DNA from: a virus
Length of the DNA: 46,722 bases
IMG/VR virus record: IMGVR_UViG_3300040758_000035
Span: 1-46,722 of that record
Strand: one strand, 5' to 3'
Part shown: positions 1 through 46,722 of the stretch, piece by piece
How positions within the stretch are numbered: position 1 is the stretch's first letter
Layout: each line of letters starts with the position of its first letter
Notes under the pieces: model-generated
The model's database searches: none
Seen by the model: the letters and a program-made list of their open reading frames with translations, nothing else
Told to the model about the DNA's origin: nothing
Made by a program: the position numbers and the translations under genes

Positions 1-379
1 TATGACAAATAATGTCAAGCACGCCCGGCGACGACGCCATACGACGCATTACGTTGTTCTGACGTGGTTTATGTATGATACTGGCGCTATAGCTACGCCT
101 GACGCCGCATGACGTTGTAAAGGCTGGCTAGCTTGCGTAGAATGGCCGGAGCAATCGACGCATGACTCCGCTCCCCGGCTCTGTCTCTCACTGGAAGACT
201 ACGGCTTTTCCGGGGCGGCTGCTCATTGTGCAAACTGGCGGGGAAAGCGATTAGAAGGGGTCGCCGTGAGGCGTGGAGGGGCCTAGCGTGCGTTGTGCGT
301 CGCCAGACGATGTAGGATAGCCAAAAACAACATGGCTTCCCATTTAGACAGCAGCGTGAGCCAGATAACTCCAGCAAAA
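1..379. other. Left edge, no gene recognised
   Basis: I see no convincing coding sequence here. The leftward frame at 93-377 has no ribosome binding site and an unlikely composition. The leftward -35-like hexamer TTGACA (TGTCAA on the plus strand at 13-18) sits in the 12-base string AATGTCAAGCAC, which recurs at 1521-1532 in the leftward promoter; the matching -10 would fall outside the window. Short sequences around 108-130 resemble those at 1476-1505 (AGCCTTTACNACG on the minus strand). Confidence 0.4.
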
Positions 380-667
380 CTATATACTTGGCTTCTCATT
401 GGCTGCCTCGGAGGTAATGGTGGCTTGTCTCTCGGTAAAGCCGTCGCCTTCACAGGCCGGTGTGTCGAAAGGCTTTGCAGTCAATTGTAATTGAACTTTA
501 TCGTAAGCTGCCTCAGCCTGAGCCAACGTAGTTACAATGCCCTCCCTAGCCTGTGTCGCAACAATAGCCCGCACCATAATCTCGCGACGCATAGCCCGCA
601 TCATAATCTTGCGACGCAAGGCCGGACTGGACAATATCTCCTTTAGACTGACTAGTTTATTAGACAT
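380..667 (-). CDS. Small hypothetical protein, 95 aa
   Basis: Family not recognised. The minus-strand start is preceded by AAGGAG five bases upstream of ATG, a strong ribosome binding site, which is the main reason to accept it. The protein begins MSNKLVSLKEILSS and is basic and methionine/arginine-rich in its first third (repeats of the type RKIMMRAMRREIMVRA around residues 19-34), then becomes mildly acidic. No membrane segment or known motif is visible. It lies downstream of two other leftward frames and may share their promoter at 1500-1528. It is read in the opposite direction to the bulk of the early genes. Confidence 0.6.
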   Translation of the reverse strand: MSNKLVSLKEILSSPALRRKIMMRAMRREIMVRAIVATQAREGIVTTLAQAEAAYDKVQLQLTAKPFDTPACEGDGFTERQATITSEAANEKPSI

Positions 668-739
668 TATACTCCTTCAGGTGAGCGATTCCTCACACTG
701 TGCAGAAGACCACACTGGGTGGTTTCACCCTTACTCAGG

Positions 740-766
740 CAAGGGGCCGAAAATGGTGAAGGCCCC
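740..766. repeat. 27-bp repeat, copy 1 (copy 2 at 1065-1091)
   Basis: CAAGGGGCCGAAAATGGT followed by a GAAGGCCCC-type end matches 25 of 27 bases at 1065-1091. The second copy lies inside the leftward gene 835-1155, where it encodes GLYHFRPLA. On the minus strand this first copy would read GLHHFRPLA then a stop, so it looks like the decayed end of a paralogous gene between 668 and 834. Confidence 0.55.
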
Positions 767-834
767 ACCCCCTAGTTAGAATCAAAACGTGCCACTTTCG
801 GGATAGCTAAACCCCAGCGCGCGGCGGACCTTTG

Positions 835-1155
835 TTAGCCCTTAGTCATATACTCTGGGGGCTTACGGGTGAAGTTGTGCCCGTAGCCCCAACCTCTAAA
901 AGAGTCCGTCTTGACGCGCAGCCCATTACCGTGGCCCTTGACTTCTACAACCGTAGACCATCCATAGCAAGCAGAGACAGTGCAATAAACACGGTCGCCT
1001 ACCTTCACGGATTGCGGGTCGTTTCGTAGGTCTATATACTCTAGAGAGCCTAATTCCCGGGGTGCAAGGGGCCGAAAATGGTAAAGGCCCGCTTGTTTGA
1101 TTCTTTGAACTGTTTCTTTATATTCGATCTGTGTGTTTTTCATCTTTTTCATCAT
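835..1155 (-). CDS. Hypothetical protein, 106 aa
   Basis: Family not recognised. A basic N terminus (MMKKMKNTQIEYKETVQRIKQ) is followed by a section with beta-strand character, including VGDRVYCTVSACYGWSTVVEV around residues 52-72, which looks like a small barrel of SH3/KOW type; that is inference from pattern only. ATG at 1155 and an alternative internal ATG at 1143 are both possible; neither has a strong ribosome binding site. It is probably co-transcribed with 380-667 from the leftward promoter near 1500. Confidence 0.6.
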   Translation of the reverse strand: MMKKMKNTQIEYKETVQRIKQAGLYHFRPLAPRELGSLEYIDLRNDPQSVKVGDRVYCTVSACYGWSTVVEVKGHGNGLRVKTDSFRGWGYGHNFTRKPPEYMTKG

Positions 1156-1164
1156 AGTACCATA

Positions 1165-1365
1165 CTAACCTGCAATCCGACTGCCAAAGTTAGAAGTCTT
1201 TCGGTCCCTTAGTTCCGGCCGGCGCAGGAATGCCGGAGTTGACTGAGTTTGCAATTGCATAGGCAGGTCAAGCGCCGAACTCAGCCAGATCCTGCTCGTA
1301 TCCTGTACCGTATCAGTATAGGATAGTGGTAAGTGTATAAAACGACGCATGATGCTGTCTGACAT
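1165..1365 (-). CDS. Possible small protein, 66 aa
   Basis: Weakly supported. It fills the gap between the leftward promoter (1500-1528) and the next leftward gene and ends ten bases before that gene begins, as a real operon gene would. The protein (starting MSDSIMRRFIHLPLSY) has no recognisable motif, and the upstream AGGT is a poor ribosome binding site. It could equally be untranslated leader. Confidence 0.3.
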   Translation of the reverse strand: MSDSIMRRFIHLPLSYTDTVQDTSRIWLSSALDLPMQLQTQSTPAFLRRPELRDRKTSNFGSRIAG

Positions 1366-1499
1366 AGTTAAACCTAGCAGGCACAGTCACTTACGTAGCA
1401 AGACAGAGTTAATTCGTTGCTAAACTCAGTCATTACTATGAGTTACAGTCAAAGACTTAGTAATACTCTTTGGTCATTACGTTTGGCGTCGTAAAGGCT

Positions 1500-1528
1500 A
1501 GTTTACATCAGATTTAATCCAATGTCAA
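1500..1528 (-). promoter_or_regulatory. Sigma-70-type promoter, leftward
   Basis: On the minus strand TTGACA (1523-1528) and TAAACT (1500-1505) are separated by exactly 17 bases in AT-rich sequence. It points toward 1165-1365, 835-1155 and 380-667, with a leader of about 130 bases or more. Confidence 0.6.
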
Positions 1529-1529
1529 G

Positions 1530-2538
1530 CACTATTTTTTATCTTAAACAAAACAAAGCAAATATAGTTATTATACCTAACTCAATAAATAGCATTGGAA
1601 ACAAAAGGTCACTATTAGAGGCTGTCCTAGCCTCCCATTTCCACAGGATAACCTATTGAATTTAAACAGCCGAGAGGCTAGACTAAGTAGGGCAGTAACA
1701 GAAAGCGTCTGGCCTACATTGACAATCCCCGGCTCCCGAGCGGGAACATTCCCGGCTCGCCATGCAAATATATGGACAAATATACCCGAACGGTAACATT
1801 CCAGTGAGGGGAAACCCACACACAGGCCGGGGCCTTATGTGATTACGTTCCTGCTGGCCGACCGGCAAACAATATATTTCTTTCTATATCAACGACTTGC
1901 CCATATAATTGCACACATTGGCAGGCGGAATGCAGTAGTAAAGGGTGTTTGAGAAAGCCAGCGGAAGAAAGCGGAGGAAGAAGCCCTTCAAAGAAAAACG
2001 GGGAGCGGAAGCTAGCTAAGGAACGAAATACGAGAAAGCAGCGACCCCCGTGATACCTGAACTGAGATAGGGCGAGCAACCAAGGCCAGAAAGAAAAACT
2101 CACAGGCAATTGAAAGAGAAAGACGGGAGTGAGAACCCAAAGAACTCGGAAAAACAAATACCATGATGGTGCAATCTTCCGTTGGTTAGACTGAACCCCA
2201 CGACTTGCTGAGTGTATTTCGGAGAGACAACCGAATAGAGTAGGCAAGAGTGGAAGGGAACAAACGAGGAAGGAACGCTACAGGCCATCCTGAGTTACCG
2301 CTAAGGAAAAACACCTTAGATGCGTGCATAAAAGAGTTTGGGTGGCCGATATTTCCAATGTCGGTCGCTCAGAGCATTGGAGCTAGTCAGTCCGGGTGGG
2401 ACGATGACCACATAACTCCAATGCTGCGAGCGACTTACATGACGGTGTGATTATCTCTGCTTTAGTAGCCGGTACAATTGCAACGGCGGGCGGCTGCAAT
2501 TCATGGCGTGCGAAACGCTAAGAAGTAACGGAGACTTT
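1530..2538. other. About 1 kb without a convincing gene
   Basis: Open frames occur on both strands (for example leftward 1843-2247) but lack ribosome binding sites and protein-like composition. What can be seen: AT-rich sequence at 1500-1610; a hairpin GAGGCT/AGCCTC around 1619-1635; a plus strand rich in purines from about 1930 to 2160; a hairpin with stem AATTGCA (2476-2482) and TGCAATT (2495-2501) just before the first rightward gene. The string AATTCATGGCG at 2498-2508 recurs at 3519-3529. An origin or packaging function is possible but nothing proves it. Confidence 0.4.
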
Positions 2539-2733
2539 ATGAAAAACAAACCAGTTCTTAGTCCAGAAGAAAAGATGCAAATTCAACGACTTAACATGAT
2601 GCTGCGCAGTAAATTTAGCGCAAAAAATACCATGCGCGAGATTGGAATAGTCAGTGCTTCCGTTAAGTTGTTGGAAAACGTACAGGCGCGTGAGATCACG
2701 CGAACATTGAGCGCAATTCGAACCAATAATTAG
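2539..2733 (+). CDS. Small hypothetical protein, 64 aa
   Basis: Family not recognised. The start ATG at 2539 is chosen over an in-frame ATG at 2503 because GGAG lies six bases upstream of it. The product (MKNKPVLSPEEKMQIQRL...) is a basic, probably helical polypeptide without cysteines or membrane segments. It is the first of a run of rightward small genes separated by structured intergenic repeats. A 27-base sequence following its stop codon (2734-2760) recurs after another small gene at 13430. Confidence 0.65.
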   Translation: MKNKPVLSPEEKMQIQRLNMMLRSKFSAKNTMREIGIVSASVKLLENVQAREITRTLSAIRTNN

Positions 2734-2760
2734 CTTAGAAATTCCAATCGCGCCTTTGAA
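2734..2760. repeat. 27-bp dispersed repeat, copy 1
   Basis: The sequence TTAGAAATTCCAATCGCGCC with flanking bases matches 13430-13456 at 23 of 27 positions. Both copies lie just downstream of the stop codon of a small gene, 10.7 kb apart. Confidence 0.6.
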
Positions 2761-2763
2761 CAT

Positions 2764-2822
2764 CGCAGACGGCACCCGCATACTGTGCGGGTCTAATGCG
2801 GCTAGCCGGTCCGAAGCCCGGC
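2764..2822 (+). repeat. Two-hairpin intergenic repeat, copy 1
   Basis: CGCAG...TGCGG encloses a hairpin with stem CCCGCA/TGCGGG; a second hairpin (GCCGG...CCGGC) follows. It lies just upstream of the start chosen for the gene at 2847. See the finding on this family. Confidence 0.75.
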
Positions 2823-2846
2823 AATTTAAAACCGCTGAGGTGGCCC

Positions 2847-3170
2847 GTGTATACTACAATCAATTTCAAAACGAAAAAGCAACTCAAGGAAGCCGTGAAA
2901 AACTGGAACGATCATTTGAAAGCAATCGCCGATCCGGTGTTTGCTCTTACTGTTGGCCCCGAAGCTGCACTGGCGCGTCCTGTGCGCATCTATCAGCCCG
3001 GACCATTTGGTGGCAACGAACCAACTGAAGGCACGACTTGCTTGGAAGGTCCACACTATTGGGCAGCCCGGCCGCAACCACCAACGTATAGCGGAACGTA
3101 TCCTCCTGCGGCGCATACGTGGTATGCGCAGGCCGAATTGAAGAACGGCATCGTGGTGAAAGTGAGGTAG
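2847..3170 (+). CDS. Conserved phage hypothetical protein, 107 aa
   Basis: The N terminus has a segment FKTKKQLKEAVKNW, followed by VRIYQPGPFGGNEPTEG, CLEGPHYWAARP, then HTWYAQAELKNGIVVKVR at the end. This layout (lysine-rich helix, YxPGPFG, GPHY, WYA...DGIV) is one I associate with short conserved phage proteins of unknown function. I chose the GTG at 2847 because GAGGTG lies upstream, as in neighbouring genes; an in-frame ATG at 2796 falls inside the repeat hairpin. Another frame past the stop (to about 3239) reads RGRFGPDGTLLEIRK and could be the remains of an extension. Confidence 0.65.
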   Translation: MYTTINFKTKKQLKEAVKNWNDHLKAIADPVFALTVGPEAALARPVRIYQPGPFGGNEPTEGTTCLEGPHYWAARPQPPTYSGTYPPAAHTWYAQAELKNGIVVKVR

Positions 3171-3241
3171 CCTATGCCCGGCCACGATTGTATCGCGGTC
3201 GATTTGGACCCGATGGCACGCTGTTGGAGATTCGGAAATAG

Positions 3242-3323
3242 CGCAGAGTCAAGGCGGAGTCCGGCATACAAGATGTTGCGGTATGCCCCGCCTTAATGCG
3301 GCAGGCCGGTGACAAGCCCGGCC
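3242..3323 (+). repeat. Two-hairpin intergenic repeat, copy 2
   Basis: The variable first hairpin is GGCGG...CCGCC with an inner GGCATAC/GTATGCC stem; the conserved second hairpin GGCCGG...CCCGGCC follows, 20 bases before the start codon at 3343. Confidence 0.75.
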
Positions 3324-3342
3324 ACGTATCATAGGGTGATTT

Positions 3343-3468
3343 ATGAAAACAGATACAACAAAGGATACATGGAGAACGAAAGCATTTCCCTGCCAGTATC
3401 CACGTTTCGATGAAGCAACCCTGAGAGGCGAAATATTTGCAGAGACAGGGAAGAAATATACTAAGTAA
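3343..3468 (+). CDS. Small hypothetical protein, 41 aa
   Basis: Reads MKTDTTKDTWRTKAFPCQY and ends with a lysine-rich tail. Too short for family assignment. The start follows GGGTGA and, like the neighbours, comes right after a copy of the two-hairpin repeat, which supports it being a gene. No membrane segment is visible. It could be an early takeover protein, but that is only inferred from its size and place. Confidence 0.5.
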   Translation: MKTDTTKDTWRTKAFPCQYPRFDEATLRGEIFAETGKKYTK

Positions 3469-3479
3469 GTCATAGAGTT

Positions 3480-3565
3480 CGCAGAGTGACGCACCTTAGC
3501 CTCTACTACTAGGCGTATAATTCATGGCGGGTGCGATAATGCGGCAAGCCGGTTACAAGCCCGGC
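3480..3565 (+). repeat. Two-hairpin intergenic repeat, copy 3
   Basis: The first hairpin closes with CGCACC/GGGTGCG; the second is AAGCCGG...CCCGGCT. It lies 16 bases upstream of the ATG at 3582. Confidence 0.75.
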
Positions 3566-3581
3566 TACGCGGAGGTGATAC

Positions 3582-3902
3582 ATGGTTACAAGGATACCAA
3601 ATAAGTACAAAACTGTGGCAGATGAAGTAATTGCTGCATATACTGAAGAAACACGTAATCTTCATTTTCGTGCATTTCAAAGTGTGCCGTCCGACGTGGC
3701 AGTTAAGATCATGGCAAAGGCTGTCCCGGATGGCTATAACAACTTTACAGCGGACTTGTTAGGACGCATCAAAGGCGACGTTTTGCTTGCCCGCGAATAC
3801 AGTGTGTGTGTTTATGTCGAACCAAACTCTATTGAAGAACACGAGCTTGGGGAAGATGAATACAACATAATTGGTGGAAAACTTCGTCTTTGGTGGGATT
3901 AG
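3582..3902 (+). CDS. Hypothetical protein, 106 aa
   Basis: Starts MVTRIPNKYKTVADEV after a strong GGAGGTGA ribosome binding site. The N-terminal half is basic and helical; the C-terminal half is acidic (EEHELGEDEYN around residues 85-95) and ends in LRLWWD. No known motif, cysteine cluster or membrane segment. Codon use matches the neighbours. Function unknown. Confidence 0.75.
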   Translation: MVTRIPNKYKTVADEVIAAYTEETRNLHFRAFQSVPSDVAVKIMAKAVPDGYNNFTADLLGRIKGDVLLAREYSVCVYVEPNSIEEHELGEDEYNIIGGKLRLWWD

Positions 3903-3906
3903 CATT

Positions 3907-3988
3907 CGCAGAACACAGTATCTATACACTGGCTAGCGTGTCCTAGTCTATGAGTGTTGTAATGCGGCAGGCCGGTTGTAAGCCCGGC
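3907..3988 (+). repeat. Two-hairpin intergenic repeat, copy 4
   Basis: CGCAGAACACAG...GAGTGTTGTAATGCGG followed by the conserved GGCCGG...CCCGGC hairpin. Almost identical over about 80 bases to copy 6 at 4951-5034. Confidence 0.8.
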
Positions 3989-4001
3989 AATTAGGAGGAA
4001 C

Positions 4002-4634
4002 ATGACTAAGAAACAAGCTGAAAAGATTGTAGGAAAGATTTACGTTAACAATAAGTTGCCGTGCGGGTCATACACACTGCCCTGTGATTCCTGCCATGTG
4101 GGAAAAACTCTCCGCAGTAATCCTAACTCGCCTTGCGCTCATTGCTATGCAAGGAAGGGCTATGCAAAAGCTTTTGCAAAAAATGTTGATCCTTTTCGTG
4201 CTTTCAAATTGAAAGCACTTCAGCATCCACAATGGCAAGAGGCTATGGTTACAATGTTAAAAGGCAAGTCGTACTTTAGATGGCATGATGCAGGCGATCT
4301 TCAGAGCGTAGCACATCTACGGCAGATAATTTCTCTTGTTAATGCAACCCCTTGGTGCCAGCATTGGATGCCCACCAAGGAGTTTAATGTAGTGAGAAAA
4401 TTTCTTGCTGAGGGTGGAACAATCCCTACTAACCTGACAATCCGGTTGTCAGCTTATATCATAGATCATGGTTGCAAGCCAAAGGGCCTTACTCAATTAA
4501 CAACCTCTACTGTACAGCGTTATTCCGCTCCTATCGGCTTTGCATGTCCGGCTCCCAATCAAGGTGGACGTTGTGATACATGCCGTGCTTGCTGGTCAAA
4601 CACAGTTAAGAATGTATCATATTATATCCATTAA
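4002..4634 (+). CDS. Cysteine-rich GP88-like phage protein, 210 aa
   Basis: The N-terminal third holds CGSYTLPCDSCHVGK and NSPCAHCYARKGYA, a cysteine arrangement (C25, C32, C35, C48, C51 approximately) that could bind zinc or an iron-sulfur cluster. It is followed by FRWHDAGDLQSVAHL and a C-terminal CPAPNQGGRCDTCRACW. This matches what I recall of the phage Gene Product 88 family, whose role is not established; a radical-SAM-like chemistry has been suggested for related Cys-rich phage proteins but is not shown here. An AGGAGG-like site (TTAGGAGGAAC) precedes the ATG. It has lower GC than the later replication genes. Confidence 0.65.
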   Translation: MTKKQAEKIVGKIYVNNKLPCGSYTLPCDSCHVGKTLRSNPNSPCAHCYARKGYAKAFAKNVDPFRAFKLKALQHPQWQEAMVTMLKGKSYFRWHDAGDLQSVAHLRQIISLVNATPWCQHWMPTKEFNVVRKFLAEGGTIPTNLTIRLSAYIIDHGCKPKGLTQLTTSTVQRYSAPIGFACPAPNQGGRCDTCRACWSNTVKNVSYYIH

Positions 4635-4694
4635 CGCAGACGGAACCCGCATACTGTGCGGGTTTAATGCGGCAGGCCGGTTGTAAGCCCGGCC
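4635..4694 (+). repeat. Two-hairpin intergenic repeat, copy 5
   Basis: The unit starts immediately after the stop codon of the preceding gene. First hairpin ACCCGCA...TGCGGGT, nearly identical to copy 1; second hairpin GGCCGG...CCCGGCC. Confidence 0.8.
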
Positions 4695-4716
4695 ACGCTC
4701 TTCATGAGAGGGTACA

Positions 4717-4950
4717 ATGAATTATATCATAAACTTTTTGGACTGGCTTCACGAGACTTTCCCAATCGAGAATACAATCATAACATTCTTAGACTGGGTA
4801 CAAACATGGTTGTGGCGCTATCATCATCATTTGTTTACAACCAATGATTTTTTTAATGACTGTATTACAGTTCAAGGATGGCTAACAGTATTAGTTGTAG
4901 GTTTATCATTCTATGAATTGTACATCGTCTTTTTAAAACCTCGCAAGTAA
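4717..4950 (+). CDS. Small membrane protein, 77 aa
   Basis: Starts MNYIINFLDWLHETF, with aromatic-rich N-terminal helices (W-rich, residues 1-40) and one clear transmembrane segment near the C terminus (GWLTVLVVGLSFYELYIVFL, about residues 54-73) ending in a basic KPRK. This orientation suggests a cytoplasmic C terminus. A GAGAGGG site precedes the ATG. Candidates are a holin-like or superinfection-exclusion protein, but the gene is far from the endolysin, so no function is assigned. Confidence 0.7.
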   Translation: MNYIINFLDWLHETFPIENTIITFLDWVQTWLWRYHHHLFTTNDFFNDCITVQGWLTVLVVGLSFYELYIVFLKPRK

Positions 4951-5034
4951 CGCAGAACACAGCATTCATACACCGGCTAGCGTGTCCTAGTCTATGAGTG
5001 TTGTAATGCGGCAGGCCGGTTGTAAGCCCGGTCC
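4951..5034 (+). repeat. Two-hairpin intergenic repeat, copy 6
   Basis: The unit begins directly after a stop codon and ends 14 bases before the next ATG. Nearly identical to copy 4. Confidence 0.8.
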
Positions 5035-5048
5035 CGCGAGGAGGCATC

Positions 5049-5267
5049 ATGTTGAAACCTAATCTGACTGCAAAGGATTTTCGGAACGTGAGCTTGAGCG
5101 ATGTGGAGCCTTTCGTTGAAAGGATTCCAGCCGGTCAAGATCGAACGGTGTTGTTTCCTTCCTACGAAATAGCGCAGAAAAACAAGGCATTCTATATGCC
5201 CCGCACTGTTCAAGAGGGACGTGCGTTTCAATTCAAACAATTGGCGGCTAGCGCCGGGAGAGCTTAA
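5049..5267 (+). CDS. Small hypothetical protein, 72 aa
   Basis: Starts MLKPNLTAKDFRNVSL after GAGGAGG. A short mixed-charge protein without cysteines or membrane segments. Its TAA overlaps the next start (TAATG), indicating translational coupling with the cysteine-rich protein that follows. Function unknown. Confidence 0.7.
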   Translation: MLKPNLTAKDFRNVSLSDVEPFVERIPAGQDRTVLFPSYEIAQKNKAFYMPRTVQEGRAFQFKQLAASAGRA

Positions 5268-5770
5268 TGAGAAATTTATATGCAGTTCCTTGTAAACTTG
5301 AATGCAATTGCAAGCATGGCCTGCACGATCACAATGAGTGCAAATGCAGCGCACGCTGCAAAGTGTGCAACACCGTTTTCTTTTACCGCGATGCCAAGCA
5401 TGTGTTGCTGCATGGCGTCGTTGAGACTCAGGACTTTGATGATGCGTGGTACTTCGTTTGCCCGTACTGTGGCAGCGATGAAATGGCCCTGTGGGACAAC
5501 TCCAGCATGGCCGCCGAGATGTTTCCGAATGGATGCACCTGCCAGAACAACGGCGACTATTGCGATTATTGCAGCATCCTGATTCAGGAGCCTCGCATCT
5601 GCCAGCACTGCTACACCCGCATCGTGGCTGGTTATTTCTATGACGGCCTGTGGTACGAGGATTTCAACACGTCGGAAGATGACGCATACTGCAATCCGTG
5701 CGCAGAACGTGTGATGGCTCGCGCTGAAGAGCATTACTACGATTTGCATGATTGCATGTTGAACGAGTAA
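5267..5770 (+). CDS. Cysteine-rich zinc-binding protein, 167 aa
   Basis: At least four cysteine clusters are visible: CNCKHGLHDHNECKC (residues 13-27), CKVCN near 31-35, CPYCG near 66-70, then CTCQNNGDYCDYC and CQHCYTR further on, with a final CNPCAERV. This is the pattern of several small zinc ribbons in a row, so binding of nucleic acid or a host protein is plausible. I do not recognise the exact family. Translation is coupled to the preceding gene through a TAATG overlap. GC is higher than in the upstream small genes. Confidence 0.75.
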   Translation: MRNLYAVPCKLECNCKHGLHDHNECKCSARCKVCNTVFFYRDAKHVLLHGVVETQDFDDAWYFVCPYCGSDEMALWDNSSMAAEMFPNGCTCQNNGDYCDYCSILIQEPRICQHCYTRIVAGYFYDGLWYEDFNTSEDDAYCNPCAERVMARAEEHYYDLHDCMLNE

Positions 5771-5908
5771 CCAAACTAGAAAGGGGGCGATTCCACCCGG
5801 CTAACAAACTTTACTCCAATTGAGACACAATTTTAACAGAAAAAAGAAAGGGGTGCGCCCATGAAGAATTAAAATTAACCTTTTTTCTCTTTCACATTTT
5901 AATAGGAA

Positions 5909-5935
5909 GTCGGGGGACAACTTAACTCCCCCGGC
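5909..5935 (+). other. Strong hairpin between genes
   Basis: A 9-bp stem, GTCGGGGGA (5909-5917) with TCCCCCGGC (5927-5935), has a 9-base loop. No run of T follows, so it is not a classical rho-independent terminator; it may stabilise or process the transcript. Confidence 0.5.
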
Positions 5936-5937
5936 TT

Positions 5938-5970
5938 CGCAGAGCATTCGGCACAGTCGAGTGTTCTGCG
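5938..5970 (+). repeat. Two-hairpin repeat, reduced copy 7
   Basis: CGCAGAGCATTCGGCAC...GTGTTCTGCG resembles the first half of the family, with a closing stem TTCGCAGA/TCTGCGAA, but lacks the second conserved hairpin. It lies 13 bases upstream of the 24-residue gene at 5984. Confidence 0.6.
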
Positions 5971-5983
5971 AAGGGAGAAAACG

Positions 5984-6058
5984 ATGGAAAATCTACTTTG
6001 CGCCGTCATTGCATTATTGTTCCTGATTTACTTAGAACTGCGCAGAAAAAGAGGATGA
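5984..6058 (+). CDS. Tiny single-span membrane peptide, 24 aa
   Basis: Reads MENLLCAVIALLFLIYLELR and ends in RKRG: one hydrophobic helix (residues 4-17) with a basic C-terminal end. A GGGAG site precedes the ATG by seven bases and the stop is two bases from the next ATG. The clean membrane-peptide pattern and coupling to 6060-6335 support it. Function unknown. Confidence 0.6.
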   Translation: MENLLCAVIALLFLIYLELRRKRG

Positions 6059-6059
6059 A

Positions 6060-6335
6060 ATGAGTATTGAATCGAAGTTTGATAGGCTCAAAAAGGAAAT
6101 TGAGCAATTTGAAGAATGGGCACGTAACCCTTTTCTTGAAGATCAAAAAGAAAAGGAAGAATGGGTCAATCTACTTTTCAGAGGCGGGAAGAACATCGTT
6201 CTCAATGCCCTTGGCCATTTGAATGCTGAGTGCATCATACTTCATACACGAACTGTTGCGGAAACTTTGGCAGCGCAAGAGCCGCTTTGGTTCGCTTATA
6301 AGCTGTTGGTGAAAACGGAGCGGACTAGCAGTTAA
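6060..6335 (+). CDS. Hypothetical protein, 91 aa
   Basis: Starts MSIESKFDRLKKEIEQF: the first 50 residues are strongly charged and helical (possible coiled coil), followed by a more hydrophobic segment. Start is set by GAGGATGAAATG overlap with the tiny membrane peptide upstream. No motif recognised. Its stop abuts an antisense HNH remnant. Confidence 0.7.
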   Translation: MSIESKFDRLKKEIEQFEEWARNPFLEDQKEKEEWVNLLFRGGKNIVLNALGHLNAECIILHTRTVAETLAAQEPLWFAYKLLVKTERTSS

Positions 6336-6620
6336 TTAACGAGGAACGGAAGCCCAATGTTTGTAAACTCTGACAATCCAATCTTGAAAAGCATTTTCTG
6401 AAAGGTTGTTTTTTGCGAAGTTACAAACTTTACAACAAGGTCGGATGTTGCCAAATGTATAACCTTTGGCGGAATCTATTCGGTCAATTCCGTAGCCTAC
6501 TTTTGGTAAAGGCCCGGGACGGCACTGAAAGCGCGTATCCGGTACGGGAGAAAGTTGTGGCTCTTGAAAAACCATGGCAGGCTTCACTATGTGGGCTACA
6601 GACCTTGACCACTTGGCCAT
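6336..6620 (-). pseudogene. HNH endonuclease, C-terminal remnant, antisense
   Basis: The segment GYGIDRIDSAKGYTFGNIRP followed by CCKVCNFAKNNLS is the second half of a phage HNH homing endonuclease (D-R-I-D-x(5)-Y-x(4)-N, then C-x2-C). The usual N-terminal DNA-binding part with its first zinc knuckle is missing; the first 35 residues have no HNH character. It lies on the strand opposite to all neighbours and exactly fills a gap between two genes, as expected of an inserted, decaying mobile gene. A different start (ATG coding MVFQEP) is possible. Confidence 0.6.
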
Positions 6621-6725
6621 CCGTCGAGGTCTGTTACATGCAGAGTGAAATTCTGTTTGACAAGCGTATGCGTTTGCGCTATTCTATTAGAATGAAAAAG
6701 TCTAGGGCTGGGAGGCCCTACCACC

Positions 6726-7472
6726 ATGATTAGAAAATTAAATTCGAGCATTCGATTGGGTTGGATGGAGCGGTACTCGGTTGACAGTTTCCGAAACACC
6801 GACCTTCCGCCTTACATCGTGGCTATGGACAGGCAAGGAAACTGGCATTGCTCTTGCCCGCATTGGGTCGCCCGGCTGCAAGGTTTGGGAATGGCCTGCA
6901 AACATATTGATGCGGTCATGAACTACCGCAGAGAATGGGAATTGCTGCCCGCGGCGGTCGATGGGAAAGGGCCGGCCTACAATCCGCGTGACGTGGCCCG
7001 TTGCGCCCTCGAAACTCTGATTCAGTACGGGAAAGAATCACAGCCCAAGTGTGCATCACGCGGCGAAGCCCTCGGCTACGCCGTTTACGCCCTCGGCATC
7101 ACTTCCAAGGATGCGCCGCTCGAGGATGAGGTCCGGGAAATCGTGGAAATGTGCAAGGAAGGTCTGGAACAATGGAACGGCCATTTGGAGCGGGCGACTC
7201 TGGACGCCATTCAAAAACGCGCTTATGTGCGCCGGGGTCGAAAGTTGACCATCACTCTTCCCGAATGTTGGAGAGGGATGAAATCACGCGCCTATTTGCA
7301 GTGGAAGTCATGCCGAAGTAAGATGCGGTATTCGACGCGCCACGAAGCAGAGAGCGCCGCTGAGCGCCAAGGAAAGGAACACGGCATCATTTTCCGAGTG
7401 TATCCCTGCAACCTTTGCCATGGCTACCATATGACGCACGCGAAAGAGAGGAGCGGTTATGCTGCTGACTGA
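6726..7472 (+). CDS. SWIM zinc-finger protein, 248 aa
   Basis: Residues 40-65 hold WHCSCPHWVARLQGLGMACKH, a SWIM-type CxCx(n)CxH motif, which in other proteins binds DNA or protein. The C-terminal part has MRYSTRHEAESAAERQG and YPCNLCHGYHMTH, a small ribbon often found at the end of phage proteins. The middle is helical. GGGAGG lies ten bases upstream of the ATG. A second, smaller SWIM protein lies at 9930-10304. Role probably regulatory, but this is inference. Confidence 0.7.
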   Translation: MIRKLNSSIRLGWMERYSVDSFRNTDLPPYIVAMDRQGNWHCSCPHWVARLQGLGMACKHIDAVMNYRREWELLPAAVDGKGPAYNPRDVARCALETLIQYGKESQPKCASRGEALGYAVYALGITSKDAPLEDEVREIVEMCKEGLEQWNGHLERATLDAIQKRAYVRRGRKLTITLPECWRGMKSRAYLQWKSCRSKMRYSTRHEAESAAERQGKEHGIIFRVYPCNLCHGYHMTHAKERSGYAAD

Positions 7473-7614
7473 ATGGGTTCGCGCAGTGAAAGTTGTAGAG
7501 GATGAGTTTGCGGAAAAGCTGCTGCAAGTCATCCTAAAAGAGAATGACCCGGAAGTGCAAAAACAGATTGCCCGGCGCACCTTCTGGCTTCGTGACGGCC
7601 GCCGGACCGCATAG
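7459..7614 (+). CDS. Small hypothetical protein, 51 aa
   Basis: Starts MLLTEWVRAVKVVEDEF; a charged helical protein overlapping the end of the SWIM gene by 14 bases in another frame, with GAGGAG before its ATG. Its TAG is followed nine bases later by the ligase start. No motif; the clean spacing supports it as a gene. Confidence 0.6.
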   Translation: MLLTEWVRAVKVVEDEFAEKLLQVILKENDPEVQKQIARRTFWLRDGRRTA

Positions 7615-7623
7615 GGAGGAAGT

Positions 7624-8685
7624 ATGCAGGTGATGTTGGCAACACAGACAAGCAATGTGAAAAAGTTACGCTACCCGGTCTATGCCTCTGTGAAGCTGGA
7701 CGGGATTCGTGCGTTTATTCACAAGGAAGATAATACTGCCTCGGTTGTTATGAGTCGCAGTATGAATCTGATTCCGAACGAATTTGTGCAGGAAAAACTT
7801 CGCAGGGCAGAGCCGGGTCTGGACGGAGAGCTTATTTACGGCGACCCGAATGCAAAGGATTGCTACTGCCTCACGCTTTCCATCGTCATGAGTGAACATG
7901 ATTCCCGTGGCGCAGACGTTGACTTTTACGTATTCGACAAGGTAGAGGACAAGCCTTTCGAGCAACGGTACGAAGATTATTGCTATGCTGTTACTGCTAT
8001 GGGTCCGTTGTCTTTCAGTGTTAAAGCTGTCCGCCAGACCCTCGTATTCTGTGTGGCTGAGTTGCGGGCCTTCGAGAAAGACGTTCTAGCCCATGGCGGC
8101 GAGGGCGTGATGGTCCGGGACCCGCAAGGTCCGTACAAGCATGGCCGGTCAACAGAGCGGGAAGGCTGGCTGCTAAAGGTGAAGAGGTTTGTTGACGCAG
8201 ACGCCGAGGTCTATGATTTTCTACCCCTCTATCACAACGCCAATGCTGCGTTCAAGAACGCCCTCGGCCATACGAAGAGGTCCCTGTCCAAAGCTGGTAA
8301 GGTGCCTCTGCCTTTGCTTGGCCGGTTTCTAGTACGTGATTGCAAGAGCAAAGTCGAGTTCGAGGTCGGCGTCGGATTCACGATGCGCCAGCGACGCAAG
8401 ATGTGGAAAGAACTGCAAGCGAACCCACTGGCCTACAACGGTCGCATCATGAAGTACAAACACTTTCCACATGGTGCCAAGGTTAAACCACGTCATGCAA
8501 TCTTCCTTGGCTGGCGTAGCAAGTTGGACATGGACGCTCCTAGCCCTACCGGACGTTTGAACGTGCCCGGTCCGGCTATTCAGAACATTCCTATCGAGCG
8601 AGTGCCGCTTGAAAATTTGGCTCACGCTCCCGAGCGTCCGAAACGAAATGTGGCGTTCACTACGCGCAGGAAGCCAATCGGCTAG
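7624..8685 (+). CDS. ATP-dependent DNA ligase, 353 aa
   Basis: Nucleotidyltransferase motifs are in order: motif I VKLDGIRA with catalytic Lys24, motif III DGELI (67-71), motif IV GGEGVMVRDP (Glu160) and motif V LLKVKRF (Lys185, Lys187). A C-terminal OB-fold region follows (about 195-300). The tail after residue 300 is proline-rich. It joins nicks in double-stranded DNA during phage replication and repair, using ATP. GGGAGGAAGT lies directly before the ATG. Size fits compact phage ligases. A role on RNA-containing nicks is less likely because a separate RNA ligase is present at 13873. Confidence 0.88.
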   Translation: MQVMLATQTSNVKKLRYPVYASVKLDGIRAFIHKEDNTASVVMSRSMNLIPNEFVQEKLRRAEPGLDGELIYGDPNAKDCYCLTLSIVMSEHDSRGADVDFYVFDKVEDKPFEQRYEDYCYAVTAMGPLSFSVKAVRQTLVFCVAELRAFEKDVLAHGGEGVMVRDPQGPYKHGRSTEREGWLLKVKRFVDADAEVYDFLPLYHNANAAFKNALGHTKRSLSKAGKVPLPLLGRFLVRDCKSKVEFEVGVGFTMRQRRKMWKELQANPLAYNGRIMKYKHFPHGAKVKPRHAIFLGWRSKLDMDAPSPTGRLNVPGPAIQNIPIERVPLENLAHAPERPKRNVAFTTRRKPIG

Positions 8686-8851
8686 GCAACGGCCTGCGAC
8701 CGCCGCCGCGGGCTAACCAAATAGATTTGGGCGGAGGCTGCAAGCTGACAGCAGATGCGATGGACTTGCAGGCGAAGGCCACGTAAAGCGTTGGCCGATG
8801 CGAGGCTGCTGTTTCGGAGTATCCGACTCCGACCGCCCAAAAAAAAACCAG

Positions 8852-8880
8852 TTGACAAGGGATTGGAGGTATGGTAACAT
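8852..8880 (+). promoter_or_regulatory. Sigma-70-type promoter
   Basis: TTGACA (8852-8857), a 17-base spacer and TAACAT (8875-8880). It lies directly on top of the start region of the next small gene, so that gene would have a very short or absent leader. Confidence 0.65.
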
Positions 8881-8888
8881 GGAGGGCG

Positions 8889-9095
8889 ATGGAAATAAGA
8901 ATAAGAAAGATTGAGCGATTCGAAATCACTGTGGGCGGTGAGGTGGCCTTGAAGTATCAATTCTACGCAGATCCAATAATCGCCACCCTGACCATCCCGG
9001 GCATTCCAGAGCGTCGGAATCCAGTTGTCGCAGAGGCAGTCAGCCGTGCCGTCAGGGACTACGGCGAGACCATACGCAAGCTTTCTGGTCAATGA
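8889..9095 (+). CDS. Small hypothetical protein, 68 aa
   Basis: Reads MEIRIRKIERFEITVGGEVA..., an alternating pattern that suggests a small beta-rich domain; no motif recognised. Starts at 8871 and 8889 are both possible; I prefer 8889, with GGAGGG just upstream, because the promoter -10 box is at 8875-8880. Its TGA overlaps the next ATG (ATGA). Confidence 0.6.
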   Translation: MEIRIRKIERFEITVGGEVALKYQFYADPIIATLTIPGIPERRNPVVAEAVSRAVRDYGETIRKLSGQ

Positions 9096-9241
9096 TCAAT
9101 TGGCTTACTATCGAGAGCTTCCGTCAGCTCTGTTTTGAGCTTGCCTCTCAGGCGGCCGCCCGGCTGCCACAGAACGAGAGCATTCGGCAGAGTATCAAAA
9201 AGTGTGAGAGACGTAAGACCGAAACCTTACCGCTAGTGTAG
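9092..9241 (+). CDS. Small hypothetical protein, 49 aa
   Basis: Reads MINWLTIESFRQLCFELAS and ends in a basic segment. The start overlaps the preceding stop as ATGA, which supports translational coupling. Bases 9174-9193 inside this gene are the left arm of a 20-bp inverted repeat whose right arm lies 215 bases downstream, so the end of this gene's message can fold back on the following non-coding stretch. Confidence 0.55.
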   Translation: MINWLTIESFRQLCFELASQAAARLPQNESIRQSIKKCERRKTETLPLV

Positions 9242-9428
9242 ACATAGGCTAGCCGGGGCAAACCGGCGATGCAGGAAGCACACTGCGGGCAGAATATACC
9301 GCAGGAACATGGGTCCGAATCCCATGCGGGCTAGGCGTAGGCAGGAACAAAGTGAAATCCATACTCTCTTTTTTCAAATCCGGTAGGAACTGCGAGAAAA
9401 GAGTAACGATACTCTGCCGAATGTTCTC
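9174..9428. repeat. 20-bp inverted repeat enclosing a tRNA-like element
   Basis: GAGAGCATTCGGCAGAGTAT (9174-9193) and ATACTCTGCCGAATGTTCTC (9409-9428) are complementary at 19 of 20 positions, the odd one being a possible G-U pair. Between the arms lie the end of a small gene, a tRNA-like fold (9250-9333) and an imperfect hairpin TACTCT...AGAGTA. Confidence 0.7.
9250..9333 (+). ncRNA. tRNA-like element, class II shape, no clear anticodon
   Basis: A D-arm-like CCGG...CCGG, a central stem GCAG...CTGC, a variable-arm-like GCGG...CCGC, a T-arm ATGGG-TCCGAAT-CCCAT and closing TAGCC/GGCTA pairs give a four-arm layout of 84 bases. The acceptor stem is imperfect, the central loop lacks U33, and no CCA is encoded. 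It could be a decayed tRNA-Leu/Ser or a structural RNA domain inside the larger inverted repeat. Confidence 0.35.
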
Positions 9429-9432
9429 GTGT

Positions 9433-9519
9433 GCGGGGATGGCGGAATTGGCAGACGCGCTGGTCTTAGAAACCAGTGGGCAACCATGGAGGACGCCTAC
9501 AACGTCATGCGTCTTTTGA
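9433..9519 (+). tRNA. Degenerate tRNA-Leu(UAG), 3' part lost
   Basis: The 5' part is canonical: acceptor strand GCGGGGA, D region with GGCGGAATTGGCAGACG, anticodon arm CTGGT-CTTAGAA-ACCAG with anticodon TAG (9467-9469), and a small variable arm TGG-GCAA-CCA. The T-arm consensus GTTCRANNC and the matching 3' acceptor strand TCCCCGC are absent; only a weak GACG...CGTC hairpin follows. I found no separate 3' half elsewhere in the window. Probably a pseudogene; whether a half-tRNA transcript is made is unknown. Confidence 0.6.
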
Positions 9520-9542
9520 AATTAAATTCGAGGAGATGAACA

Positions 9543-9854
9543 ATGCCAGCGAAGTTGAACGGAGAAAAGAAACTTCGACGTGAAATCTCTTTGCGCATTC
9601 TTGAAGGACCGATCATTGTCACACTTACGGCTGACGGTCTTTCGTTTGCTGCAAAGGGAAGCAGGACTCCGTTATACCTCTCGTGGACTGACGCAGTTCT
9701 GCATTCCAAATTGCCTGAGTCTGTACCGGCGAAATTCTACGACCGGCCTCTTCAATTCCTCACTCAACAAATTCAAAAAAGCCAGCGTCGTAAGGCTAGG
9801 ACTTCGCCAGAATTAACCCGAGCACTGGGTTACTTGCTCAAAAGGCCCGCCTAA
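9543..9854 (+). CDS. Hypothetical protein, 103 aa
   Basis: Starts MPAKLNGEKKLRREISLRI after GAGGAG. The first 55 residues read as a small beta-sheet domain (IIVTLTADGLSFAAKG, PLYLSWTDAVL), the C-terminal 30 are basic (QKSQRRKARTS). This layout resembles small nucleic-acid-binding phage proteins, but the family is not recognised. Confidence 0.7.
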   Translation: MPAKLNGEKKLRREISLRILEGPIIVTLTADGLSFAAKGSRTPLYLSWTDAVLHSKLPESVPAKFYDRPLQFLTQQIQKSQRRKARTSPELTRALGYLLKRPA

Positions 9855-9863
9855 ACTTTTCGC

Positions 9864-9892
9864 TTGACAGTTGGCCTGAATTATGTTAATCT
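9864..9892 (+). promoter_or_regulatory. Sigma-70-type promoter
   Basis: TTGACA (9864-9869), 17-base spacer and TAATCT (9887-9892) followed by GGAAG, 38 bases before the next start codon. GGAAG after the -10 box recurs at other promoters in the window. Confidence 0.75.
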
Positions 9893-9929
9893 GGAAGCTG
9901 GAAATGATTTAACGAAAAAGGACAACGAC

Positions 9930-10304
9930 ATGGACAAAACAAAAGTTCTTTCACTCAACGGCATGGAAGTCAGAACCACAAAGAAGCTGGGTCCCGTGCG
10001 GTATTCACAGATTTTCTACGTGACTTCGCAATCGGACCCCGAGAAGGAATACGTGGTCACCACACGTCTGACTCTGCCTTTCACCTACGGCACCGACAAC
10101 AACGAATATCTGTGCTCTTGCCCGGACTTCCATTTCCGGGAATGGCCTCAGCGCAAAGTGTGCAAACACATTGGCACAATCAAGGTCTTGGTTGACCTGT
10201 TCGGAGCACCTTCGCTGTTGGCCCGCTTTTTTCGATTTGGTCGGAGGCCCGATAGGCCCTCCGCAGTCTTTGAGACGGTAACGGGGAAGGTCGGCAAGGC
10301 ATAA
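9930..10304 (+). CDS. SWIM zinc-finger protein, 124 aa
   Basis: Residues 58-80 contain YLCSCPDFHFREWPQRKVCKH, a SWIM motif (CxC...CxH), preceded by a beta-rich domain (VRYSQIFYVTSQSDP, YVVTTRLTLPF). The start ATG at 9930 is set by AAGGACAACGAC and lies downstream of the promoter at 9864. The tail is basic. A longer SWIM protein is at 6726-7472; the two share only the motif by eye. SWIM domains bind DNA or proteins; here the role is unknown. Confidence 0.75.
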   Translation: MDKTKVLSLNGMEVRTTKKLGPVRYSQIFYVTSQSDPEKEYVVTTRLTLPFTYGTDNNEYLCSCPDFHFREWPQRKVCKHIGTIKVLVDLFGAPSLLARFFRFGRRPDRPSAVFETVTGKVGKA

Positions 10305-10354
10305 CTGCCTTGGATTCTGGTTTCGCCGAAGTACAAGGCAAGCCAGCGGCCATG

Positions 10355-10424
10355 CCACACGTAACTCAGCGGTAGAGTTCCGGTCCACAGGGCCGAACTC
10401 GGAGGTTCGATCCCTGCCGAGCAG
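10355..10424 (+). ncRNA. tRNA-like element, non-canonical
   Basis: TAACTCAGCGGTAGAGTT is a good D-arm and GGTTCGATCC a good T-loop, but the acceptor strands do not pair, the anticodon-type loop CCACAGG has C instead of U33, and the T-stem can extend to an 8-bp hairpin (CTCGG-AGG with CCT-CCGAG). Flanking GGCAAG (10337-10342) and CTTGCC (10432-10437) can close a larger stem. Probably a tRNA-derived structure upstream of the winged-helix gene; I would not assign an amino acid. Confidence 0.35.
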
Positions 10425-10468
10425 TTTGTGTCTTGCCGACCTTCCCTGATTACTTTATTGGAGGCTAC

Positions 10469-10768
10469 ATGGGTAAGGGAAATCTAACGCCAGTTCAAGC
10501 ACGCATCCTTCAAATCTTGAAAACCTTCGGTCCTCTAACCGACGACGAGTTGCTAACACGCTGGCAACTCTGGACGAAAGATCACATCACACCTTCGAGC
10601 TTGCGGACCCGCCGGGCTGAGCTACGCGCAAAGGGCGAGGTCCGAAACTCCTCACTCACTCGCAAGACAAAGAACGGGCGCACAGCGATTGCTTGGGAAG
10701 CGACGCCCTCGTGGATTCAAATGCACGTACCGGCTGGTACGGCGGAAAGGAACACTAATGGATTATGA
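10469..10768 (+). CDS. Winged-helix DNA-binding protein, 99 aa
   Basis: The segment LTPVQARILQILKTFGPLTDDELL then a helix ending SSLRTRRAELRAKGEV and a following strand pair (NSSLTRKTKNGRTAIAWEA) is a typical winged helix-turn-helix of the kind seen in small phage regulators. ATG at 10469 follows TTGGAGG. The stop overlaps the next gene's start region. Possibly represses or activates a phage or host promoter. Confidence 0.65.
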   Translation: MGKGNLTPVQARILQILKTFGPLTDDELLTRWQLWTKDHITPSSLRTRRAELRAKGEVRNSSLTRKTKNGRTAIAWEATPSWIQMHVPAGTAERNTNGL

Positions 10769-11171
10769 TCTTATGATTCCTCTGTGTCCTTGCGGGAATC
10801 ACATTTCATCCGCACGGCTCAGAGCGTTGCCGGGCGCTACACTCTGCATAGAGTGCGCGACGAAGAATGACGTAGCAAAAATCAAGCGCCTAGACGACCA
10901 TACAGGCAAGCCAGAAAACTTGGTTTGCGTGGAAACCTACTTCGTTCACAACATCTATTTTGAAAGAGCCATTCATAGATTGGCGAAGGGTTCGGCCTTT
11001 ACTTCATCTGCGTCGTGGGATGGGCAATCTATCCCCCACAGTCACGCGCTGTATTCATCGTTTGAAAATAGAGCCTGTTTTGTCTCTACGGGCAACCCGG
11101 CTGACTCAGAGTTTGCGGAAGACGAGGAGATTACCCATGCCGTGGGGAACGGCTGCACGAATAGCGTCTAA
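10758..11171 (+). CDS. C4 zinc-finger protein (TraR/DksA-like), 137 aa
   Basis: Residues 9-33 (CPCGNHISSARLRALPGATLC) form a C-x-C...C-x2-C finger of TraR/DksA type, which in relatives contacts RNA polymerase. The remaining 100 residues are unrecognised and have less protein-like composition after residue 60. The gene overlaps the winged-helix gene at its 5' end and an HNH gene at its 3' end, so the tail may have been altered by the HNH insertion. Confidence 0.55.
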   Translation: MDYDLMIPLCPCGNHISSARLRALPGATLCIECATKNDVAKIKRLDDHTGKPENLVCVETYFVHNIYFERAIHRLAKGSAFTSSASWDGQSIPHSHALYSSFENRACFVSTGNPADSEFAEDEEITHAVGNGCTNSV

Positions 11172-11511
11172 AAAACGCTATGACCAATCCGAAAAAGGCA
11201 AAAGAACACGCCAACTTAGAGAGTGCCTTTATCAACAAAAAATAAAAAAAATCGTTTTGACTTTTTATGGCAAAAATAAGCAATCTAAATGCTGTTGGCC
11301 AAAGTGTAACGTAATAGATTTAGACATGCTTACTCTTGACCATATCAATAATGATGGTGCTAAGCATAGAAAATTTGTAAAATATCATCTTTACAAATGG
11401 ATAAAATCCCATAACTTTCCTAATGGGTTTCAAACCCTGTGCTGGAATCATCAATGGAAGAAAAGAATTAAGGAATGCAGGAGAAAACAACGTGCCAAAG
11501 CTCGGGAATAA
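11137..11511 (+). CDS. HNH endonuclease, 124 aa
   Basis: CCWPKCN then DLDMLTLDHINNDGAKHRKF and GFQTLCWNHQWKKR give the HNH core (LDHI, N, and C-W-N-H). GAGGAG lies seven bases before the ATG at 11137. It is AT-rich compared with its neighbours and its last 20 bases overlap the start of the RecB-like gene, supplying that gene's ribosome binding site. It is a paralogue of the HNH at 13488-13883. Probably a free-standing homing-type endonuclease. Confidence 0.8.
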   Translation: MPWGTAARIASKKRYDQSEKGKRTRQLRECLYQQKIKKIVLTFYGKNKQSKCCWPKCNVIDLDMLTLDHINNDGAKHRKFVKYHLYKWIKSHNFPNGFQTLCWNHQWKKRIKECRRKQRAKARE

Positions 11512-12679
11512 GTGCCCCTCACGAGAAGAGTACCACACATTTGAAAGTCAATTTTGTTTGCGTGAATGCGGAGCGGAACGCCAATGCGTCCCGGCCAGTG
11601 TTCTAGTCCACATCGCAAACAAGGCGTGGACAGAAAAACACGTAGGCGATTATATTAGCGTCACATCACTTCTTGGCTGTCTACGCGAGTTGTATCTGGA
11701 AAGAACTGAGAACTGGTATCAGGAGCCGCCTACATCGTGGTACAGCATCCGTGGGACGCTCTTGCATACCATCCTTGAAAACCCGGACTTCCGTGGGCTA
11801 GTGGATGACATGGGCAGGTACTTGCTGCGCCTCACTAAGGCCGAAATGATTAACCCCAAGGTGATGCGCCTATGGCTGGAAGCGGAGGCCAATTTGCTGC
11901 AATTGGCGAACCTGCTTCCTGAGCAATACCACGTTCCTGATTGGGAATCAGAAGTCGAATATGAAATGTCTCTCGGGGTGATCGACGGAAAAGAACGCTG
12001 GATTCATGGGACCCTAGACGTTATCCGCCGGGCGGCACAAGAGATCATCGACTACAAAACGATGGCGGATAAGGGCCTGCCGTACATCGGCAAGTACGGG
12101 GTGAAGCCAGAGCATGAAATACAGTTCAACATTTACCGGCTGCTGGCAGAGCGCGGTTGGCCTGTGGGCCAGCGAGATACTTACGTACCTTTCCAAGTCA
12201 AAAGAATCAAAGCATATTATCTTTCTATGATGCAAATCATAGGAACTGGAGCAACCATGGTTGAACAAACGCCGTGGCTAGCCTCCGAGCCAAAGACGTA
12301 CAGCAGCGAAGTAAGCCGCGAAGTGCTCAATGAACGCGATGATGTCGTGGTCAAGCGCGGGAAGCGCCGGGGAAGCAACGACCCTAACGATTACCAGCTT
12401 TCCCACAAAACAAAATATCGCTTGACATACGCTGTGCCTGATGTTAGGCTGTTGGACTTGGACGAAGTTTACAAATTCGTGGTCGATAAAGCGACGATCC
12501 TCTTCCGGGCATTCGATCACGGAGAAGTACCACCGCTGCCCTCAGTAGAAATGCAGCTTTGGAAATGTGACACGTACTGCCCGGTAAAGAAGTTTTGTGA
12601 TGTCATCTGCGCACAGCGCGGCGAAGAACGCGCCAAGGTCGAAACGGAGAAAGACGAAATTCCAATCGAAGGAGACTAA
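11492..12679 (+). CDS. RecB-like PD-(D/E)XK nuclease, 395 aa
   Basis: The core reads RGTLLHTILE (His92), then IHGTLDVIRR and QEIIDYKTM: Asp176, Asp187 and Lys189 match the RecB/Cas4-type active site. The C-terminal CDTYCPVKKFC plus upstream cysteines suggests an iron-sulfur cluster as in Cas4/AddB-like nucleases; an N-terminal C-x13-C-x3-C-x5-C group may bind zinc. It probably resects or trims DNA ends during recombination. I chose GTG at 11492, after AGGAG in the end of the HNH gene. Confidence 0.8.
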   Translation: MPKLGNKCPSREEYHTFESQFCLRECGAERQCVPASVLVHIANKAWTEKHVGDYISVTSLLGCLRELYLERTENWYQEPPTSWYSIRGTLLHTILENPDFRGLVDDMGRYLLRLTKAEMINPKVMRLWLEAEANLLQLANLLPEQYHVPDWESEVEYEMSLGVIDGKERWIHGTLDVIRRAAQEIIDYKTMADKGLPYIGKYGVKPEHEIQFNIYRLLAERGWPVGQRDTYVPFQVKRIKAYYLSMMQIIGTGATMVEQTPWLASEPKTYSSEVSREVLNERDDVVVKRGKRRGSNDPNDYQLSHKTKYRLTYAVPDVRLLDLDEVYKFVVDKATILFRAFDHGEVPPLPSVEMQLWKCDTYCPVKKFCDVICAQRGEERAKVETEKDEIPIEGD

Positions 12680-12684
12680 CTAGA

Positions 12685-12858
12685 ATGGCCAAGTACGGAT
12701 ACCGATGCTCTTGCGGCAACTTCAATCTCCATCGTGGAGATTTGACGCGGAAGAAGTATGCCCTTGAAAAGCAGAATCACGCCGCCACTTGCCCGGCGCT
12801 GGCGGAGGAATTGAAGAAGAGCCGAGAGGCCAGTCTTGCCGGAGCTAAAAAGAAATGA
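12685..12858 (+). CDS. Small zinc-ribbon protein, 57 aa
   Basis: MAKYGYRCSCGNFNLHRG followed by NHAATCPAL: a C-x-C...H...C pattern suggestive of one zinc site, then a basic tail ending in KKK. It follows the nuclease closely (GGAG upstream) and overlaps the next start by ATGA. Function unknown. Confidence 0.65.
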   Translation: MAKYGYRCSCGNFNLHRGDLTRKKYALEKQNHAATCPALAEELKKSREASLAGAKKK

Positions 12859-13001
12859 ATTGGCTTACACTTCACCCACGACTTATGTACGCTGTACTTG
12901 TCTTTGGGTTGGCGTACATAGTTCTTTGCATTTGCATTACCCACAAAGGTTATCGTAAATTTATCAACGGAGCCAAAGATGTTCAACGCAAACAAGACTG
13001 A
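12855..13001 (+). CDS. Small membrane protein, 48 aa
   Basis: MNWLTLHPRLMYAVLVFGLA followed by YIVLCICITH gives one transmembrane helix (about residues 10-30), then a basic C-terminal tail. The start is coupled to the previous gene by ATGA. Function unknown. Confidence 0.6.
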   Translation: MNWLTLHPRLMYAVLVFGLAYIVLCICITHKGYRKFINGAKDVQRKQD

Positions 13002-13182
13002 GTACCACAAAATCGAAACCCTCTATGAGCGAGACATGGAAAAGACCTCGCCCACTTTCGGGAAGCTGAGGTTCCCTCTCACTCTCAAAAACCTGACTTA
13101 CTCCGTCATCAAAGAGTGGAACTGGACGGGTCTGGCGAGCCGAGGGAGTCAAAGTCTATCCTGTCGGAGAGTACGATCATGA
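12979..13182 (+). pseudogene. N-terminal remnant of an RNA ligase-like gene
   Basis: MFNANKTEYHKIETLYERDM and a following VIKEWNWT look like the N terminus of phage RNA ligases of the Rnl2/ligase-like type, where the next residues should be the adenylation motif (TEKIDGTN). Here that motif is missing: the frame continues GLASRGSQ to a stop. One base shift reads GRVWRAEGVKVYPVGEYDHE to a stop at 13188, which has better composition, so a frameshift is likely. An intact RNA ligase lies 700 bases downstream. Confidence 0.5.
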
Positions 13183-13424
13183 ATGGTAACTTGCAACAAA
13201 TTGCAATCACGAAGTCTGCCCGGCAAGGCGTAGACAGCCTGTGGAGCTACGAAGTCTCTTCTCCGTCCGGCGACTTCTCGAAGCTTTACGCTTTTACTGT
13301 TGACGACCTTTGCCTGTTTGCCAGCGCCATTCAGTTTTTGGCAAAGCACAAGCTGACTTTTCTAGCCAACTACGGCTACGGGAATGCTATTCAGAAAGCG
13401 CGGGAACTTGGTTGGGAGGGGTAA
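13179..13424 (+). CDS. Hypothetical protein, 81 aa
   Basis: Starts MNGNLQQIAITKSARQG after GGAGAG. The body has a strand-rich first half (LWSYEVSSPSGDFSKLYAF) and a helical second half. No motif recognised. The start region overlaps the RNA ligase remnant. Confidence 0.65.
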   Translation: MNGNLQQIAITKSARQGVDSLWSYEVSSPSGDFSKLYAFTVDDLCLFASAIQFLAKHKLTFLANYGYGNAIQKARELGWEG

Positions 13425-13429
13425 GACTC

Positions 13430-13456
13430 TTTAGAAATTCCAATCACGCCTTCAAA
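13430..13456. repeat. 27-bp dispersed repeat, copy 2
   Basis: Matches 2734-2760 at 23 of 27 positions, including TTAGAAATTCCAATC. It lies between a stop codon and the second HNH gene. Confidence 0.6.
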
Positions 13457-13487
13457 GGTAAGGACTAAAATCGGAGAATGTATAACA

Positions 13488-13883
13488 ATGAACAGAAAAG
13501 AAACAGTTAGAAAATACAATGGTGGCATTAAAGGAAAAGCCGCACAGAAAAAATATCTCCGAACATCTAAAGGAAAAGCCTCTCGCTGCCGAATAAACTT
13601 CAGACACCAGCGACAAACAAAGAACATTGTTCTAGCTCGTTACGGAAAGGACGGAGAAGCAAAATGTTGTTGGCGTGGATGTAGCCAAATCGATTTAGAT
13701 ATGTTGACATTAGATCATGTCAACAACGATGGCGCATACCAACGACGCAAAGGCCAAATGCATGGCTCGAAGTTGTATTCTTGGCTCTTCCATAGAGAGC
13801 GTCAAAAAGGGCTTCAAACTCTATGTTGGAATCATCAATGGAAGAAACGTGCATTGCATCTTCGGAGGTTACATGCTACTTAA
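13488..13883 (+). CDS. HNH endonuclease, 131 aa
   Basis: CCWRGCS then DLDMLTLDHVNNDGAYQRRK and GLQTLCWNHQWKKR: the same HNH core as the gene at 11137-11511. The N-terminal 45 residues are very basic (RKETVRKYNGG, KGKAAQKKYLRTSKGKASRC). It is AT-rich relative to the neighbours. Its last 11 bases overlap the RNA ligase start and supply GGAGG for it, the same arrangement as the first copy. Probably a homing-type endonuclease. Confidence 0.8.
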   Translation: MNRKETVRKYNGGIKGKAAQKKYLRTSKGKASRCRINFRHQRQTKNIVLARYGKDGEAKCCWRGCSQIDLDMLTLDHVNNDGAYQRRKGQMHGSKLYSWLFHRERQKGLQTLCWNHQWKKRALHLRRLHAT

Positions 13884-15105
13884 TCAATATGTCGATGCAA
13901 ATGAGCTAGAAGGAGGAGTTTCTAACGGGCTTGTTTCTAAACGCCCTCATCCCAAATGGCCTTTAGACATATACAACTATACGAGCGAAGCGATGACGAA
14001 GACGCATGACGATGTTACGCTCCGCCGCTGCCGTGGTCTGATCGTGGACCGGGAGACCGGGGAGATCGTGGCCCGGCCAATGGAAGCTTTCTTCAACATC
14101 AATGACACGCGCTACCCGGAGACGATGCTGGACAACCTTCCGTTGAATCCTCTCAAGAACAAGATCGAGATCACCGAGAAGATGGACGGAAGCATGGGCG
14201 TCATTTTCCAGTACAAGGACAATCCGCCGGAAGTGGCGACTCGCGGGTCCTTCGACAGCGAGCAAGCGAAGTGGGCTACTGCCTTCCTGCAAGCTCTGCC
14301 CTGCTTCCAGATGCCGCGCCATCAAACGTTGCTGGTGGAGATCATCATGCCGGGCAACCAGATCGTAGTAGACTACGGCAAACGCGAGTCTCTGGTGCTC
14401 TTCGCAGTGATTTACAAAGAGACCGGCGAAGAGTTGGCCTACGAAGAAATGGCGTTCGACAACGGACGATACTTCGGTCTGGAACTCGTGCCCCTGTTTA
14501 CCAAGACTGTTGCACAGTGTGCGGAAGAGAACGACAAAAACCGCGAAGGATACGTAGCTAAATTCCTTTCGCACGGAGGCTACATCCGATTGAAGGAGTC
14601 GGAACCTTTGAACTGGTCGCTGGCGATTCCTCACAAGGCTCCTCTGCGCGTCAAAATCAAGTTCGAGAACTACAAGCTGAGTCACCGGGCGATGTTTGGG
14701 ATGACGAACCGTGATGTGTGGGAGACGCTGAGCCAAGGCAAGACTATTGATGTTGCCTCGTTGACTCCGTTCACTCCGCCTGAGTTCACCGAATGGCTGA
14801 CCGGCAAGATTGCATATTACACGCTGATGTTCAAGTACATCGAGCAGGAGAGCATCGCGCTAGCTCGCATCGCCGGAAGCCGGGGAGATTGGAATCGCAA
14901 GGCCGTGGCCGAGTTTTTCAAACAGCAGGTGTTGATGCAGCATCCGGCGGAAGGCCCCGAAATGATATTCCTAGCGCCTGTACTGTTTTTGATGTACGAT
15001 GGAAAGGACTACGCCAAAGTTATTTGGAAGATACTGCGTCCGGCGCGGGCAGAATTCTTCTCACAGGGCACCTATCACGCGGAGGAGTCCAATGACGAAG
15101 TCTAA
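13873..15105 (+). CDS. T4 Rnl1-type RNA ligase, 410 aa
   Basis: Motifs in order: RRCRGLIVDRETGEIV (51-66), motif I TEKMDGSMG with catalytic Lys103, RGSF near 124-127, motif III LLVEIIMPGNQIVVDY (Glu156), motif IV REGYV (Glu225) and motif V VKIKFENY (Lys261, Lys263). A helical C-terminal domain of about 140 residues follows, as in T4 Rnl1. The enzyme seals RNA 5'-phosphate to 3'-hydroxyl ends and typically repairs tRNAs cut by host anticodon nucleases; no polynucleotide kinase partner is visible in the window. It starts at ATG 13873 after CGGAGG. It could also act on the phage's own structured RNAs. Confidence 0.87.
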   Translation: MLLNQYVDANELEGGVSNGLVSKRPHPKWPLDIYNYTSEAMTKTHDDVTLRRCRGLIVDRETGEIVARPMEAFFNINDTRYPETMLDNLPLNPLKNKIEITEKMDGSMGVIFQYKDNPPEVATRGSFDSEQAKWATAFLQALPCFQMPRHQTLLVEIIMPGNQIVVDYGKRESLVLFAVIYKETGEELAYEEMAFDNGRYFGLELVPLFTKTVAQCAEENDKNREGYVAKFLSHGGYIRLKESEPLNWSLAIPHKAPLRVKIKFENYKLSHRAMFGMTNRDVWETLSQGKTIDVASLTPFTPPEFTEWLTGKIAYYTLMFKYIEQESIALARIAGSRGDWNRKAVAEFFKQQVLMQHPAEGPEMIFLAPVLFLMYDGKDYAKVIWKILRPARAEFFSQGTYHAEESNDEV

Positions 15106-15301
15106 ACCCCTAACGCAGAATGCGCTGTTGGCCATCATCAAAAACTACGTCAGGCGTGAGCGCCTGAAAGCTAGGCTACACGAGGCCTGTTTTTGGGAGA
15201 CACATGGATGGAAACGTTCTGGTACTGTATGGGTTTCTCGTATCGAACATCGTGTAGAAAAACTGCAAGCTAAGCTGAAGAGGATGGATGAAAATTATTA
15301 A
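15092..15301 (+). CDS. Small basic protein, 69 aa
   Basis: MTKSKPLTQNALLAIIKNYV followed by many arginines and lysines; it overlaps the RNA ligase end by 14 bases and has GGAGGAG before its ATG. Helical and basic, probably nucleic-acid binding. No family recognised. Confidence 0.65.
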   Translation: MTKSKPLTQNALLAIIKNYVRRERLKARLHEACFWETHGWKRSGTVWVSRIEHRVEKLQAKLKRMDENY

Positions 15302-15443
15302 CCACGTCTCTCCGCGATTATTCCTGGTCACCTTGGCCGTGTTATCTATCATGGCCTAGGTACGCTACTTCATCGGCGGGGATTGGAAGCACGGCCTGTA
15401 CTGGCTCCTTGCAGTGGGCCTAACCATCGTTGTCACTTTATAG
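15288..15443 (+). CDS. Small membrane protein with an in-frame amber codon
   Basis: Reading from ATG 15288 (AAGAGG upstream): MKIINHVSPRLFLVTLAVLS, IMA, then TAG at 15357-15359, then in the same frame VRYFIGGDWKHGLYWLLAVG and LTIVVTL before a second TAG. Both halves look like one small two-span membrane protein; no good start codon precedes the second half. Either this is amber readthrough, a nonsense mutation, or a 23-residue peptide plus a dead remainder. Confidence 0.45.
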
Positions 15444-15451
15444 GAGGACCT

Positions 15452-15667
15452 ATGAAACCAGAAGAACGTGCTGTTGTTCTTTGCCTGCGTCACCAGCCAA
15501 GCTACGGATTCAATGAGGCCGGGGAGAAAGTGATTGTACGAAAGATGATTAACGCTGGCTTCTTGCGCCCAAAGGAATCATACAATGGCGGACCCCTTAA
15601 TCAATACGAGGTCACCGTGAAAGGCTGGGTTGCGTATCAAGCCGCCTATTCTTTGCTTCAAATTTAG
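15452..15667 (+). CDS. Hypothetical protein, 71 aa
   Basis: MKPEERAVVLCLRHQPSYGF begins after AGGAGG. The pattern resembles a small winged-helix or HTH-like fold with a helix (VRKMINAGFLRP) and closing strands (NQYEVTVKGWVAYQA); this is a suggestion only. It precedes the promoter of the SSB-like gene. Confidence 0.6.
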   Translation: MKPEERAVVLCLRHQPSYGFNEAGEKVIVRKMINAGFLRPKESYNGGPLNQYEVTVKGWVAYQAAYSLLQI

Positions 15668-15670
15668 TAC

Positions 15671-15699
15671 TTGACTTTCCCGGTAGCCTGTGTCATACT
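15671..15699 (+). promoter_or_regulatory. Sigma-70-type promoter
   Basis: TTGACT (15671-15676), 17 bases, CATACT (15694-15699), then GGAAGGG. It drives the SSB-like gene and probably the genes after it. Confidence 0.75.
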
Positions 15700-15743
15700 G
15701 GAAGGGAATGGCAACTTTGCCACAACAAACGAGGACAAAACCT

Positions 15744-16625
15744 ATGAATGAAGAACTTCAAAAGTATCAAGAAAAACCCCCAAGCGATGCGCCAACTGGC
15801 TTGGCCACGTTCGATCCTACAACCCAAGTGAGCGACTTGGAAGGCTTCGAGGACGCCGTAGTGACACCGGCCACGATGGTCATGGTGCAGGCCACTACGC
15901 GAGACGAAGAGGCCCACCCCGGTACGTTCAAGGACACAATCACAGGGCAGGAGTATACCACCTTGCAGATTGTTCCTCTGCGCATTCAAACCTCACCCGG
16001 ACCCCGCGTGCTGTTCCCCAACGACCCTGACACTGGCAAGCCGATATTCGGAGCGGACCCTATCTGTCGGTCCAATGACGGCTACCGTCCAGCGGTCAAT
16101 GCTGCGCAACCGCAAAGCGAACTGTGCAAGAATTGCAAGTACGGTGACTTGATGTGGAAGGTATTCGCCAAGACACGCAAGCCGCCGGAGTGCAAAGAAA
16201 AAGCACGTGTCCTATTTGTGGAGCGCACCACCGGGCTGCCCTTTATCATCACCTTCGGCGGGCGAAGCGTTACGCCGGTCAAGACCTTGCTGAAAGCGAT
16301 CATGCGCCTCGCGCAGAAGTCGCTGTCAGACGGCATCAAGACTGGCATCTACGACTTCACCACTGAGATGACCCTCAAGAAGATCACCGACGCCAAAGGA
16401 ACCTACTACGTGGTTCTGTTTAAGAACCCGATGCGGGTCCGCAACATTGGCGAGTTTGGGCCACTGTACCAAGAGCTAGTCAAGTCACGCGACGCTCTGG
16501 CTAATGCGCCTGAAGTTGGCGCTGAGGAAGACACCGTGATCGACGCGCAACCTGTGACCGAAGGGTCTCAGCCTGCCGTGCCAACGGCGCAATCCGAGAT
16601 CGTTGACGAAGACGTACCATTCTGA
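15744..16625 (+). CDS. Probable single-stranded DNA-binding protein, 293 aa
   Basis: The protein ends in an acidic tip with final DEDVPF, the hallmark of SSB proteins, which use it to dock partner proteins. The centre has a cysteine group (C at ICRSNDG, LCKNCKY, ECKEK) that may bind zinc, as in T4 gp32-like proteins, and beta-rich stretches consistent with an OB fold (VQATTRDEEAH, YTTLQIVPLRI). It lies in the replication region under its own promoter, fitting an abundant protein. GAGGA precedes ATG 15744. Evidence for the fold is indirect; a different replication-associated role is possible. Confidence 0.6.
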   Translation: MNEELQKYQEKPPSDAPTGLATFDPTTQVSDLEGFEDAVVTPATMVMVQATTRDEEAHPGTFKDTITGQEYTTLQIVPLRIQTSPGPRVLFPNDPDTGKPIFGADPICRSNDGYRPAVNAAQPQSELCKNCKYGDLMWKVFAKTRKPPECKEKARVLFVERTTGLPFIITFGGRSVTPVKTLLKAIMRLAQKSLSDGIKTGIYDFTTEMTLKKITDAKGTYYVVLFKNPMRVRNIGEFGPLYQELVKSRDALANAPEVGAEEDTVIDAQPVTEGSQPAVPTAQSEIVDEDVPF

Positions 16626-16653
16626 CGCGCCAATCCGTGGCGTAGCTTTCGGA

Positions 16654-16697
16654 GCCGGGTGTTAATCGGTAGCTCATGAGGCATTCATGCGCCCGGC
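16654..16697 (+). ncRNA. Miniature tRNA-like hairpin
   Basis: GCCGGGT (16654-16660) pairs with GCCCGGC (16691-16697) as a 7-bp acceptor-like stem, enclosing a D-loop-like AATCGGTAGC and short GC hairpins; the T-arm is missing. It is 25 bases upstream of the next start codon. Probably a deleted tRNA or a leader structure. Confidence 0.35.
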
Positions 16698-16721
16698 ATC
16701 CCAACAAAAGAGGGAAATCAC

Positions 16722-18071
16722 ATGGCAGAAGAAACGAAGATCGTGAAAGCAACTCCCAAGCACATTGAAACTGTGCGCCAAAAGATCGAAGAGATTCGCA
16801 AGAACATCACAGGTCGGTTTTTTGATTTGGGAGAATTGCTCGCCGAGATCAGAGACGGAGGCTACCATCTGAATTGGGGCTTCAAGAACTTCGGCGAGTG
16901 GATTGACCAGTCCGGCCTTGACATGAGCGAACGGGCCGCGTATTACCTTATCAAGATCGTCGAGACCGGGAAGAAGTTGAACATCCCCCGTGAGAAGTTG
17001 GAGCAATGCAAGCTGAGCAAGCTCCGTGAAATCGTGAGCTTAGATCCGAAGAAACACAAGGCTCAGATCAAGGAACTGGTGAAAGCGTGCATCCCGGACA
17101 AGAACGGCGAAGAGATGTCGCTGGAAGACGTTCGCATCAATGTCCAGAAGCTCAAGGCCGGGAATGAGAAGATCGACACTTTCGTCTACATGACGATCAA
17201 AGTTACCTCGTCATGCAAGGAAAGCATCGAAGAGGCTATCGAGCTATGCCGGGCTGAGCACGGCGACACAGTTGACTCCGAGGGAAACCCGATTGAAATC
17301 TCTATCGGCAAAGCCATCGAGCTAATCTGCGCCGACTACCTAGCCGGGAACCACGAGCCGGAGCAAGGCGTCCCGGTCGAGCCGGAGCAAAAAGCTCTGC
17401 CTGCCGCACCTATCGAAGTCAACGTGGCTGAGATCGAAGCTACGTTAGCGCAAAGTGTGCAGTCGCTCGAAGCCACCCCTGCGCCAGTGTCCAACGAAGC
17501 TCCTCCGCAATATGCAGACAGCGCCAAGGAACCTACCGCCGACATCAAGTGGGGCACTTTCCAAGAGAAGCTGGAAGCTCTCAAGGAAGAGTTGAGTGAC
17601 AAGCCGGAGCCTGCGCCTAAACCAGTCGTGCTGCCGCCCACGGAGCCAATCGACGCTGAGATCGTTCCAAAGTCGGACGTTGAAGTGGCCGAGGAACTGA
17701 TAACGTCTACTCCGTCTGGCGACGTAATGGAGGCCGAGATTGTCGGTGTACAGCCTCCCCTCGCGCTGGAAGTAGAAGTGATTGCTCCCGGTCCGCCGGA
17801 GCCAGCGCCGGTTGAAGAAGAGCCGGAGCCAGAACCTTTCGTTGGTAATGTAGAAGTCATCACCAAAGGCAAGGGCGATACCGTGGAGGAAATCTACAAC
17901 CACTTCTGCAATCACGACGAGCAACGCGCCAACAAGATCATGAGTGCGGCTGCAAACACAAACATCGGAAATATCTTGCTCCAACCTGCTGCCCGCACCA
18001 ACCTAGCCATCCGGGGCTTCGGCGCAACCGAAGAGGACTGGCAGAGGCTAGCTAAGATCATCATAGGGTGA
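16722..18071 (+). CDS. Acidic protein with HTH-like N domain and Pro/Glu linker, 449 aa
   Basis: Residues 1-190 are globular and helical, with GRFFDLGELLAEIRDGGYHL followed by FKNFGEWIDQSGLDMSERAA, reminiscent of DUF3102/ParB-associated DNA-binding domains that sense host or phage DNA. Residues 215-365 are a long low-complexity Pro/Glu/Val linker (PAPVEEEPEPEPF near the end). The last 70 residues form another small domain. It starts after AGAGGG. A nucleoid or partition-like scaffolding role is possible but not shown. Confidence 0.55.
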   Translation: MAEETKIVKATPKHIETVRQKIEEIRKNITGRFFDLGELLAEIRDGGYHLNWGFKNFGEWIDQSGLDMSERAAYYLIKIVETGKKLNIPREKLEQCKLSKLREIVSLDPKKHKAQIKELVKACIPDKNGEEMSLEDVRINVQKLKAGNEKIDTFVYMTIKVTSSCKESIEEAIELCRAEHGDTVDSEGNPIEISIGKAIELICADYLAGNHEPEQGVPVEPEQKALPAAPIEVNVAEIEATLAQSVQSLEATPAPVSNEAPPQYADSAKEPTADIKWGTFQEKLEALKEELSDKPEPAPKPVVLPPTEPIDAEIVPKSDVEVAEELITSTPSGDVMEAEIVGVQPPLALEVEVIAPGPPEPAPVEEEPEPEPFVGNVEVITKGKGDTVEEIYNHFCNHDEQRANKIMSAAANTNIGNILLQPAARTNLAIRGFGATEEDWQRLAKIIIG

Positions 18072-18075
18072 CCCA

Positions 18076-18522
18076 ATGGCTGCGGAGAAAGAGTACCGAA
18101 TCGGAGAGCGCGAGGTAAAGCAGTTTGAAAAGTACGTAAGCAAATGGCTCGCCCGGTTCGGCATCAAGAATTACATCGTTGGCTGTGGGTCCAAGGCGCT
18201 TGGAAAAGCCTCTGCCCATGTCTACGTCAACACAACGACGCGCACGGCGCACTTTTCTATCAGCAAGAAATGGGTTCGCAAACCGATCCTCGCAGAAATT
18301 GAAAGCGCCGCCGCTCACGAAGTCTTACACGTCTTGCTTGCTGAGTTATGTGAAGGCTACCAAGGGCTAGCACACTATGCCTACAAGATGAAGACCGACC
18401 CCAAGGAACTTGAAGATGTGTTCGTTTCTAAGATAGAGGAAGGTCTGGTCGTGACTCTTGAAAACTTTCTCTATCAGTATCTCATCAAAGGGGAGCATGG
18501 AAAATCGCCTTCCACCGGATGA
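18076..18522 (+). CDS. Putative zinc metallopeptidase-like protein, 148 aa
   Basis: AAAHEVLHVLLAEL holds HEVLH (His81, Glu82, His85), the HExxH zinc site. A third ligand is not obvious; a downstream helix with HYAYKMKTD could supply one. Length and layout (strands, then the HExxH helix) resemble SprT/minigluzincin-type or DUF-type phage peptidases. It could also be a catalytically silent structural fold. Coupled closely to the preceding gene. Confidence 0.6.
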   Translation: MAAEKEYRIGEREVKQFEKYVSKWLARFGIKNYIVGCGSKALGKASAHVYVNTTTRTAHFSISKKWVRKPILAEIESAAAHEVLHVLLAELCEGYQGLAHYAYKMKTDPKELEDVFVSKIEEGLVVTLENFLYQYLIKGEHGKSPSTG

Positions 18523-18787
18523 ATACAAAACCCGATGCAAAGAAGTGCTGCAACGCGACGGCTGGCGCTGTAGGCTCTGTGGTCGAAGGAACACACTGCA
18601 TGTTCACCACATCGTTTTTCGCTCCCGTAAAGGCAGCACCGACGATGCCAGCAACCTCATTACTCTTTGTCTACGAGATCACGAATTAGTTCATTCTCAC
18701 AAACGCATGATCGTGGGCAACGCAAATGGGATTGTAATTTTTTCTTGGATAAAGGACGGAGTTGTGGTACACTCGGTCCATATATGA
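18497..18787 (+). CDS. HNH endonuclease, 96 aa
   Basis: WRCRLCGRRNTLHVHHIVF followed by DASNLITLCLRDHELVH is a classic McrA-type HNH: zinc cysteines, HH, N and H. ATG 18497 follows AAGGGGAGC and overlaps the previous gene. Free-standing; it could be a homing-type or a packaging/recombination-associated nuclease. The stop overlaps the next gene's ATG. Confidence 0.8.
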   Translation: MENRLPPDEYKTRCKEVLQRDGWRCRLCGRRNTLHVHHIVFRSRKGSTDDASNLITLCLRDHELVHSHKRMIVGNANGIVIFSWIKDGVVVHSVHI

Positions 18788-19185
18788 AGCTGAGGCTCAC
18801 AATCATTGCCTTCATCATCTTACTTGGTGCGCCCTCCAAGTCTGATACGAAGGAATACTTTCCTCCGCCGCCTTACACTGTTAGCCGAGCAAGTTGGTAC
18901 GGGCAAGAATTTCAAGGCAACGAAACTGCGAACGGGGAACACTTCAACCGTAACGTGACGACTGCCGCGAATCTGACACTGCCATTCGGTACTATAATTC
19001 GTGTTACGAATCTTGGAAATGGCAAAAGCGTTAACCTGCGCATCAATGATCGTGGTCCTTACGTAGCCCGAAGGATGCTCGACATTTCTCAGGCCGCAGC
19101 AAAGAAGCTAGACTTTGTAGACGCTGGCCTCGCATGGGTCAGAGTAGAAATCCTCAGCTATCCCAAACCTTACAAGAGACATTGA
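18784..19185 (+). CDS. RlpA-like double-psi barrel protein, secreted, 133 aa
   Basis: An N-terminal signal peptide (MKLRLTIIAFIILLGAPSKS) is followed by SRASWYGQEFQGNETANGE, PFGTIIRVTNLGNGKSVNLR and INDRGPYV, the conserved core of RlpA-type lytic transglycosylases; the acidic residue of NDRGP is the candidate catalytic one. It may cut peptidoglycan at lysis or at infection. Its start is an ATGA overlap with the HNH. No lipobox is evident. Confidence 0.8.
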   Translation: MKLRLTIIAFIILLGAPSKSDTKEYFPPPPYTVSRASWYGQEFQGNETANGEHFNRNVTTAANLTLPFGTIIRVTNLGNGKSVNLRINDRGPYVARRMLDISQAAAKKLDFVDAGLAWVRVEILSYPKPYKRH

Positions 19186-20858
19186 TGAAACTGCGTCCGT
19201 ACCAAGTCGATGCCCTCCAAGCGATCACTAACAAATGGTATTTAGGCGTGAAGCGTCAATTGGTTACCATGCCTACCGGCGTCGGTAAGACTGTAGTTTT
19301 TGCGAATCTTCCCCGACTGATACCAAATAAGCGTATGTTAGTTCTAGTGCATAGGGAGGAGCTTGCGCAGCAGGCCGCAGACAAGATCAAGAAATGGAAT
19401 CCTGAATTGTCAGTGGCAATTGAGATGGGTTATCTGCGCGACGACAACAATTCGCAGATTGTAGTCGGTAGCGTGCCCACACTCAGCCGGGCGAATTCAA
19501 ACCGCTTGCAAGCACTGAGGCCGGAAGACTTTGGAATCATAGTCACAGACGAGGCTCATCATGCAATCGCAGACAGTTACCAAACCATTTACCAGTACTT
19601 CGGAGTGCTGGCCGACACGAGCCACATCCTACATGTTGGAGTTACCGCTACGCCTAATCGTGCGGATGGAAAGGGCCTTGCCGAAGTGTTTTCAGAGGTC
19701 ACTTACCAGATGGGCATTCTCGATGCCATCAAACAAGGGTGGCTCGTCAACCTCCGAGGCTACAAGATTACAACAGATCAATCGCTGGATGGAGTACATA
19801 CCCGCGCTGGCGACTTTGCTACAGATGAATTGGAAAATGCTGTTAACAACTCTCAGCGGAATGAGCTTGTCGTCAAGCACTGGCTCGAAAAAGCGCAAGG
19901 ACGACCTACCTTGGTTTTCTGCGTCGGAATTAGCCATTCTCAACAAATGGCGGCTGTTTTCCAAGCCCATGGAATCGCGGCGGCTGCCGTATGGGGAGAG
20001 GATGTCAACCGGGCCTTTAAACTTATGGCGCTGCGAAATGGAACCATTAAAGTTCTATGCAACTGCGCCGTCCTCACCGAAGGATACGACGATTGGCACA
20101 TCGGCTGCATCGTCATGGCCCGGCCAACCAAGTCCCAACTCCTCTACGTCCAATGCACAGGCCGGGGCACGCGCATCCCGGACGGTCTCAATAATCTGCT
20201 TGAAGCCAGAGCCGACAATACGCCTATTAAAAAGGAAGACTGCATCTTACTGGACGTTGTGGACGCCACTACGAAGCACTCGCTCATCACAGTCCCCAAA
20301 CTCTTCGGTATGTCGGAACGCATGGACATGCAAGGGCGGACAGTAACAGCGGCGCTGGACTATTTCAACAAGGTTCAAGAAGAGCATCCGAACGCCAACC
20401 TGAAAGACGCACAAGACCTGTTGAAGCTCAGAAGCTACGCGGTAAGCGTCGATTTGTTTTCTTTCAAATGGGCAGAAGAAATTCTTGGAGCATCAAAGTT
20501 ACAGTGGCATAAGTCTACAGACGGCCATTACATGCTATATTTGAAAAGCGGTAGGCTAGATGTGTATGAAGACCTTGTACAGAAATGGCATGTAAGTGGG
20601 CAATTGGGCGAAAAAATAAATCATGTTGACGAACATAACATCAATGATTTGCCAGAAGCTCTCCGAATCGCTGAAGAATTTGTAAGATTGCTTTGCCCCG
20701 AAGAAATGACACTGGTGAGACGAGAGGCGCGTTGGCATAAAGATGAAGCTACGCTTGCACAACTTAGACTTTTACGGAGATTTAGAATACCTATTCCACA
20801 AGGGATAACTAAAGGAATGGCTCAAATTGCTCTTTCAAAAGTTTTAAGAAAGTCTTGA
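19185..20858 (+). CDS. Superfamily 2 DEAH-box helicase, 557 aa
   Basis: Motif I TGVGKT (31-36), Ia HREELAQQAADKI, II DEAHH (122-126), III TATP (154-157), then a second RecA-like domain with VLTEGYDD and motif VI QCTGRGTR (323-330). A C-terminal extension of about 170 residues has no recognised domain. It is similar to type III restriction-like or UvsW-type helicases that branch-migrate or unwind recombination intermediates using ATP. It starts by ATGA overlap with the RlpA-like gene. Confidence 0.82.
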   Translation: MKLRPYQVDALQAITNKWYLGVKRQLVTMPTGVGKTVVFANLPRLIPNKRMLVLVHREELAQQAADKIKKWNPELSVAIEMGYLRDDNNSQIVVGSVPTLSRANSNRLQALRPEDFGIIVTDEAHHAIADSYQTIYQYFGVLADTSHILHVGVTATPNRADGKGLAEVFSEVTYQMGILDAIKQGWLVNLRGYKITTDQSLDGVHTRAGDFATDELENAVNNSQRNELVVKHWLEKAQGRPTLVFCVGISHSQQMAAVFQAHGIAAAAVWGEDVNRAFKLMALRNGTIKVLCNCAVLTEGYDDWHIGCIVMARPTKSQLLYVQCTGRGTRIPDGLNNLLEARADNTPIKKEDCILLDVVDATTKHSLITVPKLFGMSERMDMQGRTVTAALDYFNKVQEEHPNANLKDAQDLLKLRSYAVSVDLFSFKWAEEILGASKLQWHKSTDGHYMLYLKSGRLDVYEDLVQKWHVSGQLGEKINHVDEHNINDLPEALRIAEEFVRLLCPEEMTLVRREARWHKDEATLAQLRLLRRFRIPIPQGITKGMAQIALSKVLRKS

Positions 20859-20883
20859 CTTGAGCAAGGGGTTGTGTTATCCT
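20855..20883 (+). promoter_or_regulatory. Sigma-70-type promoter for the tmRNA locus
   Basis: TTGACT (20855-20860), 17 bases, TATCCT (20878-20883). The -35 overlaps the helicase stop region. Start of transcription is expected near 20890. The spacer GGTTGTGT also occurs in the promoter at 33865. Confidence 0.7.
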
Positions 20884-20889
20884 GTAGGT

Positions 20890-21203
20890 AGATCAGATGG
20901 TGGAGGCCGTGAGGCCCCTTGGTACTGGCAGTAGCCCGGCGTTCTGGTCCGCCGAGAGCTATTATAAAGTACGCTCATAAACAGGCCGTATGACTATACA
21001 ACGACACGAGAGTTCGATTCTCTCTACCTCCACCATACGGGGGTATAATGGCATCGACCGGGGTAAGAGGAAACGGCGCTTATTTGAGCCGGGAGTGGGA
21101 GACTTCCGAAATCAACTCTCAAAACTAACTGCGAAAAACACGAAGGTGCTTTACGCAAATGCGTAGTTTGCATACAAGGATGGGGAGTCGAAGGACTCCC
21201 CTA
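20890..21203 (+). ncRNA. ssrA: Circularly permuted (two-piece type) tmRNA
   Basis: An acceptor piece comes first: T-arm GAGAG-TTCGATT-CTCTC (21008-21024), acceptor strand TACCTCC (21025-21031), ACCA (21032-21035). Three bases later the coding piece opens with GGGGGTA (21039-21045), which pairs with TACCTCC in seven pairs including G3-U70, the alanine identity pair, and continues TAATGGCATCGACCGGGG, the tmRNA 5' consensus. Helix P2 joins the pieces: TGAGC (21085-21089) with GCTCA (20973-20977), and ACGGC (21073-21077) with GCCGT (20985-20989), with equal 7-base internal loops. Pseudoknot PK1: GGGAG/CTTCC (21091-21107) interlocked with TGGGAG/CTCTCA (21096-21121), nine bases before resume codon GCG. 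The stop codon lies in the loop of GCAAA/TTTGC. A strong hairpin (21182-21201) closes the locus. The 5' end of the acceptor piece and the processing sites are inferred. No SmpB gene is visible. Confidence 0.8.
21131..21166 (+). other. tmRNA tag reading frame AKNTKVLYANA
   Basis: GCG resume codon at 21131-21133 preceded by AACTAACT, then eleven codons AKNTKVLYANA and TAG at 21164-21166. The length and the alanine start fit tags; the end YANA differs from the common LAA, which could alter recognition by host proteases such as ClpXP. Confidence 0.7.
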
Positions 21204-21235
21204 CCGAGTTTAATGGACGGCGTTCACCGCCTCCG

Positions 21236-21364
21236 CAGGTCCACCATAATCAGCCATACCCTAGTTGTTAGGCAAGTTCTTAGACGTGTGTTGCAAAGCA
21301 AGGCGTATACAGACAACATCGTGCCATGACCGTAGGGAAATTATGGCTGATTATTGTGGGCCTG
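21236..21364. repeat. 22-bp inverted repeat joining CCA end and second tmRNA-like head
   Basis: CAGGTCCACCATAATCAGCC plus AT (21236-21257) and AT plus GGCTGATTATTGTGGGCCTG (21343-21364) pair at 21 of 22 positions counting one G-U. The outer seven pairs (CAGGTCC with GGGCCTG) equal a tmRNA acceptor stem with G3-U70. Confidence 0.7.
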
Positions 21365-21460
21365 TTACGGTTTCGACGGGCAAGATTGGGGTGTATGCTT
21401 CGTCACGCCGACGCGGAGCCGGGTGGGGCCGGGTAACACCGGCCTCTACTGGTAAAGAAG
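21358..21460 (+). ncRNA. Second tmRNA-like 5' domain, probably incomplete
   Basis: GGGCCTGTTACGGTTTCGAC followed by GGGCAAG is an excellent tmRNA 5' head. Its acceptor partner CAGGTCC-ACCA is upstream at 21236-21246, again a permuted order, with 111 bases between. However, no T-arm (GTTCRANNC in a 5-bp stem) precedes that acceptor strand, and no tag frame with a resume alanine codon is evident before the protein gene at 21469; only a GGCCGG/CCGGCC hairpin (around 21427-21445) follows. It may be a decayed second tmRNA or a piece of a host gene. Confidence 0.4.
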
Positions 21461-21468
21461 GGGGTCCA

Positions 21469-21705
21469 ATGGCGCTGCTAGGTCTTGATGCAAAGCAAGT
21501 GGCGGTAATGAACAGCTTGGAACGCTGGAACTACTTTACTTCGTATGCCTCGCGTCTTGAGGATGCTCCGCCGAAAGGCCCACACTACGCTATCCGCATC
21601 GGCTCGCACACGATCTACGCCAACGAGACCGATGAGCTTAGGGAAAAATTCGAGATCATGTGCCGGAAGCTCCGGCGCAAACTCGGGCTGAGGATAAACA
21701 AATGA
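21469..21705 (+). CDS. Hypothetical protein, 78 aa
   Basis: MALLGLDAKQVAVMNSLERW with AAGAAGGGGG upstream. The second half has an alternating pattern (HYAIRIGSHTIYANETDEL) and a basic end (CRKLRRKLGLRINK). The frame is open further upstream through the tmRNA-like head, but that part is RNA-structure sequence. The stop overlaps the next ATG. No family recognised. Confidence 0.6.
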   Translation: MALLGLDAKQVAVMNSLERWNYFTSYASRLEDAPPKGPHYAIRIGSHTIYANETDELREKFEIMCRKLRRKLGLRINK

Positions 21706-21875
21706 GCCACTGGTTGAACGTATTTACGGTCGGAAGCCTATACCTTTTTCTCGCAACAATCGCTACCATCGGAGCGCCGGGCCAACATTTTGAATGGAGC
21801 ACAGTACGAACAATGCGACAAAGACGGGAACCATACAGTACAGTCTGGAAACGAAACCATTCATCTTTGCGATGA
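21702..21875 (+). CDS. Small membrane protein, 57 aa
   Basis: MSHWLNVFTVGSLYLFLATI then ATIGAPG gives one transmembrane segment near the N terminus; the C-terminal 30 residues are basic and of poor composition. Start is coupled by ATGA. Another frame over the second half (21790-21900) looks more like protein, so this gene may really end by frameshift into it, or the two overlap. Confidence 0.5.
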   Translation: MSHWLNVFTVGSLYLFLATIATIGAPGQHFEWSTVRTMRQRREPYSTVWKRNHSSLR

Positions 21876-21900
21876 ACACTTTGAAAACCAAGGAGCGTAA
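21790..21900 (+). CDS. Overlapping zinc-ribbon-like frame, 36 aa from TTG
   Basis: The frame reads ...NGAQYEQCDKDGNHTVQSG then NETIHLCDEHFENQGA, a C...H...C-x2-H pattern common in small phage zinc proteins. It ends in TAATG, overlapping the primase start, which is the expected coupling for the real upstream gene. The start is unclear: TTG 21790 has no good ribosome binding site, and the frame is open back to about 21717. Confidence 0.4.
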   Translation: MNGAQYEQCDKDGNHTVQSGNETIHLCDEHFENQGA

Positions 21901-23861
21901 TGCCTTACGAAGAACCAATGCCGGTCGAAGAATCTCAGGCGCTAGTCTACGTGAAGTCGAAGGGCTGGCCTCACAAGCTGTGCTCGAATGACTCACAGAT
22001 TCTAACTGATTGCCCGCTGTGCGGGAAAGAGCAGCACTTCTACGTCAGCACGGACCCGAAGGTCAACGCCAACCACCCGGAAAACCAGCCGGACTATCTT
22101 TTCGACTGCAAAGTATGCGGACGGTCAGGAACGCTAAAAAGCCTCAAGAAAGAGCTAGGCGATGCGACTATCCCCGGCGTAGAAATTCGCTCCATGCTTG
22201 ACGCCGTTCCAAGAGAAACGCTGCCTCTGCCTCCGCTGGAAGAGTGTCATCAACGCCTGCTGAATGACGCCGAGGCATTCCGCTACGTCACGGAGCGCGG
22301 CTTCTCATTGGACGTTATCAAGCGTATGAAGCTCGGCCTTCTGCTAGGCGTAAACAATGAAGCCCGGCGCTGGCTAGTCTATCCGTACATCAATGCCGGA
22401 AACTACCAGTACGCCAAGATGCGTGCCTTGCATAGGCTCGAAACACGCCCGGACGGTAGCAAGGAACCACGATTCCTTGGCTCCAAAGGCCGCGAAAATC
22501 CGATCTACCACGCCGATGTAATTCACTCCGACACCACGGAGCTAATCCTCGTCGAGGGAGAGGCCGATTGCATTTCACTCATGAGCCTTGGCTACGACAA
22601 TGTACTTGGTGTGCCCGGCGCGAACATGAAGAAAGCTACGTGGATTGACCGGCTAGACGTATGGTGGGACCAGCGGGCATTAGCGCCGGACCCACATCGT
22701 CAAATCTACATCTTGTACGACTCTGACAAGGCCGGGCAGGACGCCGCCGCAGAAATCATCAAGCGCATCGGAATCGAGAAATGCCTGCTGATTAAACTAC
22801 CCGCCTTCAAACGCAAAGATGGGCAGGACGGCAAGGACCTTGGCGAATGGATTCAGGCCGGGCATACCGCCGAAGACTTCGCACAGTTGAAGAGCGAAGC
22901 AAAGCCGCTGGAAGTGCCGGGCGTCTCTGATATGTTCACGGCGCTGGACGAGATCGACGCCGAGATTGACAAGCGTGGGACCAGTGATGCGCCGATTGAT
23001 ACGCCGTGGAAATCGCTGGACATCGTGCTCGGGGGAAATGAGTACGGCGACGTATGCGGAGTCATTGCGGAGGGCAAGGTCGGTAAGACTACGTTCTGCA
23101 TGAACTGGTTCGACTACCTCACAGTGAAGCTAAATCAGCCGGGATTATTCTTGTGCTTCGAGATGCCGCCGCGTCGCATCGCTCGTAAATGGGTTTGCCA
23201 CGTAACACAGACCGATGACACACCGGGGCGAAGCCAGTACACGAAAGAGACAACCGAAAAGGCTAGAGAAGTCTTGCGCCAAAGAACGGCAGACCTGCTG
23301 CTTGGAAAGACTAACCCGCAGGACACCGAAAAAGTTTTTGACCTAATCCGGCAAGCCGTCCGCCGATACGGAATCAAGTTCATGGTGCTGGACAACCTTC
23401 AGTTGATGTGCAAAAGCATCCAACATCAAGCCCAAGAAATCTCCAACCTCAGTGCCCGCATCAAGGCTACTGCCATGGAACTTGGGCTGTTCATCGTTCT
23501 AGTCATTCAACCACGCCGACCCGAGGCCAATGAGATCGTCGCTAGCCGACACGCCTCTGGCTCCGCCGCAATCGAAAAGAACGTTGATGCTATGATCTGC
23601 CTGCATCGCAACCGCGTCGGCGTTATTAAGGCAAATGAGTTTGAAGGATTTGTCGAGGAGGAACAGAACTTTGGGCCATACATGCTAGCCCGCGTAGACT
23701 TGAGCCGGTACTCTCCGGGAGGAGCTACGACACTATTCATGGAAGGGGGTACGTCCACAGTCCGTGAAGTGAAGCCGGAGGAAATGCGTCAACGTGATAG
23801 CGTTCCTTCGATTGGCTCCGCCGTCCCGGTCGAGCCGCAAGTACAGGACAAATCTATATGA
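21900..23861 (+). CDS. TOPRIM primase-helicase, 653 aa
   Basis: An N-terminal zinc ribbon (C38, C41, C70, C73), a TOPRIM domain with LVEGEADCISL (Glu219) and YILYDSDKAG (Asp274, Asp276), then a DnaB/RecA-type helicase with Walker A EGKVGKTT (391-398), LCFEMPPRR and Walker B FMVLDNLQL (494-502). This is the layout of T7 gp4: it makes RNA primers and unwinds DNA at the fork. AAGGAG lies before the ATG. The C-terminal tail after residue 620 is disordered in appearance. It works with the family A polymerase at 31557. Confidence 0.9.
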   Translation: MPYEEPMPVEESQALVYVKSKGWPHKLCSNDSQILTDCPLCGKEQHFYVSTDPKVNANHPENQPDYLFDCKVCGRSGTLKSLKKELGDATIPGVEIRSMLDAVPRETLPLPPLEECHQRLLNDAEAFRYVTERGFSLDVIKRMKLGLLLGVNNEARRWLVYPYINAGNYQYAKMRALHRLETRPDGSKEPRFLGSKGRENPIYHADVIHSDTTELILVEGEADCISLMSLGYDNVLGVPGANMKKATWIDRLDVWWDQRALAPDPHRQIYILYDSDKAGQDAAAEIIKRIGIEKCLLIKLPAFKRKDGQDGKDLGEWIQAGHTAEDFAQLKSEAKPLEVPGVSDMFTALDEIDAEIDKRGTSDAPIDTPWKSLDIVLGGNEYGDVCGVIAEGKVGKTTFCMNWFDYLTVKLNQPGLFLCFEMPPRRIARKWVCHVTQTDDTPGRSQYTKETTEKAREVLRQRTADLLLGKTNPQDTEKVFDLIRQAVRRYGIKFMVLDNLQLMCKSIQHQAQEISNLSARIKATAMELGLFIVLVIQPRRPEANEIVASRHASGSAAIEKNVDAMICLHRNRVGVIKANEFEGFVEEEQNFGPYMLARVDLSRYSPGGATTLFMEGGTSTVREVKPEEMRQRDSVPSIGSAVPVEPQVQDKSI

Positions 23862-24427
23862 GGACTCAACCAATGCCAGAACGCCGTAGGCTGCCCAATG
23901 AGCGTCAAGCCATCACTCACAAGATGGACATTGCCGGTCACGAAGGCTACATCACTGTAGGTCTATACGAAGACGGAACTCCCGGTGAACTTTTCATTAA
24001 CATGTCCAAAGAAGGTTCAACAATCTCAGGCGTGATGGACTGTTTTGCCATTGTTGCTTCTCTTGCGCTGCAATACGGTGTGCCGCTGGAAGACTTGTGC
24101 AGCAAGCTCGCTCACACACGGTTCGAGCCTAGCGGATGGACGAAAAATCAAGATATAAAATTTGCTAAAAGTCCCATGGACTATGTTGGGCGATGGCTTA
24201 TTTCTAAATTCCTTAAGCCCCCATCACAACAACAAGAAAATAAAAAGGCTGTGCCCCCGTCGTCAAACGAATCTGCCGGAGCCATGCTTATCTCCGCTGA
24301 GCACCCTGAAGGCGTCACCATTTCTACACAAACTACAGACGCGCCAGCCTGCAAAGATTGCGGGGCCATCACCGTTCGCAACGGAGCGTGTTACGTTTGC
24401 ATGAATTGGACGGAGGGTTGTTCATGA
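23858..24427 (+). CDS. Free-standing TSCPD domain (NrdJ C-terminal-like), 189 aa
   Basis: RRRLPNERQAITHKMDIAGH, EGYITVGLYEDGTPGELFIN and TRFEPSGWTKNQDIKFAKSP match the TSCPD region at the C terminus of vitamin B12-dependent ribonucleotide reductase NrdJ; the final CKDCGAITVRNGACYVCMNW resembles the NrdJ C-terminal cysteine tail. The catalytic reductase domain is absent, and no other reductase gene is in the window. It might regulate the host enzyme or supply its redox tail. It overlaps the primase-helicase end by ATGA. Confidence 0.75.
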   Translation: MRTQPMPERRRLPNERQAITHKMDIAGHEGYITVGLYEDGTPGELFINMSKEGSTISGVMDCFAIVASLALQYGVPLEDLCSKLAHTRFEPSGWTKNQDIKFAKSPMDYVGRWLISKFLKPPSQQQENKKAVPPSSNESAGAMLISAEHPEGVTISTQTTDAPACKDCGAITVRNGACYVCMNWTEGCS

Positions 24428-24867
24428 AAACATCAAGTTGCAAAGCAAAAGGCCGTAGGCTACAGAAACGAGTAGCCTTCGATCTTTTACAGCTTGTGAA
24501 GAATCTTGGCCTAGTGGCTGATGACATCGTATCACGGCCAATGGCTACGCAAGGCGGAGAAGGCTTTTCCGACATCATGCTCAGCCCGGCGGCTCGTAAG
24601 ATATTGCCATTCAATATAGAATGCAAAAACGTCGAGCATCTAAACGTCGCCAAGACGTTTCAGGATTATAAAGAGGTCTACCAAAACAGTGCTTTCATGC
24701 TCCTTCTCATTCACTCTCGCAATAAGACGGAGCCGATGGTCACGATGAACTGGATAGACTTTCTGAGGCTGCTACAATGCGTGATCTTTCCAACCTCACC
24801 GTCGAGTCCAAACGGAGCGACTGGCGTAGTCATTCAGACAGGAGACCCCAATGAAGCGTCTGCGTAA
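24424..24867 (+). CDS. Putative PD-(D/E)XK nuclease (resolvase-like), 147 aa
   Basis: KGRRLQKRVAFDLLQL then SRPMATQGGEGFSDIMLSPA, LPFNIECKNVEHLNV: the pattern E/Q...D...E-x-K (Asp at FSDIML, Glu/Lys at IECKN) fits a Holliday-junction resolvase or endonuclease fold common in phages next to primases. GGAGGGTTGTTC lies upstream and the start overlaps the previous stop. The C-terminal 25 residues look unstructured. Confidence 0.65.
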   Translation: MKTSSCKAKGRRLQKRVAFDLLQLVKNLGLVADDIVSRPMATQGGEGFSDIMLSPAARKILPFNIECKNVEHLNVAKTFQDYKEVYQNSAFMLLLIHSRNKTEPMVTMNWIDFLRLLQCVIFPTSPSSPNGATGVVIQTGDPNEASA

Positions 24868-25297
24868 ACACAAAGACAAGCCTAAGCCAAAAAAGCCGAC
24901 GCCAGTGCGTTCGTACTGGCAAAGCGTGTTTGAAGGTGTATTCTTTCCTTATCAGGAATCCTTGCGTATATCAGGATGCGTGCCGTCGATCAACCCCGGT
25001 CGCAATCCGGGAGAGTCGCCAGCTACCCGCGCTGAGGGAAGAATCAAACCAACGCAAAGTGATTTCATCACGGACGTTGACCTCACCGTAAAACACACGT
25101 TGCCTCCGCACCACCGCCGGTTATTTTATCACCTAGTAGATACCGTGCGCGTTTCCATTCCAGAAACGCAGAAGTACGTCTTTCTGATTGACCGGCTAGG
25201 AGAAGCCTTCAAGCGCCGGGGCATCTACCCAATCAAGGACTACTTTAGCGAGACCTACAACAGGCCGGAAAGGACGACCCGCAATGGCTCTTCCTGA
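24851..25297 (+). CDS. Hypothetical protein, 148 aa
   Basis: A very basic, proline-rich N terminus (MKRLRKHKDKPKPKKPTP) precedes a helical C-terminal part with PPHHRRLFYHLVDTVRVSI and FKRRGIYPIKDYF. The gene overlaps both neighbours, GGAGACCCCA precedes it. It lies between nuclease and RecA genes, so a role in DNA replication or recombination is possible; family not recognised. Confidence 0.65.
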   Translation: MKRLRKHKDKPKPKKPTPVRSYWQSVFEGVFFPYQESLRISGCVPSINPGRNPGESPATRAEGRIKPTQSDFITDVDLTVKHTLPPHHRRLFYHLVDTVRVSIPETQKYVFLIDRLGEAFKRRGIYPIKDYFSETYNRPERTTRNGSS

Positions 25298-25631
25298 GTT
25301 TCGTGTTGACAAGCACGGCCAGCTTCACATCATCACCCCCGGACCTGACCATGCACAATATGGGGATTTGTCTGAAGAAATCTTTTCTTTTAAAAAAACA
25401 CAAGAATTAGCAAAACTGCTTTTCCAAACAGCCTGCGAATACTACGCCTACGAAGTCAAGATCATGCGAGCGCAGAACGTTCGTGAAGAAGCAATACGAG
25501 ATTTTGTAACATCTCTCGTTAAAGACCTTTTGAAACCGGAGAAAAAGAAACATGAGCGACGTACCTGTCGAAACACCGCAAACCAAACAGGACAAGCTGA
25601 AAGCAGCCAGTCAAGTTTTTGGGAAAGTTGA
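25284..25631 (+). CDS. Hypothetical protein, 115 aa
   Basis: MALPEFRVDKHGQLHIITPG, then a helical section with LAKLLFQTACEYYAYEV. The last 27 residues overlap the recA start by 80 bases in another frame and have low-complexity character, so a shorter functional protein is possible. No family recognised. Confidence 0.6.
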   Translation: MALPEFRVDKHGQLHIITPGPDHAQYGDLSEEIFSFKKTQELAKLLFQTACEYYAYEVKIMRAQNVREEAIRDFVTSLVKDLLKPEKKKHERRTCRNTANQTGQAESSQSSFWES

Positions 25632-26634
25632 AGAGAAGTACGGCAAGGGAGCGATCTTCTCTATGGCCAGACAACTAGGCATACCGATGCCGCATATACC
25701 TACCGGCATTTGGAGCGTCGATCACGATCTTCTCGGTATAGGCGGAGTACCCCGAGGACGCATCATCGAAATCTTCGGACCAGAAGCCAGCGGCAAGACC
25801 ACCCTCGCGCTGCACATTGTCGGCGCTGCACAAGCTGTGGGCGAGCTAGCCGCGTACATCGACGCAGAAAACTCCGTAGACCCGAAGTGGGCATCGACAA
25901 ACGGAGTCAATGTTAAAGCTCTCATGATTAGCCAGCCGGACAGCGGAGAAGAAGCTCTTGGAATTTTGGACATGCTTGTCGAATCCGCCGCCTTCGGAGT
26001 GATCGTTGTAGACTCCGTTGCCGCACTGGTGCCCCAAGCCGAGCTTGACGGCGAGATCGGCGATGCCAACGTAGGCTTACAGGCTAGGCTCATGTCACAG
26101 GCTATGCGGATGCTGCGGAGCAAGATCAACAAGAGCAAGACGGTCGTGATATTTATCAACCAAATCCGCGAAAAGATTGGTGTTATGTTCGGCTCGCCGG
26201 AGACCACCACCGGCGGACGTGCTTTGAAGTTCTATGCCTCTGTCCGGCTGGACATGCGGCGCATCGGCGCAATCAAAGAAGGGTCTGGCGAAGATGCTCC
26301 AATAATTGGAAACAGGACTCGCATCAAAGCCGTAAAGAACAAAGTAGGGACGCCGTTCCGCGAAGTTGAAATAGACCTGCTGTTTGACCGGGGTTTGGAC
26401 GTGACCGGGAATTTGCTTGACAATGCCGTGGAGTATGGTATAGTAGAAAAATCGGGCGCATGGTACGCTTTTAACAACGAACGCCTCGGTCAAGGACGGC
26501 GCAACGCCATTGACACCTTGAATACCCCGGCTGTGACTGAGACGTACCAAAAAGTTCTCACAGCCATGACAGAGCGCCTGAAACAAACGGAGGCCAAAGA
26601 TGGCGTCAGTAAAACGAGCGAAGCTAGCAAATGA
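25552..26634 (+). CDS. recA: RecA recombinase, 360 aa
   Basis: Walker A GPEASGKTT (76-84), catalytic Glu in AYIDAENSVD (Glu106), Walker B VIVVDS (150-155), the L1/L2 region GLQARLMSQAMRMLR to FINQIREKIGVMFGSPETTT (Gln204 sensor) and FYASVRLDMRRIG are all present. Length and order match bacterial RecA rather than the T4 UvsX type. It forms filaments on single-stranded DNA, pairs homologous strands and could trigger LexA cleavage in the host. GGAGAAAAAGAAAC lies before ATG 25552. Probably captured from a bacterium. Confidence 0.93.
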   Translation: MSDVPVETPQTKQDKLKAASQVFGKVEEKYGKGAIFSMARQLGIPMPHIPTGIWSVDHDLLGIGGVPRGRIIEIFGPEASGKTTLALHIVGAAQAVGELAAYIDAENSVDPKWASTNGVNVKALMISQPDSGEEALGILDMLVESAAFGVIVVDSVAALVPQAELDGEIGDANVGLQARLMSQAMRMLRSKINKSKTVVIFINQIREKIGVMFGSPETTTGGRALKFYASVRLDMRRIGAIKEGSGEDAPIIGNRTRIKAVKNKVGTPFREVEIDLLFDRGLDVTGNLLDNAVEYGIVEKSGAWYAFNNERLGQGRRNAIDTLNTPAVTETYQKVLTAMTERLKQTEAKDGVSKTSEASK

Positions 26635-26782
26635 CGCAAAAGAAGGGCCGGTAAAGAAAGAACGAACGGCCCTTCACCCACACCGTTGTCCTAATTGCGG
26701 TCAGTGGTGGGAGCACGAAGACTTTAAGTGCCCCCACTACGGGCTAATATGGATGCCTTGTTGGTGCGAAGGTAAAATATGA
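26600..26782 (+). CDS. Small zinc-ribbon protein, possible Com analogue, 60 aa
   Basis: A basic N terminus (MASVKRAKLANDAKEGPVKK) is followed by HRCPNCGQWWEHEDFKCPHY and MPCWCEGKI: a C-x2-C...C-x2-H/C-x2-C zinc ribbon. It overlaps the recA end by 35 bases, with GGAGGCCAAAG upstream. It lies directly before the Mom-like gene, as the 62-residue zinc protein Com does in phage Mu, where Com opens the mom ribosome binding site. The functional analogy is inference. Confidence 0.6.
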   Translation: MASVKRAKLANDAKEGPVKKERTALHPHRCPNCGQWWEHEDFKCPHYGLIWMPCWCEGKI

Positions 26783-26796
26783 AAATTTGCAGAAGT

Positions 26797-26872
26797 GCGG
26801 AGGTCGTTTAATGGTAGGACAGACTGTCAACCAGCAGTCAGGTAGCGGTTCGATTCCGACTCCTTCGCTCCA
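26797..26872 (+). tRNA. tRNA-Gly-like element with 8-base anticodon loop, overlaps a gene start
   Basis: Acceptor GCGGAGG (26797-26803) pairs with CCTTCGC (26862-26868), followed by U discriminator and CCA, as in tRNA-Gly. D-arm GTTT-AATGGTA-GGAC. Anticodon stem GACTG/CAGTC closes an 8-base loop TCAACCAG without U33 in the usual place. T-loop TTCGATT is canonical but its stem has only three pairs (CGG/CCG). It reads as a tRNA-derived structure; whether it decodes is doubtful. Its acceptor strand contains GGAGG and its D-loop the ATG of the Mom-like gene. Confidence 0.55.
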
Positions 26873-27482
26873 AATTTCAGCGACAGATTTTGTAATTGCG
26901 CAATGCAAACTTTCGGATATTCGGATGTTTGTAGAACAGCATCATTACTCACATAATTTGAATGGGGTGAAAATTTCTTTCTGCTTTTCGGCCACGTATA
27001 AAGGCGCGTTGGTCGGTGCGGTTGTTTACGGTCAATTTTCAACTACGGCTTGGAAAAGATTTGGAGAATCCGAAAAAGAGGTACTGGAATTACGGCGATT
27101 AGTTTTCCTTGATTCGGTGGGGAAAAACGCTGAAAGCCGCATGATCGGCTATACCTTGCGTTGGATTAAAAAGAATGCGCCTGAAATCAAAATTGTTGTT
27201 AGTTATGCTGACCCGATGCACGGACATAGCGGTGTAATCTACAAAGCATCCAATTTTGAATATATAGGTCTCAGCGGAAAGGACAGAGGATTCACAGACC
27301 CCGAAACCGGACGGACTTATCATTCCCGCGCACTTAGGACGAAATACAATGGGGATTACAAACCGTTCGTGAAAAAACTTCGAGCAAAGTATGACCAAGG
27401 AGAATTGATTTCGATTGAATTGCCGGGGAAACATTGCTATGTCTATAAAATTCATAATCCGGTTTTAAGGATAGTATTTTAA
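26811..27482 (+). CDS. Mom-like DNA modification / GNAT-fold protein, 223 aa
   Basis: FVEQHHYSHNLNG, ALVGAVVYGQFSTTA, EVLELRRLVFLDSVGKNAES, IVVSYADPMHGHSGVIYKAS and RTYHSRALRTKY match the Mom family, GNAT-related enzymes that modify adenine in phage Mu DNA and protect it from restriction. No other in-frame start fits the fold except ATG 26811 (or TTG 26787), and GGAGG lies seven bases before the ATG; both are inside the tRNA-like element. An additional 20 residues encoded by that element (QQSGSGSIPTP) look like an unstructured leader. The gene has lower GC than its neighbours. Confidence 0.7.
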   Translation: MVGQTVNQQSGSGSIPTPSLQISATDFVIAQCKLSDIRMFVEQHHYSHNLNGVKISFCFSATYKGALVGAVVYGQFSTTAWKRFGESEKEVLELRRLVFLDSVGKNAESRMIGYTLRWIKKNAPEIKIVVSYADPMHGHSGVIYKASNFEYIGLSGKDRGFTDPETGRTYHSRALRTKYNGDYKPFVKKLRAKYDQGELISIELPGKHCYVYKIHNPVLRIVF

Positions 27483-27518
27483 TTCTTAAAGCTACTATTC
27501 ATTATTTACAGGATAAAA

Positions 27519-28670
27519 ATGGCTAACATTCCGCTGGACCTGACACTTAAAACCAAAGCGCGGCAAAAGTTTGAAGACTTGCTCTTCAAGCGCATAGTGG
27601 GTCAGGACGACGCCTTAAATGATCTTAGCAGGTCATTCGAGGTTGCGTGGGTTGGCCTGTCAGACCCGTCTAAACCAATGTTTAATTCTTTACTTTTGGG
27701 ACCGACTGGGGTTGGCAAGACGTTGACCGTAGAGTCAATCGCCGAAGCAATCCACGGAGACCCGGATTGCATGATAAAGATCAACTGCGCAGAATATACC
27801 GAAGATCACCAAGTAGCTCGCATTATAGGGTCTCCACCGGGCTATGCTGGGCACTACAACCCCGCCGAGGCCGGAAACAAGGGTACACGCCCACTTCTAT
27901 GTCCCGAGAACCTACAACGTGGCTGGACGCAAGAAGGCCCGAAGGTGAGCGTAATACTCTTCGATGAAATTGAGAAGGCCAGCCCACGCCTGTGGGAGCT
28001 TCTGTTGGGCATTCTGGACAAAGGTGAGATGTACGATGGCCGCAATATGCGCATCGACTTGACGCGGGCGCTCATCTTTCTCACCAGCAACGTAGGTAGC
28101 CGGGTCATCAACCAAGAGTCCATTGGCTTCGCCGAGGCTAGGGATTACGTCGAGGCTTTCAGGGACATTTCAAAGCAGGCTACCTCCGCCGCGAAACGAA
28201 AGTTCGACCCTGAGTTCATGGGGCGTATCAACAAGATTCTGGTATACAAGCCTCTCACCGCCGAGGCCATTAACCGAATCATTAACATCGAAGTTTGGAA
28301 AGTATGGAATCGCGGGTTGAGTGTCGTGATGGCTGCAAACGAACGCAGTCCCACCCCACAACAACTCGTGTTCACACTTGGCGTGACTACGAAATTGAAT
28401 GAGTTTCTGAGCAAGGGGTCTGACCCGAAACACGGCGCTCGCAACATCAAGCGCATGATCGAGGAACACATCGTCAGTCCTTTGGCAACGATCATCGGCA
28501 CAGGCCAACTACGCAAGCCGGGCATGGTCGTTCTTGACATACAAGACAAAGCCATTACAGCCATATTCAAAGAACAGAACACAGACGAAATCGTACCAGC
28601 CGCCTGCCAAGTGATCGAGGAAGACGATGGGAAGGAAAAAGCAGTATGCGATATTCCAAAGACGGAATGA
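27519..28670 (+). CDS. ClpA/ClpB-like AAA+ unfoldase, 383 aa
   Basis: A single AAA+ module of the Clp D2 type: Walker A GPTGVGKT (61-68), pore loop GSPPGYAGH (104-112) with the aromatic Tyr, Walker B ILFDEIEKA (146-154), sensor 1 FLTSNVG (187-193), arginine-finger region EFMGRI, and a C-terminal D2-small domain with GARNIKRMIEEHI. It would thread protein through its central pore by ATP hydrolysis. No N domain, middle domain or ClpP-docking loop (IGF) is apparent. It may be a remodelling factor or use an unknown protease; targets are unknown. Possibly relevant to tmRNA-tagged protein turnover. Confidence 0.8.
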   Translation: MANIPLDLTLKTKARQKFEDLLFKRIVGQDDALNDLSRSFEVAWVGLSDPSKPMFNSLLLGPTGVGKTLTVESIAEAIHGDPDCMIKINCAEYTEDHQVARIIGSPPGYAGHYNPAEAGNKGTRPLLCPENLQRGWTQEGPKVSVILFDEIEKASPRLWELLLGILDKGEMYDGRNMRIDLTRALIFLTSNVGSRVINQESIGFAEARDYVEAFRDISKQATSAAKRKFDPEFMGRINKILVYKPLTAEAINRIINIEVWKVWNRGLSVVMAANERSPTPQQLVFTLGVTTKLNEFLSKGSDPKHGARNIKRMIEEHIVSPLATIIGTGQLRKPGMVVLDIQDKAITAIFKEQNTDEIVPAACQVIEEDDGKEKAVCDIPKTE

Positions 28671-29086
28671 AGTTAACTGAAAACTTCGAGCAATGCAGGC
28701 TTGTAGCCTATTGGGACGCCAACGGAAAGGTCTATACCATTGGTTGGGGGCATACCTATAAAGTGGTCGAGGGCATGACCTGCACGCAGGAACAAGCCGA
28801 TGCTTGGCTACTCTCAGACGTGGCATGGGCTGAATCCGAAGTCAACCGCGTCGTGCATGTTCCACTAACGCAGCCGGAGTTCGATGGCCTTGTGGACTTC
28901 GTGTTCAATGCTGGAAGCGGAAATTTCGAGAAGTCAACAACACTCCGGCTGCTCAACAACAAAGACTATCACGGCGCAGCCAAGGTGCTAGAGATGTGGG
29001 ACATGGCAGGCGGACAGCACTTGGCTGGCCTACTCAAAAGGCGCAAGGCAGAGGAAGCCTTATTTGAATCAGGAGACAACACATGA
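28646..29086 (+). CDS. Endolysin, T4-type lysozyme (GH24), 146 aa
   Basis: TENFEQCRLVAYWDANGKVY TI with catalytic Glu15, Asp24 and Thr31, then GWGHTYKV; further FDGLVDFVFNAGSG and a C-terminal LAGLLKRRKAEEALF are typical of phage muramidases. No signal peptide, so it needs a holin; none is assigned in the window, although small membrane proteins occur (4717, 12855, 39417). The start at 28646 overlaps the Clp-like gene; AAGGA is upstream. Confidence 0.9.
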   Translation: MRYSKDGMKLTENFEQCRLVAYWDANGKVYTIGWGHTYKVVEGMTCTQEQADAWLLSDVAWAESEVNRVVHVPLTQPEFDGLVDFVFNAGSGNFEKSTTLRLLNNKDYHGAAKVLEMWDMAGGQHLAGLLKRRKAEEALFESGDNT

Positions 29087-29382
29087 GCGAAGATGCAGCC
29101 AAACAGCCGCCAAAAGTCTTACCCAAATGCCAGTACTGTCACAACGAACCGCTGCAATTGAACGCGGCCACAAAGGAAGTCCCTGACATACCGGCGGGCC
29201 AACCTATCCCCATCTTGCAAGTCATCTACTGTGCGAAGTGCGGCGCGGTATTCAACATTGCAATGGCCGGGATAAAGATGCCGGAAATCGCCTCATCAGG
29301 AAACTTCCCTCCCGGAATGTTTCAAGGCGGGTACGGCTTTCCCCCTCCGCAGAATCCACGAGGCAAGCTATTTATGCCTTAA
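29083..29382 (+). CDS. Zinc-ribbon protein, 99 aa
   Basis: PKCQYCHNEPLQL then IYCAKCGAVFNIAMAG: two CxxC pairs about 35 residues apart form a zinc ribbon; the tail is glycine/proline-rich (PPGMFQGGYGFPPPQN). ATGA overlap with the lysozyme. Similar small ribbons are common in phages; function unknown. Confidence 0.65.
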   Translation: MSEDAAKQPPKVLPKCQYCHNEPLQLNAATKEVPDIPAGQPIPILQVIYCAKCGAVFNIAMAGIKMPEIASSGNFPPGMFQGGYGFPPPQNPRGKLFMP

Positions 29383-29387
29383 CGAGT

Positions 29388-29461
29388 TTGCCGGTAGCTC
29401 AGTGGTAGAGCGCAGGACCGTGGCTCTTGCTACGCGGGTTCGATTCCCGTCCGGCAACCCA
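29388..29461 (+). tRNA. tRNA-His(GUG)-like, with C33
   Basis: Acceptor TTGCCGG pairs perfectly with CCGGCAA; discriminator C73 and CCA are encoded (C73 is typical of tRNA-His). D-arm GCTC-AGTGGTA-GAGC, T-arm GCGGG-TTCGATT-CCCGT and a 5-bp anticodon stem CAGGA/TCTTG are good. The loop is CCGTGGC: anticodon GTG (29420-29422) but C instead of the near-universal U33. No G at position -1 (it is T). Might be inactive in decoding or have another role. Confidence 0.7.
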
Positions 29462-29469
29462 CTTTTCGC

Positions 29470-29499
29470 TTGACAACACAAGCCATTTTATTGTAGTCT
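29470..29499 (+). promoter_or_regulatory. Sigma-70-type promoter
   Basis: TTGACA (29470-29475), 18 bases, TAGTCT (29494-29499), then GGAATG. It starts just after the tRNA-like element, 19 bases before the next ATG. Confidence 0.7.
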
Positions 29500-29517
29500 G
29501 GAATGTAGGAGAATGAC

Positions 29518-29754
29518 ATGAACGCAAACGGGAAGAACTACGAGAGGCTGATTATAGATGTAGCCGGTGAGATAGTCGAGCAACTCGAACAGAGTGCTCT
29601 ACGTCTTGCGTGGTCCGGCACGCCCATTCCCACATTCGAGTGGGAAAAGATAACGGCGGAGGCAATCAGTTCCCTCGTGCAAGACATCCTTGCTGTGGAA
29701 CGCCGTGAGCGGCTTCCGTGGTACAATCTCATCTTTCCGAGGTGGCTGCAATGA
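29518..29754 (+). CDS. Small hypothetical protein, 78 aa
   Basis: MNANGKNYERLIIDVAGEIV with GGAGAATGAC upstream. Acidic and helical in the first two thirds; ends WYNLIFPRWLQ. No motif recognised. It directly follows a promoter and overlaps the next gene by ATGA. Confidence 0.65.
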   Translation: MNANGKNYERLIIDVAGEIVEQLEQSALRLAWSGTPIPTFEWEKITAEAISSLVQDILAVERRERLPWYNLIFPRWLQ

Positions 29755-30182
29755 GCCGCGCTTTTGACCGTATGATTCTGATTGACCGCCTGACAACGCT
29801 AGTGGAGAATCCAGACGTTGACACCACGGCGGAGCAAATTGAAATCGAAACCCGCCTCAAGACTCCGCCTTTGGCTCCTATCCGAGCCATCGAGTGTGAA
29901 TGCCCCATGTGCGGGCGCATCTTCTACAAGGGCGACGCCTTGTGTAGCTGCAAGGCCGCTGATACGATCAAAGGGCCGGACGGCGAGCTAGTCAAGTGCC
30001 CGCCTCGCGTAGTCGGTCTCTCCAACCGGCACATGCAGAGGTCTCTTGCGCGTAAAGCCGTGCGCCTAGCCCGCAAGCTGTACAACGCCAGAACTGCGCT
30101 GGCGCGGCTCCATGCGGTGCCAGTGGTAACCAAACCCTTCACTCAGGAGGCTGCCAGTGTCAGCCCTGCTACCGCTCAGTGA
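29751..30182 (+). CDS. Protein with a cysteine cluster, 143 aa
   Basis: The middle holds CECPMCGRIFYKGDALCSCK, a four to five-cysteine zinc site (residues 50-68), flanked by an acidic helix (NPDVDTTAEQIEIETRL) and a basic tail (SLARKAVRLARKLYNARTAL). Start coupled by ATGA. Possibly nucleic-acid binding; family not recognised. The 3' end overlaps the phosphoesterase by 26 bases. Confidence 0.65.
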   Translation: MSRAFDRMILIDRLTTLVENPDVDTTAEQIEIETRLKTPPLAPIRAIECECPMCGRIFYKGDALCSCKAADTIKGPDGELVKCPPRVVGLSNRHMQRSLARKAVRLARKLYNARTALARLHAVPVVTKPFTQEAASVSPATAQ

Positions 30183-30762
30183 ACTGCACAACGTGCAACC
30201 GGAGAAAGTGCGCTATTGGGTAATCGGAGACACGCACTTCGGCCATAGCGAAATCAAGAAACACACTCGCCGACCGGAGGACGTGGATGCCCGCATCTGC
30301 CGGAACTGGCGCAGGCTGGTAGCTCCACAAGACATCATCATTCATCTAGGCGATGTAGCTTGGCTCTTCGCCGTCAAGCAAGGCTGGATACAGACCTTGC
30401 CGGGCATGAAGATTCTAATACGAGGCAACCACGATAGTAAGTCTATAAGCTGGTGGATGAAGCACAGCGGGTTTGCCTACGCTTGCGACGGCCTCGTCAT
30501 GAGCGGAATTTACTTTTCTCATCGTCCGTCCAAGCATCTTCCTGCCGGGGCGACTCTCAACATTCACGGCCACTGCCACAACCGCTGGCCTCGTGGACTA
30601 CGTGTGTATCCGCACTGCCGTCTGTTTGCGCTTGAGTACGAAAGATATGAACCTCGCATCATCAGCAGTTTCGTAAGTAGTATCAATCGAGAAAAGCCAT
30701 TCGTCGTTCACAGTGCGGCGATGCAGGCTATCCGATACATCTTTTCATGGAAAAAAGTATGA
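30157..30762 (+). CDS. Calcineurin-like metallophosphoesterase, 201 aa
   Basis: Motifs in order: YWVIGDTHFGH (Asp25, His27), IIHLGDVAW (Asp66), LIRGNHDS (Asn91, His92), YFSHRP (His122) and NIHGHCHNR (His137, His139): a binuclear-metal phosphoesterase. Phage relatives hydrolyse cyclic or 2',3'-phosphate bonds or dephosphorylate nucleic acids. The C-terminal 50 residues are unassigned. GTG start at 30157 with AGGAGG upstream. Together with the RNA ligase it could act in RNA end repair, but that is speculation. Confidence 0.82.
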   Translation: MSALLPLSELHNVQPEKVRYWVIGDTHFGHSEIKKHTRRPEDVDARICRNWRRLVAPQDIIIHLGDVAWLFAVKQGWIQTLPGMKILIRGNHDSKSISWWMKHSGFAYACDGLVMSGIYFSHRPSKHLPAGATLNIHGHCHNRWPRGLRVYPHCRLFALEYERYEPRIISSFVSSINREKPFVVHSAAMQAIRYIFSWKKV

Positions 30763-31190
30763 AGGTATATCTCGCCGGTCATTATTCTCGAAAAAAAGAA
30801 ATTTCTAAAGCAGCTAACGATTTGAAATCAGTAGGTATTAAAGTTGTTTCAACGTGGTTAAATGAACACATAATTTCGAAAGTTAGTATTTCAAATCTTT
30901 CAGAATCTTTTTTAAGAAAAGCAGCTATACGAGATAAAAAGGAACTATACAAAGCAACACATTTTGTTTTGTTTACAGTTAGTCCGGACACTCTTTTCAC
31001 CCGTGGAGGCCATTGTTGGGAAAATGGTTTTGCGGATGCTCTAAAAAAGAAAACAGTGATTGTAGGACCACGACAGCACATATTTCACTATCTTCGTGGA
31101 AAAAAACATTTTATGACATGGAAGAAGGCTTTTCAATGGCTAACAAAAACAAGCATTGTAAAAAGGGGGAAAACCCGAAAGACAGGCTAG
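30759..31190 (+). CDS. Nucleoside 2-deoxyribosyltransferase-like protein, 143 aa
   Basis: MKVYLAGHYSRKKEISKAAN, VVSTWL, AIRDKKELYKATHFVLFT, RGGHCWENGFADAL and VIVGPRQHIFHYL match the Rossmann-like nucleoside deoxyribosyltransferase family (catalytic Glu in WENGFA). It would exchange or hydrolyse nucleobases of deoxynucleosides. Lower GC than neighbours. Start by ATGA overlap with the phosphoesterase. Adjacent to a nucleotide diphosphohydrolase-like gene and the polymerase, so a role in the dNTP pool is likely. Confidence 0.75.
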   Translation: MKVYLAGHYSRKKEISKAANDLKSVGIKVVSTWLNEHIISKVSISNLSESFLRKAAIRDKKELYKATHFVLFTVSPDTLFTRGGHCWENGFADALKKKTVIVGPRQHIFHYLRGKKHFMTWKKAFQWLTKTSIVKRGKTRKTG

Positions 31191-31564
31191 GAGTTTTGAA
31201 AGTAGATTTATCACTTGTGCCTCCTATAGCTATAGTTCATTGTGCTACAGGCATGATGGACGGAGCACGTAAATACGATCCTTACAATTGGCGAAAAAAT
31301 AATGTGAAGGCAAGAATCTATGTAGCAGCAGCGATGCGCCATTTATTAGCGTGGCTAGATGGAGAAGAAGTAGCCTCCGATAGCAAAGTGCATCATCTAG
31401 GCCATGTCATGGCTTGTTGTGCAATTTTATTGGACGCACAAGAAGGAAAAAATCTAGAAGATGATCGTCCTATAAAAGGCACTTGCACTAAAGTTTTGTC
31501 TAGACTGAATTCACGTATAAAAAAACATCAAATGATAAACGAGGCTGTCAAAATCCATGACTAA
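31136..31564 (+). CDS. dATP/dGTP diphosphohydrolase N-domain-like protein (DUF5664), 142 aa
   Basis: LSLVPPIAIVHCATGMMDGA RKYDPYNWRKN, RIYVAAAMRHLLAWLDGEE and HHLGHVMACCAILLDAQEG match the domain named after the dATP/dGTP diphosphohydrolases of phages (PF18909); the acidic and histidine residues are consistent with an all-alpha NTP pyrophosphohydrolase fold. In phages with modified bases such enzymes adjust the dNTP pool. Start at 31136 with GAAGG upstream. Full reaction unproven here. Confidence 0.75.
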   Translation: MANKNKHCKKGENPKDRLGVLKVDLSLVPPIAIVHCATGMMDGARKYDPYNWRKNNVKARIYVAAAMRHLLAWLDGEEVASDSKVHHLGHVMACCAILLDAQEGKNLEDDRPIKGTCTKVLSRLNSRIKKHQMINEAVKIHD

Positions 31565-33800
31565 TACTACTCCTCAGCCTTCAGAGTTCTACAAATCGTT
31601 GGATATTTCTGCCCTCAATCCACCAATGAACGTTACCTTGGTGGACACAAACGAAAAGCTGAGCCTGATTACTGACTTCTTCTCTCGCAAGAAAACGTTT
31701 GGCTTTGACGTGGAGACAAACGTTGTCAAGGACATCAACGACCGCTACGTCCGTACCATTCAGGTCGGCGACCGGGAAGAGCAATACGTAATCAACCTTC
31801 TAGCTTTCGCACAAGCCTACGCAGAAATGACCGGCAACTCTTCCCCCGAGGCCGCAATGTGGGTGCTCAAGCACGCACAGCGAGAGTCTAAGCTGCGCGA
31901 AGATGTTTTTGGACCCATCATCGCCGCACTTCGCCCGGCGCTGGAAAGCCGGGACTGGCTCAAGCTAGGCCACTTCCTACAGTTTGAATATGAAAACTCG
32001 CGCATGGGATTCGGTCTGCGTCCTTGGCATTTTTGGGACACGATGATTGCGGAGCAAGTTCTGCTCTGCGGTCTCGTAGCCGCCAAGACGGTAGGCTACT
32101 TTGCATTAGACGATTTGATGCGGAAGTACGGCAAGGTCAACATCGACAAAAGCCTGCAAACGTCTTTTGACGATCTTGGCAAGCCACTCACGCCGGAGCA
32201 AATCATTTACGCCGCCCTCGACGTTCGCCTAGTATTCAGCATCCGAGATAAGCAGATGCGCCTGCTGGAACTGGATGGCTTGACTCCAACAGCACAAGTC
32301 GAGTTCGACGCCATTCCCGCCTTCGGCGACATGCGGGTCCACGGTTTCTTCTGCCATAAAGAATCATGGATGGACGTGTTCCGAGACAAGCTGAAAGAGC
32401 TAACCAGTGTAATCAAGCAACTCGACGAACTGTTCATCCCGGTCGTAGGCCGCTTCGTCATGCCCACCTACGATCTAAATTCGATGGAGACGCGCTGGCG
32501 GCTAGAGACGGACAAAGAACTCCGCGCCAAATACCGCCGGGCATACCTTGTAGCCCGTGGAGAGATCAGCGAAGCTAAGAAGGTCCAAGAAGAATACCAA
32601 GGCGAGGCTGCTATCAATTACGATTCCAATCAGCAGCTACGCGCCGCTCTGTTGAAGATGGGCATCAAAGCGCGGTCCTTGCCGGACACAAACGATAAGA
32701 CGCTTGAGAAATTGCAAAAGCATCCGGCGGTTAAACTGGTTCGTCAACTGCGTGGACTGAGCAAAGCGGTTGGCACGTATGGCGAAGAGTTCATAAAAAA
32801 GTACATATCAACAATCTCGGGTCGCATCCATTCCAGTATTAACCAAATAGGTGCAGGCACCGGACGAACTTCTTCCGACAACCCGAACATCCAAAACATC
32901 CCAAGTGACGAAGCCTACCGCGCTTGCTTCAAAGCACGGGAAGGTTACAAGATCATCACCGTTGATATTTCAGGGTGCGAACTTCGCATCGCTGCGGACA
33001 TGTCGAATGAACGTGTCTGGCTCGAAGCCTTCGAGAAAGATTGGGACGTTCACGCAATGGGCGCTGAGGATGCCTATCCTGAAATCTGGAAGCAAAAAGC
33101 GGAGCCGGACTGCGCATACTACAGAAACAAGCACAAGTGCAAATGCAAGGCGCATAACGAAGTCCGTACTCCGATCAAGTCCAGAAACTTCGGTGTAATT
33201 TACGGCTTGGGCGAGGTAGGCTACGCCAACAACACCGGCAAGACCCGGCCAGAAGCACATAAAGACTTGGTTCGTTTCCAAAAGTGGGTACCCACCTTGT
33301 GGAAGTTCCTAGAAGGTTTGAGCACCTACGCCACGATGAATCTGGAAAGCAGGACTACGCTAGGACGCCGCCGTCTATTCAAACGCCCAACCTTCGACCG
33401 GGCAAGGAAGCACTGGATACAGAAATATAGAAAAAAATATGGACGTGATCCAATTGACGCTGAGGTTCGCCGTGAGATGGCAGGCATGTGGGCAAGCATC
33501 GGGCGTGAGGCACGTAATGCGCCGGTACAGGGCGGGAACGGGGACCTTATTAAATTAGCGATTGGTTGTGGATTTGACAGTAATGGCAAACCCTTCCTAT
33601 GGCACACGCTTGAGCCTAAATACGAAGGCAAGCTGGAAAACCTCGTCCACGACGAATTGGTCACAGAAAGCCCGGAACAAAACGCAGAAGCCATCAGCGA
33701 ACTGATTCAAGACTGCATCACGCGGGCCGGAGCAGAGATTTACAAGAGCGTCATCATGAAGTCAGACGCGCACATCGACGATCATTGGAGCAAGGAATGA
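31557..33800 (+). CDS. Family A DNA polymerase with 3'-5' exonuclease, 747 aa
   Basis: Exonuclease motif I FDVETN (Asp51, Glu53), a region resembling motif II but with LGHFLQFEYE in place of GHN..YD, and motif III YAALDVRL (Asp222). Polymerase: TGRTSSDNPNIQNIPS (436-450), motif A VDISGCELRI (Asp470), motif B KSRNFGVIYG (541-550) with Phe retained at the O-helix, motif C VHDELV (Asp699). It copies the phage genome. An unusual cysteine/histidine cluster (C519, C528, C530, H533) sits just before motif B. A helical insertion (about 330-365) is also present. ATG 31557 overlaps the diphosphohydrolase-like gene. Confidence 0.92.
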   Translation: MTNTTPQPSEFYKSLDISALNPPMNVTLVDTNEKLSLITDFFSRKKTFGFDVETNVVKDINDRYVRTIQVGDREEQYVINLLAFAQAYAEMTGNSSPEAAMWVLKHAQRESKLREDVFGPIIAALRPALESRDWLKLGHFLQFEYENSRMGFGLRPWHFWDTMIAEQVLLCGLVAAKTVGYFALDDLMRKYGKVNIDKSLQTSFDDLGKPLTPEQIIYAALDVRLVFSIRDKQMRLLELDGLTPTAQVEFDAIPAFGDMRVHGFFCHKESWMDVFRDKLKELTSVIKQLDELFIPVVGRFVMPTYDLNSMETRWRLETDKELRAKYRRAYLVARGEISEAKKVQEEYQGEAAINYDSNQQLRAALLKMGIKARSLPDTNDKTLEKLQKHPAVKLVRQLRGLSKAVGTYGEEFIKKYISTISGRIHSSINQIGAGTGRTSSDNPNIQNIPSDEAYRACFKAREGYKIITVDISGCELRIAADMSNERVWLEAFEKDWDVHAMGAEDAYPEIWKQKAEPDCAYYRNKHKCKCKAHNEVRTPIKSRNFGVIYGLGEVGYANNTGKTRPEAHKDLVRFQKWVPTLWKFLEGLSTYATMNLESRTTLGRRRLFKRPTFDRARKHWIQKYRKKYGRDPIDAEVRREMAGMWASIGREARNAPVQGGNGDLIKLAIGCGFDSNGKPFLWHTLEPKYEGKLENLVHDELVTESPEQNAEAISELIQDCITRAGAEIYKSVIMKSDAHIDDHWSKE

Positions 33801-33868
33801 GAGACGCTTACCTTCCTCAATACGTCCGAACCTACGCCGGGTTCTTGCCCAGACATCTACGGGGTTGA
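33797..33868 (+). CDS. Possible 23-aa peptide
   Basis: MRDAYLPQYVRTYAGFLPRH then LRG. Start overlaps the polymerase stop by ATGA with AAGGA upstream; the stop overlaps the next promoter. Too short to be sure; could be only readthrough of the operon end. Confidence 0.3.
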   Translation: MRDAYLPQYVRTYAGFLPRHLRG

Positions 33869-33893
33869 CTTCCGGGCAAGGTTGTGTTACACT
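33865..33893 (+). promoter_or_regulatory. Sigma-70-type promoter
   Basis: TTGACT (33865-33870), 17 bases including GGTTGTGT, TACACT (33888-33893) then GGAAGGG. It starts the transcript for the glycosylation block. Confidence 0.78.
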
Positions 33894-33910
33894 GGAAGGG
33901 AAAGGTAAAT

Positions 33911-34306
33911 ATGAGACCGACAAACAAAACCCCAAGCTACAAAGACGTACCTACGATCCTCAGAACGCATGAGGACGTGTATCTTCTTCTTTGCGTGGTC
34001 GCACAGAAATTCAGGACCCCGCGCTATACTACGCGGCTAGCCCTCAAAGGCCAATCGCACATGGACTTGGCAGACGATATTTTTCTGCGCTACATGCAGG
34101 GCAAACTAGTGCCAAGCCATCGCAAACCAATGCGTAATGGCAAGGCAACACGGCCCGCCATTCCTCTATTCTTGCCGGTTAAGAAATACGTAGCCTACGG
34201 CATTCTGGTCAAGGACATGCTCAACCTGCTCCGTTGCCCTACCAGTGAAGAGCGTGCCCATGTGACGCTCACCACCATGGGAGAGGCCAAATGCAAAAAT
34301 ATGTAG
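33911..34306 (+). CDS. Hypothetical protein, 131 aa
   Basis: MRPTNKTPSYKDVPTILRTH; mostly helical and basic, with TPRYTTRLALKGQSHMDLAD in the middle. ATG 33911 lies 18 bases after the -10 box, with AAGG upstream. No recognised motif. It heads the glycosylation block. Confidence 0.65.
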   Translation: MRPTNKTPSYKDVPTILRTHEDVYLLLCVVAQKFRTPRYTTRLALKGQSHMDLADDIFLRYMQGKLVPSHRKPMRNGKATRPAIPLFLPVKKYVAYGILVKDMLNLLRCPTSEERAHVTLTTMGEAKCKNM

Positions 34307-34319
34307 TCAAGGGTGCTTA

Positions 34320-36329
34320 ATGCTCATCAATCTAATCTCGTGGTACAACGGCTGTGGGCTAGAGATGGAGTATGAGTTGCTTCGAGAATTTTTCACCAAA
34401 GAGTTCCCTGACGCGAAACTCAACGCGGTCAATCTACATCCGAAAAATCCCAAAGCGTTTCAGAGTGTCCGTCCGGCGGACATCAATCTCTTCAACGAAA
34501 TCTGCGATGCCAATCTCTTTGGGATGGCCTGTGACAACTACCTAATCATCAACCCGGAATGGTCCACGTGTGATCGAGAGTTCGCCGGACTCACGCGGGT
34601 CCTGTGCAAGACACACGACTCACACCGCATCATAAGCGCCGTCACGGAGAAGGCCGTCTACACCGGATATTGGACACGGGACCTGTACGATCCCTCCATC
34701 AAACGGGAGCCAATCTGGATGCACCTAGTCGGCGGAGCCGGACAGAAGAACACCGAAGCGACGTTAGCCACGTGGAAGATGTTTGACAAACCTCCGCGCT
34801 TGTACGTAGTCGGCGCTCGCGGGAACGATTACAAAGACGAAACGCTTAAGAACGTTTTCTTCACTGGAAGCATAGCCTTTCCCGCGCTCAAGAACCTCAT
34901 GAACGCCTGCCAGTACCACATCATGCCTTCCGCTTACGAGGGCTACGGCCATGCGCTGTGGGAGGGCCTGAGTGTCGGTGCTGTGCTGGTTACGACAGCG
35001 ATGCCGCCGATGAATGAAGCCGCCGACCCTCGTGTTCCACAAGTGAAACCAGCGACCTACCGCAGAATGGGGCGGGCAGTTGTAGGACTTATTACAGCCG
35101 AGGCTGTTTATGAAGCTGTATTGCAAACTATGCAGCTGAAGTCGGAAGAGGTTTCCAAAATCTCTGCTGATGCCAGAGAGAAGTTTCTTCGAGAACGCGC
35201 CGCCGCACAACAACGATTTAAGACTGTTATTGAGCAAGGCAATAGTCTGCCGTATCCAAAGGTGTTTAACCTGCCGTGGATAAAAATCGAGCCTCCACAG
35301 TACGGGCGAGAGACTTCGTCTACCATGCGCTACCGCGTATTCATGTCCGCGAAATTCCCGCCGATCTTCCATGCCCGGTTTCCTTGGAAGCCCGCGCTTG
35401 CTCCACGGGATCGAAAGGTCGTCATCAACGTTGACTACGCCGTCAAGACCATCGAGGACGACCCGGCTGCCTTCAAAGTCTTTCTTCAATACGAGCCGCA
35501 GTGCGTGTTCACGCTTGAAGGCCCGAACAGAGTAAACCTGCTTCATATTATTAAGGACTGCAATAACTACAACGTGGTCTTGGGTTGGAACCCACAAATC
35601 CTTTCCAAGTGCCCGAACGCGGTCTACTTCAATGGGCCAGCGTGTTGCAGTTGGAACGGCCAAGGCGCAGGCCCCGGCGACGAAAATTCGTGGTACGAAA
35701 ACATGGCGAAGCCTTTCAACCTAACGTACACCGACCTGCCGGAAAGAGATTACGGCGTATCTTTCCAAGTCAGCGCCAAGAATTGGACGCTGGGCCATCG
35801 CTTCCGCCTTGCACTCTTTGACAAAGTGAAAGCGCCGCTTCCAAGCAAGCTCGTGCTCGAATCAGTCAAGACCTCCGGCCTCGTCATGAACAAAACACAG
35901 CCATGGCTAGACAAGCGCAAGATGATGTACTCTTACGAGTACAGCATCGTCGTCGAAAACTCTTTCGAGGAAAACTACTTCTCCGAAAAGATCATCGACG
36001 CCTTCATCGCCAAGACTGTACCGTTCTATTGGGGATGCCCAAATATAGGGCAGTGGTTTGACGAATCCGGCATCATCCGTTTCTCGAACTACGAAGACTT
36101 GATGGAGAAGATGGAAGACATTACGCCGGACACGTATCACAAAATGCTTCCCGTGATCGAAGAGAATCACGCCCGCGCACTCAAATGGGCTAGTCTAAAT
36201 GACCGGCTTGAAAAGACGCTCACTGCCGCGCTTTTGAAAACACCGACAGAAAAGCTGACGCTAGGACCCAAAGTTTTCAGGGATGGAAAAGTAATTCAGC
36301 TTAATGCCAAAGGGGTGCCCTTTGCATAA
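34320..36329 (+). CDS. Two-domain glycosyltransferase: GT-B plus GT10 fucosyltransferase-like, 669 aa
   Basis: The first half (about 1-310) has GT-B features: MHLVGGAGQKNTEATLATWK, LYVVGARGNDY and the donor-binding stretch IMPSAYEGYGHALWEGLSVG followed by VLVTTAMPPMNEAA, typical of GT4 enzymes. The second half carries YEYSIVVENSFEENYFSEKI and AFIAKTVPFYWGCPN, the conserved nucleotide-sugar-binding motif of GT10 alpha-1,3-fucosyltransferases (F-x-ENS...YxTEK). Such fusions would add two sugars in turn. Acceptor unknown: virion protein, DNA or host glycan. It is followed by sugar-synthesis genes, supporting a glycan pathway. Confidence 0.78.
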   Translation: MLINLISWYNGCGLEMEYELLREFFTKEFPDAKLNAVNLHPKNPKAFQSVRPADINLFNEICDANLFGMACDNYLIINPEWSTCDREFAGLTRVLCKTHDSHRIISAVTEKAVYTGYWTRDLYDPSIKREPIWMHLVGGAGQKNTEATLATWKMFDKPPRLYVVGARGNDYKDETLKNVFFTGSIAFPALKNLMNACQYHIMPSAYEGYGHALWEGLSVGAVLVTTAMPPMNEAADPRVPQVKPATYRRMGRAVVGLITAEAVYEAVLQTMQLKSEEVSKISADAREKFLRERAAAQQRFKTVIEQGNSLPYPKVFNLPWIKIEPPQYGRETSSTMRYRVFMSAKFPPIFHARFPWKPALAPRDRKVVINVDYAVKTIEDDPAAFKVFLQYEPQCVFTLEGPNRVNLLHIIKDCNNYNVVLGWNPQILSKCPNAVYFNGPACCSWNGQGAGPGDENSWYENMAKPFNLTYTDLPERDYGVSFQVSAKNWTLGHRFRLALFDKVKAPLPSKLVLESVKTSGLVMNKTQPWLDKRKMMYSYEYSIVVENSFEENYFSEKIIDAFIAKTVPFYWGCPNIGQWFDESGIIRFSNYEDLMEKMEDITPDTYHKMLPVIEENHARALKWASLNDRLEKTLTAALLKTPTEKLTLGPKVFRDGKVIQLNAKGVPFA

Positions 36330-36933
36330 TATCTTTTCTACTCTACCGCCGAAAAACGAAGGACGTGGTTGGTATCTTGCACAATTTCTAAACGCCCTTC
36401 TCAAACTCAAACAGATTCCGTTGAACGTAGTAGAAGCAGGCTGTCTACGCAATACTGAGTTCCGCATCGGAGACGGCCACAGTACCTATTACATCGCTCA
36501 ATGGATTAAAGAGCATGGCGGGGCCTTCACTTCGATTGACAACGACCCCAGCGCTGTCGCCACATGCTCTGCATACCTTGTACAAGAGGGCCTGCACCCG
36601 TTTGTTAACCTCATCTGTGCGGACTCAGTAAGTACAATCTCTGCTTCGACTACCCCGATAGACTTGGCTTTTTTGGACGGCGGGAGCTATGCAATAAACC
36701 TCGAAGAGTACAAAGCCGTTTCCAAACTCTTACGTGAGCCAGCTTTAGTAGTCATCGACGATTGTTACGAAACGCCGGGCTTGAATATGCCGTCCCTCGA
36801 AGGCTTTTGCAGAGGCGAAGATACAATCCACTATGCTACGGCGCAAGGCTTCCACGTATACAAACTATACTGCATGGCTGTCATTTCACACGGCTGTGAT
36901 TTTTTTAACAATGAAAGAGAGGATTCCCTGTGA
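36304..36933 (+). CDS. Class I methyltransferase, 209 aa
   Basis: LNVVEAGCLRN and GGAFTSIDNDPSAVATCSAY then ICADSV, PIDLAFLDGGSYAINLEEYK form the Rossmann SAM fold (motif I VEAG, acidic end of strand beta2 in SIDND, DLAFLDG). This layout resembles small-molecule or glycan O-methyltransferases/FkbM-like enzymes. It overlaps the glycosyltransferase end; start at ATG 36304, though TTG 36322 after AAGGGG is also possible. Confidence 0.7.
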   Translation: MPKGCPLHNIFSTLPPKNEGRGWYLAQFLNALLKLKQIPLNVVEAGCLRNTEFRIGDGHSTYYIAQWIKEHGGAFTSIDNDPSAVATCSAYLVQEGLHPFVNLICADSVSTISASTTPIDLAFLDGGSYAINLEEYKAVSKLLREPALVVIDDCYETPGLNMPSLEGFCRGEDTIHYATAQGFHVYKLYCMAVISHGCDFFNNEREDSL

Positions 36934-37637
36934 AATCTGTAAATGATTTTCATTGGTTTCACTGCATTGACCTTGGAAATGGAATCACTACTCCCGGCAT
37001 GTCTAGGGTAGAAGATTTACATTATTACTATCCTAACCTTCCTCAAAACCTTGCTGGAAAAAGCATTCTTGATATTGGGGCGTGGGATGGCTTCAATTCT
37101 TTTTTAGCAGAAAAACGAGGCGCATCACGAGTTGTTGCTCTTGATAAATGGGATACATCACAAGGAGACTTAGGATATTTTTACGATCCTAGCCTTGTAA
37201 AAACCGGACCTTCAAAAGAGCCTTTTGATTTTGCTCACGATGCTTTACATTCAAAAGTAGAATCCATGCAAATGAGTGTATATGATATAAACCCAAAAAA
37301 TGTTGGAATGTTCGACATTGTTTTTATGTTTGGGGTTTATTACCATCTAAAACACCCTCTCTTAGCTTTTGAAAAGGTTAGAGCAATTTGCAAAGAGTAT
37401 GCTTTAATCGAAGGACACATTGATTTGCAAGAGGTCAAAACTCCGGCCTGCGCCTTTTATGACGCTGACCAATGTAACACCGACTTTTCATGTTGGACAG
37501 GACCGAACGTGCCTTGTATGATAAGCTGGTTAAAGATTGCAGGATTTAGTAATATAACCTTGCTTTCTTTAGAACCGATGCATTCCGATTTTAGTATTCC
37601 AAACTGTGCTCGCGGCTTTTTCAAAGCAGAGATTTAA
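36930..37637 (+). CDS. SAM-dependent methyltransferase (CmoB/DUF1698-like), 235 aa
   Basis: WFHCIDLGNGITTPGMSR, SILDIGAWDGFNSFLAEKRG ASRVVALDKWD and MFDIVFMFGVYYHLKHPLLA match the methyltransferase superfamily typified by CmoB-like enzymes and glycan-cluster methyltransferases. GTG start at 36930 after GAGAGGA. Lower GC than neighbours, suggesting separate acquisition. Substrate is probably a sugar, given its neighbours. Confidence 0.75.
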   Translation: MKSVNDFHWFHCIDLGNGITTPGMSRVEDLHYYYPNLPQNLAGKSILDIGAWDGFNSFLAEKRGASRVVALDKWDTSQGDLGYFYDPSLVKTGPSKEPFDFAHDALHSKVESMQMSVYDINPKNVGMFDIVFMFGVYYHLKHPLLAFEKVRAICKEYALIEGHIDLQEVKTPACAFYDADQCNTDFSCWTGPNVPCMISWLKIAGFSNITLLSLEPMHSDFSIPNCARGFFKAEI

Positions 37638-37654
37638 CCACAGGAGAAAACACA

Positions 37655-38677
37655 ATGAACACCGTACTAATTAGCGGAGGCGCGGGCTTCGTCGGACGCC
37701 ACATCACTAAACGGTTTCTGGACCGAGGCGACAAAGTATGCGTTGTGGACCCGCTCGTACCCAAAACGGGAGCGATTGACCCCGTTAAATGGCCCTTTTA
37801 CATGCCTTACGACTACAACAACTTTTACTTCTTCAAGATGGATTGCCGGGAATACTTCGCTCACAACATGGAGGCTGAGTTCGACTACGCCGTCCACCTA
37901 GCCGCCATTGTCGGTGGTCGGCTTATGATCGAAGACAACCCTCTCGCCGTAGCAGAGGATCTAGCCATCGACGCCGCGTACTGGCAATGGGCAGCCAAGG
38001 CTCGGCCACGCAAGACGCTGTGTTTCAGTTCCAGCGCCGCATACCCCGTTTGTCTGCAAAACGAGGATATACGAGGCATATTATTATTAAAAGAAAATAT
38101 GTTAGATTTTAAGGCACAAGAGATTGGTATACCGGACATGAGCTACGGATGGGCGAAGCTAACGCATGAATTTCTGGCCCACCTAGCCTACGAAAAACAC
38201 GGGCTAGACTCCGTGGTGTACCGCCCATTCTCCGGGTACGGAGAAGATCAAGATATGACCTATCCGTTCCCTAGCATCTGCAAACGAGTGCTGGACTACC
38301 GGAGCATTTGCAAACGAGTGCTGGACTACCGGCACTCCCCGATCATTATGGTGTGGGGGACCGGCAATCAGATTCGGGACTTCATTCACATCGAAGACTG
38401 TGTTGACGGCATATTCAAAACCATGGACGTGATGCACGCGGGAGATACCCTCAACCTCTCGACCGGAATAGCCACCAGCATAAAGACGCTGACTTCCACC
38501 GCTGCAAAGTTGTGCGGATACGTTCCACAAGTGGTCGGTAATATACACCAGCCAGAGGGCGTCTTTGCAAGGGTTGGAGACACCGCAAAACAAAAACACT
38601 TTGGCCTTGAGCCGAAGATCACGCTTAAAGAAGGTCTGGCTAGGGCTTTGGAGTATATCGAGGCAAAACAATCATGA
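37655..38677 (+). CDS. NAD-dependent sugar epimerase/dehydratase, 340 aa
   Basis: SGGAGFVGRHITKRF (GGxGFVG at 8-14), HLAAIVGG, SSSAAYP (126-131) and YGWAK (Tyr164, Lys168) are the short-chain dehydrogenase motifs of nucleotide-sugar epimerases of the WcaG/GDP-fucose synthase type. It makes an activated sugar for the adjacent transferases; GDP-L-fucose would fit the GT10 domain but is not proven. A 10-residue tandem duplication (SICKRVLDYR twice, 207-226) comes from a 30-bp repeat. An AT-rich patch lies at about 38066-38130. Confidence 0.8.
   Translation: MNTVLISGGAGFVGRHITKRFLDRGDKVCVVDPLVPKTGAIDPVKWPFYMPYDYNNFYFFKMDCREYFAHNMEAEFDYAVHLAAIVGGRLMIEDNPLAVAEDLAIDAAYWQWAAKARPRKTLCFSSSAAYPVCLQNEDIRGILLLKENMLDFKAQEIGIPDMSYGWAKLTHEFLAHLAYEKHGLDSVVYRPFSGYGEDQDMTYPFPSICKRVLDYRSICKRVLDYRHSPIIMVWGTGNQIRDFIHIEDCVDGIFKTMDVMHAGDTLNLSTGIATSIKTLTSTAAKLCGYVPQVVGNIHQPEGVFARVGDTAKQKHFGLEPKITLKEGLARALEYIEAKQS
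38273..38332 (+). repeat. 30-bp tandem duplication inside the epimerase gene
   Basis: AGCATCTGCAAACGAGTGCT plus ten bases (38273-38302) is repeated at 38303-38332 with one change (CTG to TTG). It adds ten residues in frame. Confidence 0.9.
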
Positions 38678-39405
38678 AGCAACCATTATTAAGTATTCTT
38701 ATTCCTACGGTGCCCTCACGAAAAGAAAAGTTTAATAGGCTACTGCGTGGATTAAATGCACAAAAGAATGCATTGCCGAACCCCGAGGAAGTCGAGATCA
38801 TAACGCTAGAAGACAACGGCGAAATAACGATAGGTGCAAAGCGTAATAAATTACTTGATATGGCAAACGGAACCCACCTCTGCTATATCGACGATGATGA
38901 CCGTGTATTCTCAGACTATTTGGAACTTATCATAGATACTTTGCATTCGCATCCAGATGTTGACGTAATAGGAATGACCATCTTCTGGACAGAAGACATT
39001 TACAAAAAGCCTCGCTTGTTAGTGCGTACTCCTGAGTACAAGACGCTTTGGTTTGTGAAAGACACCGACCAGACTGTTACAGGTGGGAGAACAGCTCACT
39101 GGAACCCGACAAAGGCGAGCATTGCGAAGTCTGAAAAGTTTCCAGATGTTCAAAAAGGGGAAGACGCTGCATGGAGTGCTAAAATTTCTAACAAAATTAA
39201 AACCTTTGTTATGATCGACGTTCCTTTGTATCATTACGACTACCGCACGCAAGAGACGCTGACTAAGCCTTCCTTAATGAATATCCGGCCTAACATCGCG
39301 TCTAACCACCAATATGTAATGCGAGATGGCCATGTGACGGAGCTAGATGAAACAGGAAAAGTAGTAAAAGTACTTCCAAAAGGAAGAACAATAGACCAAG
39401 GCTAA
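38674..39405 (+). CDS. Glycosyltransferase family 2, 243 aa
   Basis: LLSILIPTVPSRKEKFNRLL, IITLEDNGEITIGAKRN and HLCYIDDDDRVFSDYLELI: the GT-A fold with the DxD-type metal site in YIDDDD (residues 72-75) and a later VQKGEDAAWSAK motif supplying the catalytic acidic residue. It uses a nucleotide sugar, possibly the one made by the epimerase. Coupled by ATGA. Confidence 0.8.
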   Translation: MKQPLLSILIPTVPSRKEKFNRLLRGLNAQKNALPNPEEVEIITLEDNGEITIGAKRNKLLDMANGTHLCYIDDDDRVFSDYLELIIDTLHSHPDVDVIGMTIFWTEDIYKKPRLLVRTPEYKTLWFVKDTDQTVTGGRTAHWNPTKASIAKSEKFPDVQKGEDAAWSAKISNKIKTFVMIDVPLYHYDYRTQETLTKPSLMNIRPNIASNHQYVMRDGHVTELDETGKVVKVLPKGRTIDQG

Positions 39406-39416
39406 CGGAGGAAAAA

Positions 39417-39593
39417 ATGAACAACTTAGATGGGGCTATTTGGGTATTTTTGGGATTGATTCTGGTTGTTGCTTGGTTTGTGCCTGCTTTGATAGAATGG
39501 GTAGGACGTATAGCGATTCAAACTATTACAACGGCGGCTGGAGTCAACGAAGCATGGCAAAAGAATTTTCCCTCAGACCAGAAAACTTCTTAA
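39417..39593 (+). CDS. Small membrane protein, 58 aa
   Basis: MNNLDGAIWVFLGLILVVAW then FVPALIEWVGRI: one transmembrane helix (about residues 8-28) with a charged C-terminal tail. GGAGGAAAAA precedes the ATG. A holin-like role is conceivable, but the endolysin is 10 kb away. Confidence 0.6.
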   Translation: MNNLDGAIWVFLGLILVVAWFVPALIEWVGRIAIQTITTAAGVNEAWQKNFPSDQKTS

Positions 39594-39661
39594 AACAGCG
39601 GCAATCGTATCGCTCCTATGCAAAGAACGTCAGACTTCCGACTGTAGAAGTCTTGGGGTGA
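39554..39661 (+). CDS. Possible small protein, 35 aa
   Basis: MAKEFSLRPENFLKQRQSYR then SYAKNVRLPTVEVLG. GGAG lies ten bases upstream. It overlaps the membrane protein gene and the 3' end of the convergent leftward hydrolase gene by 46 bases. Weakly supported. Confidence 0.35.
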   Translation: MAKEFSLRPENFLKQRQSYRSYAKNVRLPTVEVLG

Positions 39662-40092
39662 CTTGCCGGGTCCCGAACAATTCTTTCCAAAAATTCTTTG
39701 TTTGTTATGCCCGAGAGTTCCGCCCAATACTTTCCAGTACGAACCTGCGCGGAATCTCCGCCCTGCCAAGCATACCGCTCGATGGGCATCGGCGCTGTGA
39801 CGCTCGTAAGGTTGTCGGACGCAGACCCATCATATACGCCGTCAATCCTCGCCAAGACCCGATGCACAATTGGGTCTCTCAGGTCCGGCCAGTCCAAATT
39901 AAGTGGGGCATCGTTATACCGCAGTCTGCCAGCATATTCGATCACCTTCAGCCAGAACCCGCCTTCCCACCCAGCCCTTTGTCTATTTCTAATAGCAAAG
40001 GCCACTGCCATCATTGCCTGCTCACCAAGATGGCCCGCTTCCTGCCAGACTTTCATAAACAATTGTGCTTTCTCGAAATTTTCCTTCGTCAT
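39616..40092 (-). CDS. Cell wall hydrolase-like protein (SleB/CwlJ type), 158 aa
   Basis: AIRNRQRAGW (as in the SleB family A-x-V-x-NR), then GGFWLKVIEYAGRL, SDNLTSVTAPMPIERYAWQG. These resemble the SleB/CwlJ hydrolase fold, where a glutamate early in the protein (here in KENFEKAQLFMKVWQEAGHL) is catalytic. Role at entry or lysis likely. Minus-strand start is coupled (ATGA) to the upstream gene with GAGAGG. The final residues overlap a small convergent gene. Assignment is moderate. Confidence 0.55.
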   Translation of the reverse strand: MTKENFEKAQLFMKVWQEAGHLGEQAMMAVAFAIRNRQRAGWEGGFWLKVIEYAGRLRYNDAPLNLDWPDLRDPIVHRVLARIDGVYDGSASDNLTSVTAPMPIERYAWQGGDSAQVRTGKYWAELSGITNKEFLERIVRDPASHPKTSTVGSLTFFA

Positions 40093-40757
40093 TCATACCT
40101 CTCATTCGGTCGAATGCGGGCACGTTCGACCCACTCCTCTCCATCGGCAAACCGATGGTTGCGCTGCTCAAAAAGATACTTCCGAAACAATGCGCCGGGC
40201 GTCCCTGTGGCGAAGCCGAACAGCTTTTGCATTTCAGACTCCGTAATCAGGCCGGACCTGAGCAAGACGAGCAACACCGCCCGCCAGCCTCGCGCCGCGA
40301 GCTTCTTCGGCAGGCCATGCTCGTCAAGGGTAATGTAGGACCATTCCGGCATCACACCGTCATCCAGAGCCAGTACATAGCGCGGTTTGCCGCCTCCTAC
40401 GCTGGCATTCAGGCCCCTCATGCCCCTCACTCCCCAAGAATTGAGAATGAAGCGTCTGCGTGGCAGCGTATTCAACATCTGTACGAACTGCTGAATGTGC
40501 AGACGGCGCCCGGGGCGCTCCGAAGTAATCTCATCTTGGTCTCGAACCCGGAAATGACGATGGCGCTCACAGTTCAAAAAAAATTTTTCTTCCCAAGCAT
40601 CTTTGGCTCTTTTTGAGACATGGCTAGAATAAATGCTTGGGGCAGCCTCTTGCGCTTGCAAAATCTCATGCTCGATGCGAATCTGCGTTTCGATGTCGGG
40701 CTGGTAGGCGTCTATCTTTCTAGCTAAAGACCCTCCTTCATATATTGGAAGAGGCAC
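40089..40757 (-). CDS. Hypothetical protein, 222 aa
   Basis: The GTG start at 40757 follows AGGAG. The protein is mixed alpha/beta with a basic centre (RRRFILNSWGVRGMRGLNAS, KPRYVLALDDGVMPEWSYIT). No family recognised. It lies in the leftward block with the hydrolase-like gene and may be a virion or lysis-associated protein. Confidence 0.65.
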   Translation of the reverse strand: MPLPIYEGGSLARKIDAYQPDIETQIRIEHEILQAQEAAPSIYSSHVSKRAKDAWEEKFFLNCERHRHFRVRDQDEITSERPGRRLHIQQFVQMLNTLPRRRFILNSWGVRGMRGLNASVGGGKPRYVLALDDGVMPEWSYITLDEHGLPKKLAARGWRAVLLVLLRSGLITESEMQKLFGFATGTPGALFRKYLFEQRNHRFADGEEWVERARIRPNERYE

Positions 40758-41238
40758 GAATTTGTCTCCTTACTGCTTCGCGCTTAAACGCCGCAATGCT
40801 TAATTTTTTTCTGTGTTCCTGTGTAAACTTCTTTCCCAACATGGTTCCGGGTTTTCCCAAATGTGCTAGTCTCATTTTTAATTTTGTTTCTTCAGTACAA
40901 GAAGGGCGTATTTGGCCAGCACGAGATGCTCGAAGTTTGGCTCTAGTTTCGGAGGTAGGGCGATGATTGTTGCCTCCGGGAAGTAGGTTGTATCCCTTCG
41001 GAGCTATCGTATGGCGTGAAAATATATGGGCCTCTTCTCCAACATTCATTTCTTCTAAAGTTCGTGGCCATGCTAATGTTGATAATTCAAAATTTTCAGC
41101 ACCATACTTCTTAATAGCCAGATCAATAGCTTGTTGTTTTCCACACAAATGGATTTGCCAACGTCGTTCTAAACTTTGCACAGTCTGTCCGACGTATTCT
41201 TTTCCGTTGATTTTGTTGCGAATTAGATAAATAACCAT
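40738..41238 (-). CDS. GIY-YIG homing endonuclease, 166 aa
   Basis: MVIYLIRNKINGKEYVGQTV and SLERRWQIHL give the GIY-YIG catalytic domain (YVGQT, Arg26). The C-terminal half has two NUMOD3-type motifs (RPTSETRAKLRASRAG; EETKLKMRLAHLGK), which bind DNA in homing endonucleases. It is AT-rich compared with its neighbours and overlaps the next gene by 20 bases, six bases after the previous stop: a free-standing mobile endonuclease. Confidence 0.88.
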   Translation of the reverse strand: MVIYLIRNKINGKEYVGQTVQSLERRWQIHLCGKQQAIDLAIKKYGAENFELSTLAWPRTLEEMNVGEEAHIFSRHTIAPKGYNLLPGGNNHRPTSETRAKLRASRAGQIRPSCTEETKLKMRLAHLGKPGTMLGKKFTQEHRKKLSIAAFKREAVRRQIRASSNI

Positions 41239-41243
41239 ATAGG

Positions 41244-41390
41244 TTACTTTTTCTCTTTAGGGGAGTTTGTAGTCTTCGGCTTTATGCGAATGTCTTTGTA
41301 GATGCGTTCCCGAATCTTTGCCTTCTCAGACTCAGGCAACATCCGTAGCCTGCCCAACAGCTTTTGAAATTCTAACTCATCTGGGCGCAT
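41244..41390 (-). CDS. Small hypothetical protein, 48 aa
   Basis: MRPDELEFQKLLGRLRMLPE and then a basic tail (KIREERIY-type, ending SPKEKK). AGAGGTG lies before the minus-strand ATG. It sits between a strong leftward promoter and the GIY-YIG gene. Function unknown. Confidence 0.6.
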   Translation of the reverse strand: MRPDELEFQKLLGRLRMLPESEKAKIRERIYKDIRIKPKTTNSPKEKK

Positions 41391-41413
41391 ATATCACCTC
41401 TTCTTTCCTTCAT
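41372..41413 (-). CDS. 13-residue leader peptide candidate
   Basis: MKERRGDICAQMS then stop, preceded by the best ribosome binding site in the area (AAGGAGGTGAG). It overlaps the next gene in another frame. It could be a translational-coupling leader for 41244-41390. Confidence 0.35.
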   Translation of the reverse strand: MKERRGDICAQMS

Positions 41414-41428
41414 AACTCACCTCCTTAC

Positions 41429-41457
41429 AGTATAGCAAAACTAAAAGCGGATGTCAA
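41429..41457 (-). promoter_or_regulatory. Strong sigma-70 promoter, leftward
   Basis: On the minus strand TTGACA (41452-41457) and TATACT (41429-41434) with a 17-base spacer: the best consensus match in the window. Starts leftward toward 41244-41390, the GIY-YIG gene and the hydrolase-like gene. Confidence 0.85.
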
Positions 41458-44400
41458 TACCCTCTTCCAGCTTTGCCAATGGCCTCAAGGCGCTTCATTC
41501 TTTGAGCCTGAGACGTGTTGCTGGCGAACGTGCTTGCTCCTTTTATTGGAGCAGCGGCATGCTCGTCCGCGCCTTTCATAGCTTGTTTAGCCAGCCAAAT
41601 CGCTTCTCCGCCGGTCGGACCATACTTCCTCTGGTAAGCGAGCTTTGACTCGTCCTCAACAGGCTGATCTTTCATTAGGTCCCAAAACTTTTGTCTCCGA
41701 GCTTCGAGGTCAGTAGTTTTAAGAGCATCATTAACTCTGTCAGGAATAGCTTCTTTACCACGAATATCATTAACGAGTTTTTGCACTTCCTCCTGAGAAA
41801 ATTTCCTCCGACCAACATTCTCAGGGTCTCTAAAGAAGTTAATAGCCTGACTGACGGCGTTTGGATAATGACGCAACAATTCCTTAGCGTGCTGTGAATA
41901 TGTGTCCCACGCTTGCTGGTGAAGTTCTTTCGGTATTCCTAACGCCTCTAAAACTTTCTTAAATCTGTAGCCGTCGCTTCCAATTACATTCATGTCTGCA
42001 TTACGACTAGTATAACCCATGATCTCGTCTATACGAGGCCCGGCTGCAAATGTAAGAAGTTTGCTTTGTATAGGATTATTTTTCCCAATTTCAATAGCAC
42101 GAGTTCCCGCAAACGTCGCCAACAGATTGCTTATTTCTTCAGGATGGTCTGCCTCTGCTTGGACTATTTTATCAAAATCAATACGTGTGCGTGCCCCTGT
42201 CGGAGTAAATTCAATCCCTTCTTTCGTGGGTGTATCAGTAATATCTGCCATTAAACAATGGCCTGCGGCTTCATGGCCGAAAATTACTTCCTCTTTACTA
42301 ATATCAAATGAATTAAGATTTTCATTAGTAATAATCGGTCGTGCAATACGCCATTCACCAGCCCTGTTTCCGTACTTGATCTGGAACGGCTTCCAGCCCT
42401 TATATTTTTCGCCGCTGGTGTCGATCTTTTTCTGCGCCTCGGCCTCGCTGTCAAACTTCCCACGGAAATCCATGGTGCCTTTGTTGGCCTGCTGTGTGGC
42501 AAGAATTTCCTCGTCTGTCATCGGAGCGACGCCCTTTGCTTTAGGCGCGACAGCTTCGGGGTGAGATTCTTTGAACTGTTTGATGTAATTGTCTGCTTCA
42601 GGTGTTCCTGCCGTAATCTTGCTCTTAGGAAGAGGTGGTTCTCCAACACCTTCGGCTGAGCCTAGTGGAACTATTGTTATTTTTTTCAATATGCCTCTTG
42701 ACACAGCGTCATCTATGAAACTTTTGCTGTAAATTCCAGTTCCTGCTCCCGATAGTTCTGATATATTGTCTGGATATTCAATGTAACGCCTTCCTTCAGT
42801 AGTTTCTATCACATTAACACGTTGATTATTTCTGGTGTTCAAGTAACTTTCTATAACACGAGTACTAGATTCTTGAGGCGGCGGGGCCTCAATTTTAGGA
42901 GTCTTAACTTTGGGCACTTCGCCTTCGGCGTGAGACGGCGCAGCTACTTCCTGAAATGCTCTTACCGCCGGAGCGATCTCTGGCGGAGGAGTCAGGTCGC
43001 GGCGCATCATCAAGTTCTCAGGCGTGACTTCCTTCTCAGAAAGCGTGTACGTTGTGTTACCACGTTCGGGGTCCGTAAAGTACGCAGTTCCTTCCACGGT
43101 CCCGTTGTACACCATGGGCTTTGCACCGTCTACGGCTGTAGCCTCTGCTGCTTTTGCATGGGCCTCAACGTGATTTGGAGGCGTCTGTTTCTGTGTTCCG
43201 GGTTTGGCCGGTGCCTTGGCTGGCTCTGCTGGCTTAGCCTCTTCCACATCCCTTACTTCCTCACCTGTAGCCTTCGCAGGCGTGCCCGGCGCTGGCTGGC
43301 CGTTGGCCTCACGCGCCTTCGCTTCTTGCTCTGCCCGCAGAATAGGCGTAGCCGGATGCTCGCCCAGGGTAGGCTCTGGCGTAATCTTTCCAAAATCAAC
43401 GTTTCCTGCCGCCGTAGGCTGGCCTACCGGAGGGGTCTTAAAGGCAGTTCCTTCAGTTGGAGCAGGGGCAGGCGCGGCAGGCGCAACCATGGCCTTCGGC
43501 GTAGCCTCGGGCGCAGCCTTCTCAGTCGGCGCAGCAGCCTCTTCTCCCGGAACCTCTTCAAAACCCCTCTCCCCAGCGATGCGATTGAAGATAGGAGCTA
43601 GGTTGTGCGCGGCCTTTTGTGCGCCGCTAACCACAGTCGGATTTTCTGAAAGCTCTTTAGGAATGTCTCTCGCCAAGGCTCCCATAGACTCGAAGCCAAG
43701 GCCGTACAACATCATGGTCACGAGACCCTTCACTGGCACAGGCGCGGAGTCTCGCACTTTCCATAGGATAGCCCCTGCCGTAGCACGGGTCCCGTATTTC
43801 ACAGCGAGTTGTCCAAGCGACGGCGCACCTTCTTTAGGCGGAGCGGCTGCATACTTTGCAAGCCAAATTCCCGCAGCTTTGTCCACGGCCTCAAGGCCCA
43901 TGCCCGTCAAACCGGCTGTGCCGATCATCAAGGCTCCTCCAACGGCTCCCTCGGCGGCTCCCTTCAAACCTTCACTACCCGCAGCGCCCTTGACTCCGCC
44001 GATAGCACCACCAACCGTGGCACCACGCACGGCGTCCAAACCAAGACTGATAAAGCGAGCGGCGTATGGACTTGTTTTTGCCAAGTCAGCAATCTTCCCG
44101 GCCAGCCCGAGCTTCGCAGCAACGCTCAAACCTTTCAATGCTGCGTCACCAGAAATCCACTCCGCAATACCTTCGGCAAACTTACCGGCGCTTTCATACG
44201 CCGTCTTGCCTTCGGTATCCACAGTCATGATCTTCGGCATGTTGTTTGTAGTCCAGTCGTCGGCAACTTTTTCTCCAACAACATGCGCAATCACGCCCTT
44301 TAAACCACGCAGCGTCTCGACCGCACCTTTTCCCATGCCGGTCACAAACTCGGCCTCTGGACCCATGCCCATTTGATGCGCATCCGGCGGCTTAGCAAGT

Positions 44401-44855
44401 TCCTTCAACGCCTGATCTTGTTTTGCGTTCGGGTCAAGCATTCCCTTCGTGTCTCCGGCGAGCACACGCATCTTAGGGTCTGCCTTCATTGCGTCGATGA
44501 CTTGCTCTTTAGGCATTCTTCCGATGTGTCCACTGGACAACCGGACAGTAACGTAGCCGGGCGCATTAGGAATCTCCGTGGCTCCGGGATCGACCTTCAG
44601 AGCCTTTTCGATGTCCTCACTATTCCCGACTGCGATGTGCCCAGTGCTCAGGCGGATAACACGGTTGTCTGGAATATGCGACACCTGTTCCCCGGCCTTC
44701 GCAAGTTCGTCAACGGTAGGAATAGTCACCGGGGCCGCTGGAATCAAAGATTGCGTCGGAGGCGCAGGAGCGGCCTCAGACGGCACATTAACTGCTACCG
44801 GCTCTTCCAAGTTTGGTGTTGCCGGAGTTTGAATGCCTTGTTCTTGATCTGCCAT
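41454..44855 (-). CDS. Large putative virion protein, 1133 aa
   Basis: A long multidomain protein with Ala/Pro-rich linkers (about 1-60 and 425-620). A repeated motif occurs early: VIRLSTGHIAVGNSEDIEKA and VTVRLSSGHIGRMPKEQVID. A glycine/alanine-rich region (AVRGATVGGAIGGVKGAAGS, near 270-300) could be membrane-active. Near residue 880 lies IFGHEAAGHCL, resembling a zinc metalloprotease signature but spaced HExxxH, so catalysis is uncertain. Size, composition and pairing with the next large gene suggest an internal virion or ejection protein. The C terminus overlaps the leftward promoter. Confidence 0.6.
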   Translation of the reverse strand: MADQEQGIQTPATPNLEEPVAVNVPSEAAPAPPTQSLIPAAPVTIPTVDELAKAGEQVSHIPDNRVIRLSTGHIAVGNSEDIEKALKVDPGATEIPNAPGYVTVRLSSGHIGRMPKEQVIDAMKADPKMRVLAGDTKGMLDPNAKQDQALKELAKPPDAHQMGMGPEAEFVTGMGKGAVETLRGLKGVIAHVVGEKVADDWTTNNMPKIMTVDTEGKTAYESAGKFAEGIAEWISGDAALKGLSVAAKLGLAGKIADLAKTSPYAARFISLGLDAVRGATVGGAIGGVKGAAGSEGLKGAAEGAVGGALMIGTAGLTGMGLEAVDKAAGIWLAKYAAAPPKEGAPSLGQLAVKYGTRATAGAILWKVRDSAPVPVKGLVTMMLYGLGFESMGALARDIPKELSENPTVVSGAQKAAHNLAPIFNRIAGERGFEEVPGEEAAAPTEKAAPEATPKAMVAPAAPAPAPTEGTAFKTPPVGQPTAAGNVDFGKITPEPTLGEHPATPILRAEQEAKAREANGQPAPGTPAKATGEEVRDVEEAKPAEPAKAPAKPGTQKQTPPNHVEAHAKAAEATAVDGAKPMVYNGTVEGTAYFTDPERGNTTYTLSEKEVTPENLMMRRDLTPPPEIAPAVRAFQEVAAPSHAEGEVPKVKTPKIEAPPPQESSTRVIESYLNTRNNQRVNVIETTEGRRYIEYPDNISELSGAGTGIYSKSFIDDAVSRGILKKITIVPLGSAEGVGEPPLPKSKITAGTPEADNYIKQFKESHPEAVAPKAKGVAPMTDEEILATQQANKGTMDFRGKFDSEAEAQKKIDTSGEKYKGWKPFQIKYGNRAGEWRIARPIITNENLNSFDISKEEVIFGHEAAGHCLMADITDTPTKEGIEFTPTGARTRIDFDKIVQAEADHPEEISNLLATFAGTRAIEIGKNNPIQSKLLTFAAGPRIDEIMGYTSRNADMNVIGSDGYRFKKVLEALGIPKELHQQAWDTYSQHAKELLRHYPNAVSQAINFFRDPENVGRRKFSQEEVQKLVNDIRGKEAIPDRVNDALKTTDLEARRQKFWDLMKDQPVEDESKLAYQRKYGPTGGEAIWLAKQAMKGADEHAAAPIKGASTFASNTSQAQRMKRLEAIGKAGRGY

Positions 44856-44865
44856 AGTCCCTCAC

Positions 44866-46710
44866 TTACTGACTGATTACAAGCCCCGGAGCGGCTTGTT
44901 TTACTTTGTCTAGAATGTTTTGTTGTTCGCCTTGTTGAAATCTTGGGTGCTGTCCGTCCATCTCACCAAATCCGCCAGTTTCTTGTTCATTCAAACCATA
45001 TAACCGACGCAGATACATATTGCGTCCAAACCGTGCAACACGTTTTGAATTAACCATGTTGATGATGCCGTCAAAGGCTTGCTTACGTTGCTCCGGCGAC
45101 AACTTTGCGTCCACTACCTTCAACACCTGAGCGCGGGCCGTATCCGTTCCGCCACCGCCCATGACTTGTGAAAGATCGTCCGCCGCACCGATGGCCAACG
45201 CAGCAACCTTCGCTGGCGCTCCACCACCCGTTGCCATTTGCACAATGTCTTCCCACTTATTAAGCATGGGAAGTTGTGTCTGACCAGCTAGTCCTTCTGA
45301 TGCCGTTCGCAACTGTGCTAAAGTTCCATGTTCGCTAACAAGAGAATTAGCATTAGTAAAGAATTGAACGTTTTGGACGCCTTGCGACTGACGCTCTGCC
45401 ACGTCTTCGGCCACAGCGTCATACGGAGGAAGTCCGTGATCTTTGCAATATTGCTGAGTAGCATGTAATGCTTGAGTAATCCAGTCTGTGGTCATGCCCC
45501 GGTTCTTAAAATCCGCAATAGTCATAGTACGATTTGCAAGAAATTCTGCCGCTGATTTAGGGTCTCCTACTTTGATGTCTTGTTCAAACTTCGCCTGAGT
45601 GTACTTGTCATTCATCCATGCCGAGTGCCCGGCCTTAGCCGCAGCGATGCCGTGGTTGATACGAACAAGGCGAGCGGGGTCAGTCTCAGTCTGGCGCAGT
45701 TCACCTAACATCGCCAAAGTTCCTGCGGCTTTATCCCCAGTAAACGCATTGTCATCTGATTCGATTTTTACTAAAGGATCATGTTTCTTTTTGATGAAAT
45801 CTTCAGCCGCATCCACACGCTGAGTAGTAAAGGTGTGTGTTTTTATACCGGCTTTAATTTCCGCAGCATTCGTTGCAAGGATGTTGTTAGCCCCGTCTTC
45901 AGTAAGAGCACCCACTTGCAATTTTTGCTTTTCTTCCAATTCGGAACGCTCTGCTGCTTTCTTTTCTTCGCGGAAATCGGCCAACTCTTTTTGCTTGCTT
46001 TGGTACAGATTCTTGGCAATCCACGTGGCTCCCCACGGGTTGTCCTTATCCATCTTTTGCAGATCGGTTACCACGTCACCGGTGCTTCCCTTGTACTTCG
46101 TGGACCACTGGTTCAAAGCGCGCTGCGCGACGAACAATTCGGAGCCTTTTAGGTTGTAGAAATCCTTGACCGTAAACGGAGTCTTGTTCTCGATGCCCGC
46201 GTCTTTAAGTTCCTTTTGCGCAGTCTCCATTGAAGAGATCGCGTTAAGAGCCTGCCCATTCAAGTTGTACAAAGTGATGGCAGGGACTTCGGCTCCCATC
46301 TTGACTTCGACACCAAGCTGCTTGCTCAATTGCTGGCGCAAGTCTTCCGAATTGACCGTGACGGTTTGCGAAGCCAAATCCATGTCAGGCGACGTTGCTC
46401 GCAGAATAAACCAGCTTTGCTGCATCTTGCCCGGACGAGTTGGGTCAGGGATAGGCGGGCCGGGTGAAGCAAATTGCTTGGCTGCTCCATAACCTGCTTT
46501 GATTCCTTTGTTCAACTCTTCCTGCATTGTAGCACTATCTACAGGAACTTCACCAAAGACACTCTTAATCGTTCCCATGTTCAACATGGCATCCCGTGTA
46601 GGAAGCGCATGGTCAGCAATTGACTGTAGAGCACTGGTCTCTTCCATTCCTTCATGCCGATATGCGGAGATCATACCAGCATGAGTACGAAACATTTCAA
46701 AATTCGCCAT
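44866..46710 (-). CDS. Putative virion protein, 614 aa (may extend beyond window)
   Basis: Largely helical and charged, with a coiled-coil-like stretch (KELADFREEKKAAERSELEE) near residue 240. It ends DKVKQAAPGLVISQ. No family recognised. The ATG at 46710 has no clear ribosome binding site and the frame is open to the window edge, so the real start may lie outside. It is directly upstream (leftward) of the 1133-residue gene, consistent with an ejection or internal protein pair. Confidence 0.6.
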   Translation of the reverse strand: MANFEMFRTHAGMISAYRHEGMEETSALQSIADHALPTRDAMLNMGTIKSVFGEVPVDSATMQEELNKGIKAGYGAAKQFASPGPPIPDPTRPGKMQQSWFILRATSPDMDLASQTVTVNSEDLRQQLSKQLGVEVKMGAEVPAITLYNLNGQALNAISSMETAQKELKDAGIENKTPFTVKDFYNLKGSELFVAQRALNQWSTKYKGSTGDVVTDLQKMDKDNPWGATWIAKNLYQSKQKELADFREEKKAAERSELEEKQKLQVGALTEDGANNILATNAAEIKAGIKTHTFTTQRVDAAEDFIKKKHDPLVKIESDDNAFTGDKAAGTLAMLGELRQTETDPARLVRINHGIAAAKAGHSAWMNDKYTQAKFEQDIKVGDPKSAAEFLANRTMTIADFKNRGMTTDWITQALHATQQYCKDHGLPPYDAVAEDVAERQSQGVQNVQFFTNANSLVSEHGTLAQLRTASEGLAGQTQLPMLNKWEDIVQMATGGGAPAKVAALAIGAADDLSQVMGGGGTDTARAQVLKVVDAKLSPEQRKQAFDGIINMVNSKRVARFGRNMYLRRLYGLNEQETGGFGEMDGQHPRFQQGEQQNILDKVKQAAPGLVISQ

Positions 46711-46722
46711 GCGCCGCTTTTG

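Follow-up and report, generated by a model that had tools for sequence, protein, structure and literature searches.

A circularly permuted tmRNA gene and a tagless tmRNA-like element in tandem in a phage of a likely acidobacterial host

Introduction

Permuted tmRNAs are represented by the merged model RF04321 and by the alpha (RF01849), beta (RF01850) and cyanobacterial (RF01851) types, which have in common with the locus studied here the order of the pieces, a removable spacer, a shared tRNA-like domain and a tag in the coding piece. As a kind, the phage two-piece tmRNA is already published. One survey reported tmRNAs in 402 of 18,146 phage genomes, with 133 unique structures of which 53 were two-piece (PMC9004378), and 79 phage tmRNA sequences have been compiled elsewhere (PMC11915505). 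The methylophage Melnitz and other marine phages likewise carry a permuted tmRNA, and that of Melnitz belongs to a lineage (alphaproteobacterial) other than its host's (PMC9004378); thus, a host-mismatched phage tmRNA alone is not new. Melnitz differs from the phage described here in phage group and environment and in having a glutamine riboswitch, and the accessible part of that report mentions no second element (PMC9004378).

Another related case is the TLD-only tmRNA of mycobacteriophage DS6A, which the downstream element of our locus resembles in having lost the tag and kept much of the tRNA-like domain (PMC4131195, PMC11915505). As far as these sources describe it, the DS6A RNA comprises little beyond the TLD, whereas our element follows a complete tmRNA and combines the permuted order with a spacer hairpin of 111 nt. 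Finally, Tunturi 3 and 4 (PP885686, PP885687), the cultured phages closest to ours in helicase, primase and DNA polymerase, each carry an unannotated permuted tmRNA; they differ in their tags (29 and 33 aa), in having one tmRNA over cut-off each and in possessing an RF-1 (GGQ) gene. In the literature covered, outside which most subscription papers and bioRxiv preprints lie, we found no report of a permuted tmRNA in acidobacterial phages and none of a complete permuted tmRNA in tandem with a tagless one.

A complete two-piece tmRNA gene

The analysed stretch, hereafter the window, is the whole IMG/VR record of the window phage (46,722 bases), which is represented here by metagenome contigs. A covariance scan of the window matched RF04321 (tmRNA_permuted) at 20973-21166 on the plus strand with 64.8 bits and an E value of 2.4e-10 (cut-off 47). 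This gene, element 1, and its surroundings contain the following features:

20855..20883, +: sigma-70-like promoter TTGACT-17-TATCCT with TG before the second hexamer (9 of 12 matches), directly upstream of element 1
20973..21035, +: acceptor piece, from covariance models, folding and direct reading; the true 5' end may lie further upstream
20973-20977 and 20985-20989, +: P2 3' strands of the acceptor piece (direct reading)
21008-21024, +: T-arm GAGAG-TTCGATT-CTCTC (direct reading)
21025-21031, +: acceptor 3' strand TACCTCC (direct reading)
21032-21035, +: ACCA (direct reading)
21036..21038, +: intervening sequence TAC (direct reading and strict detector)
21039..21205, +: coding piece, from covariance models, folding and reading; the 3' end is a guess
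21039-21045, +: acceptor 5' strand GGGGGTA (7 of 7 pairs, G3-U70)
at 21053, +: D-region ATCGAC (direct reading)
20973/21085 and 20985/21073, +: P2 helices GCTCA/TGAGC and GCCGT/ACGGC, with internal loops of 7+7 nt
21090-21120, +: PK1, CGGGAGT/ACTTCCG plus GGGAG/CTCTC
21131..21166, +: tag frame AKNTKVLYANA, from resume codon GCG at 21131 to TAG at 21164-21166
21155-21171, +: stop-codon hairpin GCAAA/TTTGC with the TAG in its loop
21182-21201, +: 3' hairpin of the coding piece (folding and reading)

The initial annotation had proposed a circularly permuted two-piece phage tmRNA with the tag AKNTKVLYANA, and sequence, structure and the RF04321 score all agree with this proposal. The acceptor piece precedes the coding piece, and the acceptor strands form the described 7-bp stem with G3-U70, next to the CCA end. 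The two P2 helices with equal internal loops and the stop codon held in a hairpin loop were also found as described, and PK1, said to lie nine bases before the resume codon, ends 10 nt before it as drawn here and 9 nt with one extra pair. The covariance-model search that had been suggested as a check placed element 1 over the cut-off of the merged RF04321 and under those of the beta and alpha models; RF01850 (beta_tmRNA) gave 35.8 bits over 20922-21205 (cut-off 84) and RF01849 (alpha_tmRNA) 21 bits over 20959-21140 (cut-off 50). The cyanobacterial RF01851 had no row in the below-cut-off table, which omitted four overlapping clan matches. ARAGORN called no tmRNA in the window, element 1 included. 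When the two mature pieces were folded in trans, the acceptor stem, T-arm, P2 and PK1 stem 1 were recovered, and the fold of element 1 had a z score of -3.2. A strict detector (7-bp acceptor with G3-U70, ACCA and TCGAC) gave one chance match in 200 Markov windows of equal length on both strands. The upstream promoter is weak evidence, because the region contains three such sites and its shuffled versions contain 1.0 on average.

Comparison of the element region with phage records revealed no DNA similarity. The tmRNA alone gave short weak DNA matches in 18 records, some of them within tRNA genes, and its acceptor motif had no match in the genome contig collection. Four other contigs of the window phage (L003-L006, up to 91.9 kb) were identical across 862 nt around both elements described here. 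Accordingly, they provide no within-species covariation for element 1 over the 862 nt compared, and an assembly artefact as the source of the tandem is unlikely, since the same tandem appears in all four.

From this anatomy we infer how the gene would act. Transcription of element 1 would follow that of the helicase gene, and tRNA-processing enzymes of the host would cleave the RNA at the CCA ending at 21035 and at G 21039, its pieces being held together by the acceptor stem and P2. It would then be charged with alanine via G3-U70, bind host SmpB and rescue ribosomes stalled in infection, appending AKNTKVLYANA. SmpB would be borrowed from the host, because no SmpB gene was found in the 21 records searched, many of which are fragments.

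Spacer length and frequency of phage permuted tmRNAs

Two narrow pattern scans of IMG/VR recovered 45 and 7 further records with a permuted tmRNA. The first yielded 49 stretches, of which four were copies from the window phage, and the remaining 45 records all scored over the RF04321 cut-off; the second yielded nine stretches, one of them in the relative G005, which has a permuted tmRNA over cut-off, and seven of the eight other records exceeded the cut-off as well. With these many IMG/VR records and the published 53 two-piece forms among 133 unique phage tmRNAs (PMC9004378), the rarity that the initial annotation attributed to phage tmRNAs was overstated. Its remark on the unusually short spacer held in part: 3 nt is the shortest among 53 viral elements, but it is unexceptional, since 20 of the remaining 51 elements have a spacer of 4-6 nt. 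This comparison (n=53) left out the four near-identical contigs, duplicates and two spurious detector matches; L171 has no row in the element comparison, the tree or the HMM comparison, L034 none in the element comparison or the tree, and L309 none in the HMM comparison.

Two further loci drew attention when inspected by eye. A permuted tmRNA in L163 (G061, 11458-11857) has a 219-nt spacer with stretches resembling a tRNA T-arm, and L172 (G085, a 134.6-kb phage record and helicase relative) looks like a one-piece tmRNA, in which the tag region ends in VPLAA and an acceptor with a CCA end lies further downstream.

A tagless permuted element behind the first

A second permuted tmRNA-like unit, absent from the initial annotation, begins 49 bases past the stop of the first tag. 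The features of this unit, element 2, and of the gene behind it are:

21170-21176, +: possible P2 strand GCATACA (weak)
21215..21246, +: acceptor piece, comprising GGA, T-arm, CAGGTCC and ACCA
21218-21235, +: T-arm CGGCG-TTCACCGC-CTCCG with one mismatch
21247..21357, +: intervening sequence of 111 nt, a hairpin (folding z -3.9)
21246-21258 with 21342-21354, +: spacer helix of 12-13 bp, continued by 21259-21263 with 21333-21337, 5 bp (folding)
21358..21452 (end approximate), +: 5' piece, with GGGCCTG, TTACGGT, then a GC-rich hairpin or weak PK1-like fold
21372-21379, +: D-region TTCGACGG (direct reading)
21392-21398, +: TGTATGC (direct reading)
21455-21464, +: SD-like AAGAAGGGGG of the 78-aa gene (direct reading)
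21469..21705, +: ordinary-looking 78-aa gene in the place of element 2's tag

The order of parts in element 2 is T-arm, CAGGTCC, ACCA and spacer, then GGGCCTG and TTACGGTTTCGACGG, and the strict detector found a 7/7 acceptor stem with G3-U70, ACCA and a TTCGAC D-region in permuted order. RF04321 gave 15.9 bits, under the cut-off of 47. Four of the five T-stem pairs are formed, against five of five in all 52 other elements, a comparison possibly biased towards intact T-arms because those elements came from T-loop or model searches. The P2 helix was not significant (57 of 1000 shuffles were as good), and element 2 occupied the longest of the 53 branches in the tree (1.71). Hairpin spacers like that of element 2 are usual in this phage group.

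Element 2 has no recognisable tag: the stretch scanned contained no Ala-ending frame of at least 8 residues. Codon-position G+C of the 78-aa gene found there (0.53/0.41/0.67) is similar to that of the neighbouring genes, and searches of PHROGs, of phage records and of loci from the relatives yielded no relative of it. A tag consisting of a long frame into this gene was considered and rejected, as this gene carries an SD-like site and a coding signal of its own and ends in ..GLRINK.

Analysis of the loci scanned with the strict detector revealed one element per positive locus and two only in window-phage loci, with one false match at tRNA genes in L020. No record in the whole-record searches had two RF04321 matches over cut-off. 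Weak matches less than 1 kb from a strong one were present only in the window-phage contigs (element 2), in G017, where its position at the start of the contig marks it as the tag portion of the strongly matching gene, and in G075, where it lies on the opposite strand about 510 bases off. A weak match in G031 (11.3 bits) lies about 1.2 kb off, and ARAGORN calls just one tmRNA there. A looser detector that accepted any NCCA gave extra matches in L105, L109, L120 and L172, which were not counted as tmRNAs.

Phage relatives and the presumed host

The best 80 helicase relatives were kept from an alignment-based scan, and 29 chosen from these were searched whole. RF04321 was over cut-off in 12 of the 29, once in each (two of the 12 are identical), and absent over cut-off in the other 17. 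For helicase, primase and DNA polymerase, the best phage-record matches were Tunturi 4 and 3, with 31-38% identity, best E values of 6e-129, 5e-119 and 7e-130 and a wide margin over the others listed. Both Tunturi genomes themselves scored over the RF04321 cut-off (79.2 and 63.3 bits); their deposited tables showed CDS features only, and no tmRNA, in the stretches viewed, and the main text as accessible gives a tRNA of unknown type for both phages and does not contain the word tmRNA (PMC11924767).

The host of the window phage is likely an acidobacterium (soil Acidobacteria), since these nearest cultured phages among those listed infect Tunturiibacter (Acidobacteriota). The UvsX comparison gave the Tunturi phages no special place (Tunturi 3 ranked third) and neither of them was among the best eight matches of the protease-like gene, so the host is one that we infer from the other three genes.

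Both Tunturi phages encode an RF-1 domain protein of 112-115 aa with GGQ (Tunturi 4, L177:43946-44293; Tunturi 3, L313:2470-2808), and that of Tunturi 4 is encoded next to the permuted tmRNA; the gene was absent from the 19 other records searched, window included. These proteins are possible ribosome-rescue factors by their sequence, and the phage group may invest in ribosome rescue. Decay of mRNA might be what creates the demand for rescue in infection; an RNase E gene is annotated in Tunturi 4.

Elsewhere in the window, a single tRNA-His(gtg) gene (29388-29461), an RNA ligase (13717-15105), an ATP-dependent DNA ligase (7624-8685), a Mom-like DNA modification protein (26787-27482) and an ATP-dependent-protease-like protein (27519-28670) were observed, together with five Twister-P5 ribozymes (RF02684, 38.5-55.2 bits), all inside 2.3 kb in a region of small ORFs:

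2764-2821, 3242-3321, 3480-3564, 4635-4692 and 4951-5031, +: Twister-P5 ribozymes (RF02684)

Tags

Fifteen tags were read in the phage group, including that of the window phage; they have 11-37 aa, with a median of 26. Each was checked for a stop directly after it, and its start was set by inspection at the homologous resume position; for L160 (21 aa), ARAGORN independently yielded the identical tag. The seven acidobacterial host tags that were read all have 9 aa (for example, ANDNLALAA), and the commonest tmRNA tag length is given as 10 aa (PMC11915505). Long tags of 21-37 aa were seen in L160, L161, L163, L164, L166, L168, L169, L170, L179 and L180, and eight of these ten end in LAA or VAA.

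The element 1 tag has 11 aa and ends in ANA, and no other of the Ala-ending tags listed has Asn before the final Ala. ClpXP recognises the last tag residues LAA, so the ANA ending may lead to slower degradation of tagged proteins.

Origin of the permuted form

One-piece tmRNA was over cut-off in seven of eight acidobacterial genomes. The presumed host class, that of G088 (locus L243, Terracidiphilus gabretensis), was sampled with 250 genomes: the one-piece model RF00023 was over cut-off in 222 and in none of the remaining 28, and RF04321 was over cut-off in one (G186, locus L308). The latter was rejected as a permuted gene: the 500 bases read show a broken 3' end lacking CCA, then a one-piece-type gene start with the tag AEPQFALAA. 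G186 has two one-piece matches, and the broken copy mimics a permuted gene for RF04321. With 222 of the 250 genomes one-piece and none convincingly permuted, the phages carry a gene form that has no counterpart in the sampled host class. Other members of the window phage's group have long tags and hairpin spacers.

It is conceivable, though we consider it quite unlikely, that phages of Acidobacteriota form an independent permuted lineage derived from a host-like one-piece tmRNA rather than from alpha, beta or cyanobacterial forms, with tags up to 37 aa, and that the tagless copy of the window phage would in addition be a decoy against the host tmRNA system. A D-region starting TC[AC], a motif chosen after looking at rows that are not independent, occurred in 8 of 14 phage-group elements, in all eight host genes and in none of 40 other viral permuted tmRNAs, and a weakly supported tree placed the host genes among most of the phage group; both count for such a lineage. 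Against it, element 1 itself lacks the motif (TAATGG), and three group members and two other elements fell on the unexpected side of the tree. Host-phage affinity in the HMM comparison, again with rows that are not independent, was mixed, with p 0.007 for the 5' part and the opposite trend for the 3' part (p 0.995). The best tree did not unite phage group and hosts, and a joint grouping was not rejected (p-AU 0.17).

Discussion

It is probable that element 1 is a working two-piece tmRNA of the phage and that element 2 is a degenerate tmRNA in which an ordinary gene has replaced the tag. The view of element 1 as a non-working passenger or relic could appeal to its unusual ANA tag end and to its scores under the alpha and beta cut-offs, but its helices, PK1 spacing, resume codon and looped stop are intact, its T-stem is perfect and many relatives have retained this type of gene, which makes such a view highly improbable. 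For element 2, degeneration is the most likely fate: it would once have been a hairpin-spacer tmRNA of the type common in the group, with the tRNA-like shell kept and the 78-aa gene in the tag's place. In one scenario, element 2 would be the resident gene and element 1 a copy obtained from a different lineage; this fits the spacer types, although the tree puts element 1 weakly with phage-group members.

A molecule similar to that of DS6A strongly inhibits tmRNA, perhaps by SmpB titration, as far as the sources describe it (PMC4131195, PMC11915505). By this precedent, element 2 could be a functional tmRNA with the tRNA domain only, which would titrate SmpB or alanyl-tRNA synthetase and blunt the one-piece tmRNA of the host, as suggested for DS6A; its intact acceptor stem, G3-U70, CCA and D-region and the long unbroken spacer helix are what such a role would lead one to expect. 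We regard this as unlikely, as the T-stem mismatch is unique among 53 elements, GGAC is altered, P2 is not significant, the branch is the longest in the tree and no second case appeared in the records searched; moreover, such a decoy would hinder element 1 too. Element 2 could also serve as a tRNA-like 5' leader through which the mRNA of the 78-aa gene is controlled or processed. The strong fold (z -4.4) and the start of the gene 16 nt past the structured part, with an SD-like sequence, would suit a leader, but comparative support is lacking and the gene has no detectable relatives, and we consider this very unlikely. Thus, a degenerate tmRNA behind a working one is the reading that we prefer.

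Taken together, our results describe a phage group with a tmRNA form foreign to the sampled host class and with tags often several times longer than those of the host, one member of which, the window phage, additionally keeps a tagless second copy. Two questions become testable in culture with Tunturi 3 and 4 and Tunturiibacter: which advantage a phage draws from a ribosome-rescue RNA of its own, and, through element 2 expressed in a laboratory strain, whether tagless tmRNAs may act as inhibitors.
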